DNA of 64,000 bases, taken from the NCBI RefSeq assembly GCF_003703975.1, contig NZ_QTJY01000001.1:558001-622000 (forward strand). The letters run 5' to 3'. The translations under genes were made by a program, and so were the position numbers. The notes beneath the pieces are model-generated. The model was not told where the DNA came from. It did not search any database and was given only the letters and a program-made list of their open reading frames with translations. Of the stretch, positions 1 to 64,000 are shown piece after piece; position 1 is the stretch's first letter; each line of letters opens with the position of its first letter. Source of the stretch: Larkinella soli. Its GTDB lineage: Bacteria; Bacteroidota; Bacteroidia; Cytophagales; Spirosomataceae.

Positions 1-300
1 CTGAACCACCGGTTGCTGGACGGGCGGCAGCACCACCGGCGGTTCTTCCGGCTGCTGAAGCTTCAGGTCTTCCAGAATCACTTCGTTCATGTACTGCTGC
101 GGGTCCTCGGCAGGCTTCAGCCGGTCGTACACGGTGGGAGCAGTCAATCCGGCGGCAAAGAGAAGAATACCGAGCCAGAGCGCCCGTTCCGTATGGCGGG
201 AATACCGTTGGCGGAGATCGTAGGCGCCGTACTGCTTGTTGCGGTTCTCAAAGACGATGTCATTGAGCGTAGGATACCGCAGATCATAGGTCTGTTCCAT
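1..300 (-). CDS. Energy transducer TonB family protein, N-terminal part
   Basis: The first 100 residues of a protein that runs off the left edge of the window. It opens with MEQTYDLRYPTLNDIVFE and carries the NKQYGAYDLR motif, which is characteristic of Bacteroidota TonB proteins. A single membrane segment lies near residues 39-53, followed by a proline- and glutamate-rich stretch that should span the periplasm. TonB passes proton-motive energy from ExbB/ExbD to outer-membrane receptors; a TonB-dependent receptor sits at 23387-25948, but pairing the two is only a guess. The C-terminal receptor-binding domain is outside the window. The start codon at 300 is supported by a good upstream promoter (327-356). 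Confidence 0.85.
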   Translation of the reverse strand, partial: MEQTYDLRYPTLNDIVFENRNKQYGAYDLRQRYSRHTERALWLGILLFAAGLTAPTVYDRLKPAEDPQQYMNEVILEDLKLQQPEEPPVVLPPVQQPVVQ

Positions 301-326
301 GGGTTTCAACAGGTATGGTTTGCATA

Positions 327-356
327 CAAATATATATTGGTAAATTATATATACAA
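327..356 (-). promoter_or_regulatory. Promoter of the tonB-like gene
   Basis: On the minus strand, TTG (354-356), a 19-nt spacer, then TATATTTG (327-334). This fits the Bacteroidota primary-sigma consensus TTG-N17..23-TAnnTTTG and would start transcription about 20 nt upstream of the ATG. Confidence 0.65.
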
Positions 357-417
357 GGAAAGTGCTTATTTTTTTACATCCGTTTCTCTCTAACTTTCCG
401 TTCTTTCCCATGACACC

Positions 418-1836
418 ATGTTCTCCTTCCTATTCTTTTTGACGAATGACCCTTATATCTCCCGGTTTCGAACGGCTATCCGGTTCCTCCTATTCCTGAC
501 GATCGGCCTTTCCGCCGTACAACCGGCATCGGCCCAGAACCGGTCGATCGCCACCTCCCGGCGGTTCCTGGACTCGCTTCAGCGCGACACGTTCCGGTAT
601 TTCTGGGAATTGGGCGACAATCCGCATGGCCTGCTTCCGGATCGGCACCCTACGCCTTCCTTTGCCAGTATTGCCGCTACGGGTTTCGGACTGACCGCCT
701 ACCTGATCGGCGTCGAGCGGGGATACGTGACCCGTGCCCAGGCCGCCGAACGGGTGGTGCGGACGTTGCGGTTTTTCGCGCGGGCGCCCCAGTCGGCCGA
801 TCCGGTCCAATCGACTGGTTTTCGCGGTTTTTTTTACCATTTTCTAGATATGAAAACCGGCCTCCGTTACCGACAGGTGGAGTTGTCGACCATCGATACG
901 GCCCTGCTGCTGGCCGGAATGCTCAGTTGCCAGTCTTACTTCCGCGAAAATTCGACGACGGAAAAAGAAATCCGGTCGCTTACCGATCAGATCTACCGGC
1001 GGGTGGAGTGGAAATGGATGCAGGTGCGGTCCCCGTATCTGGCGATGGGCTGGCATCCCGAAAAGGGGGCCATTGACTCGGACTGGAAGGGGTATAACGA
1101 AGCGATGATTCTGTACGTGCTGGCGCTGGCTTCACCCACCAACCCGATCGGCGCCGAAGCCTGGTCGTGGTGGACCTCCACCTATGAATGGAAGGATTTT
1201 CAAAACATGACTCACGTCAACTTCGACCCGCTGTTCGGCCACCAGTACTCACACATCTGGATCGATTTCCGGGGTATTCAGGATGAATATATGCGCAGGA
1301 AAGGCATCGATTACTTCGAGAACAGCCGCCGGGCCACTCTCGCCAACCGGGCTTACTGCATCGAAAATCCGAAGAAGTTCTTGGATTACGGCCCGGATAT
1401 CTGGGGGCTGACGGCCTGCGACGGCCCAAAAGACACCGTAATCGACGGCCGGGCTTTTTTTTCCTACCGGGCCAGGGGCGCTGCGGCCACCGGAATCGTC
1501 GACGACGGTACCATTGCCCCCACGGCGGCCGGCGGTTCGATGCCGTTTGCACCGGAGGAGTGCATCTCCGCCCTGCGGGCCATGAAAACCCGCTATGGTA
1601 GCCGAATCTATGGGGAATACGGTTTCAGGGATGCGTTCAATCCCTCCTATCCGAAAGGCTCCGGTACGGACGAAACCGGTTGGTTTGACATCGATTACCT
1701 CGGTATCGACAGCGGCCCGATCCTCCTGATGACCGAAAATTACCGAACCAACCTGATCTGGAACCTGATGATGCGCAATCCGACCCTCCGGAAAGGACTC
1801 CTGCGGGCAGGGTTTCGGGGAGGTTGGTTAAAGTGA
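418..1836 (+). CDS. Glucoamylase-family / GH144-like secreted glucanase
   Basis: A 472-residue exported protein. A hydrophobic stretch at residues 23-40 ends in PASAQ, which looks like a signal peptide. The mature part opens with LDSLQRDTFRYFWE and continues with an alpha/alpha-barrel layout typical of the glycoamylase-like family (GH144, endo-beta-1,2-glucanases). Family-type blocks include GWHPEKG, NEAMILYVLALASP, HQYSHIWIDFRG and FGLTAC-like WGLTACDGP. By analogy it would hydrolyse a beta-glucan in the periplasm or outside the cell; the exact linkage cannot be read from the sequence. A near-consensus -7 element, TAACTTTC (391-398), supports a start close to 418. It converges on the dehydrogenase gene downstream. 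Confidence 0.8.
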   Translation: MFSFLFFLTNDPYISRFRTAIRFLLFLTIGLSAVQPASAQNRSIATSRRFLDSLQRDTFRYFWELGDNPHGLLPDRHPTPSFASIAATGFGLTAYLIGVERGYVTRAQAAERVVRTLRFFARAPQSADPVQSTGFRGFFYHFLDMKTGLRYRQVELSTIDTALLLAGMLSCQSYFRENSTTEKEIRSLTDQIYRRVEWKWMQVRSPYLAMGWHPEKGAIDSDWKGYNEAMILYVLALASPTNPIGAEAWSWWTSTYEWKDFQNMTHVNFDPLFGHQYSHIWIDFRGIQDEYMRRKGIDYFENSRRATLANRAYCIENPKKFLDYGPDIWGLTACDGPKDTVIDGRAFFSYRARGAAATGIVDDGTIAPTAAGGSMPFAPEECISALRAMKTRYGSRIYGEYGFRDAFNPSYPKGSGTDETGWFDIDYLGIDSGPILLMTENYRTNLIWNLMMRNPTLRKGLLRAGFRGGWLK

Positions 1837-1837
1837 A

Positions 1838-1907
1838 GTTGAGGAGTCGGGGAGTTTGGGAGTTGAACTGTTACCTGACCCGCTTCGCAACTCCCCAACT
1901 CCTCAAC
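1838..1907. repeat. Near-perfect 19-nt inverted repeat between convergent genes
   Basis: Arms at 1838-1856 and 1889-1907 match in 18 of 19 positions, separated by 32 nt. It begins two bases after the stop of the glucanase gene and ends 15 bases before the end of the convergent dehydrogenase gene. There is no clear T-run on either side, so it is either an atypical two-way terminator or a small repeat element. The arms are built from repeated GGAGT/GAGGAG units. Confidence 0.6.
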
Positions 1908-1922
1908 GCTTAAATTCCCCGA

Positions 1923-3131
1923 CTATTTCTCCACACTCAACTGCTGCCCCACCTGGTCCTGCACCGGGAGTCCCTGAAGATTCATCTGCTCGATGAACGG
2001 ATCGGGGTCCATTTCTTCGCAGTTCCAGACGCCGGGCTTCATCCAGACGCCTTTGAGCATCAGCATGGCGCCGATCATGGCCGGAACACCCGTCGTGTAG
2101 CTGACGGCCTGGCCGCGCACTTCCCGGTAAGTTTCCGCATGGTTGCAGTTGTTCCAGATGAAGTACGTTTTCTCCTGACGGTCCTTGACGCCCCGGATCT
2201 GGCAGCCGATGGAGGTCTGGCCGGTGTAGTTTTCTCCCAGCGTTTCGGGCGCGGGCAGGACGGCTTTCAGAAATTCCAGCGGAACGATATCCATCCCCTG
2301 AAACTTCACCGGCTTGATGCTGGTCATTCCCACGTTTTCCAGCACCCGCAGGTGGGTAAGGTATTCCTGCCCGAAGGTCATCCAGAACCGGGCCCGTTTC
2401 AGGGTCGGAAAGTTTTTGACGAGCGATTCCAGTTCCTCGTGATAAAGGACATAGGATTCGCGGGGGCCGATTTCGGGGTAGTCGATGGGTTTGTGGATCG
2501 ACATGGGCGGAATTTCCACCCAGTCGCCGTTTTCCCAGTAGCGACCCGGCTGGGTGATTTCGCGAATGTTGATCTCGGGGTTGAAGTTGGTGGCAAAAGC
2601 CTTGCCGTGGCTGCCCGCGTTGCAGTCGATGATGTCGAGGTAGTGCATCTCATCGAACTGGTGTTTGGCGGCATAGGCCGTGAACACCTGGGTTGCTCCG
2701 GGATCGAAACCGCAGCCCAGCAGGGCCATGATCCCGGCCATTTCGAACCGCTCCCGGTAGGCCCACTGCCAGCTGTATTCGAATTTGGCGACGTCTTTCG
2801 GCTCATAATTGGCCGTGTCGAGGTAATGCACCCCGGTCTCCAGACACGCGTCCATGATCGGGAGGTCCTGATACGGCAGAGCCACATTGATCACCAGCGC
2901 CGGCCGGAACTGCTTGATGAGCATGACCAGTTCGGCCACGATGTCGGCATCCACCTGAGCCGTTTTGATTTCGACGCCGTGCATCTCCCGGATCTCGGCG
3001 GCAATCCGGTCGCATTTGGAAAGCGTACGGCTGGCGAGCATAATTTCCGTAAAAACATCGGCGTTCATGGCACACTTGTGCGCCACCACACTTCCCACTC
3101 CCCCAGCCCCGATAATCAGCACTTTAGCCAT
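1923..3131 (-). CDS. Saccharopine dehydrogenase family protein, probably carboxynorspermidine dehydrogenase
   Basis: A 402-residue cytoplasmic NAD(P)-dependent oxidoreductase. The Rossmann signature KVLIIGAGGVGSVVAHK is at the N-terminus, followed by the VDADIVAELVMLIKQ and YQDLPIMDACLETGVHYLDT blocks that are typical of carboxynorspermidine reductases and close saccharopine dehydrogenase relatives. In the polyamine route it would reduce the Schiff base of diaminopropane or putrescine with aspartate semialdehyde. The frame is open 61 codons further upstream, but the Met at 3131 directly precedes the Rossmann strand and a TATCTTTG promoter element lies inside the upstream extension, so 3131 is the better start. 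A lysine-pathway role cannot be excluded. Confidence 0.85.
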   Translation of the reverse strand: MAKVLIIGAGGVGSVVAHKCAMNADVFTEIMLASRTLSKCDRIAAEIREMHGVEIKTAQVDADIVAELVMLIKQFRPALVINVALPYQDLPIMDACLETGVHYLDTANYEPKDVAKFEYSWQWAYRERFEMAGIMALLGCGFDPGATQVFTAYAAKHQFDEMHYLDIIDCNAGSHGKAFATNFNPEINIREITQPGRYWENGDWVEIPPMSIHKPIDYPEIGPRESYVLYHEELESLVKNFPTLKRARFWMTFGQEYLTHLRVLENVGMTSIKPVKFQGMDIVPLEFLKAVLPAPETLGENYTGQTSIGCQIRGVKDRQEKTYFIWNNCNHAETYREVRGQAVSYTTGVPAMIGAMLMLKGVWMKPGVWNCEEMDPDPFIEQMNLQGLPVQDQVGQQLSVEK

Positions 3132-3213
3132 TGGTTCTTTCTGATCTTTAAGGATTCGCCAGCCCGACCGGTTCTCCGGAACCGCGGAGGCAACCCGGTT
3201 AAACAAATTCGCG

Positions 3214-3221
3214 CAAAGATA
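3214..3221 (-). promoter_or_regulatory. -7 promoter element of the dehydrogenase gene
   Basis: TATCTTTG on the minus strand matches TAnnTTTG; no convincing -33 TTG lies at the right distance. It sits about 85 nt upstream of the Met at 3131 and argues against the longer reading frame. Confidence 0.45.
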
Positions 3222-3296
3222 GCTACGTCGGCCGGTTGAAGGGAACCCGGAAGAAAAAAGATTTGATCGGCACAAAATAAAGAAGAAATAAAACCC

Positions 3297-3327
3297 TTGC
3301 CGGTATGCAGGCAATTATTTATATTTG
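3297..3327 (+). promoter_or_regulatory. Promoter of the first WapI-like gene
   Basis: TTG at 3297-3299, a 20-nt spacer, and TATATTTG at 3320-3327: a full Bacteroidota consensus promoter. The predicted transcript starts near 3332, about 40 nt before the ATG at 3373. Confidence 0.65.
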
Positions 3328-3372
3328 TTAATAAGGCGAGTTAACTCTATAATAATCAACCACTTCGACGTT

Positions 3373-3804
3373 ATGAAACTTAACTGCTCCACCGGTTCGT
3401 TCGAACTGCTGATTAAAGGATACGGAAGAAAAAGCACGAACTGGCGGGAGAGGAACAGTCTTCTGTGTGAGTTATCGACTCAATGGCAGGAGGAATCCCA
3501 TAAACAGTCGGCACCGCTTCATACCTGGGAGATCAATCGCCTGATCAATGGGCTCAAGCTGCTCTGGAAAAGGGCCGTTCCTCATGTGACGCTGACGTTC
3601 TCGGAACCCGGCCTGAGCATGGAGGCCGCAGCACTTCCCGATGAGCAGTTTCACCTCCAGATTCAGCTCGACCGGGCGATGGCTCCTTCCTGGCATCCCT
3701 ACCCCGACTTTCCCCTGCTTCTCGACCTGACCCTGACCCGGAATCAGCTGCGTGAAGCCATCCGCGATCTGTCTTTGCAGCTTTCCAGCTATCCTGAACG
3801 CTGA
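3373..3804 (+). CDS. WapI-like immunity-type protein, copy 1
   Basis: A 143-residue soluble protein with no signal peptide. The pattern of FELLIKGY near the N-terminus, LHTWEINRLINGL in the middle, LTFSEPGLSMEA, FHLQIQLD followed by a W, and a terminal LSLQLSSYPER resembles the WapI family of small immunity proteins (named after the protein that neutralises the WapA toxin in Bacillus). The family match is from memory and by pattern only. The next gene (4083-4526) is a clear paralog with the same block order. No toxin gene is visible nearby, so its role is unknown; it may be an orphan immunity gene. The ATG at 3373 was chosen because the consensus promoter ends at 3327. Confidence 0.6.
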   Translation: MKLNCSTGSFELLIKGYGRKSTNWRERNSLLCELSTQWQEESHKQSAPLHTWEINRLINGLKLLWKRAVPHVTLTFSEPGLSMEAAALPDEQFHLQIQLDRAMAPSWHPYPDFPLLLDLTLTRNQLREAIRDLSLQLSSYPER

Positions 3805-3902
3805 CCCAATACGGTCTACGGTCTTGCTGCTTAAACCCGGAACGAATTCAACCTCCTCCCAAACAGACCCCAAACTTTATTTGCCCGAGTAGGCGGAACC
3901 GA

Positions 3903-3933
3903 TTTGGTATTCCGGCGGTATTTCGTATATTCG
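3903..3933 (+). promoter_or_regulatory. Promoter of the second WapI-like gene
   Basis: TTTG at 3903-3906, a 19-nt spacer, and TATATTCG at 3926-3933, one base from TAnnTTTG. The 278-nt gap between the two WapI-like genes therefore probably contains an independent promoter for the second copy. Confidence 0.5.
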
Positions 3934-3945
3934 TCTGCGTTAACG

Positions 3946-3959
3946 ACCTGTAAACAGGT
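3946..3959. promoter_or_regulatory. Palindrome just downstream of a predicted start site
   Basis: ACCTGTAAACAGGT is a perfect 6+6 dyad with a two-base centre. It lies about 10 nt downstream of the predicted transcription start for the second WapI-like gene, a position where a bound repressor would block transcription. A short RNA hairpin is the alternative. Confidence 0.4.
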
Positions 3960-4082
3960 TACTTCCGTACTGTTGCAAAGGGTATCAGTCCGGAATTCAA
4001 GCAATCAGATTCACGCCGTCCGATCGGGCCGCCCACCTTTTTGAAGTTCACCTGGCATTTCAACCAATTATTCGCCTGAATC

Positions 4083-4526
4083 ATGGTTCTGACCGGTCCG
4101 CGCAGCCACTTTGAGCTGAACATCCTCGATTACGAATATAAGACAAGCAATCCTATCGATCTCGACCGGAACTGGCTGCTGGTGGGGCTGAGAACCCGTT
4201 GGCAGAACCATGAAGCCACCTTTACCGCCCCCCTTCTACTTACCTGGGAGATCGACCTGCTGATCAAGTGGTTATCCTTTATCGGCTCTACCCGGCGGCC
4301 GCTGCCCCGGCTGGTGTTTACCGAGCCTTGTCTGAGCTTCGAGTGCCTTTCCGTGGGCAATTCCGAGTTTCTGATTCAGGTCAAGCTGGACTGTGAAGTT
4401 TCCCCCTACTGGCACACCGACCTTTCCTCGGCTTTCTGGCTCCCCGTTATACCTACCCTGAATCAGTTAATGGATGCAGTGACCCTGCTAAAGACCCAGA
4501 TGGAGAAATTTCCGGTGCGGGCCTGA
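4083..4526 (+). CDS. WapI-like immunity-type protein, copy 2
   Basis: A 147-residue soluble protein paralogous to the product of 3373-3804. Shared blocks in the same order are FELNILDYEY, an RNWLLVGLRTRW stretch, LLTWEIDLLIKWL, LVFTEPCLSFE, FLIQVKLD and a C-terminal LLKTQMEKFP. These fit the WapI-like family better than copy 1 does. The two copies have diverged widely at the residue level, so the duplication is old or they neutralise different partners. The gene has its own promoter (3903-3933) with a palindrome at 3946-3959, and a TetR regulator follows on the same strand. No partner toxin is seen. Confidence 0.65.
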   Translation: MVLTGPRSHFELNILDYEYKTSNPIDLDRNWLLVGLRTRWQNHEATFTAPLLLTWEIDLLIKWLSFIGSTRRPLPRLVFTEPCLSFECLSVGNSEFLIQVKLDCEVSPYWHTDLSSAFWLPVIPTLNQLMDAVTLLKTQMEKFPVRA

Positions 4527-4605
4527 AAAGTGGAGAATATTGCCAAATAACTGCATTATTGATTCAAATTGGAAAAATCCGGTCCCGTCTATCGTTTTAA
4601 TATGC

Positions 4606-4626
4606 TTACTTTGTATAATAAGCTTA
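4606..4626 (+). promoter_or_regulatory. Possible promoter and operator of the TetR gene
   Basis: TTACTTTG (4606-4613) is one base from the TAnnTTTG element, and the palindrome TAAGCTTA (4619-4626) falls where transcription should begin. The heptamer GCTTACT occurs twice, at 4604-4610 and 4622-4628. Autoregulation by the TetR protein encoded just downstream is a reasonable but untested reading. Confidence 0.3.
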
Positions 4627-4649
4627 CTAACTACAAAAATAGTAGCCGG

Positions 4650-5318
4650 ATGTATGAAGCACCCCATGCGTCCGACAAAGAAAGGGAACGTAACAAAGAA
4701 ATGATTGAAGTCCGTAAAAGGAACCGTTCACAGACCATGGAACGTATTCTCCAGGCTGTGGGTGAAGTAATTGCAGAACGCGGTGCCGAACGAGCCGGCA
4801 TCAATGCCGTTGCCGAAAAGGCCGGCGTCAACAAAGTCCTGATTTATCGCTACTTCGGAGGGTGGGAAGGTTTGATGGAGCAATTCCTGAAGGAAGGCCA
4901 TTTCCTGACCACTTATAATGAACAGTTTCTTGCCGGCCTCACCGGTCTGAAAACCGAATCCCCCAACGAGGTCTGGGTTCAATATCTGACCGGGCTGATG
5001 AAGGAACTCCGGGAACGAAAGCCGGTCCAGGAGCTACTGAAATGGGAGATCAGCAACCCGACCTCCTCCCTGAGCCAGCGGCTGGCGGTGGTTCGGAACG
5101 AATCCTACCGCAAAGTGGTGGAACAACTGGTCCAGGACCGCAGGGAGGAAATCGACCCGGTGGTGGCCCTGCTGGTTTCGGGAATCACCCTGCTGCTGTT
5201 GATCGGCCCCTCGCACGGAAAAATCATGAACGTGGACCTGAGCGGTGACGAAGGCTGGCAGCGGATCGAATGCGCCATCCGCCGGATCATTGCCGGGTTG
5301 CCGGAGGCAGGCAACTAA
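4650..5318 (+). CDS. TetR family transcriptional regulator
   Basis: About 222 residues. The N-terminal DNA-binding domain shows the TetR pattern: RILQAVGEVIAERGAE, then INAVAEKAGVNKVLIYRYFGG, the helix-turn-helix and following YxYF motif. The C-terminal ligand domain is helical and family-specific, so the inducer cannot be predicted. Two starts are plausible: 4650, used here, and 4701, which gives a shorter basic N-terminus of more usual length. The predicted promoter at 4606-4613 excludes the start at 4569. Likely targets are its own promoter or the neighbouring WapI-like gene, but only proximity supports this. It converges on the aminopeptidase gene. Confidence 0.85.
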   Translation: MYEAPHASDKERERNKEMIEVRKRNRSQTMERILQAVGEVIAERGAERAGINAVAEKAGVNKVLIYRYFGGWEGLMEQFLKEGHFLTTYNEQFLAGLTGLKTESPNEVWVQYLTGLMKELRERKPVQELLKWEISNPTSSLSQRLAVVRNESYRKVVEQLVQDRREEIDPVVALLVSGITLLLLIGPSHGKIMNVDLSGDEGWQRIECAIRRIIAGLPEAGN

Positions 5319-5340
5319 GCGTTTTCAGCCCCCTGCTGCC

Positions 5341-6639
5341 TCATCCCGCCTTCATCAACTCCTCTATTTCCTCCGCTTCCAGCGGGATCGACTCCATCAG
5401 ATCGATGTTGCCGTCTGCCGTAATGAGGATGTTGTTTTCCAGCCGGATCCCAAGACCCTCCTCCCGAATATAGATACCGGGTTCGCAGGTGAAGACCATA
5501 CCGGGTTCAAATCGCCGGTATTTGTTGCCGACGTCGTGCACGTCGAGGCCGAGAAAGTGCGACGTGCCATGCATGAAATATTTTTTGTACAGCGGAGCAT
5601 CCGGGTCCTGAAGCGCTACCTTTTTGGCATCCAGCAGCCCCAGTCCAATCAGTTCGGCCTCCATGATCCGGCCGACCTCCTTATGGTAATCATCCCAGAT
5701 ATTTCCCGGAACCAGTAACTTTCTGGCTTCCCTCAATACCCGCAATACGGCATTGTAAACGTCTTTCTGCCGCTTCGTGAACCGACCGCTTACCGGAATG
5801 GTCCGGGTCAGGTCGGCGTTCAGATTGCCGTATTCGGCCGCCACATCCAACAGAATCAGGTCGCCCTCCCGGCATTGCTGGTTGTTGGCGACGTAGTGCA
5901 GGATGCAGGCATTGGCGCCGGAAGCGATAATCGGCTCATACGCAAAACCGCGTGAACGCTGCCGGAGGAATTCGTGGGCCAGTTCGGCCTCGATCTCGAA
6001 TTCCCAGACGCCGGGCTTTACGAAACCGAGCAGTCGCCGGAAGCCGTCTTCCGTAATCCGCACCGCTTCTTTCAGCAAATCCAGTTCCTCGGGCTGCTTG
6101 ATCGCCCGAAGGGTGTGCATCAGCGGAGCCAGCCGTTCCAGGCGGTGCAGGGGATACCGTTCCTTAAACTGCCGGACATACCGCGCATCGCGGGATTCGA
6201 CTTCCGACGAGTTTCGGGTATGCTCGTTGGAATTCAGGTAAACCTGGTCGGCCTCGAACACCATATTGATGAATACCGACTCGAACTCGTGCGTCCAGTA
6301 AATCGAATTTTTCGGGATCCCGGACGTCCGCACAGCCTCCTCTTTGGTCAGCTTGTGGCCTTCCCACGTTTCGATCAGTTCATTGGTTTCCCGCAGAAAA
6401 AGCACTTCCCGGAATCGCTCGTCGGGGTGGTTCGGAAACAGCACCAGGACCGTCTCCTCCTGGTCCACGCCGGAAAGGTAAAACAGATCGTTATTTTGCC
6501 GGAAGCCCATCGTCCCGTCGGCGTTGGTCGGCATGATATCGTTGGCATTGAGAACCACCATCGACTTCGGCTTCAGAAGGTCGGCCAGGCGCCGGCGGTT
6601 CCGGATAAACAGTTCGTTTGGGATCTGTGTGTATTTCAT
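5341..6639 (-). CDS. pepP: Xaa-Pro aminopeptidase (aminopeptidase P family)
   Basis: A 432-residue cytoplasmic M24 metallopeptidase that removes the N-terminal residue preceding proline. The N-terminal creatinase-like domain includes FRQNNDLFYLSGVDQEE. The C-terminal pita-bread domain holds the dinuclear metal ligands: two Asp in LLDVAAEYGNLNADLTRT, His in HGTSHFLGLDVHD, Glu in EPGIYI and Glu in IRLENNILIT. All five ligands are present, so it should be active. Length is normal for bacterial PepP. The Met at 6639 is preferred over one 14 codons earlier, because it starts the usual MKYTQIP N-terminus. The gene is divergent from the subtilase at 6725. Confidence 0.92.
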   Translation of the reverse strand: MKYTQIPNELFIRNRRRLADLLKPKSMVVLNANDIMPTNADGTMGFRQNNDLFYLSGVDQEETVLVLFPNHPDERFREVLFLRETNELIETWEGHKLTKEEAVRTSGIPKNSIYWTHEFESVFINMVFEADQVYLNSNEHTRNSSEVESRDARYVRQFKERYPLHRLERLAPLMHTLRAIKQPEELDLLKEAVRITEDGFRRLLGFVKPGVWEFEIEAELAHEFLRQRSRGFAYEPIIASGANACILHYVANNQQCREGDLILLDVAAEYGNLNADLTRTIPVSGRFTKRQKDVYNAVLRVLREARKLLVPGNIWDDYHKEVGRIMEAELIGLGLLDAKKVALQDPDAPLYKKYFMHGTSHFLGLDVHDVGNKYRRFEPGMVFTCEPGIYIREEGLGIRLENNILITADGNIDLMESIPLEAEEIEELMKAG

Positions 6640-6724
6640 AACTACCGGACAGGAACACGGAATTCGCCGTGTTCCTGTCAAATTTATTGCGTATTTTAGG
6701 CGTAAAATTGAAGGTTTCGCTTTA

Positions 6725-8263
6725 ATGAAAAAAATTGTTGCCTTACTTTTTGGATTAACGGTCGGAATCGCCGGTGGAGCCCAGGCTCAATCCAAATACT
6801 GGATCAGGCTGAAGGATAAGCCTTCCGCCGGAACTCCTGCCCTTTCTCCCTCCTCCCTGGCCAAACGGCAGTCGCTCGGCCTGCCCGTCGATGAAACCGA
6901 CCTGCCCCTGAACCCGGCCTACCTTGAAACCCTCCGCGAACAGGGCGTACGCCCTCTCCTGCGTTCGCGCTGGCTCAACGCGGTTTCGGCGGAACTGACC
7001 GACGAGCAGACCCGGAAGATCCAATCCCTGGCCTTTGTTCAGGAAATCGTCGCCATCGACCGGAACCTGATCATCAATAGCCTCGACAACGACATCACCA
7101 AAACCCAGCTGGCGCCGGTCATGTCCCAGATTCAGGCCGACGTATTCCGGCGGGCCAACCTGACCGCCCGGAATGTTACCATCGGCGTTATTGATGCCGG
7201 TTACTTCGGTGCGGATTCGGCCAGCGCCCTGAAACACATCTTCCAGCGGAACGGCATCCGGGCCGTCCGGGATTACGTCAACCCCAGCCGTTCGAGCGAC
7301 ACCTTCTTTCACTCGCTGGAAACGCTCTCCGACTTCCACGGCACCGAGGTGATGGCCGCCATATCGGGCCATGATCCGGGCGAGAACGTTCAGTACGGTC
7401 TGGCGACCGAGGCCACCTTTTACCTGGCCCGGACCGACCACGGCGCCCGGGAATTCCGGGGTGAAGAAGACAACTGGGTAGCCGCGATGGAGTGGATGGA
7501 CAGCCTGGGCGTCCGGATTATCAACACCTCCCTCGGCTACGCCAAAGGCTTTACGAATCCGAAAGAGAATTATCAACCAAGCCAGATGGACGGACATACC
7601 AGCCTGATCAGCAAAGCCGCCCAGCTGGCCGCCGACAAAAAAGGCATTTTGGTGATCGTTTCGGCCGGAAACGAGGGCGACGACCGGGCCTGGCGCATCA
7701 TTTCGACGCCGGCTGACGCGCAGGGCGTGCTGGCCGTCGGAGCCACCAATAACAAACTCTGGAACCGCATCGGGTACAGCAGCATCGGGCCGGAATTTCT
7801 TTCCTACCTGAAACCGAACGTGGCCTGTTACTCGCTCTACGGCACCTCGCTTTCGGCACCGGTCATTACCGGCTTTGCCGCCTGTCTGATGCAGGCCAAT
7901 CCAAAACTTACCAACAAGGAACTGATCAGCATCATCGAAAAATCCTCCCATCTGTATCCGTACGGAAACAATTTCGTCGGTTACGGGGTGCCCCAGGCTT
8001 CCCGGGCGCTGGCACTGGCGAAAGGCCAGACCCTGCCCGCCACCTCCCGAACCATCAGGGCCACCGGGAAAACGTACACCCTCAGCCTGACGGAACATTC
8101 CGACGCCATGGTGTCCATTTTTCATAAAAGAGACGGAATGCGGGTCCTCCAGCAGGAAGCAGGCCGGGTTCAGGACGGCAAGCTGATCCTGCGCCGGAAC
8201 CACGACGAAAAACAGACGACGGTCGACCTGAAAAAGGAAGTAATCGAGGTAATCTGGGAATGA
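6725..8263 (+). CDS. Secreted subtilisin-like serine protease (S8)
   Basis: A 512-residue exported protease. Residues 1-22 form a signal peptide (KKIVALLFGLTVGI, cut near AQAQ). Residues about 25-120 resemble an inhibitor I9-type propeptide. The catalytic domain carries Asp157 (IGVIDAGYFG), His205 (DFHGTEV), oxyanion Asn316 (SAGNEGDD) and Ser375 (GTSLSAP), so the full triad is intact. A C-terminal stretch of about 100 residues (TYTLSLTEHSDAM onward) lies beyond the protease fold; it may be a short beta domain, but no secretion signal of the type IX kind is obvious to me. The Met at 6725 is the only one followed by a signal peptide. Confidence 0.9.
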   Translation: MKKIVALLFGLTVGIAGGAQAQSKYWIRLKDKPSAGTPALSPSSLAKRQSLGLPVDETDLPLNPAYLETLREQGVRPLLRSRWLNAVSAELTDEQTRKIQSLAFVQEIVAIDRNLIINSLDNDITKTQLAPVMSQIQADVFRRANLTARNVTIGVIDAGYFGADSASALKHIFQRNGIRAVRDYVNPSRSSDTFFHSLETLSDFHGTEVMAAISGHDPGENVQYGLATEATFYLARTDHGAREFRGEEDNWVAAMEWMDSLGVRIINTSLGYAKGFTNPKENYQPSQMDGHTSLISKAAQLAADKKGILVIVSAGNEGDDRAWRIISTPADAQGVLAVGATNNKLWNRIGYSSIGPEFLSYLKPNVACYSLYGTSLSAPVITGFAACLMQANPKLTNKELISIIEKSSHLYPYGNNFVGYGVPQASRALALAKGQTLPATSRTIRATGKTYTLSLTEHSDAMVSIFHKRDGMRVLQQEAGRVQDGKLILRRNHDEKQTTVDLKKEVIEVIWE

Positions 8264-8272
8264 GAAATAGGG

Positions 8273-8308
8273 TCGAAAGGTAAGGATTTACAGGACCTTA
8301 CCTTTCGA
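8273..8308. terminator. 13-bp perfect hairpin overlapping the end of hldD
   Basis: Arms 8273-8285 and 8296-8308 pair perfectly around a 10-nt loop. The hairpin starts 10 nt after the protease stop codon and its right arm lies inside the last codons of the convergent hldD gene. No clear T-run follows on either strand, so termination efficiency is uncertain, but the location between convergent genes is typical. Confidence 0.55.
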
Positions 8309-9253
8309 AAGGAATTGCTTCACGTAATCGTCAATCCCCTCTTCCAGCGAATGAAAAGGCTTTGAATAGCCGATGGAGCGGAGTTTGCTCATGTTGGCCT
8401 GGGTGAAGTACTGGTATTTGTCGCGGATGTCCTCGGGGGTGTCGATGAAGTCGATCTGGGGAGTGACGCCCATCGCGTGAAAGGTGTTGGTGGCCAGATC
8501 GAGGAAGGTACGGGCCTTGCCGCTGCCGAGGTTGTAGATACCGGAATTTCGTCGCTGGTGCATCAGAAACAGGCAGACATCCACCACATCCTTCACGTAA
8601 ATAAAATCCCGCATCTGTTCACCGTCGCGGAAATCCGGGTGGTGCGAGCGGAATAAGCGCATCCGGCCGGTCTGGCTAATCTGGCAGAAGGCGTGGTAAA
8701 TCACCGACGCCATACGGCTTTTATGGTATTCGTTGGGCCCGTATACGTTAAAAAATTTAAGGCCGGCCCAGAAGAAGGGCCGTTGCGGCTGTTCCAGCAC
8801 CCAGTTGTCGAATTCATTTTTGGAGTCGCCGTAGGGGTTCAGCGGCTTCAGCTGCGGAATCAGCGATTCATTGTCGTCATAGCCCAGTTCGCCCAGACCG
8901 TAGGTGGCGGCCGAGGAGGCATAGACCAGCGGAATCTGGTAGGCGATGCATTTTTCCCAGATTTTCTTCGAATAGTCGACGTTCAGGTGTTCAAATATCC
9001 GGCGGTCGAACTCGGTCGTGTCCGTCCTGGCACCGATATGAAACAGAAACTCGACCTCGTGATAATTGGAATCCAGCCACTCAAAAAACTCTTCCCGGTC
9101 TACCCGTTCGTGAATGCGTTTTCCTTCGAGATTATGGAGTTTTTCCGGACGTGAAAAGTCATCGACGGCAATAATAACATTGAAATTTTCCTGATTCAGC
9201 TTTGAAATCAGGCAGCTCCCGATGAAGCCGGCTGCGCCCGTAACAATAATCAT
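8288..9253 (-). CDS. hldD: ADP-L-glycero-D-manno-heptose-6-epimerase
   Basis: A 321-residue extended short-chain dehydrogenase that makes ADP-L-glycero-D-manno-heptose for the LPS inner core. The NADP-binding TGAAGFIGS motif is at residues 5-13, and the catalytic set is Ser114 or Ser115 (YASSAATYG), Tyr141 and Lys145 (PYGDSK). The FFNVYGPNE-like block FFNVYGPNEYHKSRMASV and DFIYVKDVV are characteristic of the HldD subfamily. The length is typical. It fits with lpxB and other lipid A genes in the same region. No clear promoter was found in the 298 nt before it. Confidence 0.93.
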   Translation of the reverse strand: MIIVTGAAGFIGSCLISKLNQENFNVIIAVDDFSRPEKLHNLEGKRIHERVDREEFFEWLDSNYHEVEFLFHIGARTDTTEFDRRIFEHLNVDYSKKIWEKCIAYQIPLVYASSAATYGLGELGYDDNESLIPQLKPLNPYGDSKNEFDNWVLEQPQRPFFWAGLKFFNVYGPNEYHKSRMASVIYHAFCQISQTGRMRLFRSHHPDFRDGEQMRDFIYVKDVVDVCLFLMHQRRNSGIYNLGSGKARTFLDLATNTFHAMGVTPQIDFIDTPEDIRDKYQYFTQANMSKLRSIGYSKPFHSLEEGIDDYVKQFLSKGKVL

Positions 9254-9472
9254 ACTCTGTAGAAGTGAGCAACGATTGTTTTAGGTAAATAAAAACAGGT
9301 AGGTTGGCAAGAGTAAACTGGCTGTAAAGTTACATCTTATCCCTGCAGGAACCTATCCACCATTTAAGGAAAAAATTGCAATATTCTAATTCCACCCTTC
9401 GTCTGTTTTCATGCGCAGGTCTTCGGTTTTCAGGGAATTAATCTTCCGGCTTACGCATCTTTTCGGTAGATT

Positions 9473-9502
9473 TTTGTTAAACGAAGGAAGACCGTAATTT
9501 TG
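9473..9502 (+). promoter_or_regulatory. Promoter of the pterin synthase-lpxB operon
   Basis: TTTG at 9473-9476, an 18-nt spacer and TAATTTTG at 9495-9502. The predicted transcript starts near 9507, leaving a leader of about 45 nt. The rest of the 298-nt gap (9254-9472) shows no gene. Confidence 0.65.
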
Positions 9503-9551
9503 CAGACAAATTCAGGACGGGACGGCCCGAAGCCGCCGACCTGCCGAAGCA

Positions 9552-9968
9552 ATGGTATACATTAGCAGAAAAGAACATTTTAATGCGGCCCACCGGCTTT
9601 ACAACCCGCTGTGGTCGGAGGAGAAGAATCAGGAAGTCTTCGGACCCTGTGCCAATATCAACTGGCACGGCCATAACTTTGAACTGATTGTCACCGTTAA
9701 GGGCCAACCCAACCCGGATACGGGCTTTGTGATCGACCTCAAACTGCTGGGCGACATCATCAAACGGGAAATCATCGAGAAAGTAGATCATAAAAACCTG
9801 AACCTCGACGTCGATTTCATGCACGGCAAAATGGCCAGCTGTGAGATCTTCGTCGTCGAAATCTGGAAGATTCTCGAAAAGACTCTCGAAGCGGTCACCG
9901 AAGCCCGGCTGCATCAGATCCGGCTTTACGAAACCCCCAGGAATTACGTCGATTATTTTGGCGAATAA
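9552..9968 (+). CDS. 6-pyruvoyltetrahydropterin synthase / QueD family protein
   Basis: A 138-residue T-fold enzyme of the cytoplasm. The zinc ligands are His14 (NAAHRL), His39 and His41 (WHGHNF). The catalytic Cys33 is spaced as C-x5-HGH, the arrangement of 6-pyruvoyltetrahydropterin synthases, whereas the usual QueD has C-x3-HGH. That points to a tetrahydropterin activity, or a dual one, rather than a pure preQ0 role. The last residues (RLYETPRNYVDY) give the conserved Glu-containing strand. It is five bases upstream of lpxB and surely co-transcribed. Confidence is high for the family, moderate for the substrate. Confidence 0.85.
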   Translation: MVYISRKEHFNAAHRLYNPLWSEEKNQEVFGPCANINWHGHNFELIVTVKGQPNPDTGFVIDLKLLGDIIKREIIEKVDHKNLNLDVDFMHGKMASCEIFVVEIWKILEKTLEAVTEARLHQIRLYETPRNYVDYFGE

Positions 9969-9973
9969 TCCGG

Positions 9974-11119
9974 ATGACCTACTACCTCATAGCCGGAGAA
10001 CGGTCCGGCGACCTTCACGGCGGCAATTTGATCCGGGCCATCCGGCATCATGACCCCGAAGCCCGGTTTCGGGCCTGGGGTGGGGAGCAGATGGAGGAGG
10101 CCGGCGCCACGCTGGTCCGCCATTATCGCGAAATGGCCTTCATGGGCTTTCTGGAGGTCGTTCAGAATCTGGGAACCATCCGGAAAAATCTGAACGACTG
10201 CCGGAAAGATCTTCTGGAAAGCCGGCCGGATGTTCTGATCCTGATTGATTATGCCGGATTTAACCTCCGGATGGCCCGGTTCGCCAAACGGCAGGGTATC
10301 CGGGTTTTTTATTACATCTCCCCAAAGGTCTGGGCCTGGAACCAGAAACGCGCCCTCAAAATCAAGGCAACCGTCGACCGGATGTTCGTCATCCTGCCGT
10401 TCGAGGTCGATTTCTACCGCCGGTTCGATTATCAGGTCGATTACGTGGGCAATCCCCTGATGGACGCCATTGCGGCCTTTCGGCCCGACCCTCGGTTTCT
10501 GCCGGAAACCGGTCTTGCCGCAGACGGAAAGCCGATCGTTGCCCTGCTTCCGGGAAGCCGCCGGCAGGAGGTGACCGGGATCCTGCCGGTAATGCTCGCT
10601 GCCTCCAGGCAATTTCCTGACTATCAGTTTATCGTGGCCGGCGTCAGCAATCTGCCCCGTTCTTTGTACGACCCGCTTCTGGCCGGCTATCCGGATGTTC
10701 CGCTGGTCATCGATAAAACCTACGATCTGCTGACGGTTTCGACAGCCGCCCTGGTGACTTCCGGGACGGCCACTCTGGAAACCGCCCTGCTGAATATTCC
10801 CGAGGTAGTCTGCTACCGGACGTCCTGGATCTCATTTCAGATCGCGAGCCGGCTGATAGCGGTTTCCTACATCTCCCTCGTCAACCTTATTCTGGACCGG
10901 GAAGCCGTCCGGGAACTGACGCAAGAGGGTCTGTCTCCCGAAAATGCAACCGTGGAGCTGAAGAAGATTTTGCCCGGAGGGCCGGAACGGGAACGCCAGC
11001 TGACCGATTATGCCGAGTTGCAGAAAAAAGTCGGCGGGCCGGGAGCATCCGAACGGGCCGGGATCCTGATGGTAAACCACCTGAAAGAATTAAAAAGGGA
11101 TACGCCGGTCAACCGATGA
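9974..11119 (+). CDS. lpxB: Lipid-A-disaccharide synthase
   Basis: A 381-residue peripheral membrane GT19 glycosyltransferase that joins UDP-2,3-diacylglucosamine and lipid X to form the lipid A disaccharide. It opens with YYLIAGERSGDLHGGNL, a defining LpxB motif, followed by GFLEVVQNL, LIDYAGFNLRMA, YYISPKVWAWNQKR and FEVDFYRR. The nucleotide-binding half shows LLPGSRRQEV and SGTATLETALLNIPEVVCYR. The length is normal. It follows the pterin synthase gene by five bases. The final 11 bases overlap the 3' end of the convergent acyltransferase gene. Confidence 0.95.
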   Translation: MTYYLIAGERSGDLHGGNLIRAIRHHDPEARFRAWGGEQMEEAGATLVRHYREMAFMGFLEVVQNLGTIRKNLNDCRKDLLESRPDVLILIDYAGFNLRMARFAKRQGIRVFYYISPKVWAWNQKRALKIKATVDRMFVILPFEVDFYRRFDYQVDYVGNPLMDAIAAFRPDPRFLPETGLAADGKPIVALLPGSRRQEVTGILPVMLAASRQFPDYQFIVAGVSNLPRSLYDPLLAGYPDVPLVIDKTYDLLTVSTAALVTSGTATLETALLNIPEVVCYRTSWISFQIASRLIAVSYISLVNLILDREAVRELTQEGLSPENATVELKKILPGGPERERQLTDYAELQKKVGGPGASERAGILMVNHLKELKRDTPVNR

Positions 11120-11675
11120 TACCGGTTTCTTCATACCGTTTCAGCCAGTCTTTCCGTTTGCCCTGAATGGAGCTGAAAAACGCGTAGATGGGTCGCATAT
11201 CGGTCTCAAAATCACCGGTCATGTACATCGGTTCGCTCAGGATAACCGACTTTCGGGGATAATCCACCCCGACCAGAATCAGGGGTACGCCGGACTTCAG
11301 TGCGATGTAGTAAAAGCCGGTTTTCAACTTCTGCACGTTGCTGCGGGTTCCTTCCGGCGTAATGCAGATATGCAGCCGGTCGGTTTGCTGAAGGACGTCG
11401 ACCACCACATCCACCATATTGGTGGCCCGGCTCCGATCGACAGGCTTACCGCCCAGGGCTACAAAAAACCAACCCGAATACCATTTGAACAGCTCTTTTT
11501 TGGCCAGGTACCGAATCCAGATGCGGGTTTCGGCCCGGGCACCCACCCCAACCAGAAAATCCCAGTTGGAATTATGCGGTGCGAGGGTCCAGATGCCCTT
11601 CGGAATGTCGGGTACAGGACCGATAAGCTTCCATCCGGCCAGTCTGTACACCCATCTTGCAAAAGCGCTGAACAT
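11109..11675 (-). CDS. 1-acyl-sn-glycerol-3-phosphate acyltransferase family protein
   Basis: A 188-residue PlsC-type acyltransferase acting on membrane phospholipid precursors. The catalytic H-x4-D box appears as HNSNWD, followed by the VDRSRATNM substrate region and the ITPEGTRSN motif, which carries the phosphate-binding EGTR. It is short and lacks a clear N-terminal transmembrane helix, as in the compact Bacteroidota group often found beside lipid A genes. Acyl acceptor and donor are not predictable. It converges with lpxB with an 11-bp overlap of coding ends, so there is no room for a separate terminator. Confidence 0.85.
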   Translation of the reverse strand: MFSAFARWVYRLAGWKLIGPVPDIPKGIWTLAPHNSNWDFLVGVGARAETRIWIRYLAKKELFKWYSGWFFVALGGKPVDRSRATNMVDVVVDVLQQTDRLHICITPEGTRSNVQKLKTGFYYIALKSGVPLILVGVDYPRKSVILSEPMYMTGDFETDMRPIYAFFSSIQGKRKDWLKRYEETGIIG

Positions 11676-11716
11676 ACGTTTACGATCCGGCCGGCGGCCG
11701 GCGGTTTATCTGGATG

Positions 11717-12865
11717 TCAACCCGTTACGAACGGTTTCGGACTGAAACACAGGATAAAGATAAGTAATGCCAACCATCCCAGCACTTTTCGGGTCGGATC
11801 GAGCGGTTTTTCATCCATCGTCTCCGGGTGGTAAACCCCCAGGAACCGGCCCAGGATCAGGATAAACAGCAGAAAACCGGGGTATCCTTCGGCGGTGGGC
11901 CAGATCAGCGACACCACAAACTGTCCGGCCACGACGCTCAGCGCTAGCAGCAATGCCGTGGTCCGGTTGTCGTTGATGCGCTGAAAGGAAATATAAAGGG
12001 CCAGGATGTAGAGTCCCAGATTTCCCAGTTGGTTGAGGTAATCGAAATCCCCGGTCAAAGCAAAATCGGCGGGTTTGAAGAACCCCAGTCCGGCATAAAA
12101 CGCAAAACCGACCAACAGAACCGGGGCCACCGTCTGGAAAGCCCGCCGGCCGATCAGCCCGTAGAGAATATGCCCTCCGTCAAGCTGTCCGATGGGAATC
12201 AGGTTCAGCGAGGTGAAGAACAGGGCAAAATAGCCGGCAAGGAGGTACGGATAATGAAATATCTCGTATTTGTGCGGAAGCCGGGCCGGGTCGGCCACAT
12301 AGGTTTTGAAGAACCAGAAGATGGCGTTGTCCCCGAGGGTAAACCGTTCACCGGACGGGATGTTATTATAGGCGAGCCGGGCGAATCCGAGACCAAACTT
12401 CTTGTATTCGGGATGAATAGTGAAAATGTACTCCGGGGGCGGCAGGTGGGTAAAACCGTACCACAGTACGACCAGCGCCAGCACGAACCCGGCCAGCGGC
12501 CCGGCTATGCCGATGTCGAAGTATTTTTTCCGGCTGCTGACGTAATCCTTTATGCGAATGAAGGCGCCCAGGGTTCCGAGGCTCTGGCCGACACCGAACC
12601 AGAGCGGAATATAATACGGCAGGGTAACCCGGACCTGATGGTACCGGGCGGTAAAATAGTGACCGAACTCATGAACCGTAAGGATCGCCAGAAAGGGAAC
12701 CGAATAGTGCAGCCCATTCCGGATTTCCGCCCAGCCGAGCCCGGAGTTAACATCCAGAAACAGCCGTCCGTACATCCATTCCGTGCCGGCCACCGTCGTA
12801 CTGACCAGGGTCAGCAGGAACAGACTACCCTGAATAAGGTACGTTCTGGCTCGCGGATTCATCAC
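11717..12865 (-). CDS. Site-2 protease family (M50) membrane metalloprotease
   Basis: A 382-residue polytopic protein with about eight membrane segments. The zinc motif HEFGH lies at residues 65-69 in a helix, and the third ligand is Asp229 in NLIPIGQLDGGH. Such intramembrane proteases cut membrane-anchored regulators, although many Bacteroidota members of this group are uncharacterised. No PDZ domain is present. The start at 12865 overlaps the end of the upstream HAD gene by 41 bases; a second Met follows immediately at 12862. The overlap suggests translational coupling with the HAD gene. Confidence 0.85.
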   Translation of the reverse strand: MMNPRARTYLIQGSLFLLTLVSTTVAGTEWMYGRLFLDVNSGLGWAEIRNGLHYSVPFLAILTVHEFGHYFTARYHQVRVTLPYYIPLWFGVGQSLGTLGAFIRIKDYVSSRKKYFDIGIAGPLAGFVLALVVLWYGFTHLPPPEYIFTIHPEYKKFGLGFARLAYNNIPSGERFTLGDNAIFWFFKTYVADPARLPHKYEIFHYPYLLAGYFALFFTSLNLIPIGQLDGGHILYGLIGRRAFQTVAPVLLVGFAFYAGLGFFKPADFALTGDFDYLNQLGNLGLYILALYISFQRINDNRTTALLLALSVVAGQFVVSLIWPTAEGYPGFLLFILILGRFLGVYHPETMDEKPLDPTRKVLGWLALLIFILCFSPKPFVTG

Positions 12866-13490
12866 GCAGATAATCGAGGATCGTCAGTGGGGGCTGCACC
12901 TGAACGGCCTTGATTCCCAGTTCGGCGGCCGCCCGGATGTTGTGCGGGTTGTCGTCCAGGAACACCGTTTCTTCCGCCTTCAGACCGGCCGTTTCCAGAA
13001 CGTGGTTGTAGATCTCCGGTGACGGTTTTGCCAGCCTTACCTCATAGGAATAATACACTTTCTCGAAAAGTTCTTCGAGAGTCGGCTGGCCCAGTTCGCT
13101 CAGGATCTGATTGACCCGCACAATGTGAATCCGGCTGGTGTTGCTGAGGAGAAAGAGCCGGTAGCGTTCCCGAAGCTCCAGGATCCGCTGGACCCGTTCG
13201 ACGGGTAGTTCCAGCAGGACGGTATTCCAGGCGGTGTCGATGACCTCGTCGGCCCAGGAGTCGTTTTTCAGCAGGTCACGGACGTGCCGTCGGAAAGCGG
13301 CATCGTCGATCAGTCCGGTTTCGTACTGAAGCGTCAGCCCGTGGTCGCGCCAGAGGTTCTCCACCTCCTCTTCGCTCAGGCCGGAAAGCGTGGCGAAGTT
13401 GCGGATCGGTCCCCGGAGGTCGATCGGTATGATGACGTCACCCAGGTCAAAAATGATGTTCTTAATTTCAGGTTGCAGTACGCTTGACAT
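12825..13490 (-). CDS. HAD family hydrolase (YihX-like)
   Basis: A 221-residue haloacid-dehalogenase phosphatase. Motif I is IIFDLGDVI with nucleophile Asp15; a Gly replaces the second Asp of DxD, as is common in the YihX/HAD-IA group. Motif II is LLSNTS, motif III the Lys of RLAKPSPEIY, and motif IV FLDDNPHNI. The helical cap lies between residues 20 and 90. The likely substrate is a small sugar phosphate, but this cannot be told from sequence. It sits 14 bases downstream of accA and overlaps the M50 gene, so accA, the HAD gene and the protease probably form an operon. Confidence 0.88.
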   Translation of the reverse strand: MSSVLQPEIKNIIFDLGDVIIPIDLRGPIRNFATLSGLSEEEVENLWRDHGLTLQYETGLIDDAAFRRHVRDLLKNDSWADEVIDTAWNTVLLELPVERVQRILELRERYRLFLLSNTSRIHIVRVNQILSELGQPTLEELFEKVYYSYEVRLAKPSPEIYNHVLETAGLKAEETVFLDDNPHNIRAAAELGIKAVQVQPPLTILDYLRDESASQNVPYSG

Positions 13491-13504
13491 ATTCTGTTCG
13501 CAGG

Positions 13505-14458
13505 TTATTCGACAACGACGCCCATCGAGCAGAACTTGTCGATCCGCTGCGAGACGCGTTCTTCGGGGGAGAGCCGGTTCAGTTCCTCCAGCGTATGAAG
13601 AATTACCTCTTTCATGTGCCGGGCCATTTCGGCATGATCGGCATGGGCTCCGCCCACCGGTTCCTCGACGATGCCGTCGACCAGCCCGTATTTCTCCATA
13701 TCCCGGGCCGACAGTTTCATGGCTTCGGCGGCCTGTTCCTTGTAATCCCAGCTACGCCAGAGGATGGTCGAACAGTTTTCGGGGGAGATGACCGAATACC
13801 AGGTATTTTCCAGCATCAGAACGCGGTCGCCAATGGCGATACCAAGCGCGCCCCCCGAGGCCCCTTCCCCGATGATGATACAGATCACGGGTACTTTCAG
13901 GGAGAACATTTCTTTCAGGTTCCGGGCAATGGCCTCGCCCTGACCCCGTTCTTCGGCTTCCAGACCGGGAAAGGCCCCCGGGGTGTCAATCATGGTAATG
14001 ATCGGCTTGTTGAATTTCTCGGCCAGCTTCATCAGCCGGAGGGCTTTCCGGTATCCTTCCGGATTCGCCATCCCGAAGTTGCGCTGCTGCCGCTGTTTGG
14101 TATTCCGGCCCTTCTGTGTTCCAAGGATCATGACCGTTTGCCCGCCCAGTTCGGCAAAACCGCCCACCATGGCCGGATCGTCGCGAACTGCACGGTCGCC
14201 GTGCAGTTCGATGAACTGGTCGCACATCAGGGAAATATAATCGAGGGTATAGGGACGGTCCGGATGGCGGGAGAGCTGAACCCGCTGCCACCGGGTGAGA
14301 TTTTCAAATATCTCCTTCCGGAGCTTGCTGATACTGACTTCCAGCGATGCGACCGCTTCGCTGACATCCACATTGCTGCTTTCCGCCAGTTTTTTCATTT
14401 CTACCAGTCTTGCTTCCAAATCGGCAATCGGTCTTTCGAAATCCAGATACGTCCTCAT
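13505..14458 (-). CDS. accA: Acetyl-CoA carboxylase carboxyltransferase subunit alpha
   Basis: A 317-residue subunit of the carboxyltransferase that, with AccD, moves the carboxyl group from biotin to acetyl-CoA in the first step of fatty acid synthesis. The N-terminal coiled region ([14 protein letters not shown]) is typical, followed by [41 protein letters not shown] and [11 protein letters not shown], which form the crotonase-fold active site. Family length is usual. A consensus promoter lies at 14525-14553. It leads a probable operon with the HAD phosphatase and M50 protease. Confidence 0.96.
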
Positions 14459-14524
14459 TCAAAAATCGGTTCACAGGCGAAGGCAATCTGCCCATAGCAG
14501 ATCACCTGCCCCTATTTCGGTTGG

Positions 14525-14553
14525 CAAAGTTAGCGGAAAATCCGGTTTGGCAA
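14525..14553 (-). promoter_or_regulatory. Promoter of accA
   Basis: On the minus strand, TTG (14551-14553), an 18-nt spacer and TAACTTTG (14525-14532): full Bacteroidota consensus, with a leader of about 60 nt before accA. Confidence 0.65.
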
Positions 14554-14564
14554 CCCTCCCCTGA

Positions 14565-16001
14565 TCACAACTCGTACGTCTGTCCCTTTTTCGGAATTTC
14601 GACCTCCGGAAACCCTTCTTCGACCAGTGTCTGCTGGAAGGCGGACATGCTCGTGAATTCTCCGTGGACCAGGAATACCTTTTTCAGCCGGTCGGGTGTC
14701 TGCTGCTTGACGAACCGCAGCAGGTCGTCACGGTCGCCGTGGCCGCTGAATACGTCGGTGCGTTCCACCCTGGCCATGACGGGCAGATCCTTGCCCTTGA
14801 CGGAGATGGTCGGCTGTCCGTTGAGCAGCCGCCAGCCCAGCGTTCCCTCGGCGCAGTAGCCGATGATCAGGATCGTGCAGTACGGATTACTGATGTTGGT
14901 GGCGACGTGGTGTTCGACGCGCCCGCCCTGGACCATCCCCGAAGAGGAAATGATGATGCACGGCTGGTTATAATTGGAAACTTCCTTGCTGGCCTTCGAA
15001 GATTCGAGGTACTCGAAGTTTTCGAAATCGAACAGCGATTCATTTTCCTCGAAGTAAGTTTTGGCCTCCTTGTTCAGAATCCGCAGGTTTTTCTGGTAGA
15101 CTTTCGTGCTTTCCAGCGCCAGCGGGCTGTCCGAGAAGACCTTGATCGGAGGAAATCCCTGTTCGGTATACAGCCGGTTGAGGGTATAGAGCAGCGCCTG
15201 GGTCCGGCCGACCGAAAAGGAAGGTATGATCAGGCGTCCGGGAATGTCGATGCAGGTCCGGCGGATGACGTCGGCCAGAACGGCTTCGGGTGCCTGCGCA
15301 TCGATATGGAGCCGGTTGCCGTAGGTGGATTCGCAGATCAGATAATCTACCGGCGGAATCGTTTCCGGATCGCTCAGGAGCGGATAATTTTTCCGCCCGA
15401 TATCACCCGAGAAACAGATGGTTTTCTTCTGGCCGTTTTCGTAAACGCTGATCAGGATGTGGGCCGCACCGAGCAGGTGGCCCGCCGGAATAAACGTAAC
15501 CTCCACATTGTCGGCCAGCTTGAATTTCCGGTTAAACTGAATCGGAACGACGTTCGCCATGGATTCCCGAACCTGTTTTTCCAGAAAAAGATCTTTCTGC
15601 AATTCCGCCAGCCGCTTCCGGACGCGCTGTTTTTTGCTTTTGCCGAGTTCGTTCAGGCGTTTCAGATTCAGCGAAGCCGCATCCTGAAGCAGGAGATTCG
15701 TCAGGGCGAAGGTCGGTTCCGTACAGAGGATCTGGCCTTCATAACCCTCCCGATAGAGGTTCGGGATGTTTCCGCTATGATCGATGTGCGCGTGGGTCAG
15801 TAACACTACGTTAATACCGGAGGCTTCAAACGGAAAAAACCCGGTATCAGATTTCTGGGGCTGGCCTTCCTGACCATTTTGAGCAGACTTACTATCCAGA
15901 TCGGACCCACAATCGATCAGAATTCTGTAGTCATCGTCGGTTTCCAGGAGAAACATACTGCCGGTCACCTGTCTGGCCGCCCCCCAAAAAGTTAACTTCA
16001 T
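14565..16001 (-). CDS. MBL-fold beta-CASP metallo-hydrolase (RNA-processing type)
   Basis: A 478-residue metallo-beta-lactamase fold protein with the beta-CASP and RNA-specificity domains of CPSF73-like nucleases. The metal motif HAHIDHSG is at residues 70-77; further ligands are the His of AGHLLGAAH and the Asp of CFSGDIGRKN. The beta-CASP part contains FSVGRTQALLY and IISSSGMVQGGR, and the C-terminal HGEFTSM supplies the final His. It is probably a cytoplasmic ribonuclease. An unusual insertion follows the second strand (residues about 35-55, Gln- and Ser-rich). There are 462 untranslated bases between its start and dacB. Confidence 0.88.
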   Translation of the reverse strand: MKLTFWGAARQVTGSMFLLETDDDYRILIDCGSDLDSKSAQNGQEGQPQKSDTGFFPFEASGINVVLLTHAHIDHSGNIPNLYREGYEGQILCTEPTFALTNLLLQDAASLNLKRLNELGKSKKQRVRKRLAELQKDLFLEKQVRESMANVVPIQFNRKFKLADNVEVTFIPAGHLLGAAHILISVYENGQKKTICFSGDIGRKNYPLLSDPETIPPVDYLICESTYGNRLHIDAQAPEAVLADVIRRTCIDIPGRLIIPSFSVGRTQALLYTLNRLYTEQGFPPIKVFSDSPLALESTKVYQKNLRILNKEAKTYFEENESLFDFENFEYLESSKASKEVSNYNQPCIIISSSGMVQGGRVEHHVATNISNPYCTILIIGYCAEGTLGWRLLNGQPTISVKGKDLPVMARVERTDVFSGHGDRDDLLRFVKQQTPDRLKKVFLVHGEFTSMSAFQQTLVEEGFPEVEIPKKGQTYEL

Positions 16002-16463
16002 TCGATTCTATTGATGCCTTGATTAAAGTGATTTTTCAAGTTCGTGATGAACGGAAAGAGGCTCCAAAAGCCCAATTTTTCCGGTAGAACAACAGAGAAG
16101 AGCGTAAAATTCAGACTTCCTATTGCAATAATACGGGATAGAAGGTTCTAATACACCATCGGTTCCTATTTACCTCTTTTCAGGAAACCGATTTTAAATT
16201 GAGGTGTTTGGGATTCCGCATTTTCTATGAGGACACTTTCTTTTTGAAAGCGAATCGATTGACCGGTTGAAGCATGGCTTTGGAAAAATAAACGATTTAT
16301 TTTTCTTCCGGCCAACCCTGGGATCGGCCGCTTTTCCGGCAAAAAGCCATTGATTTCGCTCTGAATGATTTTTCAAACGCCTACCTTTACGGATGGATTC
16401 GTTTCCCGGTTTTCCGGACCGGTTTCCAACGGGTTCAGGTTCCGCAATCCAACAGTGTATCCT
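16002..16463. other. Intergenic region between divergent genes
   Basis: No gene is supported in these 462 bases. The stretch is more AT-rich than its surroundings. One hairpin is visible (arms 16158-16167 and 16182-16192, with one bulged A) followed by TTTTAAATT on the plus strand. That would suit a terminator for a short plus-strand transcript, but no promoter fits. A reading frame at 16365-16463 is continuous with dacB; it is treated as leader because the signal peptide begins at 16464. Confidence 0.4.
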
Positions 16464-17987
16464 ATGGCCCGATTTTCCATCGGTTTGTTTCTTTTTTTCC
16501 TAAGCTTGCAGCCGGTTTTTGCCCAGCCGGCCGATTCCCTGTCCATCGAACGGCTGAAGGAAACGGCCAGTCAGCTGCAGAACAGCCCCCTGGTCCGGAA
16601 CGGCACCGTGGCATTGTCGGTCCGGCGGGTTCGGGACGGCAGCCCGCTGGTCGAATTTAATGCCGGCCTGAGTCTGCCTTCCGCATCGACCCTGAAACTG
16701 GTGACGACGGCCACCGCCCTGGTGGTTCTCGGCGACAACTTTACCTACCGGACGATTCTGGAGTATGACGGCACCCTGCGCGACAGCGTCCTGACCGGCA
16801 ACCTATACATAAGGGGTTCCGGAGATCCTTCGCTCGGCAGCAGCCGGTTCGCCGAATTCGCGGACGCTCCCACCCTGCTGCGTACCTGGACCGATGCCGT
16901 CCGGACCGCCGGAATAAAACGCATTCAGGGTTCCGTCGTCGGGGATGCTTCGGCCGTGCAGACCCTTCCCATTCCGGACACCTGGGTCTGGGGAGACATC
17001 GGAAACTACTATGGAGCCGGTCTAAGCGGCCTGAATTTTAACGAAAACCTTTACCGGGCGGTTTTCCAGCCGGCCCGGGCGGTGGGCCAGCCGGCCCGTT
17101 TACTCCGAACCGAACCCGCCACCCCGTTTCTCTCCATGCAGAACCGGGTCCGGACGGGTCCGTCGGGGTCGGGAGACGAGGTCATCATTTACAATGCTCC
17201 CTTTACCTCCCAGGTCTTTCTGGAAGGCACGGTTCCGGCGGGTCCCAGCGAATTTGGGGTGAAAGGTTCGCTGCCTGACCCGGCCTTTTTCACGGCCTTT
17301 GCGCTTCACGAGTACTTGAATCGAAACGGCGTTCCCGTCAGTTCACCCCCTCAGGCCCTGGGGCCCGGCCGGACTGTCGAAGGTACGGTGCCGGAGGCAA
17401 ATTCAGGTAACCCACCCGGCCGGACCACGATTCATCTCCATACCTCGGTACCGCTGTCGGAACTGGTACGCCTGACGAACCATCAAAGCATCAATCTGTA
17501 TGCGGAAGCTCTGCTGATCACCGCAGGCAGCGCCATGGCGAAAGGGTCGTTAAAAACGAGTCAGGCCCTTCAACGGGAGGTTCAGTTATGGCAGGGTAAA
17601 GGTTTGGATATCAGCGGGTTTCGACCTAAAGATGGAAGCGGTCTTTCGCCCGTCGGTGCCCTCACGGCGGCTAACCTGACGGGTATCCTGGCGGCCATGT
17701 CGAAGGAGAAAACCTTCCTGCCCTTCTACGAAAGCATTCCGGTCGTGGGTGAATCCGGGACGGTAAAAAGCCTGGGCAAGGGCACGGCTGCTTCCGGAAA
17801 TATACGGGCCAAAAGCGGCACCATCGAGGGGGTGCGGGCGTATGCCGGATATGCTACCTCGGCCGACGGCGAACTGCTTGGTTTCACCGTCATCGTCAAC
17901 AAATACCAACCCGGTTCTTTAAAAGGCGTTATGGGCTACCTGGAAAAAATAATGGCTCAGCTGACGGCGCTTAACGCCTACCCGTAA
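16464..17987 (+). CDS. dacB: D-alanyl-D-alanine carboxypeptidase/endopeptidase (PBP4 type)
   Basis: A 507-residue periplasmic S13 serine peptidase. Residues 1-20 are a signal peptide (IGLFLFFLSLQPVFA). The three penicillin-binding motifs are SxxK at Ser75-Lys78 (SASTLKLV), SxN in NHQSINLYAE, and KSG in RAKSGTIEG. The long insert between SxxK and SxN, with LTGNLYIRGSGDPSL, is characteristic of PBP4. It trims peptidoglycan pentapeptides and cuts cross-links. The frame extends 33 codons upstream, but the Met at 16464 is the one directly followed by a signal peptide. It converges on the response regulator gene. Confidence 0.93.
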   Translation: MARFSIGLFLFFLSLQPVFAQPADSLSIERLKETASQLQNSPLVRNGTVALSVRRVRDGSPLVEFNAGLSLPSASTLKLVTTATALVVLGDNFTYRTILEYDGTLRDSVLTGNLYIRGSGDPSLGSSRFAEFADAPTLLRTWTDAVRTAGIKRIQGSVVGDASAVQTLPIPDTWVWGDIGNYYGAGLSGLNFNENLYRAVFQPARAVGQPARLLRTEPATPFLSMQNRVRTGPSGSGDEVIIYNAPFTSQVFLEGTVPAGPSEFGVKGSLPDPAFFTAFALHEYLNRNGVPVSSPPQALGPGRTVEGTVPEANSGNPPGRTTIHLHTSVPLSELVRLTNHQSINLYAEALLITAGSAMAKGSLKTSQALQREVQLWQGKGLDISGFRPKDGSGLSPVGALTAANLTGILAAMSKEKTFLPFYESIPVVGESGTVKSLGKGTAASGNIRAKSGTIEGVRAYAGYATSADGELLGFTVIVNKYQPGSLKGVMGYLEKIMAQLTALNAYP

Positions 17988-18012
17988 ACGGAGCCGGAAA
18001 GGTTTTGACGGC

Positions 18013-18474
18013 TTAATTACCGTCCCGTCCGCAGGTTTTTACAACATTGAACCAGTATTCGCCGATGGTCTGGGTCACGTCCATTAACCTCTGGAAGGAA
18101 GTCGGTTTGGTGATGAAACTGTTGGCGCCCCAGAAATAGGAATTTTCAATATCGTCCCGCGCATCCGAGGTGGTCAGCACGACGACCGGGATGTGGCGGA
18201 GGTTACGATCCAGTTTGATTTCCTGCAGGGCTTCTCTGCCGTCCTTTTTGGGCATATTGAGGTCAAGCAGAATCAGTTCGGGGAGCGGATGCCCGGCCGT
18301 CTCATACCGCCCGGTTTTCTGAAGGTATTCCATCAACTCTTCGCCATCCTCAACAAAAATCATTTCACTGACGGGAAACTGCTGACGGAAGGCTTCTCGG
18401 GTCAGGAAGCGGTCATCCTCATCGTCATCCGCCAATAAGATATGTATTGTTTTCGAGGGGTGCTGTGTTGTCAT
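18013..18474 (-). CDS. Response regulator receiver protein (single domain)
   Basis: A 153-residue CheY-like receiver domain without an output domain. Acidic residues 16-18 (ADDDEDD), phospho-acceptor Asp71 (LLDLNMP), Thr101 (LTTSD) and Lys123 (ITKPTS) are all present. The sequence matches the Rcp1-like group that pairs with phytochrome or CHASE kinases. The Met at 18474 lies inside the 3' end of the kinase gene, giving a 50-base overlap in a different frame; a Met at 18507 would lengthen the overlap. The two genes surely form one transcript and a cognate pair, with the output acting through protein contacts. Confidence 0.9.
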   Translation of the reverse strand: MTTQHPSKTIHILLADDDEDDRFLTREAFRQQFPVSEMIFVEDGEELMEYLQKTGRYETAGHPLPELILLDLNMPKKDGREALQEIKLDRNLRHIPVVVLTTSDARDDIENSYFWGANSFITKPTSFQRLMDVTQTIGEYWFNVVKTCGRDGN

Positions 18475-19918
18475 GTACAGACTGAATTTGCTTTTCGGGT
18501 AAGACAATGATGAACTGAGTGCCTATACCAGGCTTGCTGCGGGCCGTGATGTACCCTTTGTGGTAATTGACGATACGCTTACAGATTGCCAGGCCGATAC
18601 CGGTTCCTTCATAGGCACTTTTTCCGTGTAAGCGCTGGAAGATTTTAAAGATGTGATCGATGTATTTTTCGTCAAAACCAATGCCTTTGTCTTCAATCGT
18701 AATCCTATAATACTTTTTACCTGAAATCAGTTCCTCATATTCCTCCCCCCCGACGAATTCCCCCCGGATCGAAATTTCCGCCGGCTGATTGGGTTTGGTG
18801 AACTTCAGGGCGTTGGAAATCAGGTTGGAAAACAGGGGATCCATCTGGCTGTGTACCGCATCGATGACCTCCAGATTTCCGATGGAGATCTCCGCGCCAT
18901 GGGCCCTGATCTTCAACTCCTGATCGTTCAGGACCCCCTGCACTACCTCCGAAAGCCGCACCGGGCGGAACGGTTCTTTTTTGCTGGAGATCCGGGAGAA
19001 ATTGAGCAGGTCCTTGATCATTTTCGACATTCGCTCCGCCGATTGAAGGATTTTATCCAGATAGACGCTCCCTTCCTGGTTCAGCTGGGCCGAATGGCGG
19101 TCCCGAAGCAGATACCCGAACGACTGAATCTTGCGGAGCGGCTCCTGCATATCGTGGGAGGCCACAAAAGCGAACCGTTCGAGTTCCTCGTTGGAAATTT
19201 CCAGCAGGCGGATCTTTTCCTGAAGTTCATCCTCGTAGGCCCGAAGCTGGTCTTCGGTTTTTTGCCGGGAATTGAGTTCGTTTTCAAGCAGATTGTACGA
19301 TACCAGCAGGGTGACCAGGGTCAGCAGAGAAAGAATGAAAATGATGTAAATCGTCTTCCGGTACGACTGCTTGGCTTCCAGCGTATGCTCGCGAAGCAGC
19401 CCCTGCTCCAGTTCACTCATTTTTTCGATGGTGTTCCTGACCAGGTCCATCCTCGTATTTGTGGACAGCATGAAGGCGCGGGCAATGGAAGCCGGAACCT
19501 TGTTTTCAACGGCCCCAATCTGCCGCTTCACCGAACTGATCGTCCGATCGATCAGGGAGGTTAGGGAATCGGCATTCGCCATCTGGGCCGGATTTTTAGC
19601 CACGGCCGTCCGAATGCCTTCCAGTTCGGCTGAAAGCAGGGGGAGTGCTTTCTGGTACTCCTTCAGATAGAGAGGATCGCCCTTCGAAGCCGAATATCCT
19701 CGCGCTCCGGTTTCGATATCGGTCAGCAGGGATTGAAGCCGGCTCAGCCGGTTCGTGATCTCATACGTTCTTTCTATTTCCTTGCTTTCCTGGCCGTACT
19801 GGTTGTAACTATACAGGGTCAGAGCAAAGCCAAGCGCAATCAGAAACAGTGCGGTAATAAAACCGAAAGTGATTCGCTTACGGACGGCGGTGGGCAGAAC
19901 GGCTCTGATACCTCTCAT
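18425..19918 (-). CDS. CHASE3-domain sensor histidine kinase
   Basis: A 497-residue inner-membrane kinase. Segment TM1 spans residues 16-38, a helical CHASE3 sensor domain about 40-185, TM2 190-209, and a coiled-coil linker 211-250. The H-box FVASHDMQEPLRKI places the phosphorylated His at 255. The ATPase domain shows the N-box (NLISNALKF), G1 (DKGIGFD) and G2 (GTGIGLAIC). The phytochrome-like H-box and absence of a PAS domain are typical of Bacteroidota hybrids in this group. It overlaps the response regulator by 50 bases. The signal sensed is unknown. A weak -7 element, TATATTCG, lies at 19937-19944 on the minus strand. Confidence 0.92.
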   Translation of the reverse strand: MRGIRAVLPTAVRKRITFGFITALFLIALGFALTLYSYNQYGQESKEIERTYEITNRLSRLQSLLTDIETGARGYSASKGDPLYLKEYQKALPLLSAELEGIRTAVAKNPAQMANADSLTSLIDRTISSVKRQIGAVENKVPASIARAFMLSTNTRMDLVRNTIEKMSELEQGLLREHTLEAKQSYRKTIYIIFILSLLTLVTLLVSYNLLENELNSRQKTEDQLRAYEDELQEKIRLLEISNEELERFAFVASHDMQEPLRKIQSFGYLLRDRHSAQLNQEGSVYLDKILQSAERMSKMIKDLLNFSRISSKKEPFRPVRLSEVVQGVLNDQELKIRAHGAEISIGNLEVIDAVHSQMDPLFSNLISNALKFTKPNQPAEISIRGEFVGGEEYEELISGKKYYRITIEDKGIGFDEKYIDHIFKIFQRLHGKSAYEGTGIGLAICKRIVNYHKGYITARSKPGIGTQFIIVLPEKQIQSVHDNTAPLENNTYLIGG

Positions 19919-20008
19919 ATCGTATACTAGGTCATGCGAATATAGCGGATTTCCTCAGGGTTTGCGCAGGGAACCTTTTCAGCTTAGGAACTGGACCCTT
20001 TCACTGAA

Positions 20009-20545
20009 TTAACGGATGGTTTCTACCGTCAGATTATGGTTGGTATAAATGCAGATATCAGCGGCAATATGCAGACTTTCCCGGACCATTTCCTCCGCCG
20101 TCAGCTGAGGTGCGTGTTTTTTCAGGGCTACGGCGGCCGACTGGGCAAACATGCTTCCCGACCCGATGGCCGCAATCTGGTTGTCCGGCTCCAGCACATC
20201 CCCGGTTCCGGAGATAATCAGCATATCTTCCTTATTGGCGACGATGAGCATGGCTTCGAGCCGCCGGAGATACCGGTCGGTGCGCCAGTCTTTCGCCAGC
20301 TCGATGGCCGCCCGCTTCAGGTTACCACCATATCCGTTGAGTTTTTCTTCAAACCGTTCGATCAGCGTGAAAGCATCGGCGGTGGAACCGGCAAAACCCG
20401 CCAGAACTTTCCCGCCCATCAGGCTCCGCACTTTGCGAACGTTGCTTTTGGCGACCGTATTGCCCATCGTGGCCTGGCCGTCCGCTCCAAGAGCGATTTC
20501 CCCGTTATGAAGAATGCCGACGACGGTTGTTGCGTGTATTTTCAT
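20009..20545 (-). CDS. hslV: ATP-dependent protease subunit HslV
   Basis: A 178-residue proteasome-like peptidase that forms a double hexamer and works with the ATPase HslU. The nucleophile is expected to be Thr6, exposed after removal of MKIHA, since [11 protein letters not shown] aligns with the usual TTI start. [27 protein letters not shown] and [12 protein letters not shown] are conserved blocks. The length is typical. hslU is not adjacent: the upstream neighbour is E2 and the downstream one the histidine kinase, so the pair is split in this genome or the partner is elsewhere. Confidence 0.95.
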
Positions 20546-20581
20546 GGATAGTAAATGTTAATCGCCGGTCTGCCAAGCAAA

Positions 20582-20628
20582 TAGGTCAGAAGGAACCCTG
20601 TCTTTCAAACGGCGTCCCTCCTGACCTA
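20582..20628 (-). terminator. Hairpin between E2 and hslV
   Basis: Arms 20582-20593 and 20617-20628 (TAGGTCAG/CTGACCTA core, one internal mismatch, 23-nt loop) lie in the 119-nt gap after the E2 gene. Only a weak TATTTG follows, so it may be a partial terminator or part of the hslV leader. Confidence 0.35.
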
Positions 20629-20664
20629 CCTGAATTTGCGAACGGGCCTGAATGCAATGACTGA

Positions 20665-22356
20665 TTAAACCAGCATCTTCATCGGATCTTCGAGGAACCC
20701 TTTGAACGTCTGCAGGAAGGCGGCTCCCAGTGCCCCGTCGACGACGCGGTGGTCGCAGGAAAGCGTCACCTTCATCACGCTGACGGGTTTGGCGACTTCG
20801 CCCTCGAACCGAACCGACTGCCGGATCGCTCCGACGGCCATGATGCAGGAATCAGGCGGGTTGATGATCGCCGTAAATTCTTCAATGCCGAACATCCCAA
20901 GGTTGGAAATCGAGAAGGTGCTGCCTTCCCAGTCTTTGGGCTGAAGCTTGCGATCCTTGGCTTTTCCGGCCAGATCCTTCACCTCGGCCGCGATGGTCGA
21001 CAGGGTCTTCTGGTCGGCATTCCGGACCACCGGCACCAGGAGGCCTTCATCGATGGCCACCGCCACCCCGACGTTGACGTACCCGTACCGCCGGATTTTA
21101 TCGCCCAGCCACGAAGCGTTGACGGCGGGGTGCTGCTTCAGGGCAAGGGCCGCTGCCTTGATGACGAAATCGTTGAAGGAAATTTTGACCGGGCTGACCT
21201 CGTTGACCTTTCCGCGCAGTTCGACGGCCTTGTCCATATTGATCTCCATCGTCAGGTAGAAATGCGGAGAGGTATACATACTCTCCGACAGACGCCGGGC
21301 GATGGTTTTCCGCATCTGACTGACCGGAATATCCTCGTACTGGCCTCCGGCCGGTACAGGCTGCGGAGCCGGGGCAGGCGCTGGTGCCGACGGGGCTGCG
21401 GGCTGGCCGGCAGGTTGCGGAGCGGCCGCCGGTTTGGCCTGGGGCTGGAAGCTCTCCACATCCTTTTTCACGATCCGGCCCTCGGGACCGGAGCCGGGCA
21501 CTTCGGCAATATTGATTCCTTTTTCCTCCGCAATGCGTTTGGCCAGGGGCGAAGCGAAGACGCGGCCATCATGACCGTTGGCGGACGCGGTTTCAGCCTG
21601 GTGAGCGGCCTGAGGGGCGGCTTCCTGCGCCGGTGCCGGTTGGGGCTGGGCTGCCGGAGCCGGCTGACCACCACCCTGAATCAGCACCTTGAAATCGGCC
21701 CCTTTTTCACCGACCACGGCGATCACTTCGTCTACGGCGACAGCCTGACCTTCCTTCACGCCGATGTAGAGGAGTGTTCCCTCTTCGTAGGCTTCCAGAT
21801 CCATGGTCGCCTTATCGGTTTCGACTTCGGCCAGCACATCGCCGGCTTTCACCGTATCGCCTTCCTTTTTATTCCAGGCCACGATGGTGCCTTCCGTCAT
21901 GGTATCGCTCATCTTCGGCATCCGGATCACCGATGCGTTGACGTTCGGAGCGGGGGCGGCTGAAACGGCCTGGGGAGCGGGTGTCTGCGAGGTAACCTGG
22001 GAGGTATCGGCCCCGTTCGGGCTGGGGACTGGACCGGCCGGCTTTTCGGCAGGGGCTTCGGCTTTGCCGTTTCCGTTGGAGGAACCACCCCCTTCCAGCA
22101 GCGGTTTATAATCTTCACCGGCCTTCCCGATCACGGCGATCACGCCGTCGATGGGTACGGCCTGCCCTTTTTCCACACCGATGTACAGCAAGGTTCCTTC
22201 TTCGTAGGCTTCCAGATCCATGGTCGCCTTATCGGTTTCGACTTCGGCCAGCACATCGCCTGACTTGACCGTGTCACCCACTTTTTTATGCCATTCAGCG
22301 ATGACACCCTCGGTCATGGTGTCGCTCATCTTCGGCATTCGGATTAATTCTGCCAT
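20665..22356 (-). CDS. Pyruvate dehydrogenase complex E2, dihydrolipoamide acetyltransferase
   Basis: A 563-residue core component that transfers acetyl groups from lipoyl arms to CoA. Two lipoyl domains occupy residues 1-80 and 143-220, with lipoylated Lys43 and Lys182 in ETDKATMDLEAYEEG. Alanine- and proline-rich linkers precede the E3/E1-binding domain (FASPLAKRIAEEKGINIAEVPGSG region, about 265-305). The catalytic domain ends with SCDHRVVDGA, active His536. The two lipoyl domains are nearly identical, and their genes share a 62-base exact repeat. The substrate could be another 2-oxo acid, but pyruvate is the usual one for this arrangement. E1 and E3 are not adjacent. Confidence 0.92.
   Translation of the reverse strand: MAELIRMPKMSDTMTEGVIAEWHKKVGDTVKSGDVLAEVETDKATMDLEAYEEGTLLYIGVEKGQAVPIDGVIAVIGKAGEDYKPLLEGGGSSNGNGKAEAPAEKPAGPVPSPNGADTSQVTSQTPAPQAVSAAPAPNVNASVIRMPKMSDTMTEGTIVAWNKKEGDTVKAGDVLAEVETDKATMDLEAYEEGTLLYIGVKEGQAVAVDEVIAVVGEKGADFKVLIQGGGQPAPAAQPQPAPAQEAAPQAAHQAETASANGHDGRVFASPLAKRIAEEKGINIAEVPGSGPEGRIVKKDVESFQPQAKPAAAPQPAGQPAAPSAPAPAPAPQPVPAGGQYEDIPVSQMRKTIARRLSESMYTSPHFYLTMEINMDKAVELRGKVNEVSPVKISFNDFVIKAAALALKQHPAVNASWLGDKIRRYGYVNVGVAVAIDEGLLVPVVRNADQKTLSTIAAEVKDLAGKAKDRKLQPKDWEGSTFSISNLGMFGIEEFTAIINPPDSCIMAVGAIRQSVRFEGEVAKPVSVMKVTLSCDHRVVDGALGAAFLQTFKGFLEDPMKMLV
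21782..22260 (-). repeat. 62-nt exact direct repeat encoding the lipoyl-lysine loop
   Basis: Bases 21782-21843 are identical to 22199-22260 (offset 417 bases, 139 codons). The repeat covers the coding region around the two lipoyl lysines of E2. Such identity at silent positions means recent gene conversion or strong selection, and the pair is a recombination site that could delete or add one lipoyl domain. Confidence 0.9.
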
Positions 22357-22401
22357 ATGCGGTTTTGATGCGAGAAATTCTGTAGTTCTACTTCAAGTGT
22401 C

Positions 22402-22409
22402 CAAAATTA
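22402..22409 (-). promoter_or_regulatory. -7 promoter element of the E2 gene
   Basis: TAATTTTG on the minus strand matches TAnnTTTG, about 45 nt upstream of the E2 start. No good -33 TTG is seen at the usual spacing. Confidence 0.4.
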
Positions 22410-22499
22410 GGGGAAACCATGTAAAGTTGGTTACCTCGGGACGAAGTTTCCAAATCCCGCCCTTGCAAGGCCCTGACTTCGGGATCGAACCGGGCAGAA

Positions 22500-23255
22500 T
22501 CAGCGGTCCAGCGCCTGAACCTGTTTCAGGTATTCGGCCGGAAGCAGGGCCCGCTGGGTCAGCGTTCGCAGCTGAAGGCGGTTCAGCAGTTTGTATAACC
22601 AAACGGTATAGGCCAGCAACGGTTTTTCGGGAAGTGGCAGCAGGTTCTTCACGGCGGCCGGCACCAGAATGGCCTGGGCCTGCAACAGGAGATCATACCG
22701 CCAGTTTCCCAGTTCTTCCCGATACCGCCGAAAAAGTTCATCGGTATAAGGGCTTCGAACCAGGTCACGGTCCAGGTGAGTCTGCCGGTCGGGGAGCCAT
22801 TCCGTAAAGGTTGCCGGAAGGTCCGGGATTCCCATGCCTTCCCCGACCCGCCGGAACACGTCGAAAAGCTCGCGGTGCTCCGGCTGCGTCAGCGGTCGAT
22901 GCAGCAGTTCAAAGGCCCGGGCGGAATAATCGATGAGCATATACAGGACGTCCCGGTAGGCCCAGTCCGGAATGTGGTCGCCCCGGCTTTTCTCGACTCC
23001 TGCATGAATGGCCCGCATCCGGCCGATGGCCTCCATGGCCTTTTCCTGCGGCATGAAAACGATTTCCTGCGCATATTTCACCGTGGAAAACAACCGGCCG
23101 ATCGGGTCGGCGGGCAGCTTCCCGGTAAAAAACAGCCAGTCTACCGCCCGGTTGACCGCAAACTCGGCCGCCCCGCCGGCAAAGATGAGCAGAATGACAT
23201 CCGCATCCCCCCATATTCTCTTGACGATGGAATCCTCCCGGACAAAAAAACGCAT
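22500..23255 (-). CDS. Oxygenase MpaB family protein (DUF2236-like)
   Basis: A 251-residue mostly helical protein. The layout VKRIWGDADVILLIFAGGAAEFAVNRAV, then DPIGRLFSTVKYAQEIVF, an IHAGVE histidine, PDWAYRDVLYMLIDYS and FRRVGEGMGIPDLPAT follows the MpaB/rubber-oxygenase catalytic family, which binds haem b through conserved histidines. Here the usual HPAVAAGV block is degenerate (GAAEFAVNRAV), so a true oxygenase function is uncertain. No signal peptide is evident. It is transcribed divergently from the TonB-dependent receptor across a region with a perfect 12-bp inverted repeat. The substrate is unknown. Confidence 0.75.
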   Translation of the reverse strand: MRFFVREDSIVKRIWGDADVILLIFAGGAAEFAVNRAVDWLFFTGKLPADPIGRLFSTVKYAQEIVFMPQEKAMEAIGRMRAIHAGVEKSRGDHIPDWAYRDVLYMLIDYSARAFELLHRPLTQPEHRELFDVFRRVGEGMGIPDLPATFTEWLPDRQTHLDRDLVRSPYTDELFRRYREELGNWRYDLLLQAQAILVPAAVKNLLPLPEKPLLAYTVWLYKLLNRLQLRTLTQRALLPAEYLKQVQALDR

Positions 23256-23276
23256 GATTCTGAATCAGTTCTTATT

Positions 23277-23320
23277 CCAAAACAAATCCATTCGGTCCTT
23301 TATTTACTGATTTGTTTTGG
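23277..23320. promoter_or_regulatory. Perfect 12-bp inverted repeat in a divergent control region
   Basis: CCAAAACAAATC at 23277-23288 and its exact complement GATTTGTTTTGG at 23309-23320, separated by 20 nt, lie between the divergent starts of the MpaB-like gene (23255) and the receptor gene (23387). Neither strand has a following T-run, so an operator or a two-sided regulator site is more likely than a terminator. Confidence 0.5.
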
Positions 23321-23386
23321 CGTTAAAAAAATTGATTTCATTTTTATTCGGACAACTAACCTTATCACCATTAATAATTACCTGCC

Positions 23387-25948
23387 ATGAAAAATTGGTT
23401 ACTATTAATTTTGTGCCTCATCAGCAGTACCGGCTTCTCCCAATCCCGGATCGTGACCGGGCGGGTAACCTCCGCTTCCGGGGAGGCCCTGCCGGGAGCC
23501 TCGGTGATCGAGAGAGGCACCAACAACGGAACCACCACCAACGCATCCGGGGGCTATAGCATAACGCTTCGTTCCGAGAATCCGGTATTATCCATTTCCT
23601 TCGTCGGTTTTCAGAAAGCCGACATTGCAGTGGAGGGCCGCAGCCAGATCGATGTGGTGCTGGAAGAAGCCGGAACCCTTCAGCAAATCAACGTCGTCGG
23701 CTCCAGGAACCTGAACCGGTCCGTAACCGATTCGCCCTCTCCCATCGATGTCATCGACATCCGGGAAGTGACCGCCCGGACCGGCCAGCTCGACGTCAAT
23801 CAGCTGCTCCAGTTCGTAGCGCCCTCCTTTAACTCAAACCGCCAGACCGGCTCGGATGGTTCCGATCACGTCGATCCGGCTACCCTGCGGGGCCTCGGAC
23901 CGGACCAGACGCTGGTGCTCGTCAACGGAAAACGACGGCATCAGTCCTCCCTGGTCAATCTGTTCGGTACCCGGGGGCGTGGTAACACGGGAACCGACCT
24001 GAACGCCATCCCTGCGGCCGCCATCGAACGCATCGAAATCCTGCGCGACGGCGCTGCCGCCCAGTACGGTTCGGACGCCATTGCCGGCGTCATCAACATC
24101 GTTTTGAAATCCAGTGCGAACGAATTCACCGGTAACGTCAATTACGGAGCCTATCAGGCCAGATACCGCTTCGACGACCAAGCGTTCGACGGCGGCAATT
24201 TCAACGTCAACGGCAACTACGGCTGGAAGATCGGCAAGGACGGCTTCATCAATCTGACGGCCGACTATAATTTCCGGGGCCACACGAACCGGGCAAACAC
24301 CTCGCCCGACAGCGTGCTGCAGCGCCGGCAATTCGGGGATCCGCAGATTCAGAATACCTCGGTCTATGCCAACTCCCGGTTGCCGGTCAGCCCGAACGCC
24401 TACGTCTATGTGTTCGGCGGGCTGAATCTCCGCAAGGGCGACGCCTACGCCTGGACCCGGTTCCCCGACAGCGAACGAAACGTGCCGGCGATCTACCCCA
24501 ACGGCTTCGATCCCCTCATTACCAGCGACATCACGGACGGTTCCCTGACCGGGGGCATCCGGGGCAACTGGAAAGGCTGGGATGTCGATTTCAGCAATGT
24601 GTACGGCAGCAACCGCTTTCACTACGGCGTAAAAAATACCCTGAATACCTCGCTGGGCGCCCAGTCGCCCACCTCGTTCGACGCGGGCGGTTTTCAGTTG
24701 AACCAGAACGTGACGGGTCTGTATTTTTCCCGGCTTTTTCGGGATAAGCTTCAGGGTATCAACCTGGCCTTCGGCGCAGAATACCGGGTCGAACAGTATT
24801 CGATTTTTGCGGGCGAGGAAGGCTCCTACCGGGCCTACGACCTGACAAAACCGGCCGGTTCTCAGGGCTTTCCGGGTTTTCAACCGACGGACGTGATCAA
24901 AAAATCCCGCAGTAATTTTGGCGTCTACGTCGATGCCGAAGCCGATTTCACCCGCTCGTTCATGCTCGGGGCGGCCGCCCGTTTTGAAAATTACAGCGAT
25001 TTCGGCAGTACCATGAACGGCAAACTGACGGCCCGGCTCAAGGTTAGTCCAAAACTGACCCTCCGGGGTACGCTCAGCACCGGCTTCCGGGCACCCTCGC
25101 TGGCCCAGATTTATTTCAACTCCACGTTCACCAACTTTGTGAACGGCCAGCCGGTGCAGGTACTCCTGGCCCGCAACGGTAGCCCGGTCACCCAGGCCCT
25201 GGGCATCCCGCCCCTAAAGCAGGAAACCTCATTCAACGCCAGCGCCGGCTTCACCAGCACCCTGGGCAGCGGGTTCTCGCTGACGGTCGACGGATATTAC
25301 GTCCGGATCAGAGACCGGGTGGTTCTGACAGGCTCCTTCACCAACGAGGACGACGTGATCGGGGCCGATCTGAACCGGCTGGGTGTCCAGAAGGCGCAGT
25401 TTTTTACCAATGCCATTTCGACCCGTACCTATGGGCTGGATGTAATCCTGGCCCATCGGGCCTTCCTCGGACAGGGCCGCCTGAACACCACGCTGGCCGC
25501 CAATTTCAACAAGCTGGACTTCGACCCGGCCAAAGACATCCGGACGACCGAGAAACTGAGAGGCAAAGAAGATACTTACTTCGACCTGCGGGAGCAATAT
25601 TTCCTACGGGCCTCCGCTCCGCCCTCGAAGGTCAACCTGACGGTCGACTACGGAATCGGAAAGTGGAATTTCATCGTGCGGGCGGTCCGGTTCGGTGAGG
25701 TGACGCTGGCCAACTGGAACTACGACGCCAGCGATCTGGATGTATATGCTCCCCGGGTGACGACGGATGTTTCCATTGCTTACCGGATCACGCCCGGCCT
25801 GGGGCTGACCGTAGGCGGATCGAACATCTTCAACGTCTACCCGACCCAGTCGAACCCGCTGCTGACCGAATCGGGCGGTGCCTGGGACCCGGTCCAAATG
25901 GGTTTCAACGGAGCCTTCTGGTTTGCGAAACTGAACGTCCGGTTTTAG
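23387..25948 (+). CDS. TonB-dependent outer-membrane receptor
   Basis: An 853-residue outer-membrane transporter. Residues 1-18 are a signal peptide; 21-100 is a CarboxypepD-regulatory-like domain (VTGRVTSASGEALPGASV, SISFVGFQ). The plug domain runs from about 115 to 225, with LRGLGPDQTLVLVNGKRRH and ERIEILRDGAAAQYGSDAIAG. A 22-strand barrel follows and ends in the aromatic WFAKLNVRF. It is of the iron-complex/siderophore receptor type rather than SusC, as no SusD gene follows. The ligand is not predictable; the divergent MpaB-like gene could process it, which is speculation. A strong terminator (25966-26015) ends the transcript. Confidence 0.9.
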   Translation: MKNWLLLILCLISSTGFSQSRIVTGRVTSASGEALPGASVIERGTNNGTTTNASGGYSITLRSENPVLSISFVGFQKADIAVEGRSQIDVVLEEAGTLQQINVVGSRNLNRSVTDSPSPIDVIDIREVTARTGQLDVNQLLQFVAPSFNSNRQTGSDGSDHVDPATLRGLGPDQTLVLVNGKRRHQSSLVNLFGTRGRGNTGTDLNAIPAAAIERIEILRDGAAAQYGSDAIAGVINIVLKSSANEFTGNVNYGAYQARYRFDDQAFDGGNFNVNGNYGWKIGKDGFINLTADYNFRGHTNRANTSPDSVLQRRQFGDPQIQNTSVYANSRLPVSPNAYVYVFGGLNLRKGDAYAWTRFPDSERNVPAIYPNGFDPLITSDITDGSLTGGIRGNWKGWDVDFSNVYGSNRFHYGVKNTLNTSLGAQSPTSFDAGGFQLNQNVTGLYFSRLFRDKLQGINLAFGAEYRVEQYSIFAGEEGSYRAYDLTKPAGSQGFPGFQPTDVIKKSRSNFGVYVDAEADFTRSFMLGAAARFENYSDFGSTMNGKLTARLKVSPKLTLRGTLSTGFRAPSLAQIYFNSTFTNFVNGQPVQVLLARNGSPVTQALGIPPLKQETSFNASAGFTSTLGSGFSLTVDGYYVRIRDRVVLTGSFTNEDDVIGADLNRLGVQKAQFFTNAISTRTYGLDVILAHRAFLGQGRLNTTLAANFNKLDFDPAKDIRTTEKLRGKEDTYFDLREQYFLRASAPPSKVNLTVDYGIGKWNFIVRAVRFGEVTLANWNYDASDLDVYAPRVTTDVSIAYRITPGLGLTVGGSNIFNVYPTQSNPLLTESGGAWDPVQMGFNGAFWFAKLNVRF

Positions 25949-25965
25949 AGAAGAAATCAGAATGC

Positions 25966-26015
25966 ACCGGCGGGTCGGGTTTACAGCTTCAGGACGGTAA
26001 ACTCGACCCGCCGGT
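25966..26015 (+). terminator. Strong terminator of the receptor gene, inside the OmpA coding end
   Basis: Arms 25966-25984 and 25997-26015 match in 18 of 19 positions around a 12-nt loop, followed by TTTTCTTTTTATT on the plus strand. The right arm and T-run are part of the last codons (NRRVEFTVLKL region) of the convergent OmpA gene, so one stretch serves as both coding sequence and terminator. Confidence 0.8.
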
Positions 26016-26718
26016 TTTTCTTTTTATTGTACTCGTTATCATTGGGAGCAGCCGGGTGCGTATCCCCATACCCCCGAAAGACTAAACGGTTTTCGGCAAT
26101 TCCGCGGTGGATCAGGTAGTTGGTGATGACCTGCGCCCGGTTTTCGGACAAGGCCTGGTTCAGCCGGCGGTCTCCGACGTTGTCGGTATGCCCGGCAATT
26201 TCAATCACGAGGTTCGGGTAGGCTTCCAGCGTTTTTAGCAATTTTTCAAGCTGTGGATAGGACTCCTTCCTCAGTACGTAGCTGCTCTGATCGAAATAGA
26301 CGTTATCCAGCCGGATTTTATCGTTCACCTTCAGGTCATGAAAAATGCTGTCGGGGCGGTCCGGCGAGTCGATCCGTTCCAGAAGAACCGAATGAACGAA
26401 ACGGGCGCAGGTGTCGCAGGGAACGAAAAGCACTTCCTCGGAGACCAGAAAACCGTCGGCGGAAGACCGGATGCGGAGGGTGTCGGTGCGGTTCAGCGTA
26501 AAGAAGAATGGCCGTACCGCGGTGCTTCGACCATCGAAGGCAGTTCCCGATAATACCGCCCGAATCTGAAACCGCGCCGGAATCGGAAGGTTTCCCTGCG
26601 ACTCCCTGGCCGATATCACAAAGGTGGACGAATGCCGCCGAACCTGCCGGACGGTCGGCTGGGCGTTGGCGAAAGCCATAAAATAGAAAAACCCGGTGAA
26701 GAGAATGGCTGTGCGCAT
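25981..26718 (-). CDS. OmpA family protein
   Basis: A 245-residue envelope protein. Residues 1-19 are a signal peptide (ILFTGFFYFMAFANA). The middle section, about 30-125, is beta-rich with VPCDTCARF and no barrel signature. The C-terminal OmpA domain (about 135-245) has VYFDQSSYVLR, IEIAGHTDNVGDRRLNQALSENRAQ and RGYGDTHP, then NRRVEF, and binds peptidoglycan. It resembles the carboxypeptidase-like plus OmpA proteins of Bacteroidota. The 3' end overlaps the receptor terminator. It probably tethers the outer membrane to the cell wall. Confidence 0.88.
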   Translation of the reverse strand: MRTAILFTGFFYFMAFANAQPTVRQVRRHSSTFVISARESQGNLPIPARFQIRAVLSGTAFDGRSTAVRPFFFTLNRTDTLRIRSSADGFLVSEEVLFVPCDTCARFVHSVLLERIDSPDRPDSIFHDLKVNDKIRLDNVYFDQSSYVLRKESYPQLEKLLKTLEAYPNLVIEIAGHTDNVGDRRLNQALSENRAQVITNYLIHRGIAENRLVFRGYGDTHPAAPNDNEYNKKKNRRVEFTVLKL

Positions 26719-26775
26719 AATTGTTCATACAACAAAAATGCTGCCATTCCCTCCTACCCGGGCTTCCGGAGGTAG

Positions 26776-28563
26776 TTAACTGATTTTCAAAACGGCCATG
26801 AAAGCTTCCTGCGGAATTTCCACGTTCCCGACCTGGCGCATCCGCTTCTTTCCTTTCTTCTGCTTTTCGAGGAGTTTTCGTTTCCGGCTGATGTCACCGC
26901 CGTAGCATTTCGCCAAAACGTCTTTGCGGAGGGCCTTGACGGTTTCGCGGGCGATGATTTTCTGGCCGATGGCGGCCTGAATGGCAATCTCGAATTGCTG
27001 ACGGGGCAGCAGTTCACGAAGTTTCTCGCAGAGTTTCTTGCCCCATTCGTACGCCTTATCGCGGTGGACGATGGCCGAAAGGGCATCCACCCGCTCGCCG
27101 TTGAGCATGATGTCCAGTTTGACCATGGTCGACTCCCGGTTCCCGGTGAACTCATAGTCGAGGGAAGCGTACCCGCGGGAGATGGTCTTCAGTTTATCGA
27201 AGAAGTCGAATACCACTTCGGCCAGCGGCATATCGAATTGCAGTTCCACCCGGTCGGCGGTTAGGTACACCTGGTTTTTCAGGATTCCGCGCTTGTCCAT
27301 ACATAGGGACATGATGGAGCCGATGTATTCGGATTTGGTGATGATCTGTGCCTTGATAAAGGGCTCCTCGATGGTTTCGATCGAGCTGGGGTCAGGCATT
27401 TCGGAAGGCGCGCTGACCTGGATCACCGCCCCTTTGGTGGTCAGCACCTCGAACCGCACGGAGGGCACGGTGGTAATCACGGTCATGTTAAATTCGCGTT
27501 CCAGCCGCTCCTGGACGATTTCCATGTGCAGCATTCCCAAAAAACCGCAGCGGAAACCGAAGCCGAGGGCCGCCGAGGTTTCGGGTTCCCAAACCAGGGC
27601 TGCGTCGTTCAGCTGGAGTTTCTCCATGGCTTCGCGGAGTTCCTCGAACTCGTTGGTTTCTACCGGATAAATCCCGGCGAAGACCATCGGCTTCACTTCC
27701 TCGAATCCCTGGATCGGTTGTCTGGACGGCTGGACGGTTTGGGTGATCGTATCCCCGACTTTGACTTCTTTCGCCACCTTGATTCCGGAAATCAGGTAGC
27801 CTACGTCACCGCAGTCGACGACCTCCTTTGGTTGCTTATCCAGCCGCAGCGTACCGATTTCTTCGGCGAAATACTCCTTGCCGGTGGCCATAAATTTAAT
27901 CTTGTCCCCTTTCCGGATGCGGCCGTTGACGACCCGGAAAATGACCTCGATGCCACGATACGAGTTAAACTGAGAATCGAAAATCAGGGCCTGAAGCTCG
28001 CCGTCGGGATTCCCTTTCGGAGCCGGAATCCGGTCGACGATGGCGTTTAGAATATCTTCGACCCCGATGCCTTCCTTGCCGCTGGCGTGGATGATCTCGT
28101 CGCGTTTACAGCCCAGCAGATCCACCATCTCGTCTTTTACCTCCTCGGGCATGGCTCCCGGCAGATCGATCTTGTTCAGGACCGGAATGATGACCAGATC
28201 GTTGCTCATCGCCAGATACAGATTCGAGATCGTCTGTGCCTCGATCCCCTGGGATGCATCCACCAGCAGCAATGCCCCTTCGCAGGCGGCAATCGAACGT
28301 GAAACCTCGTAGGAGAAGTCGACGTGGCCCGGCGTGTCGATCAGGTTGAGCGTGAAGGTCTCTCCTTTATAGGTGTAATTCATCTGGATGGCGTGGCTCT
28401 TGATGGTGATTCCACGTTCCCGTTCCAGATCCATATCGTCCAGCAACTGGGCCTGCATGTCGCGGTCCGCTACGGTTTTGGTAAACTCCAGCAGACGGTC
28501 GGCCAGCGTACTTTTCCCGTGGTCGATATGGGCAATGATGCAAAAATTCCGAATATGTTTCAC
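26776..28563 (-). CDS. lepA: Elongation factor 4 (LepA), back-translocating GTPase
   Basis: A 595-residue translational GTPase that helps ribosomes under stress. The G1 loop is AHIDHGKST (residues 11-19), with [10 protein letters not shown] (switch I), DTPGHVDF (G3) and NKIDLP (G4). Domains II to V follow; the unique C-terminal domain ends in [23 protein letters not shown], typical of LepA. The length matches the family exactly. TAATTTTG at 28598-28605 on the minus strand is a candidate -7 promoter element. It is a single gene between OmpA and the DUF819 transporter. Confidence 0.96.
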
Positions 28564-28638
28564 GTTGTGGTAACTACGTTGTCGAAGGATTAATTCACAA
28601 AATTAACCGAAAAACCGAAAGTTCAGACGTTCTCCGGT

Positions 28639-29865
28639 TCAGGGTGAGACCAACTGCATCAGAACCCCGCAGAGATAACCCATATAGGTGCCCACGGCAT
28701 ACCCCAGAATCGCCATGAGAACCCCTACCGGGGCCAGAACCGGGTGAAAAGCGGCCGCCACGATCGGGGCGGTGGCCGGCCCGCCGATGCAGGCCTGGCT
28801 GCCGACGGCCACGAAAAAATACGGCGCCCGGATCAATCGGCTGAAGCTGACCATCAGAATCACATGAAAAAGCATCCAGACCAGTCCTACAAGAATCAGG
28901 CCCGGATGGTCGGCAATGGCCAGTATATCCATTTTCAGGCCGATGGTAGCTATCATCAGGTAGAGAAAGACTGAGGCCACCCGGGAGGCTCCTGCCCCTT
29001 CCAGCCGGCGAACGCGCGTAAACGAAAGTCCGATTCCGATGGCCGTGGCCAGTCCGACGATCCAGAAGAAGGGTGCATCCAGGCTGAACCGGCTGAGGGC
29101 GGGATAATTCGTTCCAATGTACGGGGCGATCCGGTCGCTCAGGGCGTGGGCCAGGGCGGTACCGCCGAAACCGACCGCCAGAATCGCCATCAGATCGGAG
29201 GTGGAAGGAATTCGCCGGACGGATTCCACCTCCTGCTCCACCCGCTGCCGCACCTCTTCCACGGCCCCGGCATCGGCCCGAAGCCAGCGGTCGATGGCCT
29301 CCGAGCGGCCGGCACCGTAGATCAGGACCCCCAGCCAGAGGTTGGAAACGAATACGTCCACGGCCACGATGGCCGAAAACAGGGCGTTGCTGGGCTGAAA
29401 AACCTCCTTGAGGGCAGTCTGGTTGGCCCCCCCGCCGATCCAGGTTCCGGCCAGGGTAGCCAGTCCGCGCCAGACGGCATCCGGCCCGGCTCCTCCCACG
29501 AGACCGGGGGCCAGTTGGGCCATTACCCATACCGCCAGCGGCCCCCCGAGCATGATGCTGACGGCCGAAGCGGCAAACATCAGCATCGACCGGGACCCAA
29601 GCCGGCGAAAGGCGCGCAAATCGACGCTAATCGTGAACAGGATCAGGGATGCCGGCAGCAGGACCCGCGAGACGACGGGATACAGACCGGTCGTGTTGCC
29701 GTCGACCCAGCCGAAGGTGTTCAGCAGGGAGGGCAGAAAATAACAGAGGAGCGTCGGCGGGACGTACTGATAGAAGGTGCGCCAGCCGGATCGGGCACTT
29801 TCGGCGGAGGTGAGGACGAAGGCCAGAATCAGAAAGAGGACGCCGAGCGTTACGGGATCAGACAT
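28639..29865 (-). CDS. DUF819 family membrane protein (YjcL-like)
   Basis: A 408-residue inner-membrane protein with about ten hydrophobic segments and a symmetric layout. TLAGTWIGGGANQTALKEVF and the later SQACIGGPATAPIVAAA are conserved in DUF819 (keto-acid exporter/YjcL-type) proteins, which resemble secondary transporters of the bile-acid/arsenite type. Its substrate is unknown. A charged insertion near residues 195-215 (GAVEEVRQRVEQEVES) separates the two halves. The start MSDPVTLGVLFL at 29865 is unambiguous. The tRNA-like RNA unit lies immediately upstream on the same strand and ends in a terminator at 29941-29966. Confidence 0.85.
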   Translation of the reverse strand: MSDPVTLGVLFLILAFVLTSAESARSGWRTFYQYVPPTLLCYFLPSLLNTFGWVDGNTTGLYPVVSRVLLPASLILFTISVDLRAFRRLGSRSMLMFAASAVSIMLGGPLAVWVMAQLAPGLVGGAGPDAVWRGLATLAGTWIGGGANQTALKEVFQPSNALFSAIVAVDVFVSNLWLGVLIYGAGRSEAIDRWLRADAGAVEEVRQRVEQEVESVRRIPSTSDLMAILAVGFGGTALAHALSDRIAPYIGTNYPALSRFSLDAPFFWIVGLATAIGIGLSFTRVRRLEGAGASRVASVFLYLMIATIGLKMDILAIADHPGLILVGLVWMLFHVILMVSFSRLIRAPYFFVAVGSQACIGGPATAPIVAAAFHPVLAPVGVLMAILGYAVGTYMGYLCGVLMQLVSP

Positions 29866-29940
29866 GGTCGGTGGATTTCACTCCGGGCCGGAAGACGGAG
29901 CGACGGAAGCGCAAAAAACCACAAAAGCCTAAAATAAACA

Positions 29941-29966
29941 ACGCCGGCCTCAACCTGAGCCGGCGT
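29941..29966 (-). terminator. Terminator of the tRNA-like RNA unit
   Basis: ACGCCGGC-rich stem of 10 bp with one bulged C (left arm 29941-29951, right arm 29957-29966) and a 5-nt loop, followed on the minus strand by TGTTTATTTT. It would end a transcript of about 320 nt started at 30255-30258, before the DUF819 gene. Confidence 0.7.
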
Positions 29967-30042
29967 GTCAAGATTACACTTCATCAACAAACTAAAAACC
30001 AAATAAAACATTGTTGTGGCTGATCTGCATCAGGCCAGGTGC

Positions 30043-30201
30043 TGTAGGAGGGGGACTCGAACCACCCACGGTGCGGTTAGCTACAGTACAACTTCTGGTG
30101 GTCAACCCCAGTCGCTCTTGCGAGCGGCATTATGCTGCGTTTATCCCGTTATCACCACCCCCGAGACAGGAGGGCACGTCTGCCAATTTCGACATCCTAC
30201 A
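30043..30201 (-). ncRNA. tRNA-like structured RNA with a long insert
   Basis: A 159-nt element whose ends form a perfect 7-bp acceptor-type stem (TGTAGGA 30195-30201 with TCCTACA 30043-30049). Next to it is a D-arm (30176-30192) with GG at tRNA positions 18-19, as in class II tRNAs. The anticodon-type arm (30158-30174) is a 5-bp stem with loop CTGTCTC, U at position 33 and GUC at 30165-30167. The T-arm (30050-30066) has loop TTCGAGT and one U-C mismatch. Between the anticodon and T arms lie 91 nt (30067-30157), far longer than any class II variable arm. They hold a TGGT/ACCA helix and a hairpin with a GCAA tetraloop (30113-30126). There is no CCA; position 30042 is G, then CAC. It has its own promoter and terminator. 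It may be an unusual tRNA or a regulatory RNA. Confidence 0.6.
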
Positions 30202-30219
30202 GTGTTGGAAAAGAGCGAT

Positions 30220-30257
30220 GTTGAAACAGTCCGTTGACCTTTTGCGATCGTTTCAAC
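30220..30257 (-). other. Hairpin at the 5' end of the tRNA-like transcript
   Basis: GTTGAAAC and GTTTCAAC (30250-30257 and 30220-30227) pair perfectly around 22 nt. The stem begins at the predicted transcription start, so it would cap the 5' leader of the RNA, a common way to protect a stable RNA. Confidence 0.5.
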
Positions 30258-30261
30258 GTTA

Positions 30262-30294
30262 CAAAGTTAACATACTTCCCAATTGATTTGCAAA
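30262..30294 (-). promoter_or_regulatory. Promoter of the tRNA-like RNA
   Basis: On the minus strand TTTG (30291-30294), a 21-nt spacer and TAACTTTG (30262-30269), a perfect Bacteroidota consensus. It predicts a transcription start near 30257. The adjoining AT-rich stretch 30295-30380 is upstream of the divergent regulator gene. Confidence 0.7.
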
Positions 30295-30380
30295 TTTTAC
30301 ATAAAAAAATTTAAAAAATTTGACTTTTTTCAAAAAAACACTTTCTTCGTTGAAAATTTTTAAATCTTGAGCCTAAAAAA

Positions 30381-30884
30381 ATGGACAAAAATTTGGAGAT
30401 TGACAATATCGACCTCAAAATTCTGACCCTGCTGATGCACGATGCCAACATGCCGTATACCGAAATCGGGAAACGCATCTTCGTTTCTGGCGGTACGGTT
30501 CATGTCCGCATGAAGAAAATGGAGCAGATGGGCATCGTCCGTGGTTCCCAGCTGGTCATCGATCATGCCAAACTCGGGTGGGATATCAGTGCCTTTCTCG
30601 GCATTTATCTGGATAAAAGCTCCCTGTACGATGAAGTGGCGTCCGAACTGATGCGAATTCCGGAGGTGGTCAACATTCATTATACGACCGGCATCTACAG
30701 TATATTCGCCAAGATCGTCTGCCGCGATACCCAGCACCTGCGGGAAGTCCTGCACGACAAAATTCAGAAAGTATCGGGAATCCAGCGGACTGAAACGTTT
30801 ATTTCCCTGGAGGAGCGGATTCTCCGGCCTATTCCCTTCGGCGTCAATGTACCGGTCGAGAAGGAGTTTTCGGAAAAGCATTGA
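30381..30884 (+). CDS. Lrp/AsnC family transcriptional regulator
   Basis: A 167-residue regulator with an N-terminal helix-turn-helix (IDLKILTLLMHDANMPYTEI, then VSGGTVHVRMKKMEQMGIV) and a C-terminal ligand-binding RAM domain (ISAFLGIYLDKSSLY, VVNIHYTTGIYSIFAKI). Proteins of this family form octamers and respond to amino acids. Bacteroidota carry several; the specific regulon is unknown. It is divergent from the tRNA-like RNA unit, with about 85 AT-rich bases between the RNA promoter and this start that include TTTGACTTTTTTCAAA, a possible binding site. No clear promoter was found for the gene itself. Confidence 0.9.
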   Translation: MDKNLEIDNIDLKILTLLMHDANMPYTEIGKRIFVSGGTVHVRMKKMEQMGIVRGSQLVIDHAKLGWDISAFLGIYLDKSSLYDEVASELMRIPEVVNIHYTTGIYSIFAKIVCRDTQHLREVLHDKIQKVSGIQRTETFISLEERILRPIPFGVNVPVEKEFSEKH

Positions 30885-31035
30885 GGGGAAACAAAAGGTC
30901 CGCCGGGCATCCGTTCGGAAGAGGTTACCAGAATAAGGGAAAGTTTCCGATATTTGCCCAACGTGGCCGGAACACACCTTTGATCTAATTTGTTATCCCT
31001 TTGTACTTTTTGCGTGCCTCAACTCGCAACCCATC

Positions 31036-32481
31036 ATGAGCAAAGACGTTGAAATATTAGAAAGCATTACCAATTCCGAATATAAGTACGGCTTCGAAAC
31101 CATGATCGAGGCCGACGAAGCACCGGCTGGTCTGAGCGAGGATATTGTGCGGTTCATCTCTGAAAAGAAGAACGAACCGGTGTGGATGCTGGAGTGGCGG
31201 CTGAAGGCGTTTCGGTATTGGCTGACGCTCTCCGAGCCGCACTGGCCCAACGTGAAATACCCTCCCATCGATTATCAGTCCATAAAATACTACTCCGCTC
31301 CCAAGCAGAAGAAAACCGTCAACAGCCTCGATGAAATCGACCCGGAACTCCGGCAGACCTTCGAACGGCTGGGTATTTCGCTGCAGGAACAGGAACGCCT
31401 GTCGGGGGTTGCCGTCGATGCCGTGATCGACTCGGTATCCATCGCCACCACCTTCAAGGACAAACTGAAAGACCTCGGCATCATCTTCTGTTCGATGTCC
31501 GAAGCCGTCCAGGAGCATCCGGAACTGGTCAAAAAATACCTCGGGTCGGTCGTTCCGCCCCGCGACAACTATTTTGCGGCCCTCAATTCGGCCGTTTTCT
31601 CCGACGGTTCGTTCTGCTACATCCCGAAAGGGGTTCGCTGTCCTATGGAACTGTCCACCTATTTCCGGATCAATGCCGCCGGAACGGGTCAGTTCGAACG
31701 GACGCTGATCGTGGCCGACGAAGGCTCCTATGTCAGCTACCTCGAAGGTTGTACCGCTCCGATGCGGGACGAAAACCAGCTGCACGCGGCCGTGGTGGAA
31801 CTGATTGCCGCCCAGGATGCGGAGATCAAGTACTCGACGGTCCAGAACTGGTATCCCGGCGACAAGGAAGGGAAAGGCGGTATTTACAACTTCGTCACCA
31901 AACGCGGCATCTGCAACGGTGCGAACGCCAAAATTTCCTGGACGCAGGTAGAAACCGGCTCCGCCATCACCTGGAAATACCCGTCCGTCATCCTGAAAGG
32001 TGATAACTCCATCGGTGAGTTTTACTCGGTAGCGGTGACGAACAATTATCAGCAGGCCGATACCGGCACTAAGATGATCCACGTCGGGAAGAATACGAAA
32101 AGCCGCATCGTTTCCAAGGGGATTTCGGCCGGAAAGAGCCAGAACTCCTACCGCGGGCTGGTGCAGGTCTTCAAACGGGCCGAAAACGCCCGGAACTTCT
32201 CCCAGTGCGACTCCCTCCTGCTCGGCGATAAATGCGGTGCACATACGTTCCCTTACATCGAGGTGAACAATCAGTCGGCCACTGTCGAACACGAAGCGAC
32301 GACGTCCAAAATCGGGGAAGATCAGCTGTTCTACTGCAACCAGCGGGGCATCCCGACGGAGCAGGCCGTGGCCCTCATCATCAACGGCTACGCCAAGGAA
32401 GTGCTGAACCAGTTGCCGATGGAGTTTGCCGTTGAAGCCCAGAAGCTACTGGAAATCAGTCTCGAAGGCAGCGTGGGTTGA
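31036..32481 (+). CDS. sufB: Fe-S cluster assembly scaffold SufB
   Basis: A 481-residue SUF scaffold that builds Fe-S clusters with SufC and SufD. Conserved blocks are [45 protein letters not shown]-like [37 protein letters not shown] and [20 protein letters not shown]. The functional Cys and Glu residues of the C-terminal beta-helix region are present ([18 protein letters not shown]). The length is usual. The next gene is DUF3817, after a terminator, so sufC, sufD and sufS are not linked here, unlike the usual operon. Confidence 0.95.
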
Positions 32482-32503
32482 TCCAGAAACGAAATGATAC
32501 AAG

Positions 32504-32533
32504 AACCCCGGTAGCCTCTATCGGGGTTTTTCT
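32504..32533 (+). terminator. Terminator of sufB
   Basis: AACCCCGGTAG pairs with CTATCGGGGTT (one G-U pair, 3-nt loop) and is followed by TTTTTCTTT. A standard intrinsic terminator 23 nt after the sufB stop. Confidence 0.85.
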
Positions 32534-32566
32534 TTAGCCTGTCCCCCATCAAAAATCGAAGCAACC

Positions 32567-32899
32567 ATGCCATCACTGCTTTCCACCTCCCTCGGCCGGT
32601 TTCGTCTGGTCGCCGTTCTCGAAGGGATCTCTTACCTTGTTCTGCTGGGCATCGCCATGCCGCTGAAGTATCTGGCCGGATGGCCGCAGGCCGTCAAAGT
32701 GGTCGGCTGGGCACACGGGGTGCTGTTCGTGGCCTACCTTGTAACCCTCCTGGCCGTCTGGGTCGGCCGGCGCTGGTCGTTCGGTCGGGTGGTCGTGGCT
32801 TTTTTGGCTTCGCTGATTCCGTTCGGGACGTTCTGGCTGGATCGGAAACTGAAACAGGAAGAGCAGGCGGAAACGGAAAACAAATCGCCGGTTCATTGA
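32567..32899 (+). CDS. DUF3817 domain small membrane protein
   Basis: A 110-residue inner-membrane protein with three hydrophobic segments (about residues 12-30, 45-67 and 74-92). The GRFRLVAVLEGISYLVLLGIAMPLKY opening and a GWAHGVLFVAYL block match DUF3817, found at the N-terminus of some transporters or alone. Function is unknown. The C-terminus is hydrophilic (KLKQEEQAETENK). Its last 7 bases overlap the end of the convergent DUF6090 gene. Confidence 0.8.
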   Translation: MPSLLSTSLGRFRLVAVLEGISYLVLLGIAMPLKYLAGWPQAVKVVGWAHGVLFVAYLVTLLAVWVGRRWSFGRVVVAFLASLIPFGTFWLDRKLKQEEQAETENKSPVH

Positions 32900-33633
32900 A
32901 TCTGGTTTCTGATCCGGCCCAGAATGATTCTGGCCTGCTTCAGGGCCCGTTCGTAGTTACCCAATAATTCCTGCCGGTTGCTCCGGCGCAGGAACAGCAT
33001 ATTTCTGAACTCCCGGCTGGAAGACAGACCTGCATCGAAGCCCGATCCGTTTCCAGTGAGCGGTATTTGCCGAATGAGAAACGGACCGATGATTTCCGTG
33101 ATGGCATCCAGCTCCGCATTTTCAACCAGCACGTTGGATTCGTAGTTTTTATAATAGTCAAACAAGGCCCGTTTCAGGGGCATGCTGGACAATTGCTGCA
33201 TATTTCCGGTGCTGGTCAGGTCCAGGAACGTGGCATTTTCGGAAATGAACCGGGGCCGTTTCATCACAAACCGGACGTCATCGACAAAGGAAGTGCGATC
33301 CGGGCCCGGTGAGACCGTCGGGCCGGAAAGCCGGTCGAGCCGGGTCAGAACCTGCCGGGTTTCGGCTATCACCTCCTGTAACTGGTCAATGTCGGCGGTC
33401 AGGTCGCTGGCCAGTCCTTTCAGATAGGCCTGTTCGCTTTCTTTCTTCCGCTGGTTGTCCCGCCATTCATCCAGCACGAACGAAATGGTAATACTGAAGA
33501 TGATCACCAGGATTTCGATCACGTACTCCGGCCATTTTTCCTTCAGCAACCGCATCAGTTTCCCGTCCCGCTCGAATGATTCCGGCCGTTTTTCCCGATC
33601 ATTAAATTTTTGTGATTCGTTCGTCGTATCCAT
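32893..33633 (-). CDS. DUF6090 family membrane-anchored protein
   Basis: A 246-residue protein with one membrane segment near residues 37-54 (YVIEILVIIFSITISFVLDEW), preceded by a basic cytoplasmic tail. The EILVIIFSITISF stretch and the following helical domain with MKRPRFISENATFLDLTSTGNM fit the DUF6090 family, common in Bacteroidota and without a known role. The remaining 190 residues are predicted helical and face the periplasm. The gene stands alone on the minus strand. Confidence 0.75.
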   Translation of the reverse strand: MDTTNESQKFNDREKRPESFERDGKLMRLLKEKWPEYVIEILVIIFSITISFVLDEWRDNQRKKESEQAYLKGLASDLTADIDQLQEVIAETRQVLTRLDRLSGPTVSPGPDRTSFVDDVRFVMKRPRFISENATFLDLTSTGNMQQLSSMPLKRALFDYYKNYESNVLVENAELDAITEIIGPFLIRQIPLTGNGSGFDAGLSSSREFRNMLFLRRSNRQELLGNYERALKQARIILGRIRNQIQ

Positions 33634-33772
33634 TAATCCTGATTGTCAGGGCGAAGCAAAAAAATGTTTAAAAGCCGGTAAGTCTACCGAATTTCGGTCA
33701 TTTGCCAAAGAGTCGTTTTGTGTATATTGCCCTTCGAACAGACCGACTACTAAACGTGCTGAAAGGAAGAAG

Positions 33773-34696
33773 ATGAACCAGAAATACCGTACCCTCTTTC
33801 CCATTGCCTTTTCCATCCTAACGACCGCTACGGTCCTCTCCTGCTCTCAATCGAAGGGCACCGAAAAAACCGCCGAATCTGAAGCGAAAACCGAAGCCAC
33901 GGCGAAAGCCGTCCCGGTTTCATCGGAGAGCGCACCCGCTACCGCACCCGACCCGGCCGACATCCCGGCGTCCCGGATCGCCGACGCGGCCACCATCCTC
34001 AGCCGGAAGCAGGTGCCGATTCTGTGTTACCACCAGGTTCGGGAGTGGCGGCCGAAGGACTCGGAAAACGCCCGCAGCTACATCATGCCGGTGCAGGTGT
34101 TCAAGGACCAGATTAAGATGCTGGCCGACAGCGGCTACCATTCCATCTCCCCGGACCAGTTGTATGCCTACCTGACTACCGGCGCGGCCTTACCGCCCAA
34201 ACCGGTCATGCTGACGTTCGACGACGGCGACCTGGAGCAGTACGAACTGGCGGCCCCCCTGCTGGAAAAGCACGGCTTTAAAGGCGTTTTCTTCATCATG
34301 ACTGCTTCCATCGGCCGCCGTGGGTACCAGCATTACATGGACAAACAGCAGATCAAGGACCTGGCCGACCGGGGCCATACCATCGGCTGCCATACCTGGG
34401 ACCATCATAACGTGAAGAAATACCAGGGCGAAGACTGGAAGACGCAGATCGAGGAACCAACCAAAAAACTCGAAACCATCACCGGCAAACCTATCCGGCA
34501 TTTCGCTTATCCCTTCGGCCTCTGGAACCACGAAGCCACCGTCGAGCTGAAAAAACGCGGGTATCTGTCGGCGTTCCAGCTTGCGGAGAAAAAGCGGGAT
34601 GAAGAAAACCCGCTTTTAAGTGTCCGCCGGATCATCGCCAGCGGCTACTGGTCTCCGCGGACGCTTCATAACAATATGCAGAACAGCTTTAAGTAG
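33773..34696 (+). CDS. Polysaccharide deacetylase lipoprotein (NodB domain)
   Basis: A 307-residue lipoprotein. A signal peptide ends at the lipobox VLSC (Cys near residue 20), followed by a Lys/Glu/Ala-rich linker of about 60 residues. The NodB domain carries the metal-binding Asp in TFDDGD and His pair in HTWDHH, plus YPFGLWNHEATVELKKRGY. It probably removes acetyl groups from a cell-surface or peptidoglycan polymer. The start at 33773 was chosen because it gives the signal peptide; 106 codons upstream are open but have no such feature. The stop codon lies inside a two-way terminator hairpin. Confidence 0.9.
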   Translation: MNQKYRTLFPIAFSILTTATVLSCSQSKGTEKTAESEAKTEATAKAVPVSSESAPATAPDPADIPASRIADAATILSRKQVPILCYHQVREWRPKDSENARSYIMPVQVFKDQIKMLADSGYHSISPDQLYAYLTTGAALPPKPVMLTFDDGDLEQYELAAPLLEKHGFKGVFFIMTASIGRRGYQHYMDKQQIKDLADRGHTIGCHTWDHHNVKKYQGEDWKTQIEEPTKKLETITGKPIRHFAYPFGLWNHEATVELKKRGYLSAFQLAEKKRDEENPLLSVRRIIASGYWSPRTLHNNMQNSFK

Positions 34697-34716
34697 CGGT
34701 CAAACGACCGCTACTT
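34691..34716. terminator. 11-bp hairpin spanning two convergent stop codons
   Basis: Arms 34691-34701 and 34706-34716 pair perfectly around AAAC. The left arm contains the deacetylase stop codon and the right arm is in the coding end of the aldo/keto reductase, so both genes share one hairpin. CTTCTTCC follows on the plus strand, a weak T-run. Confidence 0.65.
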
Positions 34717-35692
34717 CTTCCAGTTGCCGGTTGATAAACGCAATTTCGTCGGCCGACAGCTTCACCTCGATGGCTTTGGCGTTCTGAACCGCCTGGTCGG
34801 TGTTGCGGGCGCCCACGAGCGCCACCGTGATGCCCGGCTGCTCGATGGTCCAGCGAATGACCAGCTGTCCGAGCGTGGCGTTCTTTTCTTCCGCCAGCGG
34901 TCTGATCTTTTCCAGAAAAGTGTTGACCCCGACGATATTTTCCGGTTTGAACGCCTTGTAATTGGCCCGGTGATCGCCTTCGGCAAACTGATGGCCGGGT
35001 TTGATCTTGCCCGTGAGCAGGCCCCGCTCCAGCGGACTGTAGGCCAGTATGGCTTTCCTGTTTTCGAGGCAATAGGGAACCACCTCCTCCTCGATGTCCC
35101 GCTTCACCATGCTGTAAGGCACCTGGTTGGAGGCCAGCTTCAGCCCTTTTTCAGCCTCACGCATCTGCGAAATGTCATAATTGCAGACGCCGGCCTGCAG
35201 AACTTTTCCCTGCTCGATCAGCCGCTGAACGGCTTCCATGGTTTCAGAAATCGGGGTGGTGACGTCGGGCCAGTGAATCTGGTAGAGGTCGATATAATCG
35301 GTTCCCAGGCGCCGGAGGCTGTCCTCGCACTCCTGGATAATGCTTTCTTTTCCGGCGTATTTATAAATGTCGATGGGGTTGCCGTCGTTATCCCGGGAAT
35401 GAAAGGCCAGCGTTCCTTTGGTCTGGTTCCAGCGCATCCCGTATTTGGTTAGAAGCTGAACCTTGTCACGAGGCAGCCCTTTGATGGCTTCCCCTACAAT
35501 CTCCTCGCTGGTTCCCTGTCCGTAGACCGGGGCGGTATCGATCGAGGTCACTCCCAGATCATACGACGCCCGGATGGCTCCGACGGATTCTTTTCGCTCC
35601 GTTCCACCCCACATCCAGCCCCCGGCCGCCCAGGCACCAAAGGTTATAACCGATACTTTAAGGTCAGTTTCACCCAAATTTCTGAATTCCAT
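34700..35692 (-). CDS. Aldo/keto reductase
   Basis: A 330-residue cytoplasmic NADPH-dependent (beta/alpha)8-barrel enzyme that reduces aldehydes or ketones. The catalytic tetrad Asp52, Tyr57 (DTAPVYGQG), Lys83 (LLTKYG) and His140 (YQIHWPD) is complete. GTDYIDLYQIHWPD and VGARNTDQAVQNA give the NADPH-binding C-terminal loop. The real start is the Met at 35692 (MEFRNLGETDLKVS); 75 upstream codons are open but carry none of the fold. A near-consensus promoter is at 35726-35754. The substrate is unknown. Confidence 0.93.
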   Translation of the reverse strand: MEFRNLGETDLKVSVITFGAWAAGGWMWGGTERKESVGAIRASYDLGVTSIDTAPVYGQGTSEEIVGEAIKGLPRDKVQLLTKYGMRWNQTKGTLAFHSRDNDGNPIDIYKYAGKESIIQECEDSLRRLGTDYIDLYQIHWPDVTTPISETMEAVQRLIEQGKVLQAGVCNYDISQMREAEKGLKLASNQVPYSMVKRDIEEEVVPYCLENRKAILAYSPLERGLLTGKIKPGHQFAEGDHRANYKAFKPENIVGVNTFLEKIRPLAEEKNATLGQLVIRWTIEQPGITVALVGARNTDQAVQNAKAIEVKLSADEIAFINRQLEEVAVV

Positions 35693-35725
35693 ATCCGCAG
35701 AAGTTAGAGGTTGTATTTTCGGCTG

Positions 35726-35754
35726 CAAAGTAAGGCAATAACCCGGATTGCAAA
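35726..35754 (-). promoter_or_regulatory. Promoter of the aldo/keto reductase
   Basis: On the minus strand TTTG (35751-35754), a 17-nt spacer and TTACTTTG (35726-35733), one base from consensus. It supports the start at 35692 rather than the longer frame. Confidence 0.5.
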
Positions 35755-35826
35755 ACTTCGGGCGGAGCTTACAGGACCGCCAATCGGAAAAATGAGCATC
35801 TGGACGAAAAGGAGCCATGCCTCTGC

Positions 35827-36744
35827 TCAGGCATCCAGCTCCGGGCTTCTCCCCTGCAACCCACCGGTATGCACCGCCACCACCGTGGCTCCGGCTGGAA
35901 AAAAGCCTTTCGGGCAAAGATCGAAGAGAGCGACCATCATTTTCCCGGTATACACCTGATCGAACCGGACACCGGTGCGGGCTTCGACATCACGGATGGC
36001 CTGGATCAACGCCGGAGTGGTTTTCGCATACCCGCCGAAATGAGCATCGAGAATTTGAGAAGGCGCTTTAAAGCTGGTTCCCGGCAAGTCCGACGATAGT
36101 CTTTCGATACAATCAGGGGCAAGCCCTTTCAGGACCGCAAACCCGATGACCCGGGTTTCGGTGGTAGCCGAAGCGAGGAGGCCGGCAGCGGTGCCGCCCG
36201 TGCCGACCGGACAGCAGACGAAGTCGGGAGGGCGGCCCAGTTGCTGGGTGATCTCCGGCAGGATTTCAGCGGTTCCACGGACGGCCAGGGCATTGGTTCC
36301 TCCTTCCGGAATTTCATAAAATGGCCCAAACCGGTGGCGCAGGCTTTGCCGGAAAGCCGCATCGGTTTGGTTCCGGAACTGGGTGCGGGAAATGAAGTGA
36401 AGGTGCATGCCCTGTTCACGGGCGAAAGCCAGGGTCGGTGTTTCCCGCTCCCCGTAGTCTTCCCCCCGGATGATGCCGATGGTGGAAAAACCGAAGGTCC
36501 TGCCGGCCGCAGCTACCGCATAGATATGATTGGAGAAGGCACCGCCAAAGGTCAGCAGGGTATCCTGTCCGGTACGACGGGCTTCCAGCAGGTTGTATTT
36601 CAGCTTCCGCCATTTATTTCCGGAAACGAGCGGATGCAGTTCATCGTCCCGTTTCAGGAAAAGGCGGATGTAAACGGGTTCCGGGAATGGGTCCGGAAGC
36701 GGTTGCAGACGCGAAAAAGGGGCCTCGCCGAAAAACCGCTCCAC
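35827..36744 (-). CDS. ACC deaminase / D-cysteine desulfhydrase family PLP enzyme
   Basis: A 305-residue fold-type II PLP enzyme. The PLP lysine lies in the SGNKWRKLKY stretch (residues 41-50), GGAFSNHIYAVAAAG forms a phosphate or substrate loop, and GTGGTAAGLL is the PLP phosphate cup. The family includes 1-aminocyclopropane-1-carboxylate deaminase and D-cysteine desulfhydrase; deciding residues cannot be assigned by eye, so the substrate stays open. It is eight bases downstream of a lipoprotein gene on the same strand and probably shares its transcript. Confidence 0.88.
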   Translation of the reverse strand: MERFFGEAPFSRLQPLPDPFPEPVYIRLFLKRDDELHPLVSGNKWRKLKYNLLEARRTGQDTLLTFGGAFSNHIYAVAAAGRTFGFSTIGIIRGEDYGERETPTLAFAREQGMHLHFISRTQFRNQTDAAFRQSLRHRFGPFYEIPEGGTNALAVRGTAEILPEITQQLGRPPDFVCCPVGTGGTAAGLLASATTETRVIGFAVLKGLAPDCIERLSSDLPGTSFKAPSQILDAHFGGYAKTTPALIQAIRDVEARTGVRFDQVYTGKMMVALFDLCPKGFFPAGATVVAVHTGGLQGRSPELDA

Positions 36745-36752
36745 CGAAACCG

Positions 36753-37187
36753 CTATTGCTTTTTGGCGTAAACCGCTCCGTTGTAACCGTCGGGGCCTTT
36801 GATGCTGTAATGCAGCACCAGCACCTCATCCTGTTTTTCAGCCTCACCGGAGAGCGTCTGCTCGCTTCCGAAAGGGCCTTTGATTCCCTGGGCCGGGATG
36901 ATGAGTTTTTTGCCGTTCAGGTATCCCAGGATGGGAGTTTTTACGACGTTGGCCAGATTATCGATAATGTAACCATCCGCATGTTCCGGATTTTTCCGAA
37001 GGGTGATCACATAATTATCTTTGGGGTTCGGTTCTTCCACTTTATACGTACCCTCGATGGAATAAGCCGGCCGGGCAATTTCAGCCGGTTCACAGGCACT
37101 TAAGATCAGTAAGGATAAAAAAAACGCACCGGAACCCGTCCAGGCAAACCAGAAAGGCCGCCGGGCGGCTGAAAAGGCAGTTTTCAT
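36753..37187 (-). CDS. Hypothetical lipoprotein
   Basis: A 144-residue protein that I do not recognise. A signal peptide with a long basic N-region is followed by the lipobox LSAC (Cys near residue 32), so it is likely anchored to a membrane. The mature part is beta-rich, with SIEGTYKVEEPNPKDNYVITL suggesting a lipocalin- or META-like fold. The PLP enzyme gene follows after eight bases, so the two are probably co-transcribed; no functional link is evident. Confidence 0.7.
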   Translation of the reverse strand: MKTAFSAARRPFWFAWTGSGAFFLSLLILSACEPAEIARPAYSIEGTYKVEEPNPKDNYVITLRKNPEHADGYIIDNLANVVKTPILGYLNGKKLIIPAQGIKGPFGSEQTLSGEAEKQDEVLVLHYSIKGPDGYNGAVYAKKQ

Positions 37188-37302
37188 TGAAGAGGTGTGA
37201 ATGCTTGATTTAAAGTCGTTTATATGAAATGCAAAAATAAGAAGTTCTTTTACTTTTTTGACAAAAAACCGTTACCGTTTACTAAAACGACCGGTTTATT
37301 GG

Positions 37303-37310
37303 TACTTTTG
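37303..37310 (+). promoter_or_regulatory. -7 promoter element of the RluD-type gene
   Basis: TACTTTTG matches TAnnTTTG. A start point 4-7 nt further on would be at 37314-37317, essentially the ATG at 37315, so the message may be leaderless. A weak GTTT -33 element lies at 37277-37280. Confidence 0.45.
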
Positions 37311-37314
37311 CAAG

Positions 37315-38379
37315 ATGTTACAAGATTACGCAAATGGCCCCAAAGGTGAGGAATTGGCCGGAATCGACCCGGAAGAGGAGGAATTGTACGAACATTACCG
37401 GATCGTCGCCGACCGTGGTCAGAACCTGATGCGCATCGACCGGTTCCTGGTGGACCGCATTCAGAACGCTACCCGAACCAGAATCCAGAACGCCATCGAC
37501 ACGGAATCGGTCAAAGTCAACAACCGTGGCGTCAAGGCGAGTTATAAAATTAAACCGCTGGACGTGGTGACGGTTTCCCTGCCGCATCCGCCCCGGGAAA
37601 CCACCCTCCTACCGGAGAACATTCCCCTGAATATCATTTTTGAGGACGACGATCTGCTGGTGCTGAACAAGCCGGCCGGCATGGTCGTACACCCTGCCTA
37701 CAGCAACTGGACCGGAACCGTCGTGAACGCCCTCGTGTATCATTTCCAGAACCTTCCGACCTCCCGGAATGGGGAAGCACGGCCGGGCCTGGTCCACCGG
37801 ATCGACAAGGACACGTCGGGTTTGATGGTCATCGCGAAATCGGAATATGCGATGACGCATCTGGCGCGTCAGTTCTTCGAGCATACCATTGAACGCACCT
37901 ACTACGCCCTGGTCTGGGGAGAGCCCAAAGAACCGGAAGGAATCATTACCGGACACGTTGGCCGGAGCCTGCGGGATCGCAAGGTGCAGGCGGTTTTTCC
38001 GGACGGCAGCCAGGGCAAGCACGCCGTCACCCATTACCAGGTGCTGAAGCCGCTGCACTACGTTTCGCTGGTCCGATGTAATCTGGAAACCGGCCGGACC
38101 CACCAGATCCGGGTGCACATGCAGTATCTCGGCCATCCGCTGTTCGGTGATGCCACCTATGGGGGCGACCGGATTCTTCGCGGCAATCCCAACGGTTCCT
38201 ATAAAGCCTTCGTCCAGAACTGCTTTGCCCTGCTGCCCCGGCAGGCCCTCCACGCCAAATCACTGGGTTTTACGCACCCCCGGACCCGGGAATGGCTCCA
38301 GTTCGACTCCGACCTGCCGGACGACATGAACACAGTACTTGAAAAGTGGGAGAAGTACTCTGAACACATACGATCCTGA
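37315..38379 (+). CDS. RluD-type pseudouridine synthase (RluA family)
   Basis: A 354-residue enzyme that converts uridines in 23S rRNA to pseudouridine. An acidic N-terminus (EEEELYEHYRI) leads into an S4-like RNA-binding domain (LMRIDRFLVDRIQNATRTRIQNAID). The catalytic motif HRIDKDTSGL contains nucleophile Asp164, and LETGRTHQIRVHM and GHPLFGD are conserved. Helix 69 positions 1911/1915/1917 are the usual RluD targets; this assignment is by subfamily resemblance. The ATG at 37315 lies only 5 bases after the predicted -7 element, so a leaderless message is possible. A GNAT gene follows 26 bases downstream. Confidence 0.93.
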   Translation: MLQDYANGPKGEELAGIDPEEEELYEHYRIVADRGQNLMRIDRFLVDRIQNATRTRIQNAIDTESVKVNNRGVKASYKIKPLDVVTVSLPHPPRETTLLPENIPLNIIFEDDDLLVLNKPAGMVVHPAYSNWTGTVVNALVYHFQNLPTSRNGEARPGLVHRIDKDTSGLMVIAKSEYAMTHLARQFFEHTIERTYYALVWGEPKEPEGIITGHVGRSLRDRKVQAVFPDGSQGKHAVTHYQVLKPLHYVSLVRCNLETGRTHQIRVHMQYLGHPLFGDATYGGDRILRGNPNGSYKAFVQNCFALLPRQALHAKSLGFTHPRTREWLQFDSDLPDDMNTVLEKWEKYSEHIRS

Positions 38380-38405
38380 AGTTTACCATCCTTCTAATTC
38401 TGTTT

Positions 38406-38849
38406 ATGCATATCAGAAAAGGCGTGCCTGCCGATGTCCCCCAATTGTTCGAACTGGTTCGCGAACTGGCCCTGTATGAAAAAGCCCCCCACGAAGTAAC
38501 CAATACTCCGGAACAGATGCTGATCGACGGGTTTGGGGAACAACCTCTCTTCGGCGTCCTGGTGGCGGAAGTGGAAAACAAGATCGTCGGCATGTCGTTA
38601 TATTATTTCCGGTATTCGACCTGGAAGGGAAAGCGGCTTTATCTGGAAGATATTATCGTCAATGAAACCTATCGGGGAAAAGGGCTGGGAAAGGCGCTCT
38701 TCGAGGCCACGATCGCCGAAGCGCAGCAGACCCGATGCACGGGAATGATGTGGCAGGTCCTGGACTGGAACGAGCCGGCCGTGAATTTTTACAAACAGTT
38801 CGGTACCCGGTTCGACACGGAATGGTGGAACTGTCATCTGGACTTCTGA
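38406..38849 (+). CDS. GNAT N-acetyltransferase, SSAT-like
   Basis: A 147-residue acetyltransferase. The acetyl-CoA loop is RGKGLGKAL. The blocks ALYEKAPHEV, YYFRYSTWKGKRLYLEDIIV, NEPAVNFYKQFG and WW near the C-terminus follow spermidine/spermine N1-acetyltransferase, so polyamines or diamines are likely substrates. This agrees with the polyamine-type dehydrogenase at 1923-3131, but the genes are far apart. It is 26 bases downstream of the pseudouridine synthase and probably co-transcribed. Confidence 0.85.
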   Translation: MHIRKGVPADVPQLFELVRELALYEKAPHEVTNTPEQMLIDGFGEQPLFGVLVAEVENKIVGMSLYYFRYSTWKGKRLYLEDIIVNETYRGKGLGKALFEATIAEAQQTRCTGMMWQVLDWNEPAVNFYKQFGTRFDTEWWNCHLDF

Positions 38850-38942
38850 AGAGCGGTTACCGAACTAATCGACCAAAATCTGTAACTTCGCACCGTTCGT
38901 TTTCGCCCCGGGATTCCGGTGCGGACGCATCATTCGCATACA

Positions 38943-41141
38943 ATGCAGATCAACACCAAACGAGTTCTGATCATTTCCGGCTGGGTTTTACTGGTATTGC
39001 TGACGATAGGTGCCATCGGAGCCGGAATTGCTTATAACAAACGTGAAGCGCTTTTGCAGCAGGGGCTGAAACGGGCCGTTCAAAAAGCCAAACGGGATTA
39101 CAACCTCAACGTTACCGTAGCCTCCGCCCGTTTTACCGGGCTTTCCACCGTCGACTTTTCGGGAATTACCGTCGTACCGGAAGGCCGCGACAGTTTATTA
39201 CGACTCTCCAGAGCCGAGGTTGGCGTCAGTCTGTGGCCTCTCCTGTTCGGTCGGGTTTCGCTGGCCAGTCTCAATCTCCAGAACGGCCTGGCCCACATCG
39301 TCCGCCGGGACAGCACCACCAACATCGATTTCCTGATCAAAAGCCGGCAAAAGGATTCGACTGGTACGGCCGTCGCCGAAACCGAAAACCGCCGGGCCGA
39401 TCTGTCGGACGTGGCCGAAAAACTGGTAGATAACCTGCTGTCGAAAATCCCGGACGATATGGACATCCGGAACCTGGAACTCCGGTTTACGGACAATAAA
39501 CAGCAGCTTCGGTTTCTGACCGAAACGGCTCTCATCGACGATGAGGAACTGACCTCCACCATCCGGGTCAACGGCAACGAATCGGTCTGGCACCTGAACG
39601 GAACGGTCGATCCGGCCGACCAGGAGGCCAACGTTTCCCTCTTTGCGGAAGGCAAACCGCTGGAACTCCCTTACATTCAGCAGCGCTTCAACCTCAAATT
39701 GCAGGTCGATACACTCCGCGCCGAACTCCGCGACATCAACAGTTCGGGTGGGGAATTCCACCTGGAAGGGCTGGGTGCCGTCCGAAACCTTCGGCTGAAC
39801 CACCCGGCCGTGGCCCTTGGGGATGTGGTGGTGGACCAGGCCGCGATGGACGCCAATCTCTTTTTCGGGGATAATTATCTGGGCGTCGACAGTTCCTCGA
39901 CCATTTATCTGGGAAAAGTCAAAGCCCGGCCGTTCCTGAAATACACCGTGGCGCCTACCAAGATCTACGACTTTCAGCTCCACACCGATTCCATGAACGC
40001 CCAGGACCTGTTCGATTCGTTTCCTCAGGGCCTCTTCGAATCGCTGGAGGGAATCAAAGTTGCCGGTACGCTGAAATATGATCTGAATCTTCATCTGGAC
40101 AGTTCCCTGCCGGATTCGGTCCAGTTCAATGCCGGCATGACGCCCAGCAACTTCCGGATTCTGCAATTCGGCAAAACGGATTTTTCGAAGGTCAATCGCT
40201 CGTTCGAGCATGAGGTGTACGAAAAGGACAAGCTGGTCCGGAAGTTCATCGTAGGGCCGGAAAACCCGAATTTCACCCCGCTGAACGCCATCTCCCGCAA
40301 CATCCGGAATGCTGTCCTGACGGCCGAAGACTACAACTTCTTTACCCACAAGGGCTTCAATGAGAAAGCCTTCCGCGTTTCCATCGCCACAAATTTCAAA
40401 ACCAAAAAATTCAAGCGCGGGGCCAGTACCATCTCGATGCAGTTCGTCAAGAACGCCTTTCTGAACCGGAATAAGACGCTTTCCCGGAAAGTGGAAGAAA
40501 TCCTGATCGTCTGGCTGATTGAAAACCAGCGCATTATCAGTAAGGAACGGATGTACGAAATCTACCTCAACTTCATCGAGTGGGGTCGTAACATCTACGG
40601 CATCGGGGAGGCTTCCCGGTATTATTTCGGCAAAAGTCCCTCCGACCTCGATATCGGCGAAAGTATCTTCCTGGCCTATGTGGTGCCTTCTCCTAAGTCG
40701 GCGATCAGTCGATTCAATCCGGACGGTACGCTGAAAATTTACCTGAGGGGCTATTTCCGGCTGATTGGCCGGATCATGGCCCGGCGGGGTCTGACGCCCT
40801 ATGATACGACGGCTTATGGTTTCTACGGCGTGCGGCTTCGGGAAGGACTTCGTCAGCAGATTGCTCCGGTGGATTCCATCGAAATCGACTCGCTGATGAT
40901 GCCCGATCAGGAAGACGGCAATGAGGATAACAGCAACGGGATCAACGATCTCTTCCGCCGGATTTTTGGCCGCGACCGATCCGAACCCGAGGTGGTCACC
41001 CCGCAGCAGGAATCCGCCGACGGAGAAGCCGTCCTGACGGATTCCCTCCCCAAAACCCGCCGGCAGCTCCGGAAGGAACGCAGGGAGCGAAAACGAAGAG
41101 AAAGGGAACAGGAAGAACAGGACGGATCCCCTGATCCCTGA
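38943..41141 (+). CDS. AsmA-like domain fused to GT51 transglycosylase
   Basis: A 732-residue inner-membrane protein. Residues 7-30 form one membrane anchor. Residues about 60-430 are beta-rich with the repeated pattern of AsmA/TamB-like domains (ARFTGLSTVDFSGI, LSRAEVGVSLWPLLFGRVSLASL). Residues about 440-600 are a peptidoglycan glycosyltransferase GT51 domain, with catalytic Glu462 in AEDYNFFTHKG, RGASTISMQFVKN, RKVEEI and ERMYEIYLNFIEWG. No transpeptidase domain follows; instead there is a charged tail (660-732). It could polymerise glycan strands while binding lipid or anchoring an envelope assembly. The Met at 38943 gives the anchor. Confidence 0.88.
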   Translation: MQINTKRVLIISGWVLLVLLTIGAIGAGIAYNKREALLQQGLKRAVQKAKRDYNLNVTVASARFTGLSTVDFSGITVVPEGRDSLLRLSRAEVGVSLWPLLFGRVSLASLNLQNGLAHIVRRDSTTNIDFLIKSRQKDSTGTAVAETENRRADLSDVAEKLVDNLLSKIPDDMDIRNLELRFTDNKQQLRFLTETALIDDEELTSTIRVNGNESVWHLNGTVDPADQEANVSLFAEGKPLELPYIQQRFNLKLQVDTLRAELRDINSSGGEFHLEGLGAVRNLRLNHPAVALGDVVVDQAAMDANLFFGDNYLGVDSSSTIYLGKVKARPFLKYTVAPTKIYDFQLHTDSMNAQDLFDSFPQGLFESLEGIKVAGTLKYDLNLHLDSSLPDSVQFNAGMTPSNFRILQFGKTDFSKVNRSFEHEVYEKDKLVRKFIVGPENPNFTPLNAISRNIRNAVLTAEDYNFFTHKGFNEKAFRVSIATNFKTKKFKRGASTISMQFVKNAFLNRNKTLSRKVEEILIVWLIENQRIISKERMYEIYLNFIEWGRNIYGIGEASRYYFGKSPSDLDIGESIFLAYVVPSPKSAISRFNPDGTLKIYLRGYFRLIGRIMARRGLTPYDTTAYGFYGVRLREGLRQQIAPVDSIEIDSLMMPDQEDGNEDNSNGINDLFRRIFGRDRSEPEVVTPQQESADGEAVLTDSLPKTRRQLRKERRERKRREREQEEQDGSPDP

Positions 41142-41143
41142 AA

Positions 41144-41179
41144 ACAAAAAGAGGAACGGCACTCCGTTCCTCTTTTTGT
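41144..41179. terminator. Two-way terminator between convergent genes
   Basis: ACAAAAAGAGGAACGG (41144-41159) and its exact complement (41164-41179) enclose a 4-nt loop. The A-rich and T-rich arm ends make it a terminator in both directions, for the AsmA-GT51 gene and for trmD, whose stop codon it touches. Confidence 0.88.
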
Positions 41180-41856
41180 CAATGGTTCAGCAGGTCGGGC
41201 CTGCGCTGTCGGGTTCGTTCAAGGGCTTTCTCAAAACGCCACTCGCTGATGTTGGCCTCATGTCCGGAAAGCAGGATCTCGGGCACCGGATGCCCTTCGA
41301 AATCGGCCGGTCGGGTGTACACCGGAGGAGCCAGAAGATCATCCTGAAATGAGTCGGTCAGAGCCGAAGTTTCGTCGTTCAGTACGCCGGGCAGAAGCCG
41401 GATAATTGCATCCGAAATCAATGCCGCCGGCAGTTCTCCACCGGAGAGGACGTAGTCGCCCACGCTGATTTCCTTCGTGATAAACAACTCCCGGACCCGC
41501 TCATCGACCCCTTTGTAATGGCCGCAGAGGATGATCAGATTCTGGAGGAGAGAAAGCCGGTTGGCGGTTCGCTGCTCGAATCGTTCGCCGTCGGGCGTAA
41601 CGTAAATGATCTCATCGTAGGTCCGATCCGCCTGAAGCGTGCGGATGCAACGGGCAATCGGCTCGATGGACATAACCATTCCGGCCCCTCCCCCAAAGGC
41701 ATAATCATCCACCCGCCGGTGTTTATCGACTGAGTAATCCCGCAGGTCATGCACCACCACCTCGACGAAACCGCCCTGTTGGGCGCGCTGAAGAATGGAA
41801 TGGGCAAAAAAGCTGTCGAGCAGCCGCGGGAGGCACGTAATGATGTCAATCCTCAT
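41179..41856 (-). CDS. trmD: tRNA (guanine-N1)-methyltransferase
   Basis: A 225-residue SPOUT methyltransferase that makes m1G37 in tRNAs to prevent frameshifts. It starts with [17 protein letters not shown] and has [28 protein letters not shown] and [13 protein letters not shown], the knotted SAM-binding region. All motifs are intact. A longer frame begins 10 codons upstream, but the Met at 41856 gives the normal start. It overlaps rimM by 11 bases. rplS, which commonly follows, is not here; the AsmA-GT51 gene converges on it instead. Confidence 0.96.
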
Positions 41857-42436
41857 CGGAATCGCCGGTCCCCAGGTCTTCGACATCGGATTTGGAAAGC
41901 AGGCCGGAGGGATCGGTCATGTACACATCGACCAGACCCTCGGGAAGCCGGACATTCAGAACCCGGTTTTCCTTATCCGCCGACGGTGTAATGTCGTCGT
42001 TGATGGGAATCAGGATTTCCCGTCCCTGATAATCCATCGAAACCAGATCCTGGGCGTTCAGATTATAGACCGTCCGGACGGTTCCGAGGTCGCCGAGCTT
42101 TTCGTCCCGCACCTGAAAACCGATGATTTCATGGTAATAAAACTGGCCTTCCGGAAGTTCTTCCAGGTTTTCAAGGGGCAGATACAGATCGCAGTTGACC
42201 AGTTTCTGGGCGTCTTCGATGGTATCCACCCCATCCAGCGCGACGATGGCCCGGTTGCGGTTGACCACGATCGACTCGATGAAATGAGGCACCAGATCGC
42301 CTTTGATTTCGATCAGCACCGAATCCATCTCACTATAGATTTCCGGCATATCGACATCGAGAAAAAACACCAGTTCACCCTGTACACCGTGGGTTTTGGT
42401 GATTTTCCCTAATTGGAAACATTCGTCTTTTGTCAC
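41846..42436 (-). CDS. rimM: Ribosome maturation factor RimM
   Basis: A 196-residue factor for 30S assembly that binds ribosomal protein S19. [14 protein letters not shown] is the signature N-terminal strand, followed by a PRC-barrel domain with [27 protein letters not shown] and [16 protein letters not shown]. The acidic C-terminus ([14 protein letters not shown]) is longer than in E. coli. It lies between rpsP and trmD; 115 bases with two hairpins separate it from rpsP, and trmD overlaps it by 11 bases. Confidence 0.95.
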
Positions 42437-42469
42437 AGCTTGTTAGTTTCAGTATCCTGGATAAAACAA

Positions 42470-42541
42470 CAACTGACGGAAATCTATTCCCTTCGGATAC
42501 AGACTTCGGTCAGTTGCTGGACTTGTCATCCGGAATGACAA
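42470..42541 (-). other. Two hairpins between rpsP and rimM
   Basis: A TTGTCAT/ATGACAA hairpin (42523-42541, 5-nt loop) follows the rpsP end, then a 12-nt stem with one mismatch (42470-42481 with 42505-42516). Because the rpsP message is needed in large excess over rimM and trmD, these may act as processing sites or attenuators. Confidence 0.5.
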
Positions 42542-42551
42542 AAAGAAAAAA

Positions 42552-43103
42552 TTACTCGGCTGCCGGTTCGCCTGCTTCGGCGGTTGCTTCGCCTTCCGCT
42601 TCGCCCGTAGGTTCGGCAGCGGCTTCTTCAGCAACAGGCGCTTCAACGATGTTTTTCTTGGCAATGGCCTGGGCACGGGTTTCGTTCACCTTACGCTCAG
42701 CCTCCAGACGGGCCTTCTGGGCATCAGCTTTCTGCTGTGACTTAGCTTCGACGGTACCCGTTTTCCGGTTTTCCTTCTCCTGTTTCCAGGCTTCAAATTT
42801 AGCTTCGGCCTCCTCCTGAGAGAAAGCGCCTTTGTTAACCCCGATCTGAAGGTGTTTTCTCAGCATGACCCCTTCGTGCGAAAGAATTGAACGGGCGGTG
42901 TCGGTCGGCAGGGCACCCTTCAGCAGCCAGTCGACGGCGCGGTCGCCTTTCAGAACCACCGTTGACGGATCGGTGTTCGGGTTGTAAGACCCGATTTTCT
43001 CAATAAATTTCCCATCCCGGGGAGATCTGGCATCCGCTACGACAATGTCGTAAATAGCCAGTTTTTTGCGTCCACGACGCGATAAACGGATTTTAACTGC
43101 CAT
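42552..43103 (-). CDS. rpsP: 30S ribosomal protein S16
   Basis: A 183-residue ribosomal protein. The S16 core is residues 1-80 ([51 protein letters not shown]). The C-terminal 100 residues are a charged then alanine/glutamate-rich tail ([25 protein letters not shown]), an extension common in Bacteroidota. The start at 43103 fits; the frame continues 68 codons upstream without homology. The leader has a hairpin at 43123-43139. It is the first gene of the rpsP-rimM-trmD operon. Confidence 0.96.
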
Positions 43104-43122
43104 TTTATTGTTGGTTTTCCTT

Positions 43123-43162
43123 GAAGGATCTCGTCCTTCGGGTGAATCAGGGGGCAAAGATA
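43123..43162 (-). promoter_or_regulatory. rpsP promoter and leader hairpin
   Basis: TATCTTTG on the minus strand (43155-43162) matches TAnnTTTG. Between it and the start codon is a GAAGGA/TCCTTC hairpin (43123-43139, 5-nt loop) that could be a regulatory site for S16, by analogy with other ribosomal operons. Confidence 0.45.
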
Positions 43163-43240
43163 CAACTTTTTTGCGAAAAGCCATTCTCAACCGGCAAAAC
43201 CGGTGTAATCCCCGGATTACCCACTGCCCTGAAAACAAAG

Positions 43241-43262
43241 AACCCCGACCTGAGTCGGGGTT
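43241..43262 (-). terminator. Terminator of the OmpA-type gene
   Basis: AACCCCGAC and GTCGGGGTT pair perfectly around a 4-nt loop, followed on the minus strand by CTTTGTTTTC. It lies 22 nt after the stop of the gene at 43285-44841 and upstream of the rpsP promoter. Confidence 0.8.
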
Positions 43263-43284
43263 CCGGTATTTTCTTTGAAGAAGA

Positions 43285-44841
43285 TTATTTCGGCCATCTT
43301 CCGTCAAACCGCTGCCCGGACTGGTAGGGCGAGCGCAGCATGTTCATCGGAACGATCTTGATCTCGACGCGCCGGTTTCGCTGAAGGTTGTCCGAGGAGG
43401 TATTCGGAGCCAGCGGTCGGTATTCCCCGTAATATTCCACGGTGACGCGGCTCGGGTCGGTCAGACCGGCACGGGTCAGGAACCGCTTGGTGGCATCGAC
43501 CCGACGTCTCGACAGCTGAACGTTATAGCCGTAAGAGGCCCGGTAGTCGGCGTGCCCGACCAGGATCAGACCGCAGTTGGTTTTCAGGTTCAGCAGTTCG
43601 ATCACCTTCCGCAGAACATCCTGCGAAGCCGGACGGATGGTGGCCTTATCGGTATCGAATTCGATGTTACTGAAGAGGGCTTCACATTCGGGCGCAAACT
43701 TCGACCGCAGGATGGAGCTGATGATACTGTCGAGGTTCATGGCCACCCCGGCTCCGGAAACGACACTCCCTGCCGGCGTATTGGCTTCCTTGTCGAACAG
43801 GTCGGCTACGCCGTCGTTATCCGAATCGGTATACAGACGGGGATCGACCGGCTTTGGCATATTGGCTTTGGCAATGGAGTCGGCGTCGTTCATCGTCGGG
43901 TTATACGGCTCCTTGATCAGGTCTTTCGGATCGGCCCACCGCAGGTGATACCGTCCTTTCGTAGCATCGTATACGCCGTCTTTACCGACCCGGATCGCAT
44001 TCTTACCGATTTTGTAGGTAACCGCCAGGCCAAGGCTCGCCCACTTGTCGGGGGCTGAGGTTCCGCGCTTCCAGCCGAATACGTTGGCCGGGTTGGAGTT
44101 ATCGACTCCGCCGACGGTCATGTCCAGTTTTTCGGTATTCACCATGTTATAGCCCAGGTCCAGACCAATGTCCAGGCGCGGGGTCAGTTCATAATGGATG
44201 GCTGTACCCACGGGGAAGACGATCTCCCGGGTATAAACCGAGCCGTTGCCCTCCCAGCGACCCTGCGTCACGGAACTGTAGTCACGGCGGTCATTGCTGT
44301 AGCGGATCATATTCCCGGTCGAAAGGCTGTACACGCGGGTATCGAACCACATCAGACCGGCACCGCCGTAAACGTCCCACTTCCAGCGCTTCAGCTTGCG
44401 GGTACCCATCAGCAGGGATTTGAGGTTGACGTTGGCCGTCAGGGTTCCCTGCAGGAAGTCGGAACGGAAATAGGCATTGTAGAGGTCCTGTTTGGAACCC
44501 ATGACCGATCCGAAATGGAAGTTGGCGGAGGCTCCGAAGAGGTGTGTAAGCTGCTTATTGATCGACACACCAAGGGCTCCGGTGGTCTTGATTCTTGGTC
44601 CTTTTTCAGGTAGCCCCTTGTAAATCCCGTAGTTGTCAAGATCCCCGAAGAACCGGGTGAGGGCGGGAGTAACCGTTACCGACCAGGTATTCATTTTGTA
44701 CTCTCCTTCGTAGGAACGGTTCCGAGTAGAGCCGGAGGAGGAGGTACTGGTCATGGTGGAGTCGGTGCGGTTTTGGGCATACCCTGTTGCCTGCGTGAAT
44801 AACAGAAGCGTCAGAGAAGCAAAAAGGGAAATTTTCTTCAT
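43285..44841 (-). CDS. OmpA family outer-membrane protein with N-terminal barrel
   Basis: A 518-residue protein. Residues 1-22 are a signal peptide. Residues about 50-310 form a porin-type beta-barrel ([20 protein letters not shown], then repeated aromatic strands and [17 protein letters not shown]). A short [12 protein letters not shown] calcium-binding type repeat (near residue 332) marks the linker, and the C-terminal OmpA domain (about 390-518) holds [26 protein letters not shown] and NRRVEIKI. It likely spans the outer membrane and binds peptidoglycan. It begins 78 bases downstream of rnpB, with a terminator at 43241-43262. Confidence 0.9.
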
Positions 44842-44919
44842 GAGAACTCAGGTTTAATTCATAAGCCTTTTACGTAGAACGACCTTACATTGTATTTCCT
44901 CGTCGAGTCGGCAACGTCC

Positions 44920-45348
44920 AGCGGAGTAAATTCATAAGCCGGATTCTGTTACCCGTAAACGTCGTAAACCGACGGCTTCGGGCTCTTACCATTTATCTCG
45001 ATTCCGAATCGCTCCGGAACTCTATCGACCTACCCGCGCCGGCATCACCCCGAAGGGCTACGGGAACGAGCAGCTCCCCTTCCGACGCCTATTTGGTCTT
45101 TCAGCCCATAAGGTTTACCCTGCCCCGTCTGTCACCAGCCGGGCGGTGGGCCCTTACCCCACCTTTTCACCCTTACCGGGGCGAACCCCGGCGGTATATT
45201 TTCTGTGGCACTTTCTGTCAGAACCACCTGCCGCGACGGGCGCTGCCGGCTTTCTGCCTTCCCGTTAGGAAGTATGGCGCTCTATGCTGTCCGGACTTTC
45301 CTCCCCACCTTCTTTTAAAGGCAGAGCGATAAGACGACTCACTCCGCT
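44920..45348 (-). ncRNA. rnpB: RNase P RNA (class A)
   Basis: The catalytic RNA of RNase P, which trims the 5' ends of tRNA precursors. It is recognised by the conserved GAGGAAAGTCCGGAC (minus strand, 45288-45303), the AGGGTGAAAAGGTG and GGTAAACC elements inside, and ACAGAATCCGGCTTAT near the 3' end (44934-44949). The P1 stem AGCGGAGT/ACTCCGCT closes the molecule at 45341-45348 and 44920-44927, giving 429 nt. A TAGATTTG promoter element lies at 45373-45380. The exact ends could differ by some bases. Confidence 0.93.
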
Positions 45349-45372
45349 TTGGTTGCCTTTGTCGAGGTCACG

Positions 45373-45380
45373 CAAATCTA
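45373..45380 (-). promoter_or_regulatory. -7 promoter element of rnpB
   Basis: TAGATTTG on the minus strand, matching TAnnTTTG, with a TTTT -33 element about 20 nt further upstream. Transcription would start near 45367, about 20 nt before the P1 stem. Confidence 0.55.
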
Positions 45381-45466
45381 TAAATACTTAGGTTCTTTAA
45401 AAACCTGACATCAAAAAACTACTAATTTTTCGAGCCAATTCCCTAAAACACGCGGATCTGCTTTCC

Positions 45467-46915
45467 TTATTGCAGTCCTTCTACCTTCAAGCCGACTTTG
45501 CCGGTGGCATATACGACCGCCAGCAGCGATTCCGATGTCAGATAAACCTGATCCGGCTTGACATGCTCGATCGTTCCGTTGACAATAACCCCTTTGGTTA
45601 CCTGATTGTTCGTCAAACGGGACTGAAGCGATTTTCTGGCCTCATCGATCTGGTTACCAACGGGTATAGTCAACTGCTTTTCCAGCGTCCGGGCGAAGCT
45701 TCCCTGAAGCAGCCAATTGGCCGTCCGGAATAACAGATTCCGGGTATCGAGGTCATACTTCAGGTCCCGCAGGGAAATCGTCCGGGTTTCCGGGTCATAG
45801 AAAGGTTGCCCGCGGAGATAAATATCCCCGTTGATGCTGCCCTTCAGGCCCGCCTTGATGATCAGTTGGTTGTTCTGGCCGTACAGGTCGATACCGGTAA
45901 ACGTAATCTTATACCGCCCGTCCCGAAACTCATAGGTCTGGCCGACAAACTCCGAGGAGATCACCCTGGCGGCTTCCGCATAGGTGGCCTCGCTCAGCAG
46001 ACCGATCCGGAAATCATCGGGAATCTCCTTTGAGACGATCAATTCGGGAATAGTAACGGCCGGTTTCACTTCCGGTTTGTCGCCGGTTTGGGTCAGGGTA
46101 TAGCCTTCGATCCCGATTCTGGATCGAATGGCGTTGTTTTCCAGGCGAAAAGGTGCAATCAGAATGCGCTTGGGAACGACCAGCAGCCAGGTACGGTATT
46201 TTTCGGAAAGCAGATAAGGAACCCGGAGGGTATTCCAAGCTTTCAGCACCGGCGTCTTTAAATCGACCTCCTTTCGAACCTGTTCGTCCAGTGCTTTGGA
46301 AATTTTGCCCAGATTTTTGTCGATCAGCCGGCCGACGATGCCGGTCACCGGAATTTCAATACCGGCTACCTTGAGGGTGGGTCTGGTCACCCATTCGTAC
46401 CCCTGCGGGGTGGTCTGCGTATTCACCGACCAGTCGGGATCGATGGAAAACCGGGTATGGAATTTTAGATCCAGTTCAAATTCGGTATCCTGATACTGCA
46501 CGAACCCCAGGATCTTCATGCCGGCCTTTGCCCAGATTTTTAACGGAACGTGAAAGTGAAAGAGGCTGTCCCTGGCCGAAACCCGGATCGGCGCCCGCTT
46601 CCAGACTTTGGCCATGAACTGGTCATTATCGTTATCCGTCGGACTGTTGTCTTCATAAATCAGGCCGTTGACCTGGAGGTTGATCTGGCGCTCGACGTCG
46701 GTCAGCGCAATGGAAACGGGGATGTTTACGGTCGATAAAAATTTGTCGTTCTGGACGTCCATTCTGGTGACCGGGTAGGCCGCTTTCGGAGCTTTCGGGT
46801 TTGTGATGACGGAACGCTCACATGACTGAGTGAGGATAAATACCGACAGGAAAAACAGACAACGGCTGAAAGTAATGAATTTTACCCTATTTAATTTTAA
46901 CCTTCGTCGCTCCAT
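45467..46915 (-). CDS. DUF4403 family lipoprotein
   Basis: A 482-residue protein. An N-terminal hydrophobic stretch (SRCLFFLSVFILTQSC) ends in a lipobox-like TQSC, so it is likely membrane-anchored. The rest is a tandem beta-rich lipid-binding-like fold (DUF4403, BPI/SMP-related) with HVPLKIWAKAGMKILGF, VNTQTTPQGYEW and DIYLRGQPFYDPETRTI. It may move or bind a lipid; the role is unproven. The start at 46915 overlaps the end of the Smr gene by 29 bases; an open frame 77 codons upstream has no signal. Confidence 0.85.
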   Translation of the reverse strand: MERRRLKLNRVKFITFSRCLFFLSVFILTQSCERSVITNPKAPKAAYPVTRMDVQNDKFLSTVNIPVSIALTDVERQINLQVNGLIYEDNSPTDNDNDQFMAKVWKRAPIRVSARDSLFHFHVPLKIWAKAGMKILGFVQYQDTEFELDLKFHTRFSIDPDWSVNTQTTPQGYEWVTRPTLKVAGIEIPVTGIVGRLIDKNLGKISKALDEQVRKEVDLKTPVLKAWNTLRVPYLLSEKYRTWLLVVPKRILIAPFRLENNAIRSRIGIEGYTLTQTGDKPEVKPAVTIPELIVSKEIPDDFRIGLLSEATYAEAARVISSEFVGQTYEFRDGRYKITFTGIDLYGQNNQLIIKAGLKGSINGDIYLRGQPFYDPETRTISLRDLKYDLDTRNLLFRTANWLLQGSFARTLEKQLTIPVGNQIDEARKSLQSRLTNNQVTKGVIVNGTIEHVKPDQVYLTSESLLAVVYATGKVGLKVEGLQ

Positions 46916-47849
46916 ATCCGAATTTTTCCTTCTGTGCGTCCTCGAAAAACCGCACGCCGGAGTGCTTCCCGAGCCGCCGGTGAATTTCGTTCCGCAAAAC
47001 TCCATTTCCCACGCCGTGAATAAACGTGATTTCTTCCATCCCGACCGCAATCGCGTTCTCCAGACTTTTTTCAAATTCCTGCAGTTGCACCTCCAGCAGT
47101 TCGGCATTCGTGCGACGCCCGAAACCGTCAGGCAGCAGCTTCTCAATGTGAAGGTCGACTACGGAGGACGGCCGTTTGACCGCCGGAGCCGGAACGGCCG
47201 TCTCCGACGGCTCCAGCATCTGGCTCCGGATCACCGCCGGTTCGACCGGTTTGCTGCCGACCTCGTCGTCCAGTTGAAACAGGTGACCCGGCTCATTCAG
47301 GACCGGCACCGTTTTCTTATTTTTATAATAAGTCTGCGCCCGGCATTTGAGCCGTTTGATCAGCGGCTCCCGAAGCGTGGAGCCACCCCGGCGGAACCAA
47401 AGCGCCTGAAACAAAAAGGTCGGCCAGTTTTCGAAGGTGGAAACGGCATACATCTGGTTCAGCTTGAGCTGGGTCCGGGGGCGGAGAATTTCGGATTGCA
47501 GCCCCGTATAGCGCCCGTCCCGCTCCTCTCCAATCGTCATCGGAAGGTCCCAGTCGGTATTGTTGACGAGGTGAAGGGCCACTTCCCGGTCGTTCTGCGG
47601 AACGAAAGCCAGATAGATCCCGGTATTTCCGATGATTTCGGAGCGGTAGCTTTTTTGGGGTTCCAGGGCCGCCGGTTCATTTTGAAACCGGGCGGCCTCC
47701 AGGGGAGACACCACCACGATTTCCGAGCGCATGACCGGAATCCGAAAACCGTCTTCAATTTCAATTTCAACCTGGTTTCCGGGCAGGAAGCGGGTGATTA
47801 CGCCCTGCTCCTTCGCCCGAAGCATTCGAATTTTATCGCCGATATTCAT
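46887..47849 (-). CDS. DUF2027/Smr domain protein
   Basis: A 320-residue protein. The N-terminal part (about 1-170) starts with an MNIGDKIRMLRAKEQGVITRF strand pattern of DUF2027 and a beta-sandwich region. A variable linker follows, then the C-terminal Smr domain (about 230-320) with VVDLHIEKL, FIHGVGNGVLRNEIHRRL and GYGATKVKIK. Smr domains are nicking or RNA-binding nucleases linked to MutS2 and ribosome rescue. It precedes the DUF4403 gene with a 29-base overlap, so the two are translationally coupled. Confidence 0.88.
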   Translation of the reverse strand: MNIGDKIRMLRAKEQGVITRFLPGNQVEIEIEDGFRIPVMRSEIVVVSPLEAARFQNEPAALEPQKSYRSEIIGNTGIYLAFVPQNDREVALHLVNNTDWDLPMTIGEERDGRYTGLQSEILRPRTQLKLNQMYAVSTFENWPTFLFQALWFRRGGSTLREPLIKRLKCRAQTYYKNKKTVPVLNEPGHLFQLDDEVGSKPVEPAVIRSQMLEPSETAVPAPAVKRPSSVVDLHIEKLLPDGFGRRTNAELLEVQLQEFEKSLENAIAVGMEEITFIHGVGNGVLRNEIHRRLGKHSGVRFFEDAQKEKFGYGATKVKIK

Positions 47850-47924
47850 GAAAAATTAGACCGGATAATTTAAAAATCTTCCTTTTCCGGAAGGACAAGG
47901 CAAAACTACAAATTTAGTGCCCTT

Positions 47925-48869
47925 TCAGAAATATAGTGGGTGGAACCTCAATCCGTTCCGGCCATTGATCTCCAGGGCCGGGGCGGGCACTTTCAGGTTA
48001 TTTAACAAAAAAAACAGGGTTCTTACTAATTTATTTTTTGTAGGAATCCGCGTCAGGTCCACATCGAGAGAAAGGTAATACTGGCGGTAGGGCCGATAGC
48101 CCAGTTCGATGCTTTTACCGGTTTCGGCCGCCACCATGTTCTGGATTCCGTAGCCGAAGGCGATGTTCAGCCATTTCGGGAATTTCGACTCCCTGCTTCC
48201 GAACGACCAGGGGTTGACGGAAAACCAGTAGGTCTGGCCGTTATAATCCTTGAGCCACTGTTCATTCAGACTTCGGCCGAGCAGCTCCGGCCGAACCTGC
48301 GCCAGCGCGGTCTGGTGAAATGAGAACTTGGGATGAATCCGGAGTTCGTTCCAGGCCATATATTGCCCCGCGTAAAGAACCGGACCCGCTACGTTGGCCA
48401 CCATATCCCCCACCGAAAAACCGTACTCCGGCGAAAAGCCGTCCAGGATCTCGATCGGGGTCTGGAAAATCACCCCTGTAATTCCGGCGTAGATGGCGGC
48501 TTTCCGGTTGGAAAGCCCCGCCCAGCGGTAGGCTTCGGCGGCATGGCGGGTGATCTGGTAAGCCGTGAACAGGTGGCCTACCTTATCGAACTGCTTCCAC
48601 TCGCCGTTGTCGTTGAAAAAATGAAAATTGGTCAGCGGGTCGTTATACCAGGCCCGGCTCAGCCCATAGATAGTCCCGGCGTAGACCACGCTTTCCCCGA
48701 TAATCAGGGCCTGAAGACGACACCGGTAACAAGGCTCCTTCCGACTGGTGTCCTGTGGGATTTCGGTCGGAGCGGCCCGGCCGGTGACGACGGGCGCGAG
48801 ATAAAGTAAAAACAGAATCAGGCAAATCGCTTTGGTTCGTCGTCTGCCTTCAGGATTAGTAAGCTCCAT
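47925..48869 (-). CDS. DUF2279 family protein
   Basis: A 314-residue envelope protein. Residues 12-33 form a signal peptide or anchor. The following segments carry YGLSRAWYNDPLTNFHFFNDN, EWKQFDKVGHLFTAYQITR and EILDGFSPEYGFSVGDMVANVAG, which are typical of DUF2279 (a predicted beta- and helix-mixed outer-membrane or periplasmic protein). Function is unknown. It overlaps the VWA gene upstream by 14 bases, and a 75-base gap precedes the Smr gene. Confidence 0.8.
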   Translation of the reverse strand: MELTNPEGRRRTKAICLILFLLYLAPVVTGRAAPTEIPQDTSRKEPCYRCRLQALIIGESVVYAGTIYGLSRAWYNDPLTNFHFFNDNGEWKQFDKVGHLFTAYQITRHAAEAYRWAGLSNRKAAIYAGITGVIFQTPIEILDGFSPEYGFSVGDMVANVAGPVLYAGQYMAWNELRIHPKFSFHQTALAQVRPELLGRSLNEQWLKDYNGQTYWFSVNPWSFGSRESKFPKWLNIAFGYGIQNMVAAETGKSIELGYRPYRQYYLSLDVDLTRIPTKNKLVRTLFFLLNNLKVPAPALEINGRNGLRFHPLYF

Positions 48870-50940
48870 GATACTTTCTTAACCCCCACTCGACCGCGGC
48901 CAGCAGCAGGACCAGGAAGAACAGCCATCGCAGGTTGATCAGCTCATTAAGCTCCTCGGAGCTGGTCAGGCGTCCGGCCGGCTTTTCGCGGGTCAGGTTA
49001 TCGGCCAGGGAAGCCAGGCTGGCGGTATTGTAAAATTTTCCTCCGGTCTGCTGTGACAGCTGCCGCAGCATCAGGTGGTCGGCGGTGGTATTGATGGCTT
49101 CCAGCTGCTGCTCCCGGATGATGAATTCGCCGGTGGCGGTTTCGGTCCTTCCGTTGAGAGAAGCCGTTGCGCGGAACCGGTAAACACCTTCCGGCAGGTT
49201 GCTGACCTGGAAACGGGTGTTGCTGGCGGTCGGCGTATAATTATAACTCCGGGTGATCGAGCGTTCGTTGGTAATTTCCATCCGAACGGGCCGGTCGTAC
49301 AGCTTTTCGTAAATATCGTTGTACATCTCGGTTTCGAAACCGACTTCCTCGCCCGTCATGAATTCGTTCCGGATCGGATAAACCCGCAGTTTCCGGCGGT
49401 CTTCCTTGATGGATACCAGCTGCATGACCTTCTGGAGCAATTCGTCCACCACGTTCTGTTTGTCGGTCAGGGCGAATTCTTCCAGCCGCCATTCCCACAG
49501 CCCTTCGCCCGCCATGACGGCCGATTTCCGCTGACCCCGGGCATTGAGCGCCAGCAGGGGCTTGCTGGTGCGGACACTGCCGACCTGCTGCCACAGAACC
49601 ACCTCGGTGCCCGGACTCAGCTTATAGTCGCCGAACGGAACCGAGACCGGCGGAAGCTGGTCAAAAATCGTCAGCTTCTGGACGTCGAGATTGAGCTGGC
49701 GAAAATCCGCGTTGAAACGTCCGGTTACCTTGTCGGTCTGCCCGCCCCCGGCCGTCACCTGCATCACCGGATTCAGACCGTTGAACGACTGGAGGCCGGA
49801 CTGGTTGCCGAGCACGAACAATACCGGCGTATTTTTCTGAAGAATTCGCTGCACGATGGCGGCCCCGGAATTGAGATTATCCGGCAATTGATGCAGGATA
49901 ACCAGATCGTAGGCTTTGTCGGGAATGTCGGCGGTTCCGTTGTTCAAAATCCGGATGTCGAGTTCGTAGTTTTCGTTTTTCTCGATAATGCTGCGGAACG
50001 CCTTGATGTCGGGGTGGGGCGTCAGGGCAAGCATCAGGATTTTTTCCTTGCCGTCGATAATGTCGATATAAATATCGCGCTTGTTGTTCCGGGTCGTGAA
50101 CTCCCCGCTCTGCGGAAGTACCTCGACCACGAAATGCTGAACGCCTTTCTGGCTCGAAGAAGTCTGGAAGGTCAGCTGCTGGAAGGTTTCCGGTCGGCTG
50201 AAACTGACCGTCTGGCGGCTCAGTTCGCGGCCGTTCTGCCGCAGAACCACAACGGCGCTCCGGCCCTGAAACCCGTTGCTGACAATGTCCGCCTGGATGG
50301 GAAACTGGTTTCCGAGGTACGCAATTTTGTTGGCGACGGCATCCTTCACCTGCACGTCCCGCTTGGGAATCGTATCGCCCAGACCGACGGCATGGACGGC
50401 AAAATTATACCGCCCGAAAGTCGGGGAAAGACCCTGATTGGCGATGCCGTCCGAGATCAGAACTACATCGGTGAGGTTGCGGCCTTCATAAGCCGTCCGG
50501 ATGCCGCCCAGGAGTTGGGAAAGGTCCGAACTGCGCTGGTTAAACGGAATGCTTTTCAGATCTCCCGACACCAGGCTGTCGCCCAGCGTTTGAACCGAAA
50601 CTTCAATCCCCTCCTCCGTGAGCCGGCTGCGAAGCTGCTCGGCGGCTTCCAGGGCGCGGTCCACGGCGCCCCTGCCCCCGATGGTCATCGACTCGGAATT
50701 GTCGACAGCCAGCACCACCTTCGGTTTTTCCGTCAGGGTCCTGACGCTCCGGATGAGGGGGTTGAGCAGCAGAAAACATACCAGGCTGACGGCAATAAAA
50801 CGGAAGGCCGACAGCAGGTAGTTCATCCGGGAACTCCATCCGGCGTTCTTCTGGTACAACGCAAAGGCATAGATGCCGCCAATCACCATACAGAGCAGAA
50901 TCCACCACGGAGAGGATTGAAAATACAGTTCGGAGCGCAT
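48856..50940 (-). CDS. VWA domain membrane protein
   Basis: A 694-residue inner-membrane protein. Two N-terminal membrane segments (residues 12-28 and 43-60) lead into a von Willebrand A domain with a complete MIDAS start, Asp80-x-Ser82-x-Ser84 (VDNSESM), and VVLISDGIANQG. The middle part is a beta-sandwich region, and a final membrane segment (about 668-684) precedes AAVEWGLRKYHGAY. This layout resembles Bacteroidota BatA/BatB-like relatives that are linked to MoxR ATPases. It is five bases after fabG. No MoxR gene is in the window. Confidence 0.82.
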   Translation of the reverse strand: MRSELYFQSSPWWILLCMVIGGIYAFALYQKNAGWSSRMNYLLSAFRFIAVSLVCFLLLNPLIRSVRTLTEKPKVVLAVDNSESMTIGGRGAVDRALEAAEQLRSRLTEEGIEVSVQTLGDSLVSGDLKSIPFNQRSSDLSQLLGGIRTAYEGRNLTDVVLISDGIANQGLSPTFGRYNFAVHAVGLGDTIPKRDVQVKDAVANKIAYLGNQFPIQADIVSNGFQGRSAVVVLRQNGRELSRQTVSFSRPETFQQLTFQTSSSQKGVQHFVVEVLPQSGEFTTRNNKRDIYIDIIDGKEKILMLALTPHPDIKAFRSIIEKNENYELDIRILNNGTADIPDKAYDLVILHQLPDNLNSGAAIVQRILQKNTPVLFVLGNQSGLQSFNGLNPVMQVTAGGGQTDKVTGRFNADFRQLNLDVQKLTIFDQLPPVSVPFGDYKLSPGTEVVLWQQVGSVRTSKPLLALNARGQRKSAVMAGEGLWEWRLEEFALTDKQNVVDELLQKVMQLVSIKEDRRKLRVYPIRNEFMTGEEVGFETEMYNDIYEKLYDRPVRMEITNERSITRSYNYTPTASNTRFQVSNLPEGVYRFRATASLNGRTETATGEFIIREQQLEAINTTADHLMLRQLSQQTGGKFYNTASLASLADNLTREKPAGRLTSSEELNELINLRWLFFLVLLLAAVEWGLRKYHGAY

Positions 50941-50945
50941 GAGTT

Positions 50946-51692
50946 CTAAGTTAGCATTCCCCCGTCCACCTGCAGCACCTGACCGGTGATGTAGCGGGAA
51001 AGATCGGAAGCCAGAAAGAGCGCACAATCAGCCACTTCTTCCGGTTGTCCGCCCCGTTTCAGCGGGATGGACTGTTTCCATTCTTCCAGGGCCTTTTCAT
51101 TGATTTCGCCGGTCATTTCGGTCTCGATAAAACCCGGCGCAATGGCATTCGAGCGAATATTGCGCGACCCCAGTTCCAGCGCGACCGATTTGGTGAAACC
51201 GATGATGCCCGCTTTGGAGGCCGCATAATTGGCCTGACCCGCATTGCCGCGAATTCCGACTACCGACGTCAGGTTGATGATCGATCCGGCCTTCGCTTTC
51301 ATCATCGGTTTGATGACGGCTTTGGTCAGGTTGAATACCGACTTTAAATTAACGTTTATTACGGAATCCCATTGTTCTTCGGTCATTCGCATCAGCAAAC
51401 CGTCGCGCGTGATGCCGGCGTTGTTGATGAGGGCATCGAGGCTTCCGAAGTCGGCCAGGACGTCATTCACCAGATTTTCGGCGGCCTTGTAATCCGAAGC
51501 ATCGGACCGGTAGCCTTTGGCTTTGACACCGAATGCGGCCAGTTCGGCCTCCAGGGCCTGCCCTTTTTCAACACTTGACAGATAGGTGAATGCGATGCCG
51601 GCGCCTTCCCGTGCGAACCGGGTTGCGATGGCCCTTCCGATGCCCCGGGAAGCCCCGGTAATCAAAGCAACTTTTCCTTGGAGTAAACCCAT
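50946..51692 (-). CDS. fabG: 3-oxoacyl-ACP reductase
   Basis: A 248-residue short-chain dehydrogenase of fatty acid synthesis that reduces 3-oxoacyl-ACP with NADPH. TGASRGIG (residues 12-19) binds the cofactor, NNAG is at 90-93, and the tetrad Asn115, Ser143, Tyr156 and Lys160 is complete. The final DLSRYITGQVLQVDGGM is typical of FabG. It heads the minus-strand block continuing to the VWA, DUF2279, Smr and DUF4403 genes. A -7 element (51734-51741) lies divergent from the promoter of the phosphodiesterase. Confidence 0.95.
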   Translation of the reverse strand: MGLLQGKVALITGASRGIGRAIATRFAREGAGIAFTYLSSVEKGQALEAELAAFGVKAKGYRSDASDYKAAENLVNDVLADFGSLDALINNAGITRDGLLMRMTEEQWDSVINVNLKSVFNLTKAVIKPMMKAKAGSIINLTSVVGIRGNAGQANYAASKAGIIGFTKSVALELGSRNIRSNAIAPGFIETEMTGEINEKALEEWKQSIPLKRGGQPEEVADCALFLASDLSRYITGQVLQVDGGMLT

Positions 51693-51733
51693 TGTAGTTT
51701 TTTGGAACGAATGAGGATGAATCAGATTGGCTC

Positions 51734-51773
51734 CAAAAATAATAGTATATATCCTATCATCCGACTACTTTTG
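51734..51773. promoter_or_regulatory. Back-to-back promoter elements for fabG and the phosphodiesterase
   Basis: TATTTTTG on the minus strand (51734-51741) serves fabG and TACTTTTG on the plus strand (51766-51773) serves the gene at 51831. They are only 24 bases apart, so the two polymerase sites would overlap and could compete. No clear -33 TTG is seen for either. Confidence 0.45.
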
Positions 51774-51830
51774 TTTGAAACGTTGCAAGACGATTTTACC
51801 ACCGAATTTCCGGAAACCTTTCATAAAGCC

Positions 51831-52607
51831 ATGCTGCGCCTGTTCATCATTCTCTGCCTTTCTGCGGCCTGTCTCGTCGATCGGAGCTACGCCCAGCAGA
51901 TTCACTCCCATAACGATTATGAAAAGGCTGAACCGCTTCAGGCCGCCCTCCGGAACCAGGCCGGCTCCATCGAAGCGGACGTATATCTGGTCGACGGAAA
52001 ACTGATGGTGGCTCACGAGAAGCAGCAGATTCAGCCCGGCCGGACCCTCGATTCCCTTTACCTTAAACCAATTGCCGGCCTTTTTGATAAGTACCGGGAT
52101 AAGAATTTCGCCGGAGCGGTCTCGAAAGACCGGCGGTATACCTTCCAGCTGGTGATCGACGTGAAAGACAACGGGCCGGAAACCATCAAGCAACTGGAAG
52201 CCGCCATCGTCCCCTACCGCACCTGTTTCGACCGGGCCATGAACCCGCTGGCGGTGCAACTCGTCATCAGCGGCAACCGCCCGCCGATTGCCTCCTGGGT
52301 CGACTATCCGTCCTACATCCTGTTCGACGGCCGCCCGAGTGAACTCTACGACGACGAAACACTCAAGCACGTGGCCCTCATCAGCGATACCTTCCGGAAT
52401 TATTCCCGCTGGGACGGCAACGGGGACATTCCCGACAAAGACAAGGAAACGCTGAAACGGTTCATCAAACGCGCCCACAGCCAGAACAAGCCCATCCGGT
52501 TCTGGGCTTCGCCCGACCAGCCGAATGCCTGGAAACAACTGGCCCGGCTCGGCATCGACTACATCAATACGGACAAGGTCGAGGAATGTGCCAAAGTGAT
52601 CAAATAA
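51831..52607 (+). CDS. PI-PLC/glycerophosphodiester phosphodiesterase-like protein
   Basis: A 258-residue exported protein. Residues 1-21 are a signal peptide. HSHNDYEKAEPL (His25, His27) and GSIEADVYLVDGKLMVAHE form the catalytic head and metal region of the TIM-barrel phosphodiesterases; FWASPDQPNAWKQLARLGIDYINTD closes the barrel. It probably cleaves a phosphodiester in a lipid head group in the periplasm. The start at 51831 gives the signal peptide and lies after the promoter at 51766. The stop is directly adjacent to the stop of the convergent barrel gene. Confidence 0.88.
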   Translation: MLRLFIILCLSAACLVDRSYAQQIHSHNDYEKAEPLQAALRNQAGSIEADVYLVDGKLMVAHEKQQIQPGRTLDSLYLKPIAGLFDKYRDKNFAGAVSKDRRYTFQLVIDVKDNGPETIKQLEAAIVPYRTCFDRAMNPLAVQLVISGNRPPIASWVDYPSYILFDGRPSELYDDETLKHVALISDTFRNYSRWDGNGDIPDKDKETLKRFIKRAHSQNKPIRFWASPDQPNAWKQLARLGIDYINTDKVEECAKVIK

Positions 52608-53780
52608 TCAGAATACATAACGCACAGAAAAACCGGGCACCGAAGTGACCTGGATAGAACCGATCCAGAGACCGTTTTTCTGTTGATTGTTCTGAGTTTG
52701 TTTACTGAGCGACAGGTTCAGGAGGTTAGCCTCAGCAATGAAATGCCGGCCGAGGAGGTAAGCCAGCCCCCCGTGCAGGGTGCCGCTGATGGTGGAATTG
52801 ATTTTTTCCCTCGGAAAAGGGTCCTGTTTATAGGAATAGGAAGAATAGAGAGCCGTCAGCCCCACATACGGCCGAAGTCGCGTGCTGGAAAGATAAGCCC
52901 TCACAAATGGTGCAAAACCGAGACTGATCTGACTGGTTTTGGTCGTACTCTGCCCCGAGGCTCCATCCGCACTGATCCGATCCAGACTGAACGGTACGCC
53001 AATACCAACCAGGAGGTTGTCGGCGACAAACAGGCCGATGGAAGGCGAGAACGACAGGCTCCGGCCGTTGCCCTTCCGCCCGTTTTCCTCATTGGAAACT
53101 CCGGAATAGGCCAGACTTCCCCCAACCGCAAACCGCCCGGCCCGGGTTTGAGTCCCCTCGGTCGGGGGAGTAGCCGCCTGGATGGCGCGGTCCGCTTCCG
53201 TTGAACCGGTCATGTAGACCAGCCCGGCCGTCAGGCCGCTGAAGCTAAAGGGAAAAACCGTGGAGGTCGTCGATAACTCGAAGCCCCAGCGGCTGTTTAA
53301 GAAATAGACTCCGCCCAGCTGGGTAAAAGGCGCCACCTGATACGACAGGGCGCTGGTCTCCGTTCCGCCCACCCCGGAAGCCGTGCTGATCGTCCGGTTC
53401 AGCTGATCGACACTCCCCCCTATTCCTCCGCCGACATACACCCGCCACTGATTCTGCCCCCAGTATTTCCGAACGAAAGCCGACAGTCCGCCCCGCCAGT
53501 ACCGTTGTTCAAGCGAGCTGGTGTTGCTGAAATCCACCTGTTTAAAATAGGAGCCGGTCACGGATCCGCCGACCAGCCAGTTATTGTTCAGAAAAACGCC
53601 GTGGCTGAGGGACAGGACGATTTCGGGGTCCCGGCGGGTGTAACCGGAAGGATAATCCCCCGATAGCTGAACGGTCTGAATCTGGAGGCTGGCACTCCAC
53701 AACCCGCGGCCGGGTTCGGTCTGGGCTTGAGCGAAAAATGACAGGAAAAGCAAGGTGGGCAGGAGGATAGCGCTTCGCAT
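52608..53780 (-). CDS. Outer-membrane beta-barrel protein with duplicated halves
   Basis: A 390-residue predicted outer-membrane protein. Residues 1-19 are a signal peptide. Two similar halves can be seen: LSHGVFLNNNWLVGGSV ... GLSAFVRKYWGQNQWRVYVGGGIGG in the first, and PSIGLFVADNLLVGIGV ... GFAPFVRAYLSSTRLRPYVGLTALY in the second, with similar spacing. Such duplication would produce two eight-strand units or one larger barrel. It ends with the terminal aromatic pattern FSVRYVF. The role is unknown. Its stop codon adjoins the phosphodiesterase stop at 52607. Confidence 0.82.
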   Translation of the reverse strand: MRSAILLPTLLFLSFFAQAQTEPGRGLWSASLQIQTVQLSGDYPSGYTRRDPEIVLSLSHGVFLNNNWLVGGSVTGSYFKQVDFSNTSSLEQRYWRGGLSAFVRKYWGQNQWRVYVGGGIGGSVDQLNRTISTASGVGGTETSALSYQVAPFTQLGGVYFLNSRWGFELSTTSTVFPFSFSGLTAGLVYMTGSTEADRAIQAATPPTEGTQTRAGRFAVGGSLAYSGVSNEENGRKGNGRSLSFSPSIGLFVADNLLVGIGVPFSLDRISADGASGQSTTKTSQISLGFAPFVRAYLSSTRLRPYVGLTALYSSYSYKQDPFPREKINSTISGTLHGGLAYLLGRHFIAEANLLNLSLSKQTQNNQQKNGLWIGSIQVTSVPGFSVRYVF

Positions 53781-53809
53781 CTCATAGAGGGTTGAAGCGG
53801 CAATATAAA

Positions 53810-53838
53810 AAAAGGACGGATTGAGAATCCGTCCTTTT
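53810..53838 (-). terminator. Terminator of clpC
   Basis: A 13-bp perfect stem (AAAAGGACGGATT with its complement) and 3-nt loop, followed on the minus strand by TTTTTTT. It lies 19 nt after the clpC end, before the barrel gene. Confidence 0.9.
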
Positions 53839-53857
53839 ATCTACTAACGTTTTATTT

Positions 53858-56386
53858 TTATTCGGTTACCGTTTCCGGCTTTTTGACGGAGATGGTGAGG
53901 GTTTCACCGTTGTCGTCGTAGTCGGCCAGAATAACGTCCCCATCCTTCAGGTCTCCTTTCAGAATTTCCTCGGCGACAGGGTCTTCGAGGTATTTCTGAA
54001 TGGCCCGGCTGAGCGGACGGGCGCCGTACTGCGGATCATAGCCTTTTTCCGAAAGGAAGTCTTTGGCTTTCTCCGTCAGCTCGACTTTGTAGCCGAGGCT
54101 CGTCACACGGCCCAGCAGTTTACCCAGCATCAGGTCGATGATCTTATGGATGTGCTCACGCTGCAGGGAGTTGAACACGATCACATCGTCCAGACGGTTC
54201 AGGAATTCCGGGGAGAAGGCTTTCCGAAGAGCGTTCTGGATGGTGCTTTTCATGATCTCATCCTGATTTTCGGATTTGCCACGAGTGGCGAAACCGATAC
54301 CGCTTCCAAAATCCTTCAGGTCACGCACCCCGATGTTCGAGGTCATGATGATGATGGTGTTCCGGAAGTCGACCCGGCGACCCAGACCGTCGGTCAGGAT
54401 ACCGTCGTCGAGGACCTGAAGCAGGATGTTGAACACATCCGGGTGTGCTTTTTCGATTTCGTCGAGCAGCACGACCGAGTACGGCTTCCGGCGGATTTTC
54501 TCCGTCAGCTGACCGCCTTCTTCATATCCGACATAACCCGGAGGAGCTCCCACGAGCCGGCTGACCGAAAATTTCTCCATATACTCCGACATGTCGATCC
54601 GGACCAGCGCGTCTTCCTTATCGAAGAGATAGGTCGCCAGCACTTTTGCCAGCTCGGTTTTACCCACCCCGGTCGGGCCGAGGAAGATAAACGAGCCGAT
54701 CGGCTTCTTGGGATCTTTTAAACCGACGCGGGTCCGCTGGATGGCTTTCACCAGTTTCTCAACGGCTTTGTCCTGTCCGATGACCCGGCCGCGAAGCTGG
54801 TCGGCCATGTTCAGCAGTTTGGCGCCTTCGTTGGTAGCCACCCGGTTGGTCGGGATCCCCGTCATCATCGCTACGACCTCGGCCACGTTTTCTTCCGTTA
54901 CCGTGTAGCGTTTTTTCTTGGTTTCCTCTTCCCAGGCCTGCTTGGCCCGTTCGAGCTGGTCGATCAGGCGTTTTTCCTTATCGCGAAGCTGGGCGGCTTC
55001 TTCATATTTCTGGCTTTTCACCACCTGATTCTTTTCCTTCTTGATATTCTCGATGCTTTCTTCGAGCTTCAGAATATCTTCAGGAACCGAGATGTTGGAG
55101 ATATGGACACGGGCGCCCACTTCGTCCAGCACGTCGATGGCCTTGTCGGGCAGGAATCGGTCGGAAATGTAACGCTCCGACAGTTTTACGGCCGCTTCCA
55201 CGGCTTCCTGCGTATAGTTGACGTGGTGGTGATCTTCGTACTTATCCTTGATGTTGTTCAGAATCTCGATGGTTTCTTCCACCGAAGTGGCATCGACCAT
55301 CACGACCTGGAACCGGCGGGCGAGCGCACCGTCTTTCTCGATGTACTGCCGGTATTCGTCCAGCGTAGTCGCACCGATACATTGGATGTCACCCCGGGCC
55401 AGTGCCGGTTTGAACATGTTGGAGGCATCCAGTGAACCGGAGGCACCGCCTGCACCGACGATCGTATGCAGCTCGTCGATGAACAGGATCACTTCCGGCG
55501 ACTTTTCGAGTTCGTTCATCACAGCCTTCATCCGTTCTTCAAACTGACCGCGGTATTTCGTACCGGCCACCAGTGAAGCCAGATCGAGCGTTACGACGCG
55601 CTTGCCGAACAACACCCGGGAAACCTTCTTCTGGACGATGCGAAGGGCAAGACCTTCGGCGATGGCGGTTTTACCGACACCGGGCTCACCGATCAGAATC
55701 GGGTTATTCTTTTTCCGGCGGCTCAGAATCTGGGCCACCCGTTCAATTTCTTTCTCACGGCCGACGATCGGGTCAAGCTTGCCCAGTTCAGCCAGTTTGG
55801 TTAAGTCACGACCAAAATTATCCAGAACCGGGGTACGTGACTTCTCCGAACCTTTCGGGTCTTTACCCGATCCGGAACTGCCGCTGCCGAACATGCCGCG
55901 ATCGTTGTCGTCGTCGTCCGTTTCCGGTCCCATATGAGGACGTGTACCTGAAGATTGATATTCAAGCATCTCTTTGATTACCTCATAGTTGACGTTAAAC
56001 TTGTTCAGAATCTGCGTCGCTACGTTATCCTCGTCACGCAGGATCGAAAGCAGCAGGTGCTCGGTGCCGATCAGCGGGCTTTTGAATATTTTAGCTTCCA
56101 GATACGTGATTTTCAACACTTTCTCCGACTGGCGGGTTAGTGGGATGTTAGCCAGATTTTTGACGTTGTTGGTCGCGGTTCCTTTGGTCGCCTGCTCAAT
56201 AGTCACCCTGAGTTCGTCCAACGAAATGCCCAATTTTTTCAATAACCCGACAGCTACCCCTTCTCCTTCCCGAATCATTCCCAGCAGCAGGTGTTCCGTG
56301 CCTATGTAATCATGGCCAAGACGCAGGGCCTCCTCTCTGCTGAGCGAGATAACTTCCTTAACTCGGTTCGAAAATTTAGCTTCCAT
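53858..56386 (-). CDS. clpC: ATP-dependent Clp protease ATPase subunit ClpC
   Basis: An 842-residue AAA+ unfoldase that feeds proteins to ClpP. Two N-terminal Clp repeats ([40 protein letters not shown]) occupy residues 1-145. The first ATPase domain has [13 protein letters not shown] and [10 protein letters not shown]; a UVR-type helical region ([19 protein letters not shown]) separates it from the second domain with [12 protein letters not shown] and [11 protein letters not shown]-like [15 protein letters not shown]. The UVR motif indicates ClpC rather than ClpA. It is a single-gene unit with a strong terminator. The partner clpP is not in the window. Confidence 0.96.
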
Positions 56387-56453
56387 TCGCTTGGGGTTGT
56401 ATTATTTTTCTTTGCGTCTGATACTGTACTAACGAAATTTTTTTCGGTATTGT

Positions 56454-57107
56454 TCACTGTCTCAAAGACTCCTTCAACACATCCGAAGAATGGGGTCCCT
56501 GATTGAAAATCAGATCCATCAGACTGAGGTTCGGTACAAATACATTGCCAAAGTTCTGAGGGTATGAAACCGGCCGATAAATACTGCCACTTTGATCATC
56601 GCCCCGGGCCTTCAGCTTTCCGTGGAGATCAAAAAAATCGTCATCCACTTGTTTTTCAAACGTTTCCGTCAATCGAACCTCTTTTTTCCAGCCAAGCCAT
56701 TTCAGACAAATTGTCAGCAGTTCCAGGTTGAGGTCGAACAGGAATTTCCGGTTGGCGATCAGGACCGTCCTGAGTTCCTGGGCGTAATACTCGAAAAACG
56801 GGGCCTTTCCGTAAGCGGCTACCAGACTCTGCCAGTGCCGGTCGGGCCAGGGCTGCCGGTAATCGATCCGCACGTTCCGGATCGGCTGGTGGTGGGTTCC
56901 GTCCAGTACCGGCACCGTCAGCCGGTCAACGCCGTTCGCCGTAAGAACGTAACAGCGATTTCTGTAACTTTGCTTCTGATAATGTTCGGCCGCTTCCAGC
57001 CAAACCGTATCGAAAGGGGAGATTGCGGCAAAATACGCGAGACCGGGGAGGTAATGTAATTCGATCCGAACATTTCGGCACAAGCTGCCAACTTGGTACT
57101 TTTCCAA
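56454..57107 (-). CDS. WbqC-like family protein
   Basis: A 217-residue cytoplasmic protein. The opening LCRNVRIELHYLPGLAYF, then EAAEHYQKQSYRNRCYVLTANGVDRLTVPV, and IDYRQPWPDRHWQSLVAAYGKAPFFEYY follow the WbqC family found in O-antigen and capsule regions, whose activity is not well defined (possibly aminotransferase-related or assembly). The length is usual. It is divergent from the LpxL-type acyltransferase across only about 110 bases. Confidence 0.88.
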   Translation of the reverse strand: MEKYQVGSLCRNVRIELHYLPGLAYFAAISPFDTVWLEAAEHYQKQSYRNRCYVLTANGVDRLTVPVLDGTHHQPIRNVRIDYRQPWPDRHWQSLVAAYGKAPFFEYYAQELRTVLIANRKFLFDLNLELLTICLKWLGWKKEVRLTETFEKQVDDDFFDLHGKLKARGDDQSGSIYRPVSYPQNFGNVFVPNLSLMDLIFNQGPHSSDVLKESLRQ

Positions 57108-57220
57108 TATTTACCACACGATAATACTACCAAGTAAATGAATTCGTGCGGAACAAGCAAACGGTTCCTCAAAATTTTAATTTGCCGGTAAGTTTCGCTG
57201 GTCCGGCTTTCAACATTGAA

Positions 57221-58096
57221 ATGGGAATATTCTTTTTCCGAGTACTTACCCGGCTTCCGCTCCACCTTCTGTACATCGTCTCCGACATCTTGTACTTTTT
57301 TTTGGCCTACCTGATCCGTTACCGCAAAAAGGTCGTCCTTTCCAACCTGAGGAATTCCTTTCCCGGTCAATCGGAAGCTGAACTTCAGCGGGTTGCCAAA
57401 GATTTCTACCGGAACTTCGCCGATGTGCTGGTTGAAACGCTGAAGTTACCCGGCCTGTCGGAGGAGGAGCTGAGGGCACGGGTGCGGTTTACGAATGAAG
57501 AACTGGTGAAGAAAAATTTAGTAAAAGGTCAGCCGGTTCTGATCATGGCTTCACACCAGTGCAACTGGGAGCTGGCCCCTTCGGCATCGGTCGTTAACGG
57601 TATGCCGGCCGATGCCGTCTACAAGCCGCTCAACAACGCGCTTTCCGAACGGATCGTACACCATATCCGGTCGCGCTTCGGGGCCAAACCGGTGCCGATG
57701 AAGAAACTTCTCAGGGAAATGGCCACCCGCCGGAACGAACCCCGCCTGATCGCCCTGGTGGCCGACCAGATTCCCGACCAGCCGGAATTCGGCTACTGGA
57801 CCCAGTTTCTGCACCAGGATACGCCCTTTTATCCCGGCACCGAGCGACTGGCGAGGGCGTTCGGTCTGCCGGTCTTCTACGTCGGCATGCGCCGGGTCCG
57901 GCGGGGGTTTTACGAACTGACGTTTTACCCCATCGCCGAGCCTCCGTACCGTAACCTCCCGGAAGGTGAAATTCTCAACCGCTATCGCGATGCGCTGGAA
58001 AAAACCATCCGGGAGGCCCCGGCCGACTGGCTCTGGTCCCACAAGCGCTGGAAACACCGGCGGACCCGGTATAAAGAGATCAGGGTGAAATTTTAA
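57221..58096 (+). CDS. LpxL/HtrB-type lipid A acyltransferase
   Basis: A 291-residue inner-membrane enzyme. A membrane anchor lies at residues 5-30 (IFFFRVLTRLPLHLLYIV). The acyltransferase part has ASHQCNWE, the HxxxxE-type catalytic pair, VYKPLNNALSE, and LVADQIP. It should add a secondary acyl chain to lipid A; HldD and LpxB in the same window fit. Another Met is 25 codons upstream at 57146, but the predicted membrane anchor begins just after 57221, and a TTAATTTG element ends near 57185, so 57221 is preferred. It is divergent from the WbqC gene. Confidence 0.88.
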   Translation: MGIFFFRVLTRLPLHLLYIVSDILYFFLAYLIRYRKKVVLSNLRNSFPGQSEAELQRVAKDFYRNFADVLVETLKLPGLSEEELRARVRFTNEELVKKNLVKGQPVLIMASHQCNWELAPSASVVNGMPADAVYKPLNNALSERIVHHIRSRFGAKPVPMKKLLREMATRRNEPRLIALVADQIPDQPEFGYWTQFLHQDTPFYPGTERLARAFGLPVFYVGMRRVRRGFYELTFYPIAEPPYRNLPEGEILNRYRDALEKTIREAPADWLWSHKRWKHRRTRYKEIRVKF

Positions 58097-58108
58097 ACTC
58101 CGGGTTTT

Positions 58109-59185
58109 CTACTGGTACTGAATATAGATCGGTTTGGGATCGAGGGCCAGAACCTCCTCCGGCTCCATCAGGTGAGGTACCTTATGGTTGGAGCGCAGAT
58201 CAACCTTTTTCATGTCGTTTTTGTAGAAGATTTTGAAACCCGTATACTGCACCGGTTCCTTCACGATATAATCCTGATAAGAATCGCGCTTCAGGGAGGG
58301 CGGACCCCAGCCGTCCATGTTCATAACGATCTGGACGTTCGGGTCGAGTTTGATGTTCTTGTAGTTGGTAACCATCCGCTGCGTAAAGCGGTGAACGATC
58401 AGGATTTTGGGCGGCAGGTTGTTCTCCTTCTTGACCCGGCTCAGGAACCGAACGGCATCGTTGATGTCACTGGCGTCGTAGGTTCCGATTCGGGTGCCCG
58501 GCCGGGCACCTGTCTTCATCGAGAACTCCGGATCGATGCCGAGGTGAACGTAGGGCAGCTTCAGATACTTCTCCAGAAAGGCCATCTCTCCTTTCAGATC
58601 GGCCAGGCCCACCTGAATGTCCAGAAACACGATGGCACCGTGCCGGGCTCCCCAGCTGATCACTTTCCGGATGGTCTTATCGCTCATCCGCAGGCGGTAT
58701 TTTCCGTCCTTACCCGGAGCGCCCTGGGCGGAAATAGCCACCAGGTGCAGCGCTTTCTGAACCGGTTTTGAAGGATCGGCTTTCGCCCAGTTTTCGGATT
58801 CCTCATCCAGCCGCCGGAGCATTTCCTTCAGAGGGTATTCCCCCAGGATCCCCATCTTCTTGGAATGGGGGTTGCCGTAATAGGCCAGAATGCGGTATTT
58901 CGGAAGAATCGTGTCCGGCAGGTCGCCGGCGAACCGGAGCGAGTCGGCCTTCAGCGGGTCTTTTTCCGTCGTGTCCGGGGTCGCGGGCGCAGCCCCGGCC
59001 GTCTTCCGGGTCGTGTCGGCGGCCGGTTCGGCTTTGCCGACGGCCACGCTGTCGGCTTTCCGGCCTTCCTCACTCGTGCCGTTGCTCGACGTGCAGCCTG
59101 TTAAATGGTTTGAAAAAATGAATAATGAAGCTATTAGCGAAACTCTCCATGCCGAACGGCACACCTGTAACCCTCCCTTTACCAC
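58109..59185 (-). CDS. Lipoprotein with a predicted glycosidase-like barrel
   Basis: A 358-residue protein. A signal peptide ends at the lipobox LTGC (Cys near residue 31), followed by a low-complexity linker rich in Ala, Thr, Asp and Glu to about residue 80. The rest (about 95-358) has barrel-like features: YRILAYYGNPHSKKMGILGEYPL, GKYRLRMS, GAIVFLDIQVG, YVHLGIDPEFSMK and KILIVHRFTQRMV. It resembles uncharacterised TIM-barrel lipoproteins. I cannot name its substrate. The GIDPEF Asp and Glu are candidate catalytic residues. It is 12 bases from the convergent acyltransferase end. Confidence 0.7.
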   Translation of the reverse strand: MVKGGLQVCRSAWRVSLIASLFIFSNHLTGCTSSNGTSEEGRKADSVAVGKAEPAADTTRKTAGAAPATPDTTEKDPLKADSLRFAGDLPDTILPKYRILAYYGNPHSKKMGILGEYPLKEMLRRLDEESENWAKADPSKPVQKALHLVAISAQGAPGKDGKYRLRMSDKTIRKVISWGARHGAIVFLDIQVGLADLKGEMAFLEKYLKLPYVHLGIDPEFSMKTGARPGTRIGTYDASDINDAVRFLSRVKKENNLPPKILIVHRFTQRMVTNYKNIKLDPNVQIVMNMDGWGPPSLKRDSYQDYIVKEPVQYTGFKIFYKNDMKKVDLRSNHKVPHLMEPEEVLALDPKPIYIQYQ

Positions 59186-59277
59186 TTGTTCCTGATTGAT
59201 TGACGTGATTGATTTTCAACTCGGCTTAAAAATACGAACTCTCTCCAGAATCAAAAATTAAGTTTTACATATCCTGC

Positions 59278-59898
59278 TCAGACCTCCACTTCGCCCAGTC
59301 CCTGCCGGATTATCTCGAACGCATCATCGGTTGCGTTGACGATGGTGGAGGGAACATTTCCGCCGTAACCCCCGTCGATGACGAGGTCCACCAGGTGTTG
59401 AAACCGCTCGAAAATAATTTCCGGATCGGTCGGGTACTGCAGGATTTCGTCTTCATCCCGGATCGTGGTCGTGATGATGGGGTTGCCCAGTTCCTGCACG
59501 ATCCGGCGCGGGATCGGATGGTCGGGAACCCGGATACCGACGGTCCGTTTGTTGCTGTGGAGGATTTTCGGCACCCGGCTGCTGGCTTCCAGGATGAAGG
59601 TGTATGGGCCGGGCAAAAGCCGCTTCATCATTTTGAAGGCCTGGTTCCCGACCCGGGCGTAGTCGGCGATATGGCTCAGATCGTAACAGATGAAGGAGAA
59701 ATTGTTCTTCTGTGGTTTGATGCCCTTGATGCGGGCGATGCGCTCCACGGCCCGGGCATTATGAATGTCGCAGCCCAGCCCGTAGATGGTATCGGTCGGA
59801 TAGATGATGACCCCCCCGTCGCGGAGGATGTCGACGACGTGCAGGATTTTGCGTTCTTCGGGTGTGGTCGGATGAATCTTTAAAAACTCGGCAGGCAT
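59278..59898 (-). CDS. YciO-like protein (Sua5/TsaC fold)
   Basis: A 206-residue protein of the Sua5/YciO/YrdC fold. [17 protein letters not shown] is the shared nucleotide-binding opening. The later blocks [45 protein letters not shown] and [11 protein letters not shown] match E. coli YciO more closely than TsaC, and the KxR...SFL region of TsaC is not clear. It may therefore not be the main threonylcarbamoyl-AMP synthase for t6A tRNA modification. The gene stands alone, followed by the lipoprotein gene. Confidence 0.85.
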
Positions 59899-59969
59899 AC
59901 CTTGGCTGTATTCTTTCCTGCATAACTACAGAAAAATGGTTTGGTTACCGAATTTTTGATCGGCCGCTT

Positions 59970-61007
59970 TCAGACTTCCAGCCGGACGGGGGTCCGGCGG
60001 CTTTCCTGCCACCGGCTGTACCGCTGGTAGAGGCCGTTGACCGGTATACGCCACCGGCAGCATTGCAGAACGAGACTGGTCTGCCAGCCGGGTGGTTCCA
60101 TGAATTCGAGTAACTCGCGGAATTTGAAGGCAAGTTCGTACTGATGGGAATAAAAACATTGCCGGATGAACCAGCGGATGCGCCCGGCCAGCGCCCGGTA
60201 TTCTTCGGCGGTCTGGCACTGGTCGAAGGCTTTGTAACAGACCGCCAGCGTCGAGTCCAGCAGCGCATTGCCGGCCTGCCGGAACTGGCCGGAGAGCGAC
60301 GAACTCAATAACCGCTTGGCCGTCAGCACATCGTCCTGGTAATGGTAACGGTAATCCCGCGCCGTCCGAACCCAGAAATCGAAGTCTTCATAGCTCAGGG
60401 ATTCATCATATCCTCCGAGGCTGTCCAGCACGTCCTTCCGCATCATCATGGTCGGAGTACAGACGAAATACGACCTGAGAATTTCCCGAAAGACCCAGCC
60501 GGTCGGGACGGGAACGGTGGCCTGCAGGGCAGCATCGACCGGAAAATGATACCCCAGGAGCCGGTCGTTTTCGTCGATGAAGGCCGCATTGCCAAACACG
60601 ACGGCGTAATCGCCCGGTAGCCGGTCGAAGGCCGCCACCTGGCGGGCGATCCGTTCCGGGTACAGGATGTCGTCGGCCGACAGGTCGATCACGTATTTTC
60701 CCCGGGCCCGCTCAAGGCCCTGATTAAATGCCCGGCAGATTCCGGCATTGGACGTGTTCCGGATCAGTTGGATTCCCGGGGATTCCCGCAGCAACCCTTC
60801 TATCTTCTCCACGGTGGCATCGGCGCTGGCATTGTCCACAACGATCAGTTCGACGGCCGGATAGGTCTGCTTCAGAACCGACCGCAGGGATGCCTCAATA
60901 AAACGCTCATGATTGTAGCTGATGCAGATCACCGACACCAGTGGCCGGATCGACGAAAAATATTCGGCAAGCAGGCCGGGGGGTACCGCTCCTGGAACTT
61001 CACTCAT
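59970..61007 (-). CDS. Glycosyltransferase family 2
   Basis: A 345-residue cytoplasmic or membrane-associated transferase with a GT-A fold. VSVICISYNHERFIEASLRSV, VVDNASADATVEKI and the Asp pair of DLSADDILYPER form the nucleotide-sugar site. The acceptor region contains GGYDESLSYEDFDFW. It probably adds a sugar to a cell-surface polysaccharide. The C-terminal 130 residues are family-specific and not recognised. The acceptor is unknown. A small gap of 71 bases separates it from the YciO gene. Confidence 0.92.
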   Translation of the reverse strand: MSEVPGAVPPGLLAEYFSSIRPLVSVICISYNHERFIEASLRSVLKQTYPAVELIVVDNASADATVEKIEGLLRESPGIQLIRNTSNAGICRAFNQGLERARGKYVIDLSADDILYPERIARQVAAFDRLPGDYAVVFGNAAFIDENDRLLGYHFPVDAALQATVPVPTGWVFREILRSYFVCTPTMMMRKDVLDSLGGYDESLSYEDFDFWVRTARDYRYHYQDDVLTAKRLLSSSLSGQFRQAGNALLDSTLAVCYKAFDQCQTAEEYRALAGRIRWFIRQCFYSHQYELAFKFRELLEFMEPPGWQTSLVLQCCRWRIPVNGLYQRYSRWQESRRTPVRLEV

Positions 61008-61129
61008 TTTGATGATGTACTAAAATCCAATTACCAGACAAGGAAGGTTTGGGCCATCTTACACCAATACTATCGATTTGTCGAGAGATTTCCGTAACAC
61101 TTTTGAGCGAACGGCAGAAGTAACGCTCC

Positions 61130-61169
61130 AAAAAAAGGTCCGGTCTTTCTCCTGAACAGAGAAAGCCGG
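61130..61169 (-). terminator. Hairpin with T-run on the minus strand
   Basis: CCGG-CTTTCTC pairs with GAGAAAG-CCGG (arms 61140-61151 and 61159-61169, one bulge), followed on the minus strand by CCTTTTTTT. It looks like a genuine terminator, yet it lies about 100 nt beyond a first one at 61267-61297. Confidence 0.65.
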
Positions 61170-61266
61170 AGACTTTTGGCATGGTTTTTATACGGAATTA
61201 AAGAAGAAAACAATCAGTCTTCAGGAGTCCATCCGGAGTTACTGATTAATGGGTTAGGGTTTTTGT

Positions 61267-61297
61267 AAATGCTCTCTAAACTGTTTGGGGAGCATTT
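61267..61297 (-). terminator. Hairpin at the end of the YihY gene
   Basis: AAATGCTC (61267-61274) and GAGCATTT (61290-61297) pair, partly within the last codons of the YihY gene, and ACAAAAA rather than a T-run follows on the minus strand. The next hairpin (61130-61169) may be the true terminator. Confidence 0.5.
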
Positions 61298-62229
61298 ATT
61301 GTTTTTTCGTGAACCTTCGGATTCCTTTCCCCTTCGAGGTTGTACAGGGCAATGTTCATGTCGAAGCCCAGTATCAGCAGCAGTGAAACCAGATTGATCC
61401 AGACCATCAGCACGATCAGGGTTCCGATGGAACCGTACAGCTTGTTGTAGGAAGCAAAGTTGGAGACGTAATACGAGAAGCCGTAGGTGGTCAGGACGAT
61501 CAGAACCGAAGCCGCGATGCAGCCCGGTGTGATAAACCTCCATTTCATCTTGACGGCCGGACCATACCGGTAGATCACCGCAATCACCGCCACGAACACC
61601 ACAAAGACCACGAAATACCGGCTGAAGTGCAGCAGGCTGGTCACAAACGCATTGTCCAGAATCCGGATCTGCTGGAGATAATCGGTGATGACGCCCCCGA
61701 TGACCAGAATCGCCACCGCCAGGAAAAGACTGACGGCCAGCATGAGCGTCAGGCCAAAGGCGATCAGGCGGGTCTGGATGAAACTCCGGCCCTCGCCCAG
61801 CCGGTCGGCTACGTTGAAAGCCATCATGAGCGACAGAATGCCGTTGGTGGCCGCATACAGCGCCAGCACGAAACCAAACGACAGAATACCGCTTCGGGGC
61901 CGGCTGATGATGTCATAAATGGTGGTTTTGACCGTATCGTAGGTCGAAGCCGGCAGCACCTTGCTCAAGAAATCCATGATCTGGTTTTCCAGGTCCGGAA
62001 TCGGAATATACGGAATCAGGGTAAACAGGAAAATGGTGAACGGAAAGACGGCCAGCAGCAGACTATAGGACACCGAGGCCGACCGTTCGCTGGTATCCGG
62101 GTCGGAGATTTTCGGCAGAAACCGCTGCAAAAATTCAAACCAGGACTGCTTCGAGTCCAGGGCCCGGTGGGTTTTCAGGTATTGAATCAGGTTCTGAACC
62201 CAGGAAATTCGTTCGATTCTCTCCCACAT
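61276..62229 (-). CDS. YihY/virulence factor BrkB family membrane protein
   Basis: A 317-residue inner-membrane protein with six hydrophobic segments. The pattern SERSASVSYSLLLAVFPFTIFL, SILSLMMAFN-like GILSLMMAFNVAD, and YGSIGTLIVLMVWINLVSLLLILGF is typical of YihY/BrkB. The name comes from a serum-resistance factor and does not prove that role; lipid or ion transport has been suggested for members. The Met at 62229 is chosen; a longer frame to 62301 adds 24 residues of unusual composition, but cannot be excluded as it would lie 12 bases from the thioesterase gene. Confidence 0.88.
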   Translation of the reverse strand: MWERIERISWVQNLIQYLKTHRALDSKQSWFEFLQRFLPKISDPDTSERSASVSYSLLLAVFPFTIFLFTLIPYIPIPDLENQIMDFLSKVLPASTYDTVKTTIYDIISRPRSGILSFGFVLALYAATNGILSLMMAFNVADRLGEGRSFIQTRLIAFGLTLMLAVSLFLAVAILVIGGVITDYLQQIRILDNAFVTSLLHFSRYFVVFVVFVAVIAVIYRYGPAVKMKWRFITPGCIAASVLIVLTTYGFSYYVSNFASYNKLYGSIGTLIVLMVWINLVSLLLILGFDMNIALYNLEGERNPKVHEKTINAPQTV

Positions 62230-62313
62230 ACGGAATCCATTGAGGTATCGGGGATAAACGGCGCCGACGGACAACGGCCCAAACCGGCCGATCGTTTCCA
62301 TCTTAACGTAAGC

Positions 62314-62721
62314 TTAGAAAAAAGGTTTGAGCTTTTCAAGCAGTTCATCCGGCGCCCGGCACAGCCGCCCCGTCCGGATCTGCTGAAATACGAGGGTGGT
62401 TTCTCCGATATTCAGGTGGTCTCCCTCCTGGTTGTAAATGTCGTATTGAAACACGATCCGGATGGTCGGCAGTTCGCGGATGGACACCCGGACCGTCAGC
62501 AGGTCGTCGTACCGGGCGGGTTTCAGATACCGGGACCGGTTTTCGTACACCGGCATCATCACCCCCGAACTTTCCATTTCCTTGTAATGAAAACCAAGGC
62601 TTCGCAGGGCCTCTACCCGACCGATCTCGTAATACCGGGCGTAATTACCGTAATAGACATAGCCCATCTGATCGGTATCGGCATAACGGACCCGAATGGG
62701 CGGCACACTGTAACTGAACAT
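62314..62721 (-). CDS. Acyl-CoA thioesterase (YbgC-like hot-dog fold)
   Basis: A 135-residue thioesterase of the 4-hydroxybenzoyl-CoA thioesterase family. IRVRYADTDQMGYVYYGNYARYYEIGR contains the catalytic Asp of the hot-dog fold. The rest (RYLKPARYDDLLTVRV, GETTLVFQQI) is standard. It hydrolyses short or medium acyl-CoA; the exact chain length is unknown. It is 25 bases from the end of mltG and lies in a probable mltG-thioesterase-YihY operon. Confidence 0.9.
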   Translation of the reverse strand: MFSYSVPPIRVRYADTDQMGYVYYGNYARYYEIGRVEALRSLGFHYKEMESSGVMMPVYENRSRYLKPARYDDLLTVRVSIRELPTIRIVFQYDIYNQEGDHLNIGETTLVFQQIRTGRLCRAPDELLEKLKPFF

Positions 62722-62746
62722 GGTTCCGGTTTCTGGTCGACCTTTC

Positions 62747-63784
62747 CTACTGAAGTATGCCCCGCTGGTTCAGTGCCGCCTGATAAATCCGGGCGTTGCT
62801 GAGGTGTTCGTCGTACGTCCGGGCAAAAGTGTGGTACCCGGAGAAATCGGCGCGGGCCACAAAATACAGGTACTCGTGGTTTTCGTGGTTCAGGACGGCA
62901 TCGATGGAAGACAGCGTCGGCAGGTTGATGGGGCCGGGAGGCAGTCCCCTGAAGCGGTAGGTATTGTAGGGCGAATCGATGGTTTTGTGCCGATTCAGCA
63001 CCCGGCGAATCGTGAAATCCCGGTGGGCAAAGACCAGCGTCGGGTCGGCCTCCAGCGGCATGCCCCGGTTCAGCCGGTTCAGGTAAACGCCGGCCACGCG
63101 GGGTTTTTCGTCCTCCTTTTTGGTTTCGGCTTCGACAATGGACGCCAGCACCTGCACCTGGGTTTGCGACAATCCGAGTTCTCCGGCCTTTCCCTTCCGG
63201 GCCGGAGTCCAGAACTTCTTATACTCGCTGCCCATCCGCTCCAGAAATTTTTCGGCGCTGGTCGTCCAGAAAAACTCGTAGGTGTTCGGCAGAAACATAC
63301 ACATGATCGTGGTGGTATCGAAACCGAACGATTGGCAGACCTCCGGGTCGTTCAGGAGGGCACTCAGCTTCTGCGGTCCGAACTCGAATTTCGACCCCAG
63401 GCGGGCCACCAGATCGTCTTTCAGGCGGAGGTTGTTGAACGTTACCCGAACCGGGTCCTGATCACCGGACCGCAGTTTCCGAATGGCGTCGTAGTTGGTC
63501 ATGCCCTTTTTGATGACGTAATGACCGAATTTCACGTGCTCCGGATATTTCATCATCCGGGACAGAAACCGAAACGACATCTGGTCGTTCAGCACCTTGT
63601 GTTTATTGAGGGAGTCCATCACCGCTTCGTAGGAAGCCCCGCGCGGGATGAAAAGGTCGAAATTTCCGTCGTTCTCACCGGCCTGCAGGTTCGGCGTCTT
63701 GAAAATTTGCCAGAAATAAAACGAAAACGTAGCTAAGAGAACCGTTAAGGTTACAAAAATCCCAATCTTGAAGTTTCTGGACAT
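62747..63784 (-). CDS. mltG: Endolytic transglycosylase MltG
   Basis: A 345-residue inner-membrane enzyme that cuts nascent peptidoglycan strands near the membrane. Residues 7-26 form one membrane anchor. A LysM-like region (about 42-110) is followed by the catalytic YceG domain with LPNTYEF, ASIVEAET containing catalytic Glu218, AGVYLNRLNRGMPLEADP and YNTYRFRGLPPGPI. All motifs are present. A consensus promoter at 63843-63874 drives it. It probably works with the GT51 enzyme at 38943-41141 in glycan length control. Confidence 0.94.
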   Translation of the reverse strand: MSRNFKIGIFVTLTVLLATFSFYFWQIFKTPNLQAGENDGNFDLFIPRGASYEAVMDSLNKHKVLNDQMSFRFLSRMMKYPEHVKFGHYVIKKGMTNYDAIRKLRSGDQDPVRVTFNNLRLKDDLVARLGSKFEFGPQKLSALLNDPEVCQSFGFDTTTIMCMFLPNTYEFFWTTSAEKFLERMGSEYKKFWTPARKGKAGELGLSQTQVQVLASIVEAETKKEDEKPRVAGVYLNRLNRGMPLEADPTLVFAHRDFTIRRVLNRHKTIDSPYNTYRFRGLPPGPINLPTLSSIDAVLNHENHEYLYFVARADFSGYHTFARTYDEHLSNARIYQAALNQRGILQ

Positions 63785-63842
63785 ACCAATTCGGGGATTG
63801 GAGTTCGATAGCGGTCCTTCCGTCCGAAACCAATCGCCGTCA

Positions 63843-63874
63843 CAAAGGTAGAAAGGATCAGGGTTGAATTACAA
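63843..63874 (-). promoter_or_regulatory. Promoter of mltG
   Basis: On the minus strand TTG (63872-63874), a 21-nt spacer and TACCTTTG (63843-63850), full Bacteroidota consensus, with a leader of about 55 nt. Confidence 0.65.
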
Positions 63875-63878
63875 GAAC

Positions 63879-64000
63879 TCACTGCTTTGCCGGTACGGAT
63901 CGGCCCAGTTGCCGGTATTTGGGCAGGTTGACGAGCAGCACCCCGAGCAGAATAATACCGAGCGCCACCATCTGCCGGGTCGATACGGGTTCATGGGCAA
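63879..64000 (-). CDS. EamA/DMT family transporter, C-terminal end
   Basis: The last 39 residues of a protein that begins beyond the right edge. The stretch EPVSTRQMVALGIILLGVLLVN is the final membrane helix and preceding conserved E/P of EamA (drug/metabolite transporter) proteins, followed by a basic tail KYRQLGRSVPAKQ. The substrate cannot be judged. The stop codon is at 63879-63881, upstream of mltG on the same strand. Confidence 0.65.
   Translation of the reverse strand, partial: AHEPVSTRQMVALGIILLGVLLVNLPKYRQLGRSVPAKQ

Follow-up and report, generated by a model that had tools for sequence, protein, structure and literature searches.

A putative tRNA-like RNA family with a large variable arm, widespread in an order of Bacteroidota and carried on viral contigs

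Free-standing tRNA mimics are represented in bacteria by the YrlA RNAs, and tRNA genes are known as sites at which phages integrate. The tRNA-Other of Bacillus cereus is described, in the part of its report drawn upon here, as a tRNA-like element that forms part of a regulated transcript and stands outside translation (PMC3399842), and non-canonical bacterial folds with longer variable arms are described for selC* tRNA-Cys and allo-tRNAs in the cited part of PMC7609411. As for tRNA identity, the sections of PMC9976931 used here name G73, G34, U35, C36 and C38 as the strong aspartate determinants, with the second pair being a minor one, and describe G1-C72 as strictly conserved in bacterial tRNA-Asp. 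According to the same sections, a change of A73 to G73 can switch leucine to serine identity, and G1-C72 together with G2-C71 is absolutely conserved in the tRNA-Ser of E. coli and most bacteria.

Here, the window denotes the whole 64-kb stretch of DNA that was analysed. Judged by comparative sequence analysis, the element on its minus strand (30201-30041, Table 1) is a real, conserved member of an uncatalogued tRNA-like RNA family. The earlier note on this DNA had advised a comparison with all Rfam families, and none of these reaches its threshold at the element. ARAGORN called 0 tRNA or tmRNA genes in the 64-kb window, and cmscan against Rfam 15 gave RNase P as the sole match in the window, located elsewhere. 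When Rfam was searched at E up to 10 in the element region, no tRNA (RF00005), tmRNA (RF00023) or Y RNA family was returned, and the four matches obtained were each far under the gathering score. No published description of the family was recognised in the literature searched, and distant blastn gave no match either for two phage copies against a phage collection or for the window copy against a plasmid collection. An open reading frame lying opposite the element (30011-30286, plus strand) reads the tRNA-like RNA region in reverse and is probably spurious.

Table 1. Coordinates of the features in the window. Element position i corresponds to window position 30202-i.
Feature	Window coordinates	Strand	Evidence
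tRNA-like RNA, T1 to C74, 161 nt	30041..30201	-	R1 155.4 bits (window sequence is in the R1 training set, so the match is not independent); 48-sequence covariation
Acceptor stem 5' strand, positions 1-7, partner 30043-30049	30195..30201	-	48-homologue covariation
Acceptor stem 3' strand, positions 153-159	30043..30049	-	48-homologue covariation
Discriminator G73 and encoded C74, CCA not encoded	30042, 30041	-	A3 residue counts
U8 G9, between acceptor 5' strand and D-arm		-	A3 residue counts
D-arm, Leu-like, with A14 A15 and G18 G19, positions 10-26	30176..30192	-	A3 counts; covariation
Anticodon-type arm, positions 27-45, loop CTGTCTC 30169-30163, GUC 30167-30165	30157..30175	-	Sequence; loop counts
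Variable-arm stem 5' strand GGTG, positions 46-49, partner 30070-30073	30153..30156	-	Covariation
Variable-arm stem 3' strand CACC, positions 129-132	30070..30073	-	Covariation
Two extra covarying pairs, positions 55-56 with 126-127	30146..30147 with 30075-30076	-	RNAalifold on A3
Helix H2 5' strand, positions 63-70	30132..30139	-	Covariation
Helix H2 3' strand, positions 113-121	30081..30089	-	Covariation
GCAA-capped hairpin inside the insert, positions 76-89	30113..30126	-	Basal pairs covary
Conserved motif CTGGGGTTGACCACCAG, core GG-U-N-GA-CC-A, positions 91-107	30095..30111	-	Core counts; pairing by eye
T-arm, positions 135-152, loop TTCGAGT 30061-30055, 5-pair stem with bulged U	30050..30067	-	Covariation; stem counts
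Second element, 31-nt near-invariant block	29974..30004	-	Exact 22-nt core counts
Terminator-like hairpin and T-rich tail	29931..29965	-	By eye
Promoter motif, TTG 30293-30291 and TAACTTTG 30269-30262	30262..30293	-	Motif counts upstream
Lrp/AsnC-family regulator gene, divergent from the element	30381..30884	+	PF01037 E 2.5e-19
RNase P RNA, class A	44919-45345	-	cmscan 264.9 bits

Folding of the window element as a single sequence gave no significant signal (z 0.26) and is uninformative here; the proof of the family is comparative. A structure comprising the cloverleaf and the variable-arm helices, set by hand, was examined in 48 distinct homologues, providing 33 pairs and 1558 cells, of which 95.3% were paired, compared to 48.9-59.6% when the partners were slid by 1-3 columns. 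Changes on both sides occurred in 20 of the 33 pairs, double-change cells numbered 189 against 54.6 in shuffles, and 0 of 500 shuffles reached any of the five measures. The acceptor stem and the variable-arm stem GGTG/CACC were both paired in 100% of cells, with both-side changes in 4 of 7 and 3 of 4 pairs, respectively; the anticodon stem, likewise 100% paired, was nearly invariant (both-side changes in 1 of 6 pairs). The D-stem was paired in 93.8% of cells (2 of 3 pairs changed on both sides) and helix H2 in 81.8% (8 of 8).

It follows from this covariation that the acceptor stem, Leu-like D-arm, anticodon-type arm with its CTGTCTC loop and T-arm with its TTCGAGT loop, all of which had been described in the earlier note from the window sequence, are present far beyond chance, and that the stems are kept with covariation in relatives, where their conservation had been proposed as a check. 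The GCAA-capped hairpin of that description is borne out as well: across 25 long-form homologues its three basal pairs reach 98.7% pairing, and their double-change cells number 19, compared with 3.7 in shuffles. Two further helices were not supported. The proposed TGGT/ACCA helix, in the register counted, was 90% paired with no covariation, exactly as in shuffles, the supported helix being GGTG/CACC; and an alternative helix of 30174-30179 with 30068-30074, suggested to replace the anticodon arm in the manner of tmRNA P2, was paired in 67.7% of cells versus 67.3% in shuffles, against the complete pairing of the anticodon arm itself. In the acceptor, the 7-bp stem stands and the register was set to positions 1-7 with 153-159, followed by G73 and C74, once U8-G9 were counted. 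The T-stem is indeed irregular, but a 1-nt bulge in a stem of 5 pairs describes it better than the mismatch proposed earlier. Among 174 distinct host copies, the T-stem has 5 unbulged pairs in 148 and the 1-nt bulge of the window type in 19, the rarer forms being a 2-nt bulge (4), 4 pairs (2) and one stem cut off. The earlier interpretation as a whole is thus partly supported.

A second alignment (A3; 62 rows, 59 distinct copies) comprises copies that had been detected through similarity or with a covariance model, an anticodon pattern playing no part in their detection. RNAalifold applied to A3 predicts the acceptor, anticodon, variable-arm and T helices and most of H2, the 3-pair D-stem being absent from its prediction, and it adds pairs between A3 columns 60-61 and 185-186 with 19 and 11 double changes. 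These extra pairs close an internal loop, GATAAA/CTAA, in the window copy. A3 was aligned by R1, a covariance model that contains the helices but not the two added pairs and that has 17 of the 49 sources of A3 in its training set; the two added pairs are therefore the only part of the prediction that does not depend on R1.

Copies of the element differ in length. Distinct copies measure from 91 nt (a contig-end fragment) to 196 nt in A3, 109-200 nt in A4 and 137-172 nt in the phage set, and in short forms of about 110 nt a small hairpin replaces the long insert. The core of the conserved motif was found in 30/59 copies of A3, 56/120 of A4 and 52/56 phage copies. Two candidates suggested by such an insert were rejected: an intron, given that the insert keeps covarying helices and that insert-free copies are absent among the aligned copies, and a tmRNA, given that there is no RF00023 match, that the P2-like helix is at shuffle level and that the host tmRNA lies elsewhere.

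The tRNA core and the tRNA ends are conserved to a degree close to invariance. In A3, T1, G2, U8, G9, A14, A15, U48 and the GGCAG that includes G18 G19 were each found in 59/59 copies, while A72, G73, C74 and the TTCGA of the T-loop were found in 58/59, the remaining row being cut off. The residues for the U8-A14 and A15-U48 contacts are accordingly kept. Among the canonical tRNAs of the host genome, C74 is encoded in 39/39 and CCA in 9/39 and, as C74 without CCA is common in them, the 3' end of the element resembles the host tRNA ends. Of the 77 viral loci, 40 were scanned for tRNA genes and 30 of these have any; in 15 of the 30, a tRNA-Ser gene immediately precedes the element, the spacing being 4 nt in 13 cases and 7 nt and 10 nt in the other two. 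Such short gaps suggest a tRNA-type processing of the 5' end by maturation enzymes, an argument from tRNA clusters that is weakened by the 10 of 40 scanned viral stretches in which the element is present with no tRNA gene. Maturation would probably proceed as for a tRNA, with RNase P cutting at T1, trimming to G73-C74 and addition of CCA.

The anticodon loop was the part in which decoding features were found to be lost. The loops of A3 read CTGTCTC (32), TTGTCTC (8), CGGTCTC (4), TGGTCTC (3), CAGTCTC (2) and CTATCTC (2), with CTGTCGC (2), CTCTCTC (1) and CTATCCC (1) as rarer forms and four stem-variant rows reading TTGTCTC. U35, C36 and C38 were present in 59/59 copies each and G34 in 55/59, the other 4 having A or C (anticodon AUC or CUC); U33 was retained in 50/59 and replaced in 9, and residue 37 was a pyrimidine in 57/59, being U in most copies. 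In 39/39 canonical tRNAs of the host genome, residue 33 is U and residue 37 is A or G. Because residue 37 is mostly U and U33 is not fixed, the RNA most likely does not decode. A rare-use tRNA with an oversized variable arm that still decodes GAC/GAU would explain the GUC anticodon, the intact core and acceptor and the position of the element among phage tRNAs; we nevertheless deem it improbable in view of the replaced U33, the AUC or CUC anticodons and the pyrimidine at 37, and of the canonical tRNA-Asp(GUC) already included among the 39 tRNAs of the host genome, which also has its own tmRNA elsewhere. The stem of the anticodon arm shows the same degree of conservation as its loop, so that the loop sequence could also be due to a different binding partner.

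All the five strong aspartate determinants are found in the window copy, together with G2-C71, and since U35, C36, C38 and G73 are practically invariant and G34 is kept in 55/59 copies, the RNA is probably aminoacylated, with AspRS as the favoured enzyme and SerRS as the main alternative. The first pair of the element is U1-A72, so the G1-C72 of tRNA-Asp is missing, which counts against aspartate charging, as does the A or C in place of G34 in 4/59 copies; the long variable arm might also, by our inference, clash with AspRS. Nor is AspRS certain, because the A73 to G73 change reported in the consulted part of PMC9976931 can turn leucine into serine identity. By that route SerRS would charge the RNA through G73 and the long variable arm and ignore the anticodon. 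Such a serylated mimic, to which we assign a low but real probability, fits the class II D-arm, the long variable arm and the tRNA-Ser adjoining half of the phage copies in scanned loci with tRNA genes; it leaves the invariance of U35, C36 and C38 unexplained, and U1-A72 departs equally from the G1-C72 that the same part of PMC9976931 gives for bacterial tRNA-Ser.

The earlier proposal that a promoter and a terminator flank a tRNA-like RNA with a long insert is supported, and many homologues have a Bacteroidota-type promoter motif upstream. The full motif TTG-N18-22-TAnnTTTG was found in 92/202 distinct upstream regions against 2/202 on the reverse strand, and TAnnTTTG in 139/202 against 33/202. 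Beyond it, an Lrp/AsnC regulator lies divergently in 77 of 128 distinct testable loci (9 more were too short), at a distance of 122-266 nt measured from the aligned part of the regulator, and with 52.7-87.6% identity to the window protein across the linked loci. Seven regulator-linked loci come from outside the window's order (L147, L156, L158, L163, L165, L170 and L172). The link is not universal, because no regulator was found upstream in 51 of the 128 distinct loci, many Cyclobacteriaceae and Saprospiraceae being among the named ones. AAATTTT occurred upstream in 57/111 regulator-linked regions versus 9/54 unlinked ones, the lengths of the regions differing between the two groups; AAATATTT (43 linked versus 16 unlinked) and TTTGCAA (42 versus 14) hardly differed over the same 111 and 54 regions. 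An operator for the regulator in these AT-rich boxes, weakly tied to the regulator, is therefore only suggested by the sequence. Other neighbours, which we take from their sequences to be RluD, an AMP-ligase, an AsmA/DUF748-like protein and others, recur in subsets of the loci and are read as lineage-specific.

Downstream, a second element was encountered. Its exact 22-nt core was present in 53/70 loci (L001-L070), five of which (L049-L053) are without the tRNA-like part, in 34 of 119 named stretches among the matches listed and in none of the viral loci. Most loci belonging to the window's family have the 31-nt block, as do L035 and L040 from other families; across the class, the core with up to 2 mismatches was detected in 3/247 genomes. 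A hairpin-like sequence and a T-run follow the block in homologous rows also, as judged by eye. We consider the 31-nt element probably to be a separate uncatalogued small RNA, and in the window the tRNA-like RNA and this element may share a transcript.

The occurrence of the family in cells was assessed by several searches. By blastn, 76 of 99 relatives match, including 9/9 genomes of the window's genus, the match being limited to the 3' part in five of the 76 (L049-L053). With R1, ordinary class II tRNAs score at about E 1e-8 to 1e-15, and the tally at E 0.001 (283/291 genomes of the order) was left unused; the own genome gives 5 matches at E 0.001 but one place at E 1e-14. Below 1e-18, about 212 of 291 genomes of the order match by hand count, with no match at that level in the small-genome families f8 and f21. 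At E 1e-14, matches were obtained in 45/247 genomes of the class, of which 36 fall outside the order, and in 23/198 genomes of the phylum sample; one of these matches (G071) has a length of 77 nt and probably represents an ordinary tRNA. When named genomes were scanned with a pattern, at least 119 stretches with the element were obtained, and Spirosoma, Dyadobacter, Runella, Algoriphagus, Cyclobacterium and Saprospiraceae were seen among the matches listed. Judging from names, the 80 titles among the matches listed presumably all belong to Bacteroidota. The element is chromosomal, mostly one copy per locus, and order-wide, not patchy. In one locus (L031:1831-2936), six element copies stand in tandem with short spacers between them.

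This distribution bears on two further explanations. The resemblance to tRNA-Leu, and the habit of phages to integrate at tRNA genes, could point to a tRNA pseudogene or a remnant of a phage attachment site; the strong covariation, the order-wide conservation and the phage copies that diverge but keep the structure refute it, and we give it practically no credence. A bacterial Y RNA of the YrlA type, a tRNA mimic working with Ro60, is disfavoured to much the same extent and is most improbable: Ro60/TROVE (PF05731) was found in 19/99 relatives but is absent from the window's genus (0/9 genomes), although the RNA is present in all 9.

Viral copies were recovered by the pattern scan on 77 contigs, and R1 matches 77/77, two being cut by contig ends. 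The Lrp/AsnC regulator was found by tblastn in none of the viral loci. ARAGORN on 40 of these loci gave at least 6 tRNA-type genes in 17 and none in the fetched stretch in 10, with a tmRNA in the same stretch in four (L322, L335, L346 and L355) and, in L370, a further tmRNA* call that overlaps tRNAs. As a side observation, L322, L331, L346, L350 and L370 each hold 16-26 tRNA-type genes in the fetched stretch; a clear tmRNA call was made in two of these contigs, and RNA ligase genes occur in two. Of 20 proteins from 13 viral contigs, 17 match a PHROG and three match none, the matches including portal and terminase (L308), DNA polymerase (L354) and RNA ligases (L346, L350 and L358). Phage and host copies differ in sequence and in insert, the structure being kept.

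Carriage on so many viral contigs, also where no tRNA gene is present, RNA ligase genes in the same stretch and the nearly fixed anticodon arm are what would be expected of an uncharged structural decoy or counter-defence RNA that absorbs anticodon nucleases or other tRNA-binding proteins. Such a decoy is not likely in our estimation, though worth keeping in mind; the host copies are chromosomal, mostly single per locus and order-wide, and the retained G73-C74 and top acceptor pairs are not obviously needed against an anticodon nuclease.

The insert loop of the phage copies is enriched in palindromes. A palindrome of at least 6 bases was found in 38 of 42 distinct phage insert-loop regions; in 500 single-base shuffles such regions numbered 13.1 on average and 21 at most. 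A palindrome of at least 8 bases was present in 27 of 42. These regions, taken from 56 phage copies with rows lacking the motif or repeating a region left out, are not independent, as related copies share palindromes, and a few are simple A/T runs. Palindromes of 6-12 bases and of differing sequences occur in the insert loop, for instance in L296, L309, L327 and L337. An ordinary hairpin accounts for part of the excess, and the palindromic loop may form a kissing RNA dimer.

Overall, the comparison of homologues establishes the family, its structure, its tRNA-like ends, the lost decoding features, the promoter motif, the synteny and the viral presence. The reading that we favour, held tentatively and at somewhat less than even confidence, is that of a free-standing tRNA mimic that matures like a tRNA but does not decode, is probably charged (preferably with aspartate, possibly with serine) and is under the control of the adjacent regulator. 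By resemblance, the RNA would derive from a leucine-type (class II) tRNA; its own promoter would drive transcription, and the adjoining divergent Lrp/AsnC regulator would probably control it in many genomes. Once folded with a tRNA core, it would probably be charged by AspRS, the favoured enzyme, or SerRS. The effector part is likely to be the large variable arm, in which an internal loop is conserved, and an amino-acid-linked tRNA mimic would probably act near the translation machinery. Phages, many of them rich in tRNAs and some with a tmRNA, have their own copy. A wider proposal, which we put forward as possible but rather doubtful, is a dedicated translation-associated RNA of Bacteroidota that differs from tRNA as well as tmRNA. 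It would be an aminoacylated mimic that does not decode, has a large effector arm and an amino-acid-type regulator, and is supplied by phages too, with a dimer possible in many phage copies. The family would be new among tRNA-like RNAs: it is widespread in an order of Bacteroidota, occurs on viral contigs and is missed by ARAGORN and Rfam. It would offer a natural test of which tRNA features survive the loss of decoding, and would present a tRNA mimic tied to an amino-acid-type regulator.

Among known systems, the element shares with class II tRNA-Leu (RF00005) the cloverleaf, the U8-A14/A15-U48 residues, G18 G19, the T-loop and the encoded C74, and its D-arm agrees by eye in 20 of 22 letters with the tRNA-Leu(UAG) of its own genome; it differs in having G73 and not A73, the loop CUGUCUC, U37, a long helical insert and no ARAGORN or RF00005 match. 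It has in common with tRNA-Asp G73, G34 (55/59), U35, C36, C38 and G2-C71, and is set apart by U1-A72, U37, the long variable arm and the Leu-type D-arm. With tmRNA (RF00023) it shares tRNA-like ends, a long insert and co-location in four scanned viral loci, whereas its insert is placed between the anticodon arm and the T-arm, its anticodon arm is kept and no P2 helix is conserved. Unlike YrlA, it has no link to Ro60, and Rfam gave no Y RNA match for it up to E 10. The tRNA-Other of B. cereus, likewise outside translation, belongs to a pathogenicity island of one strain in the cited part of PMC3399842, in contrast to a covarying, order-wide family that also occurs on viral contigs. The selC* tRNA-Cys and allo-tRNAs, as far as the cited part of PMC7609411 describes them, have longer acceptor and anticodon stems and the allo-tRNA serves translation, whereas the present element combines an acceptor of 7 bp with a loop that looks non-decoding.
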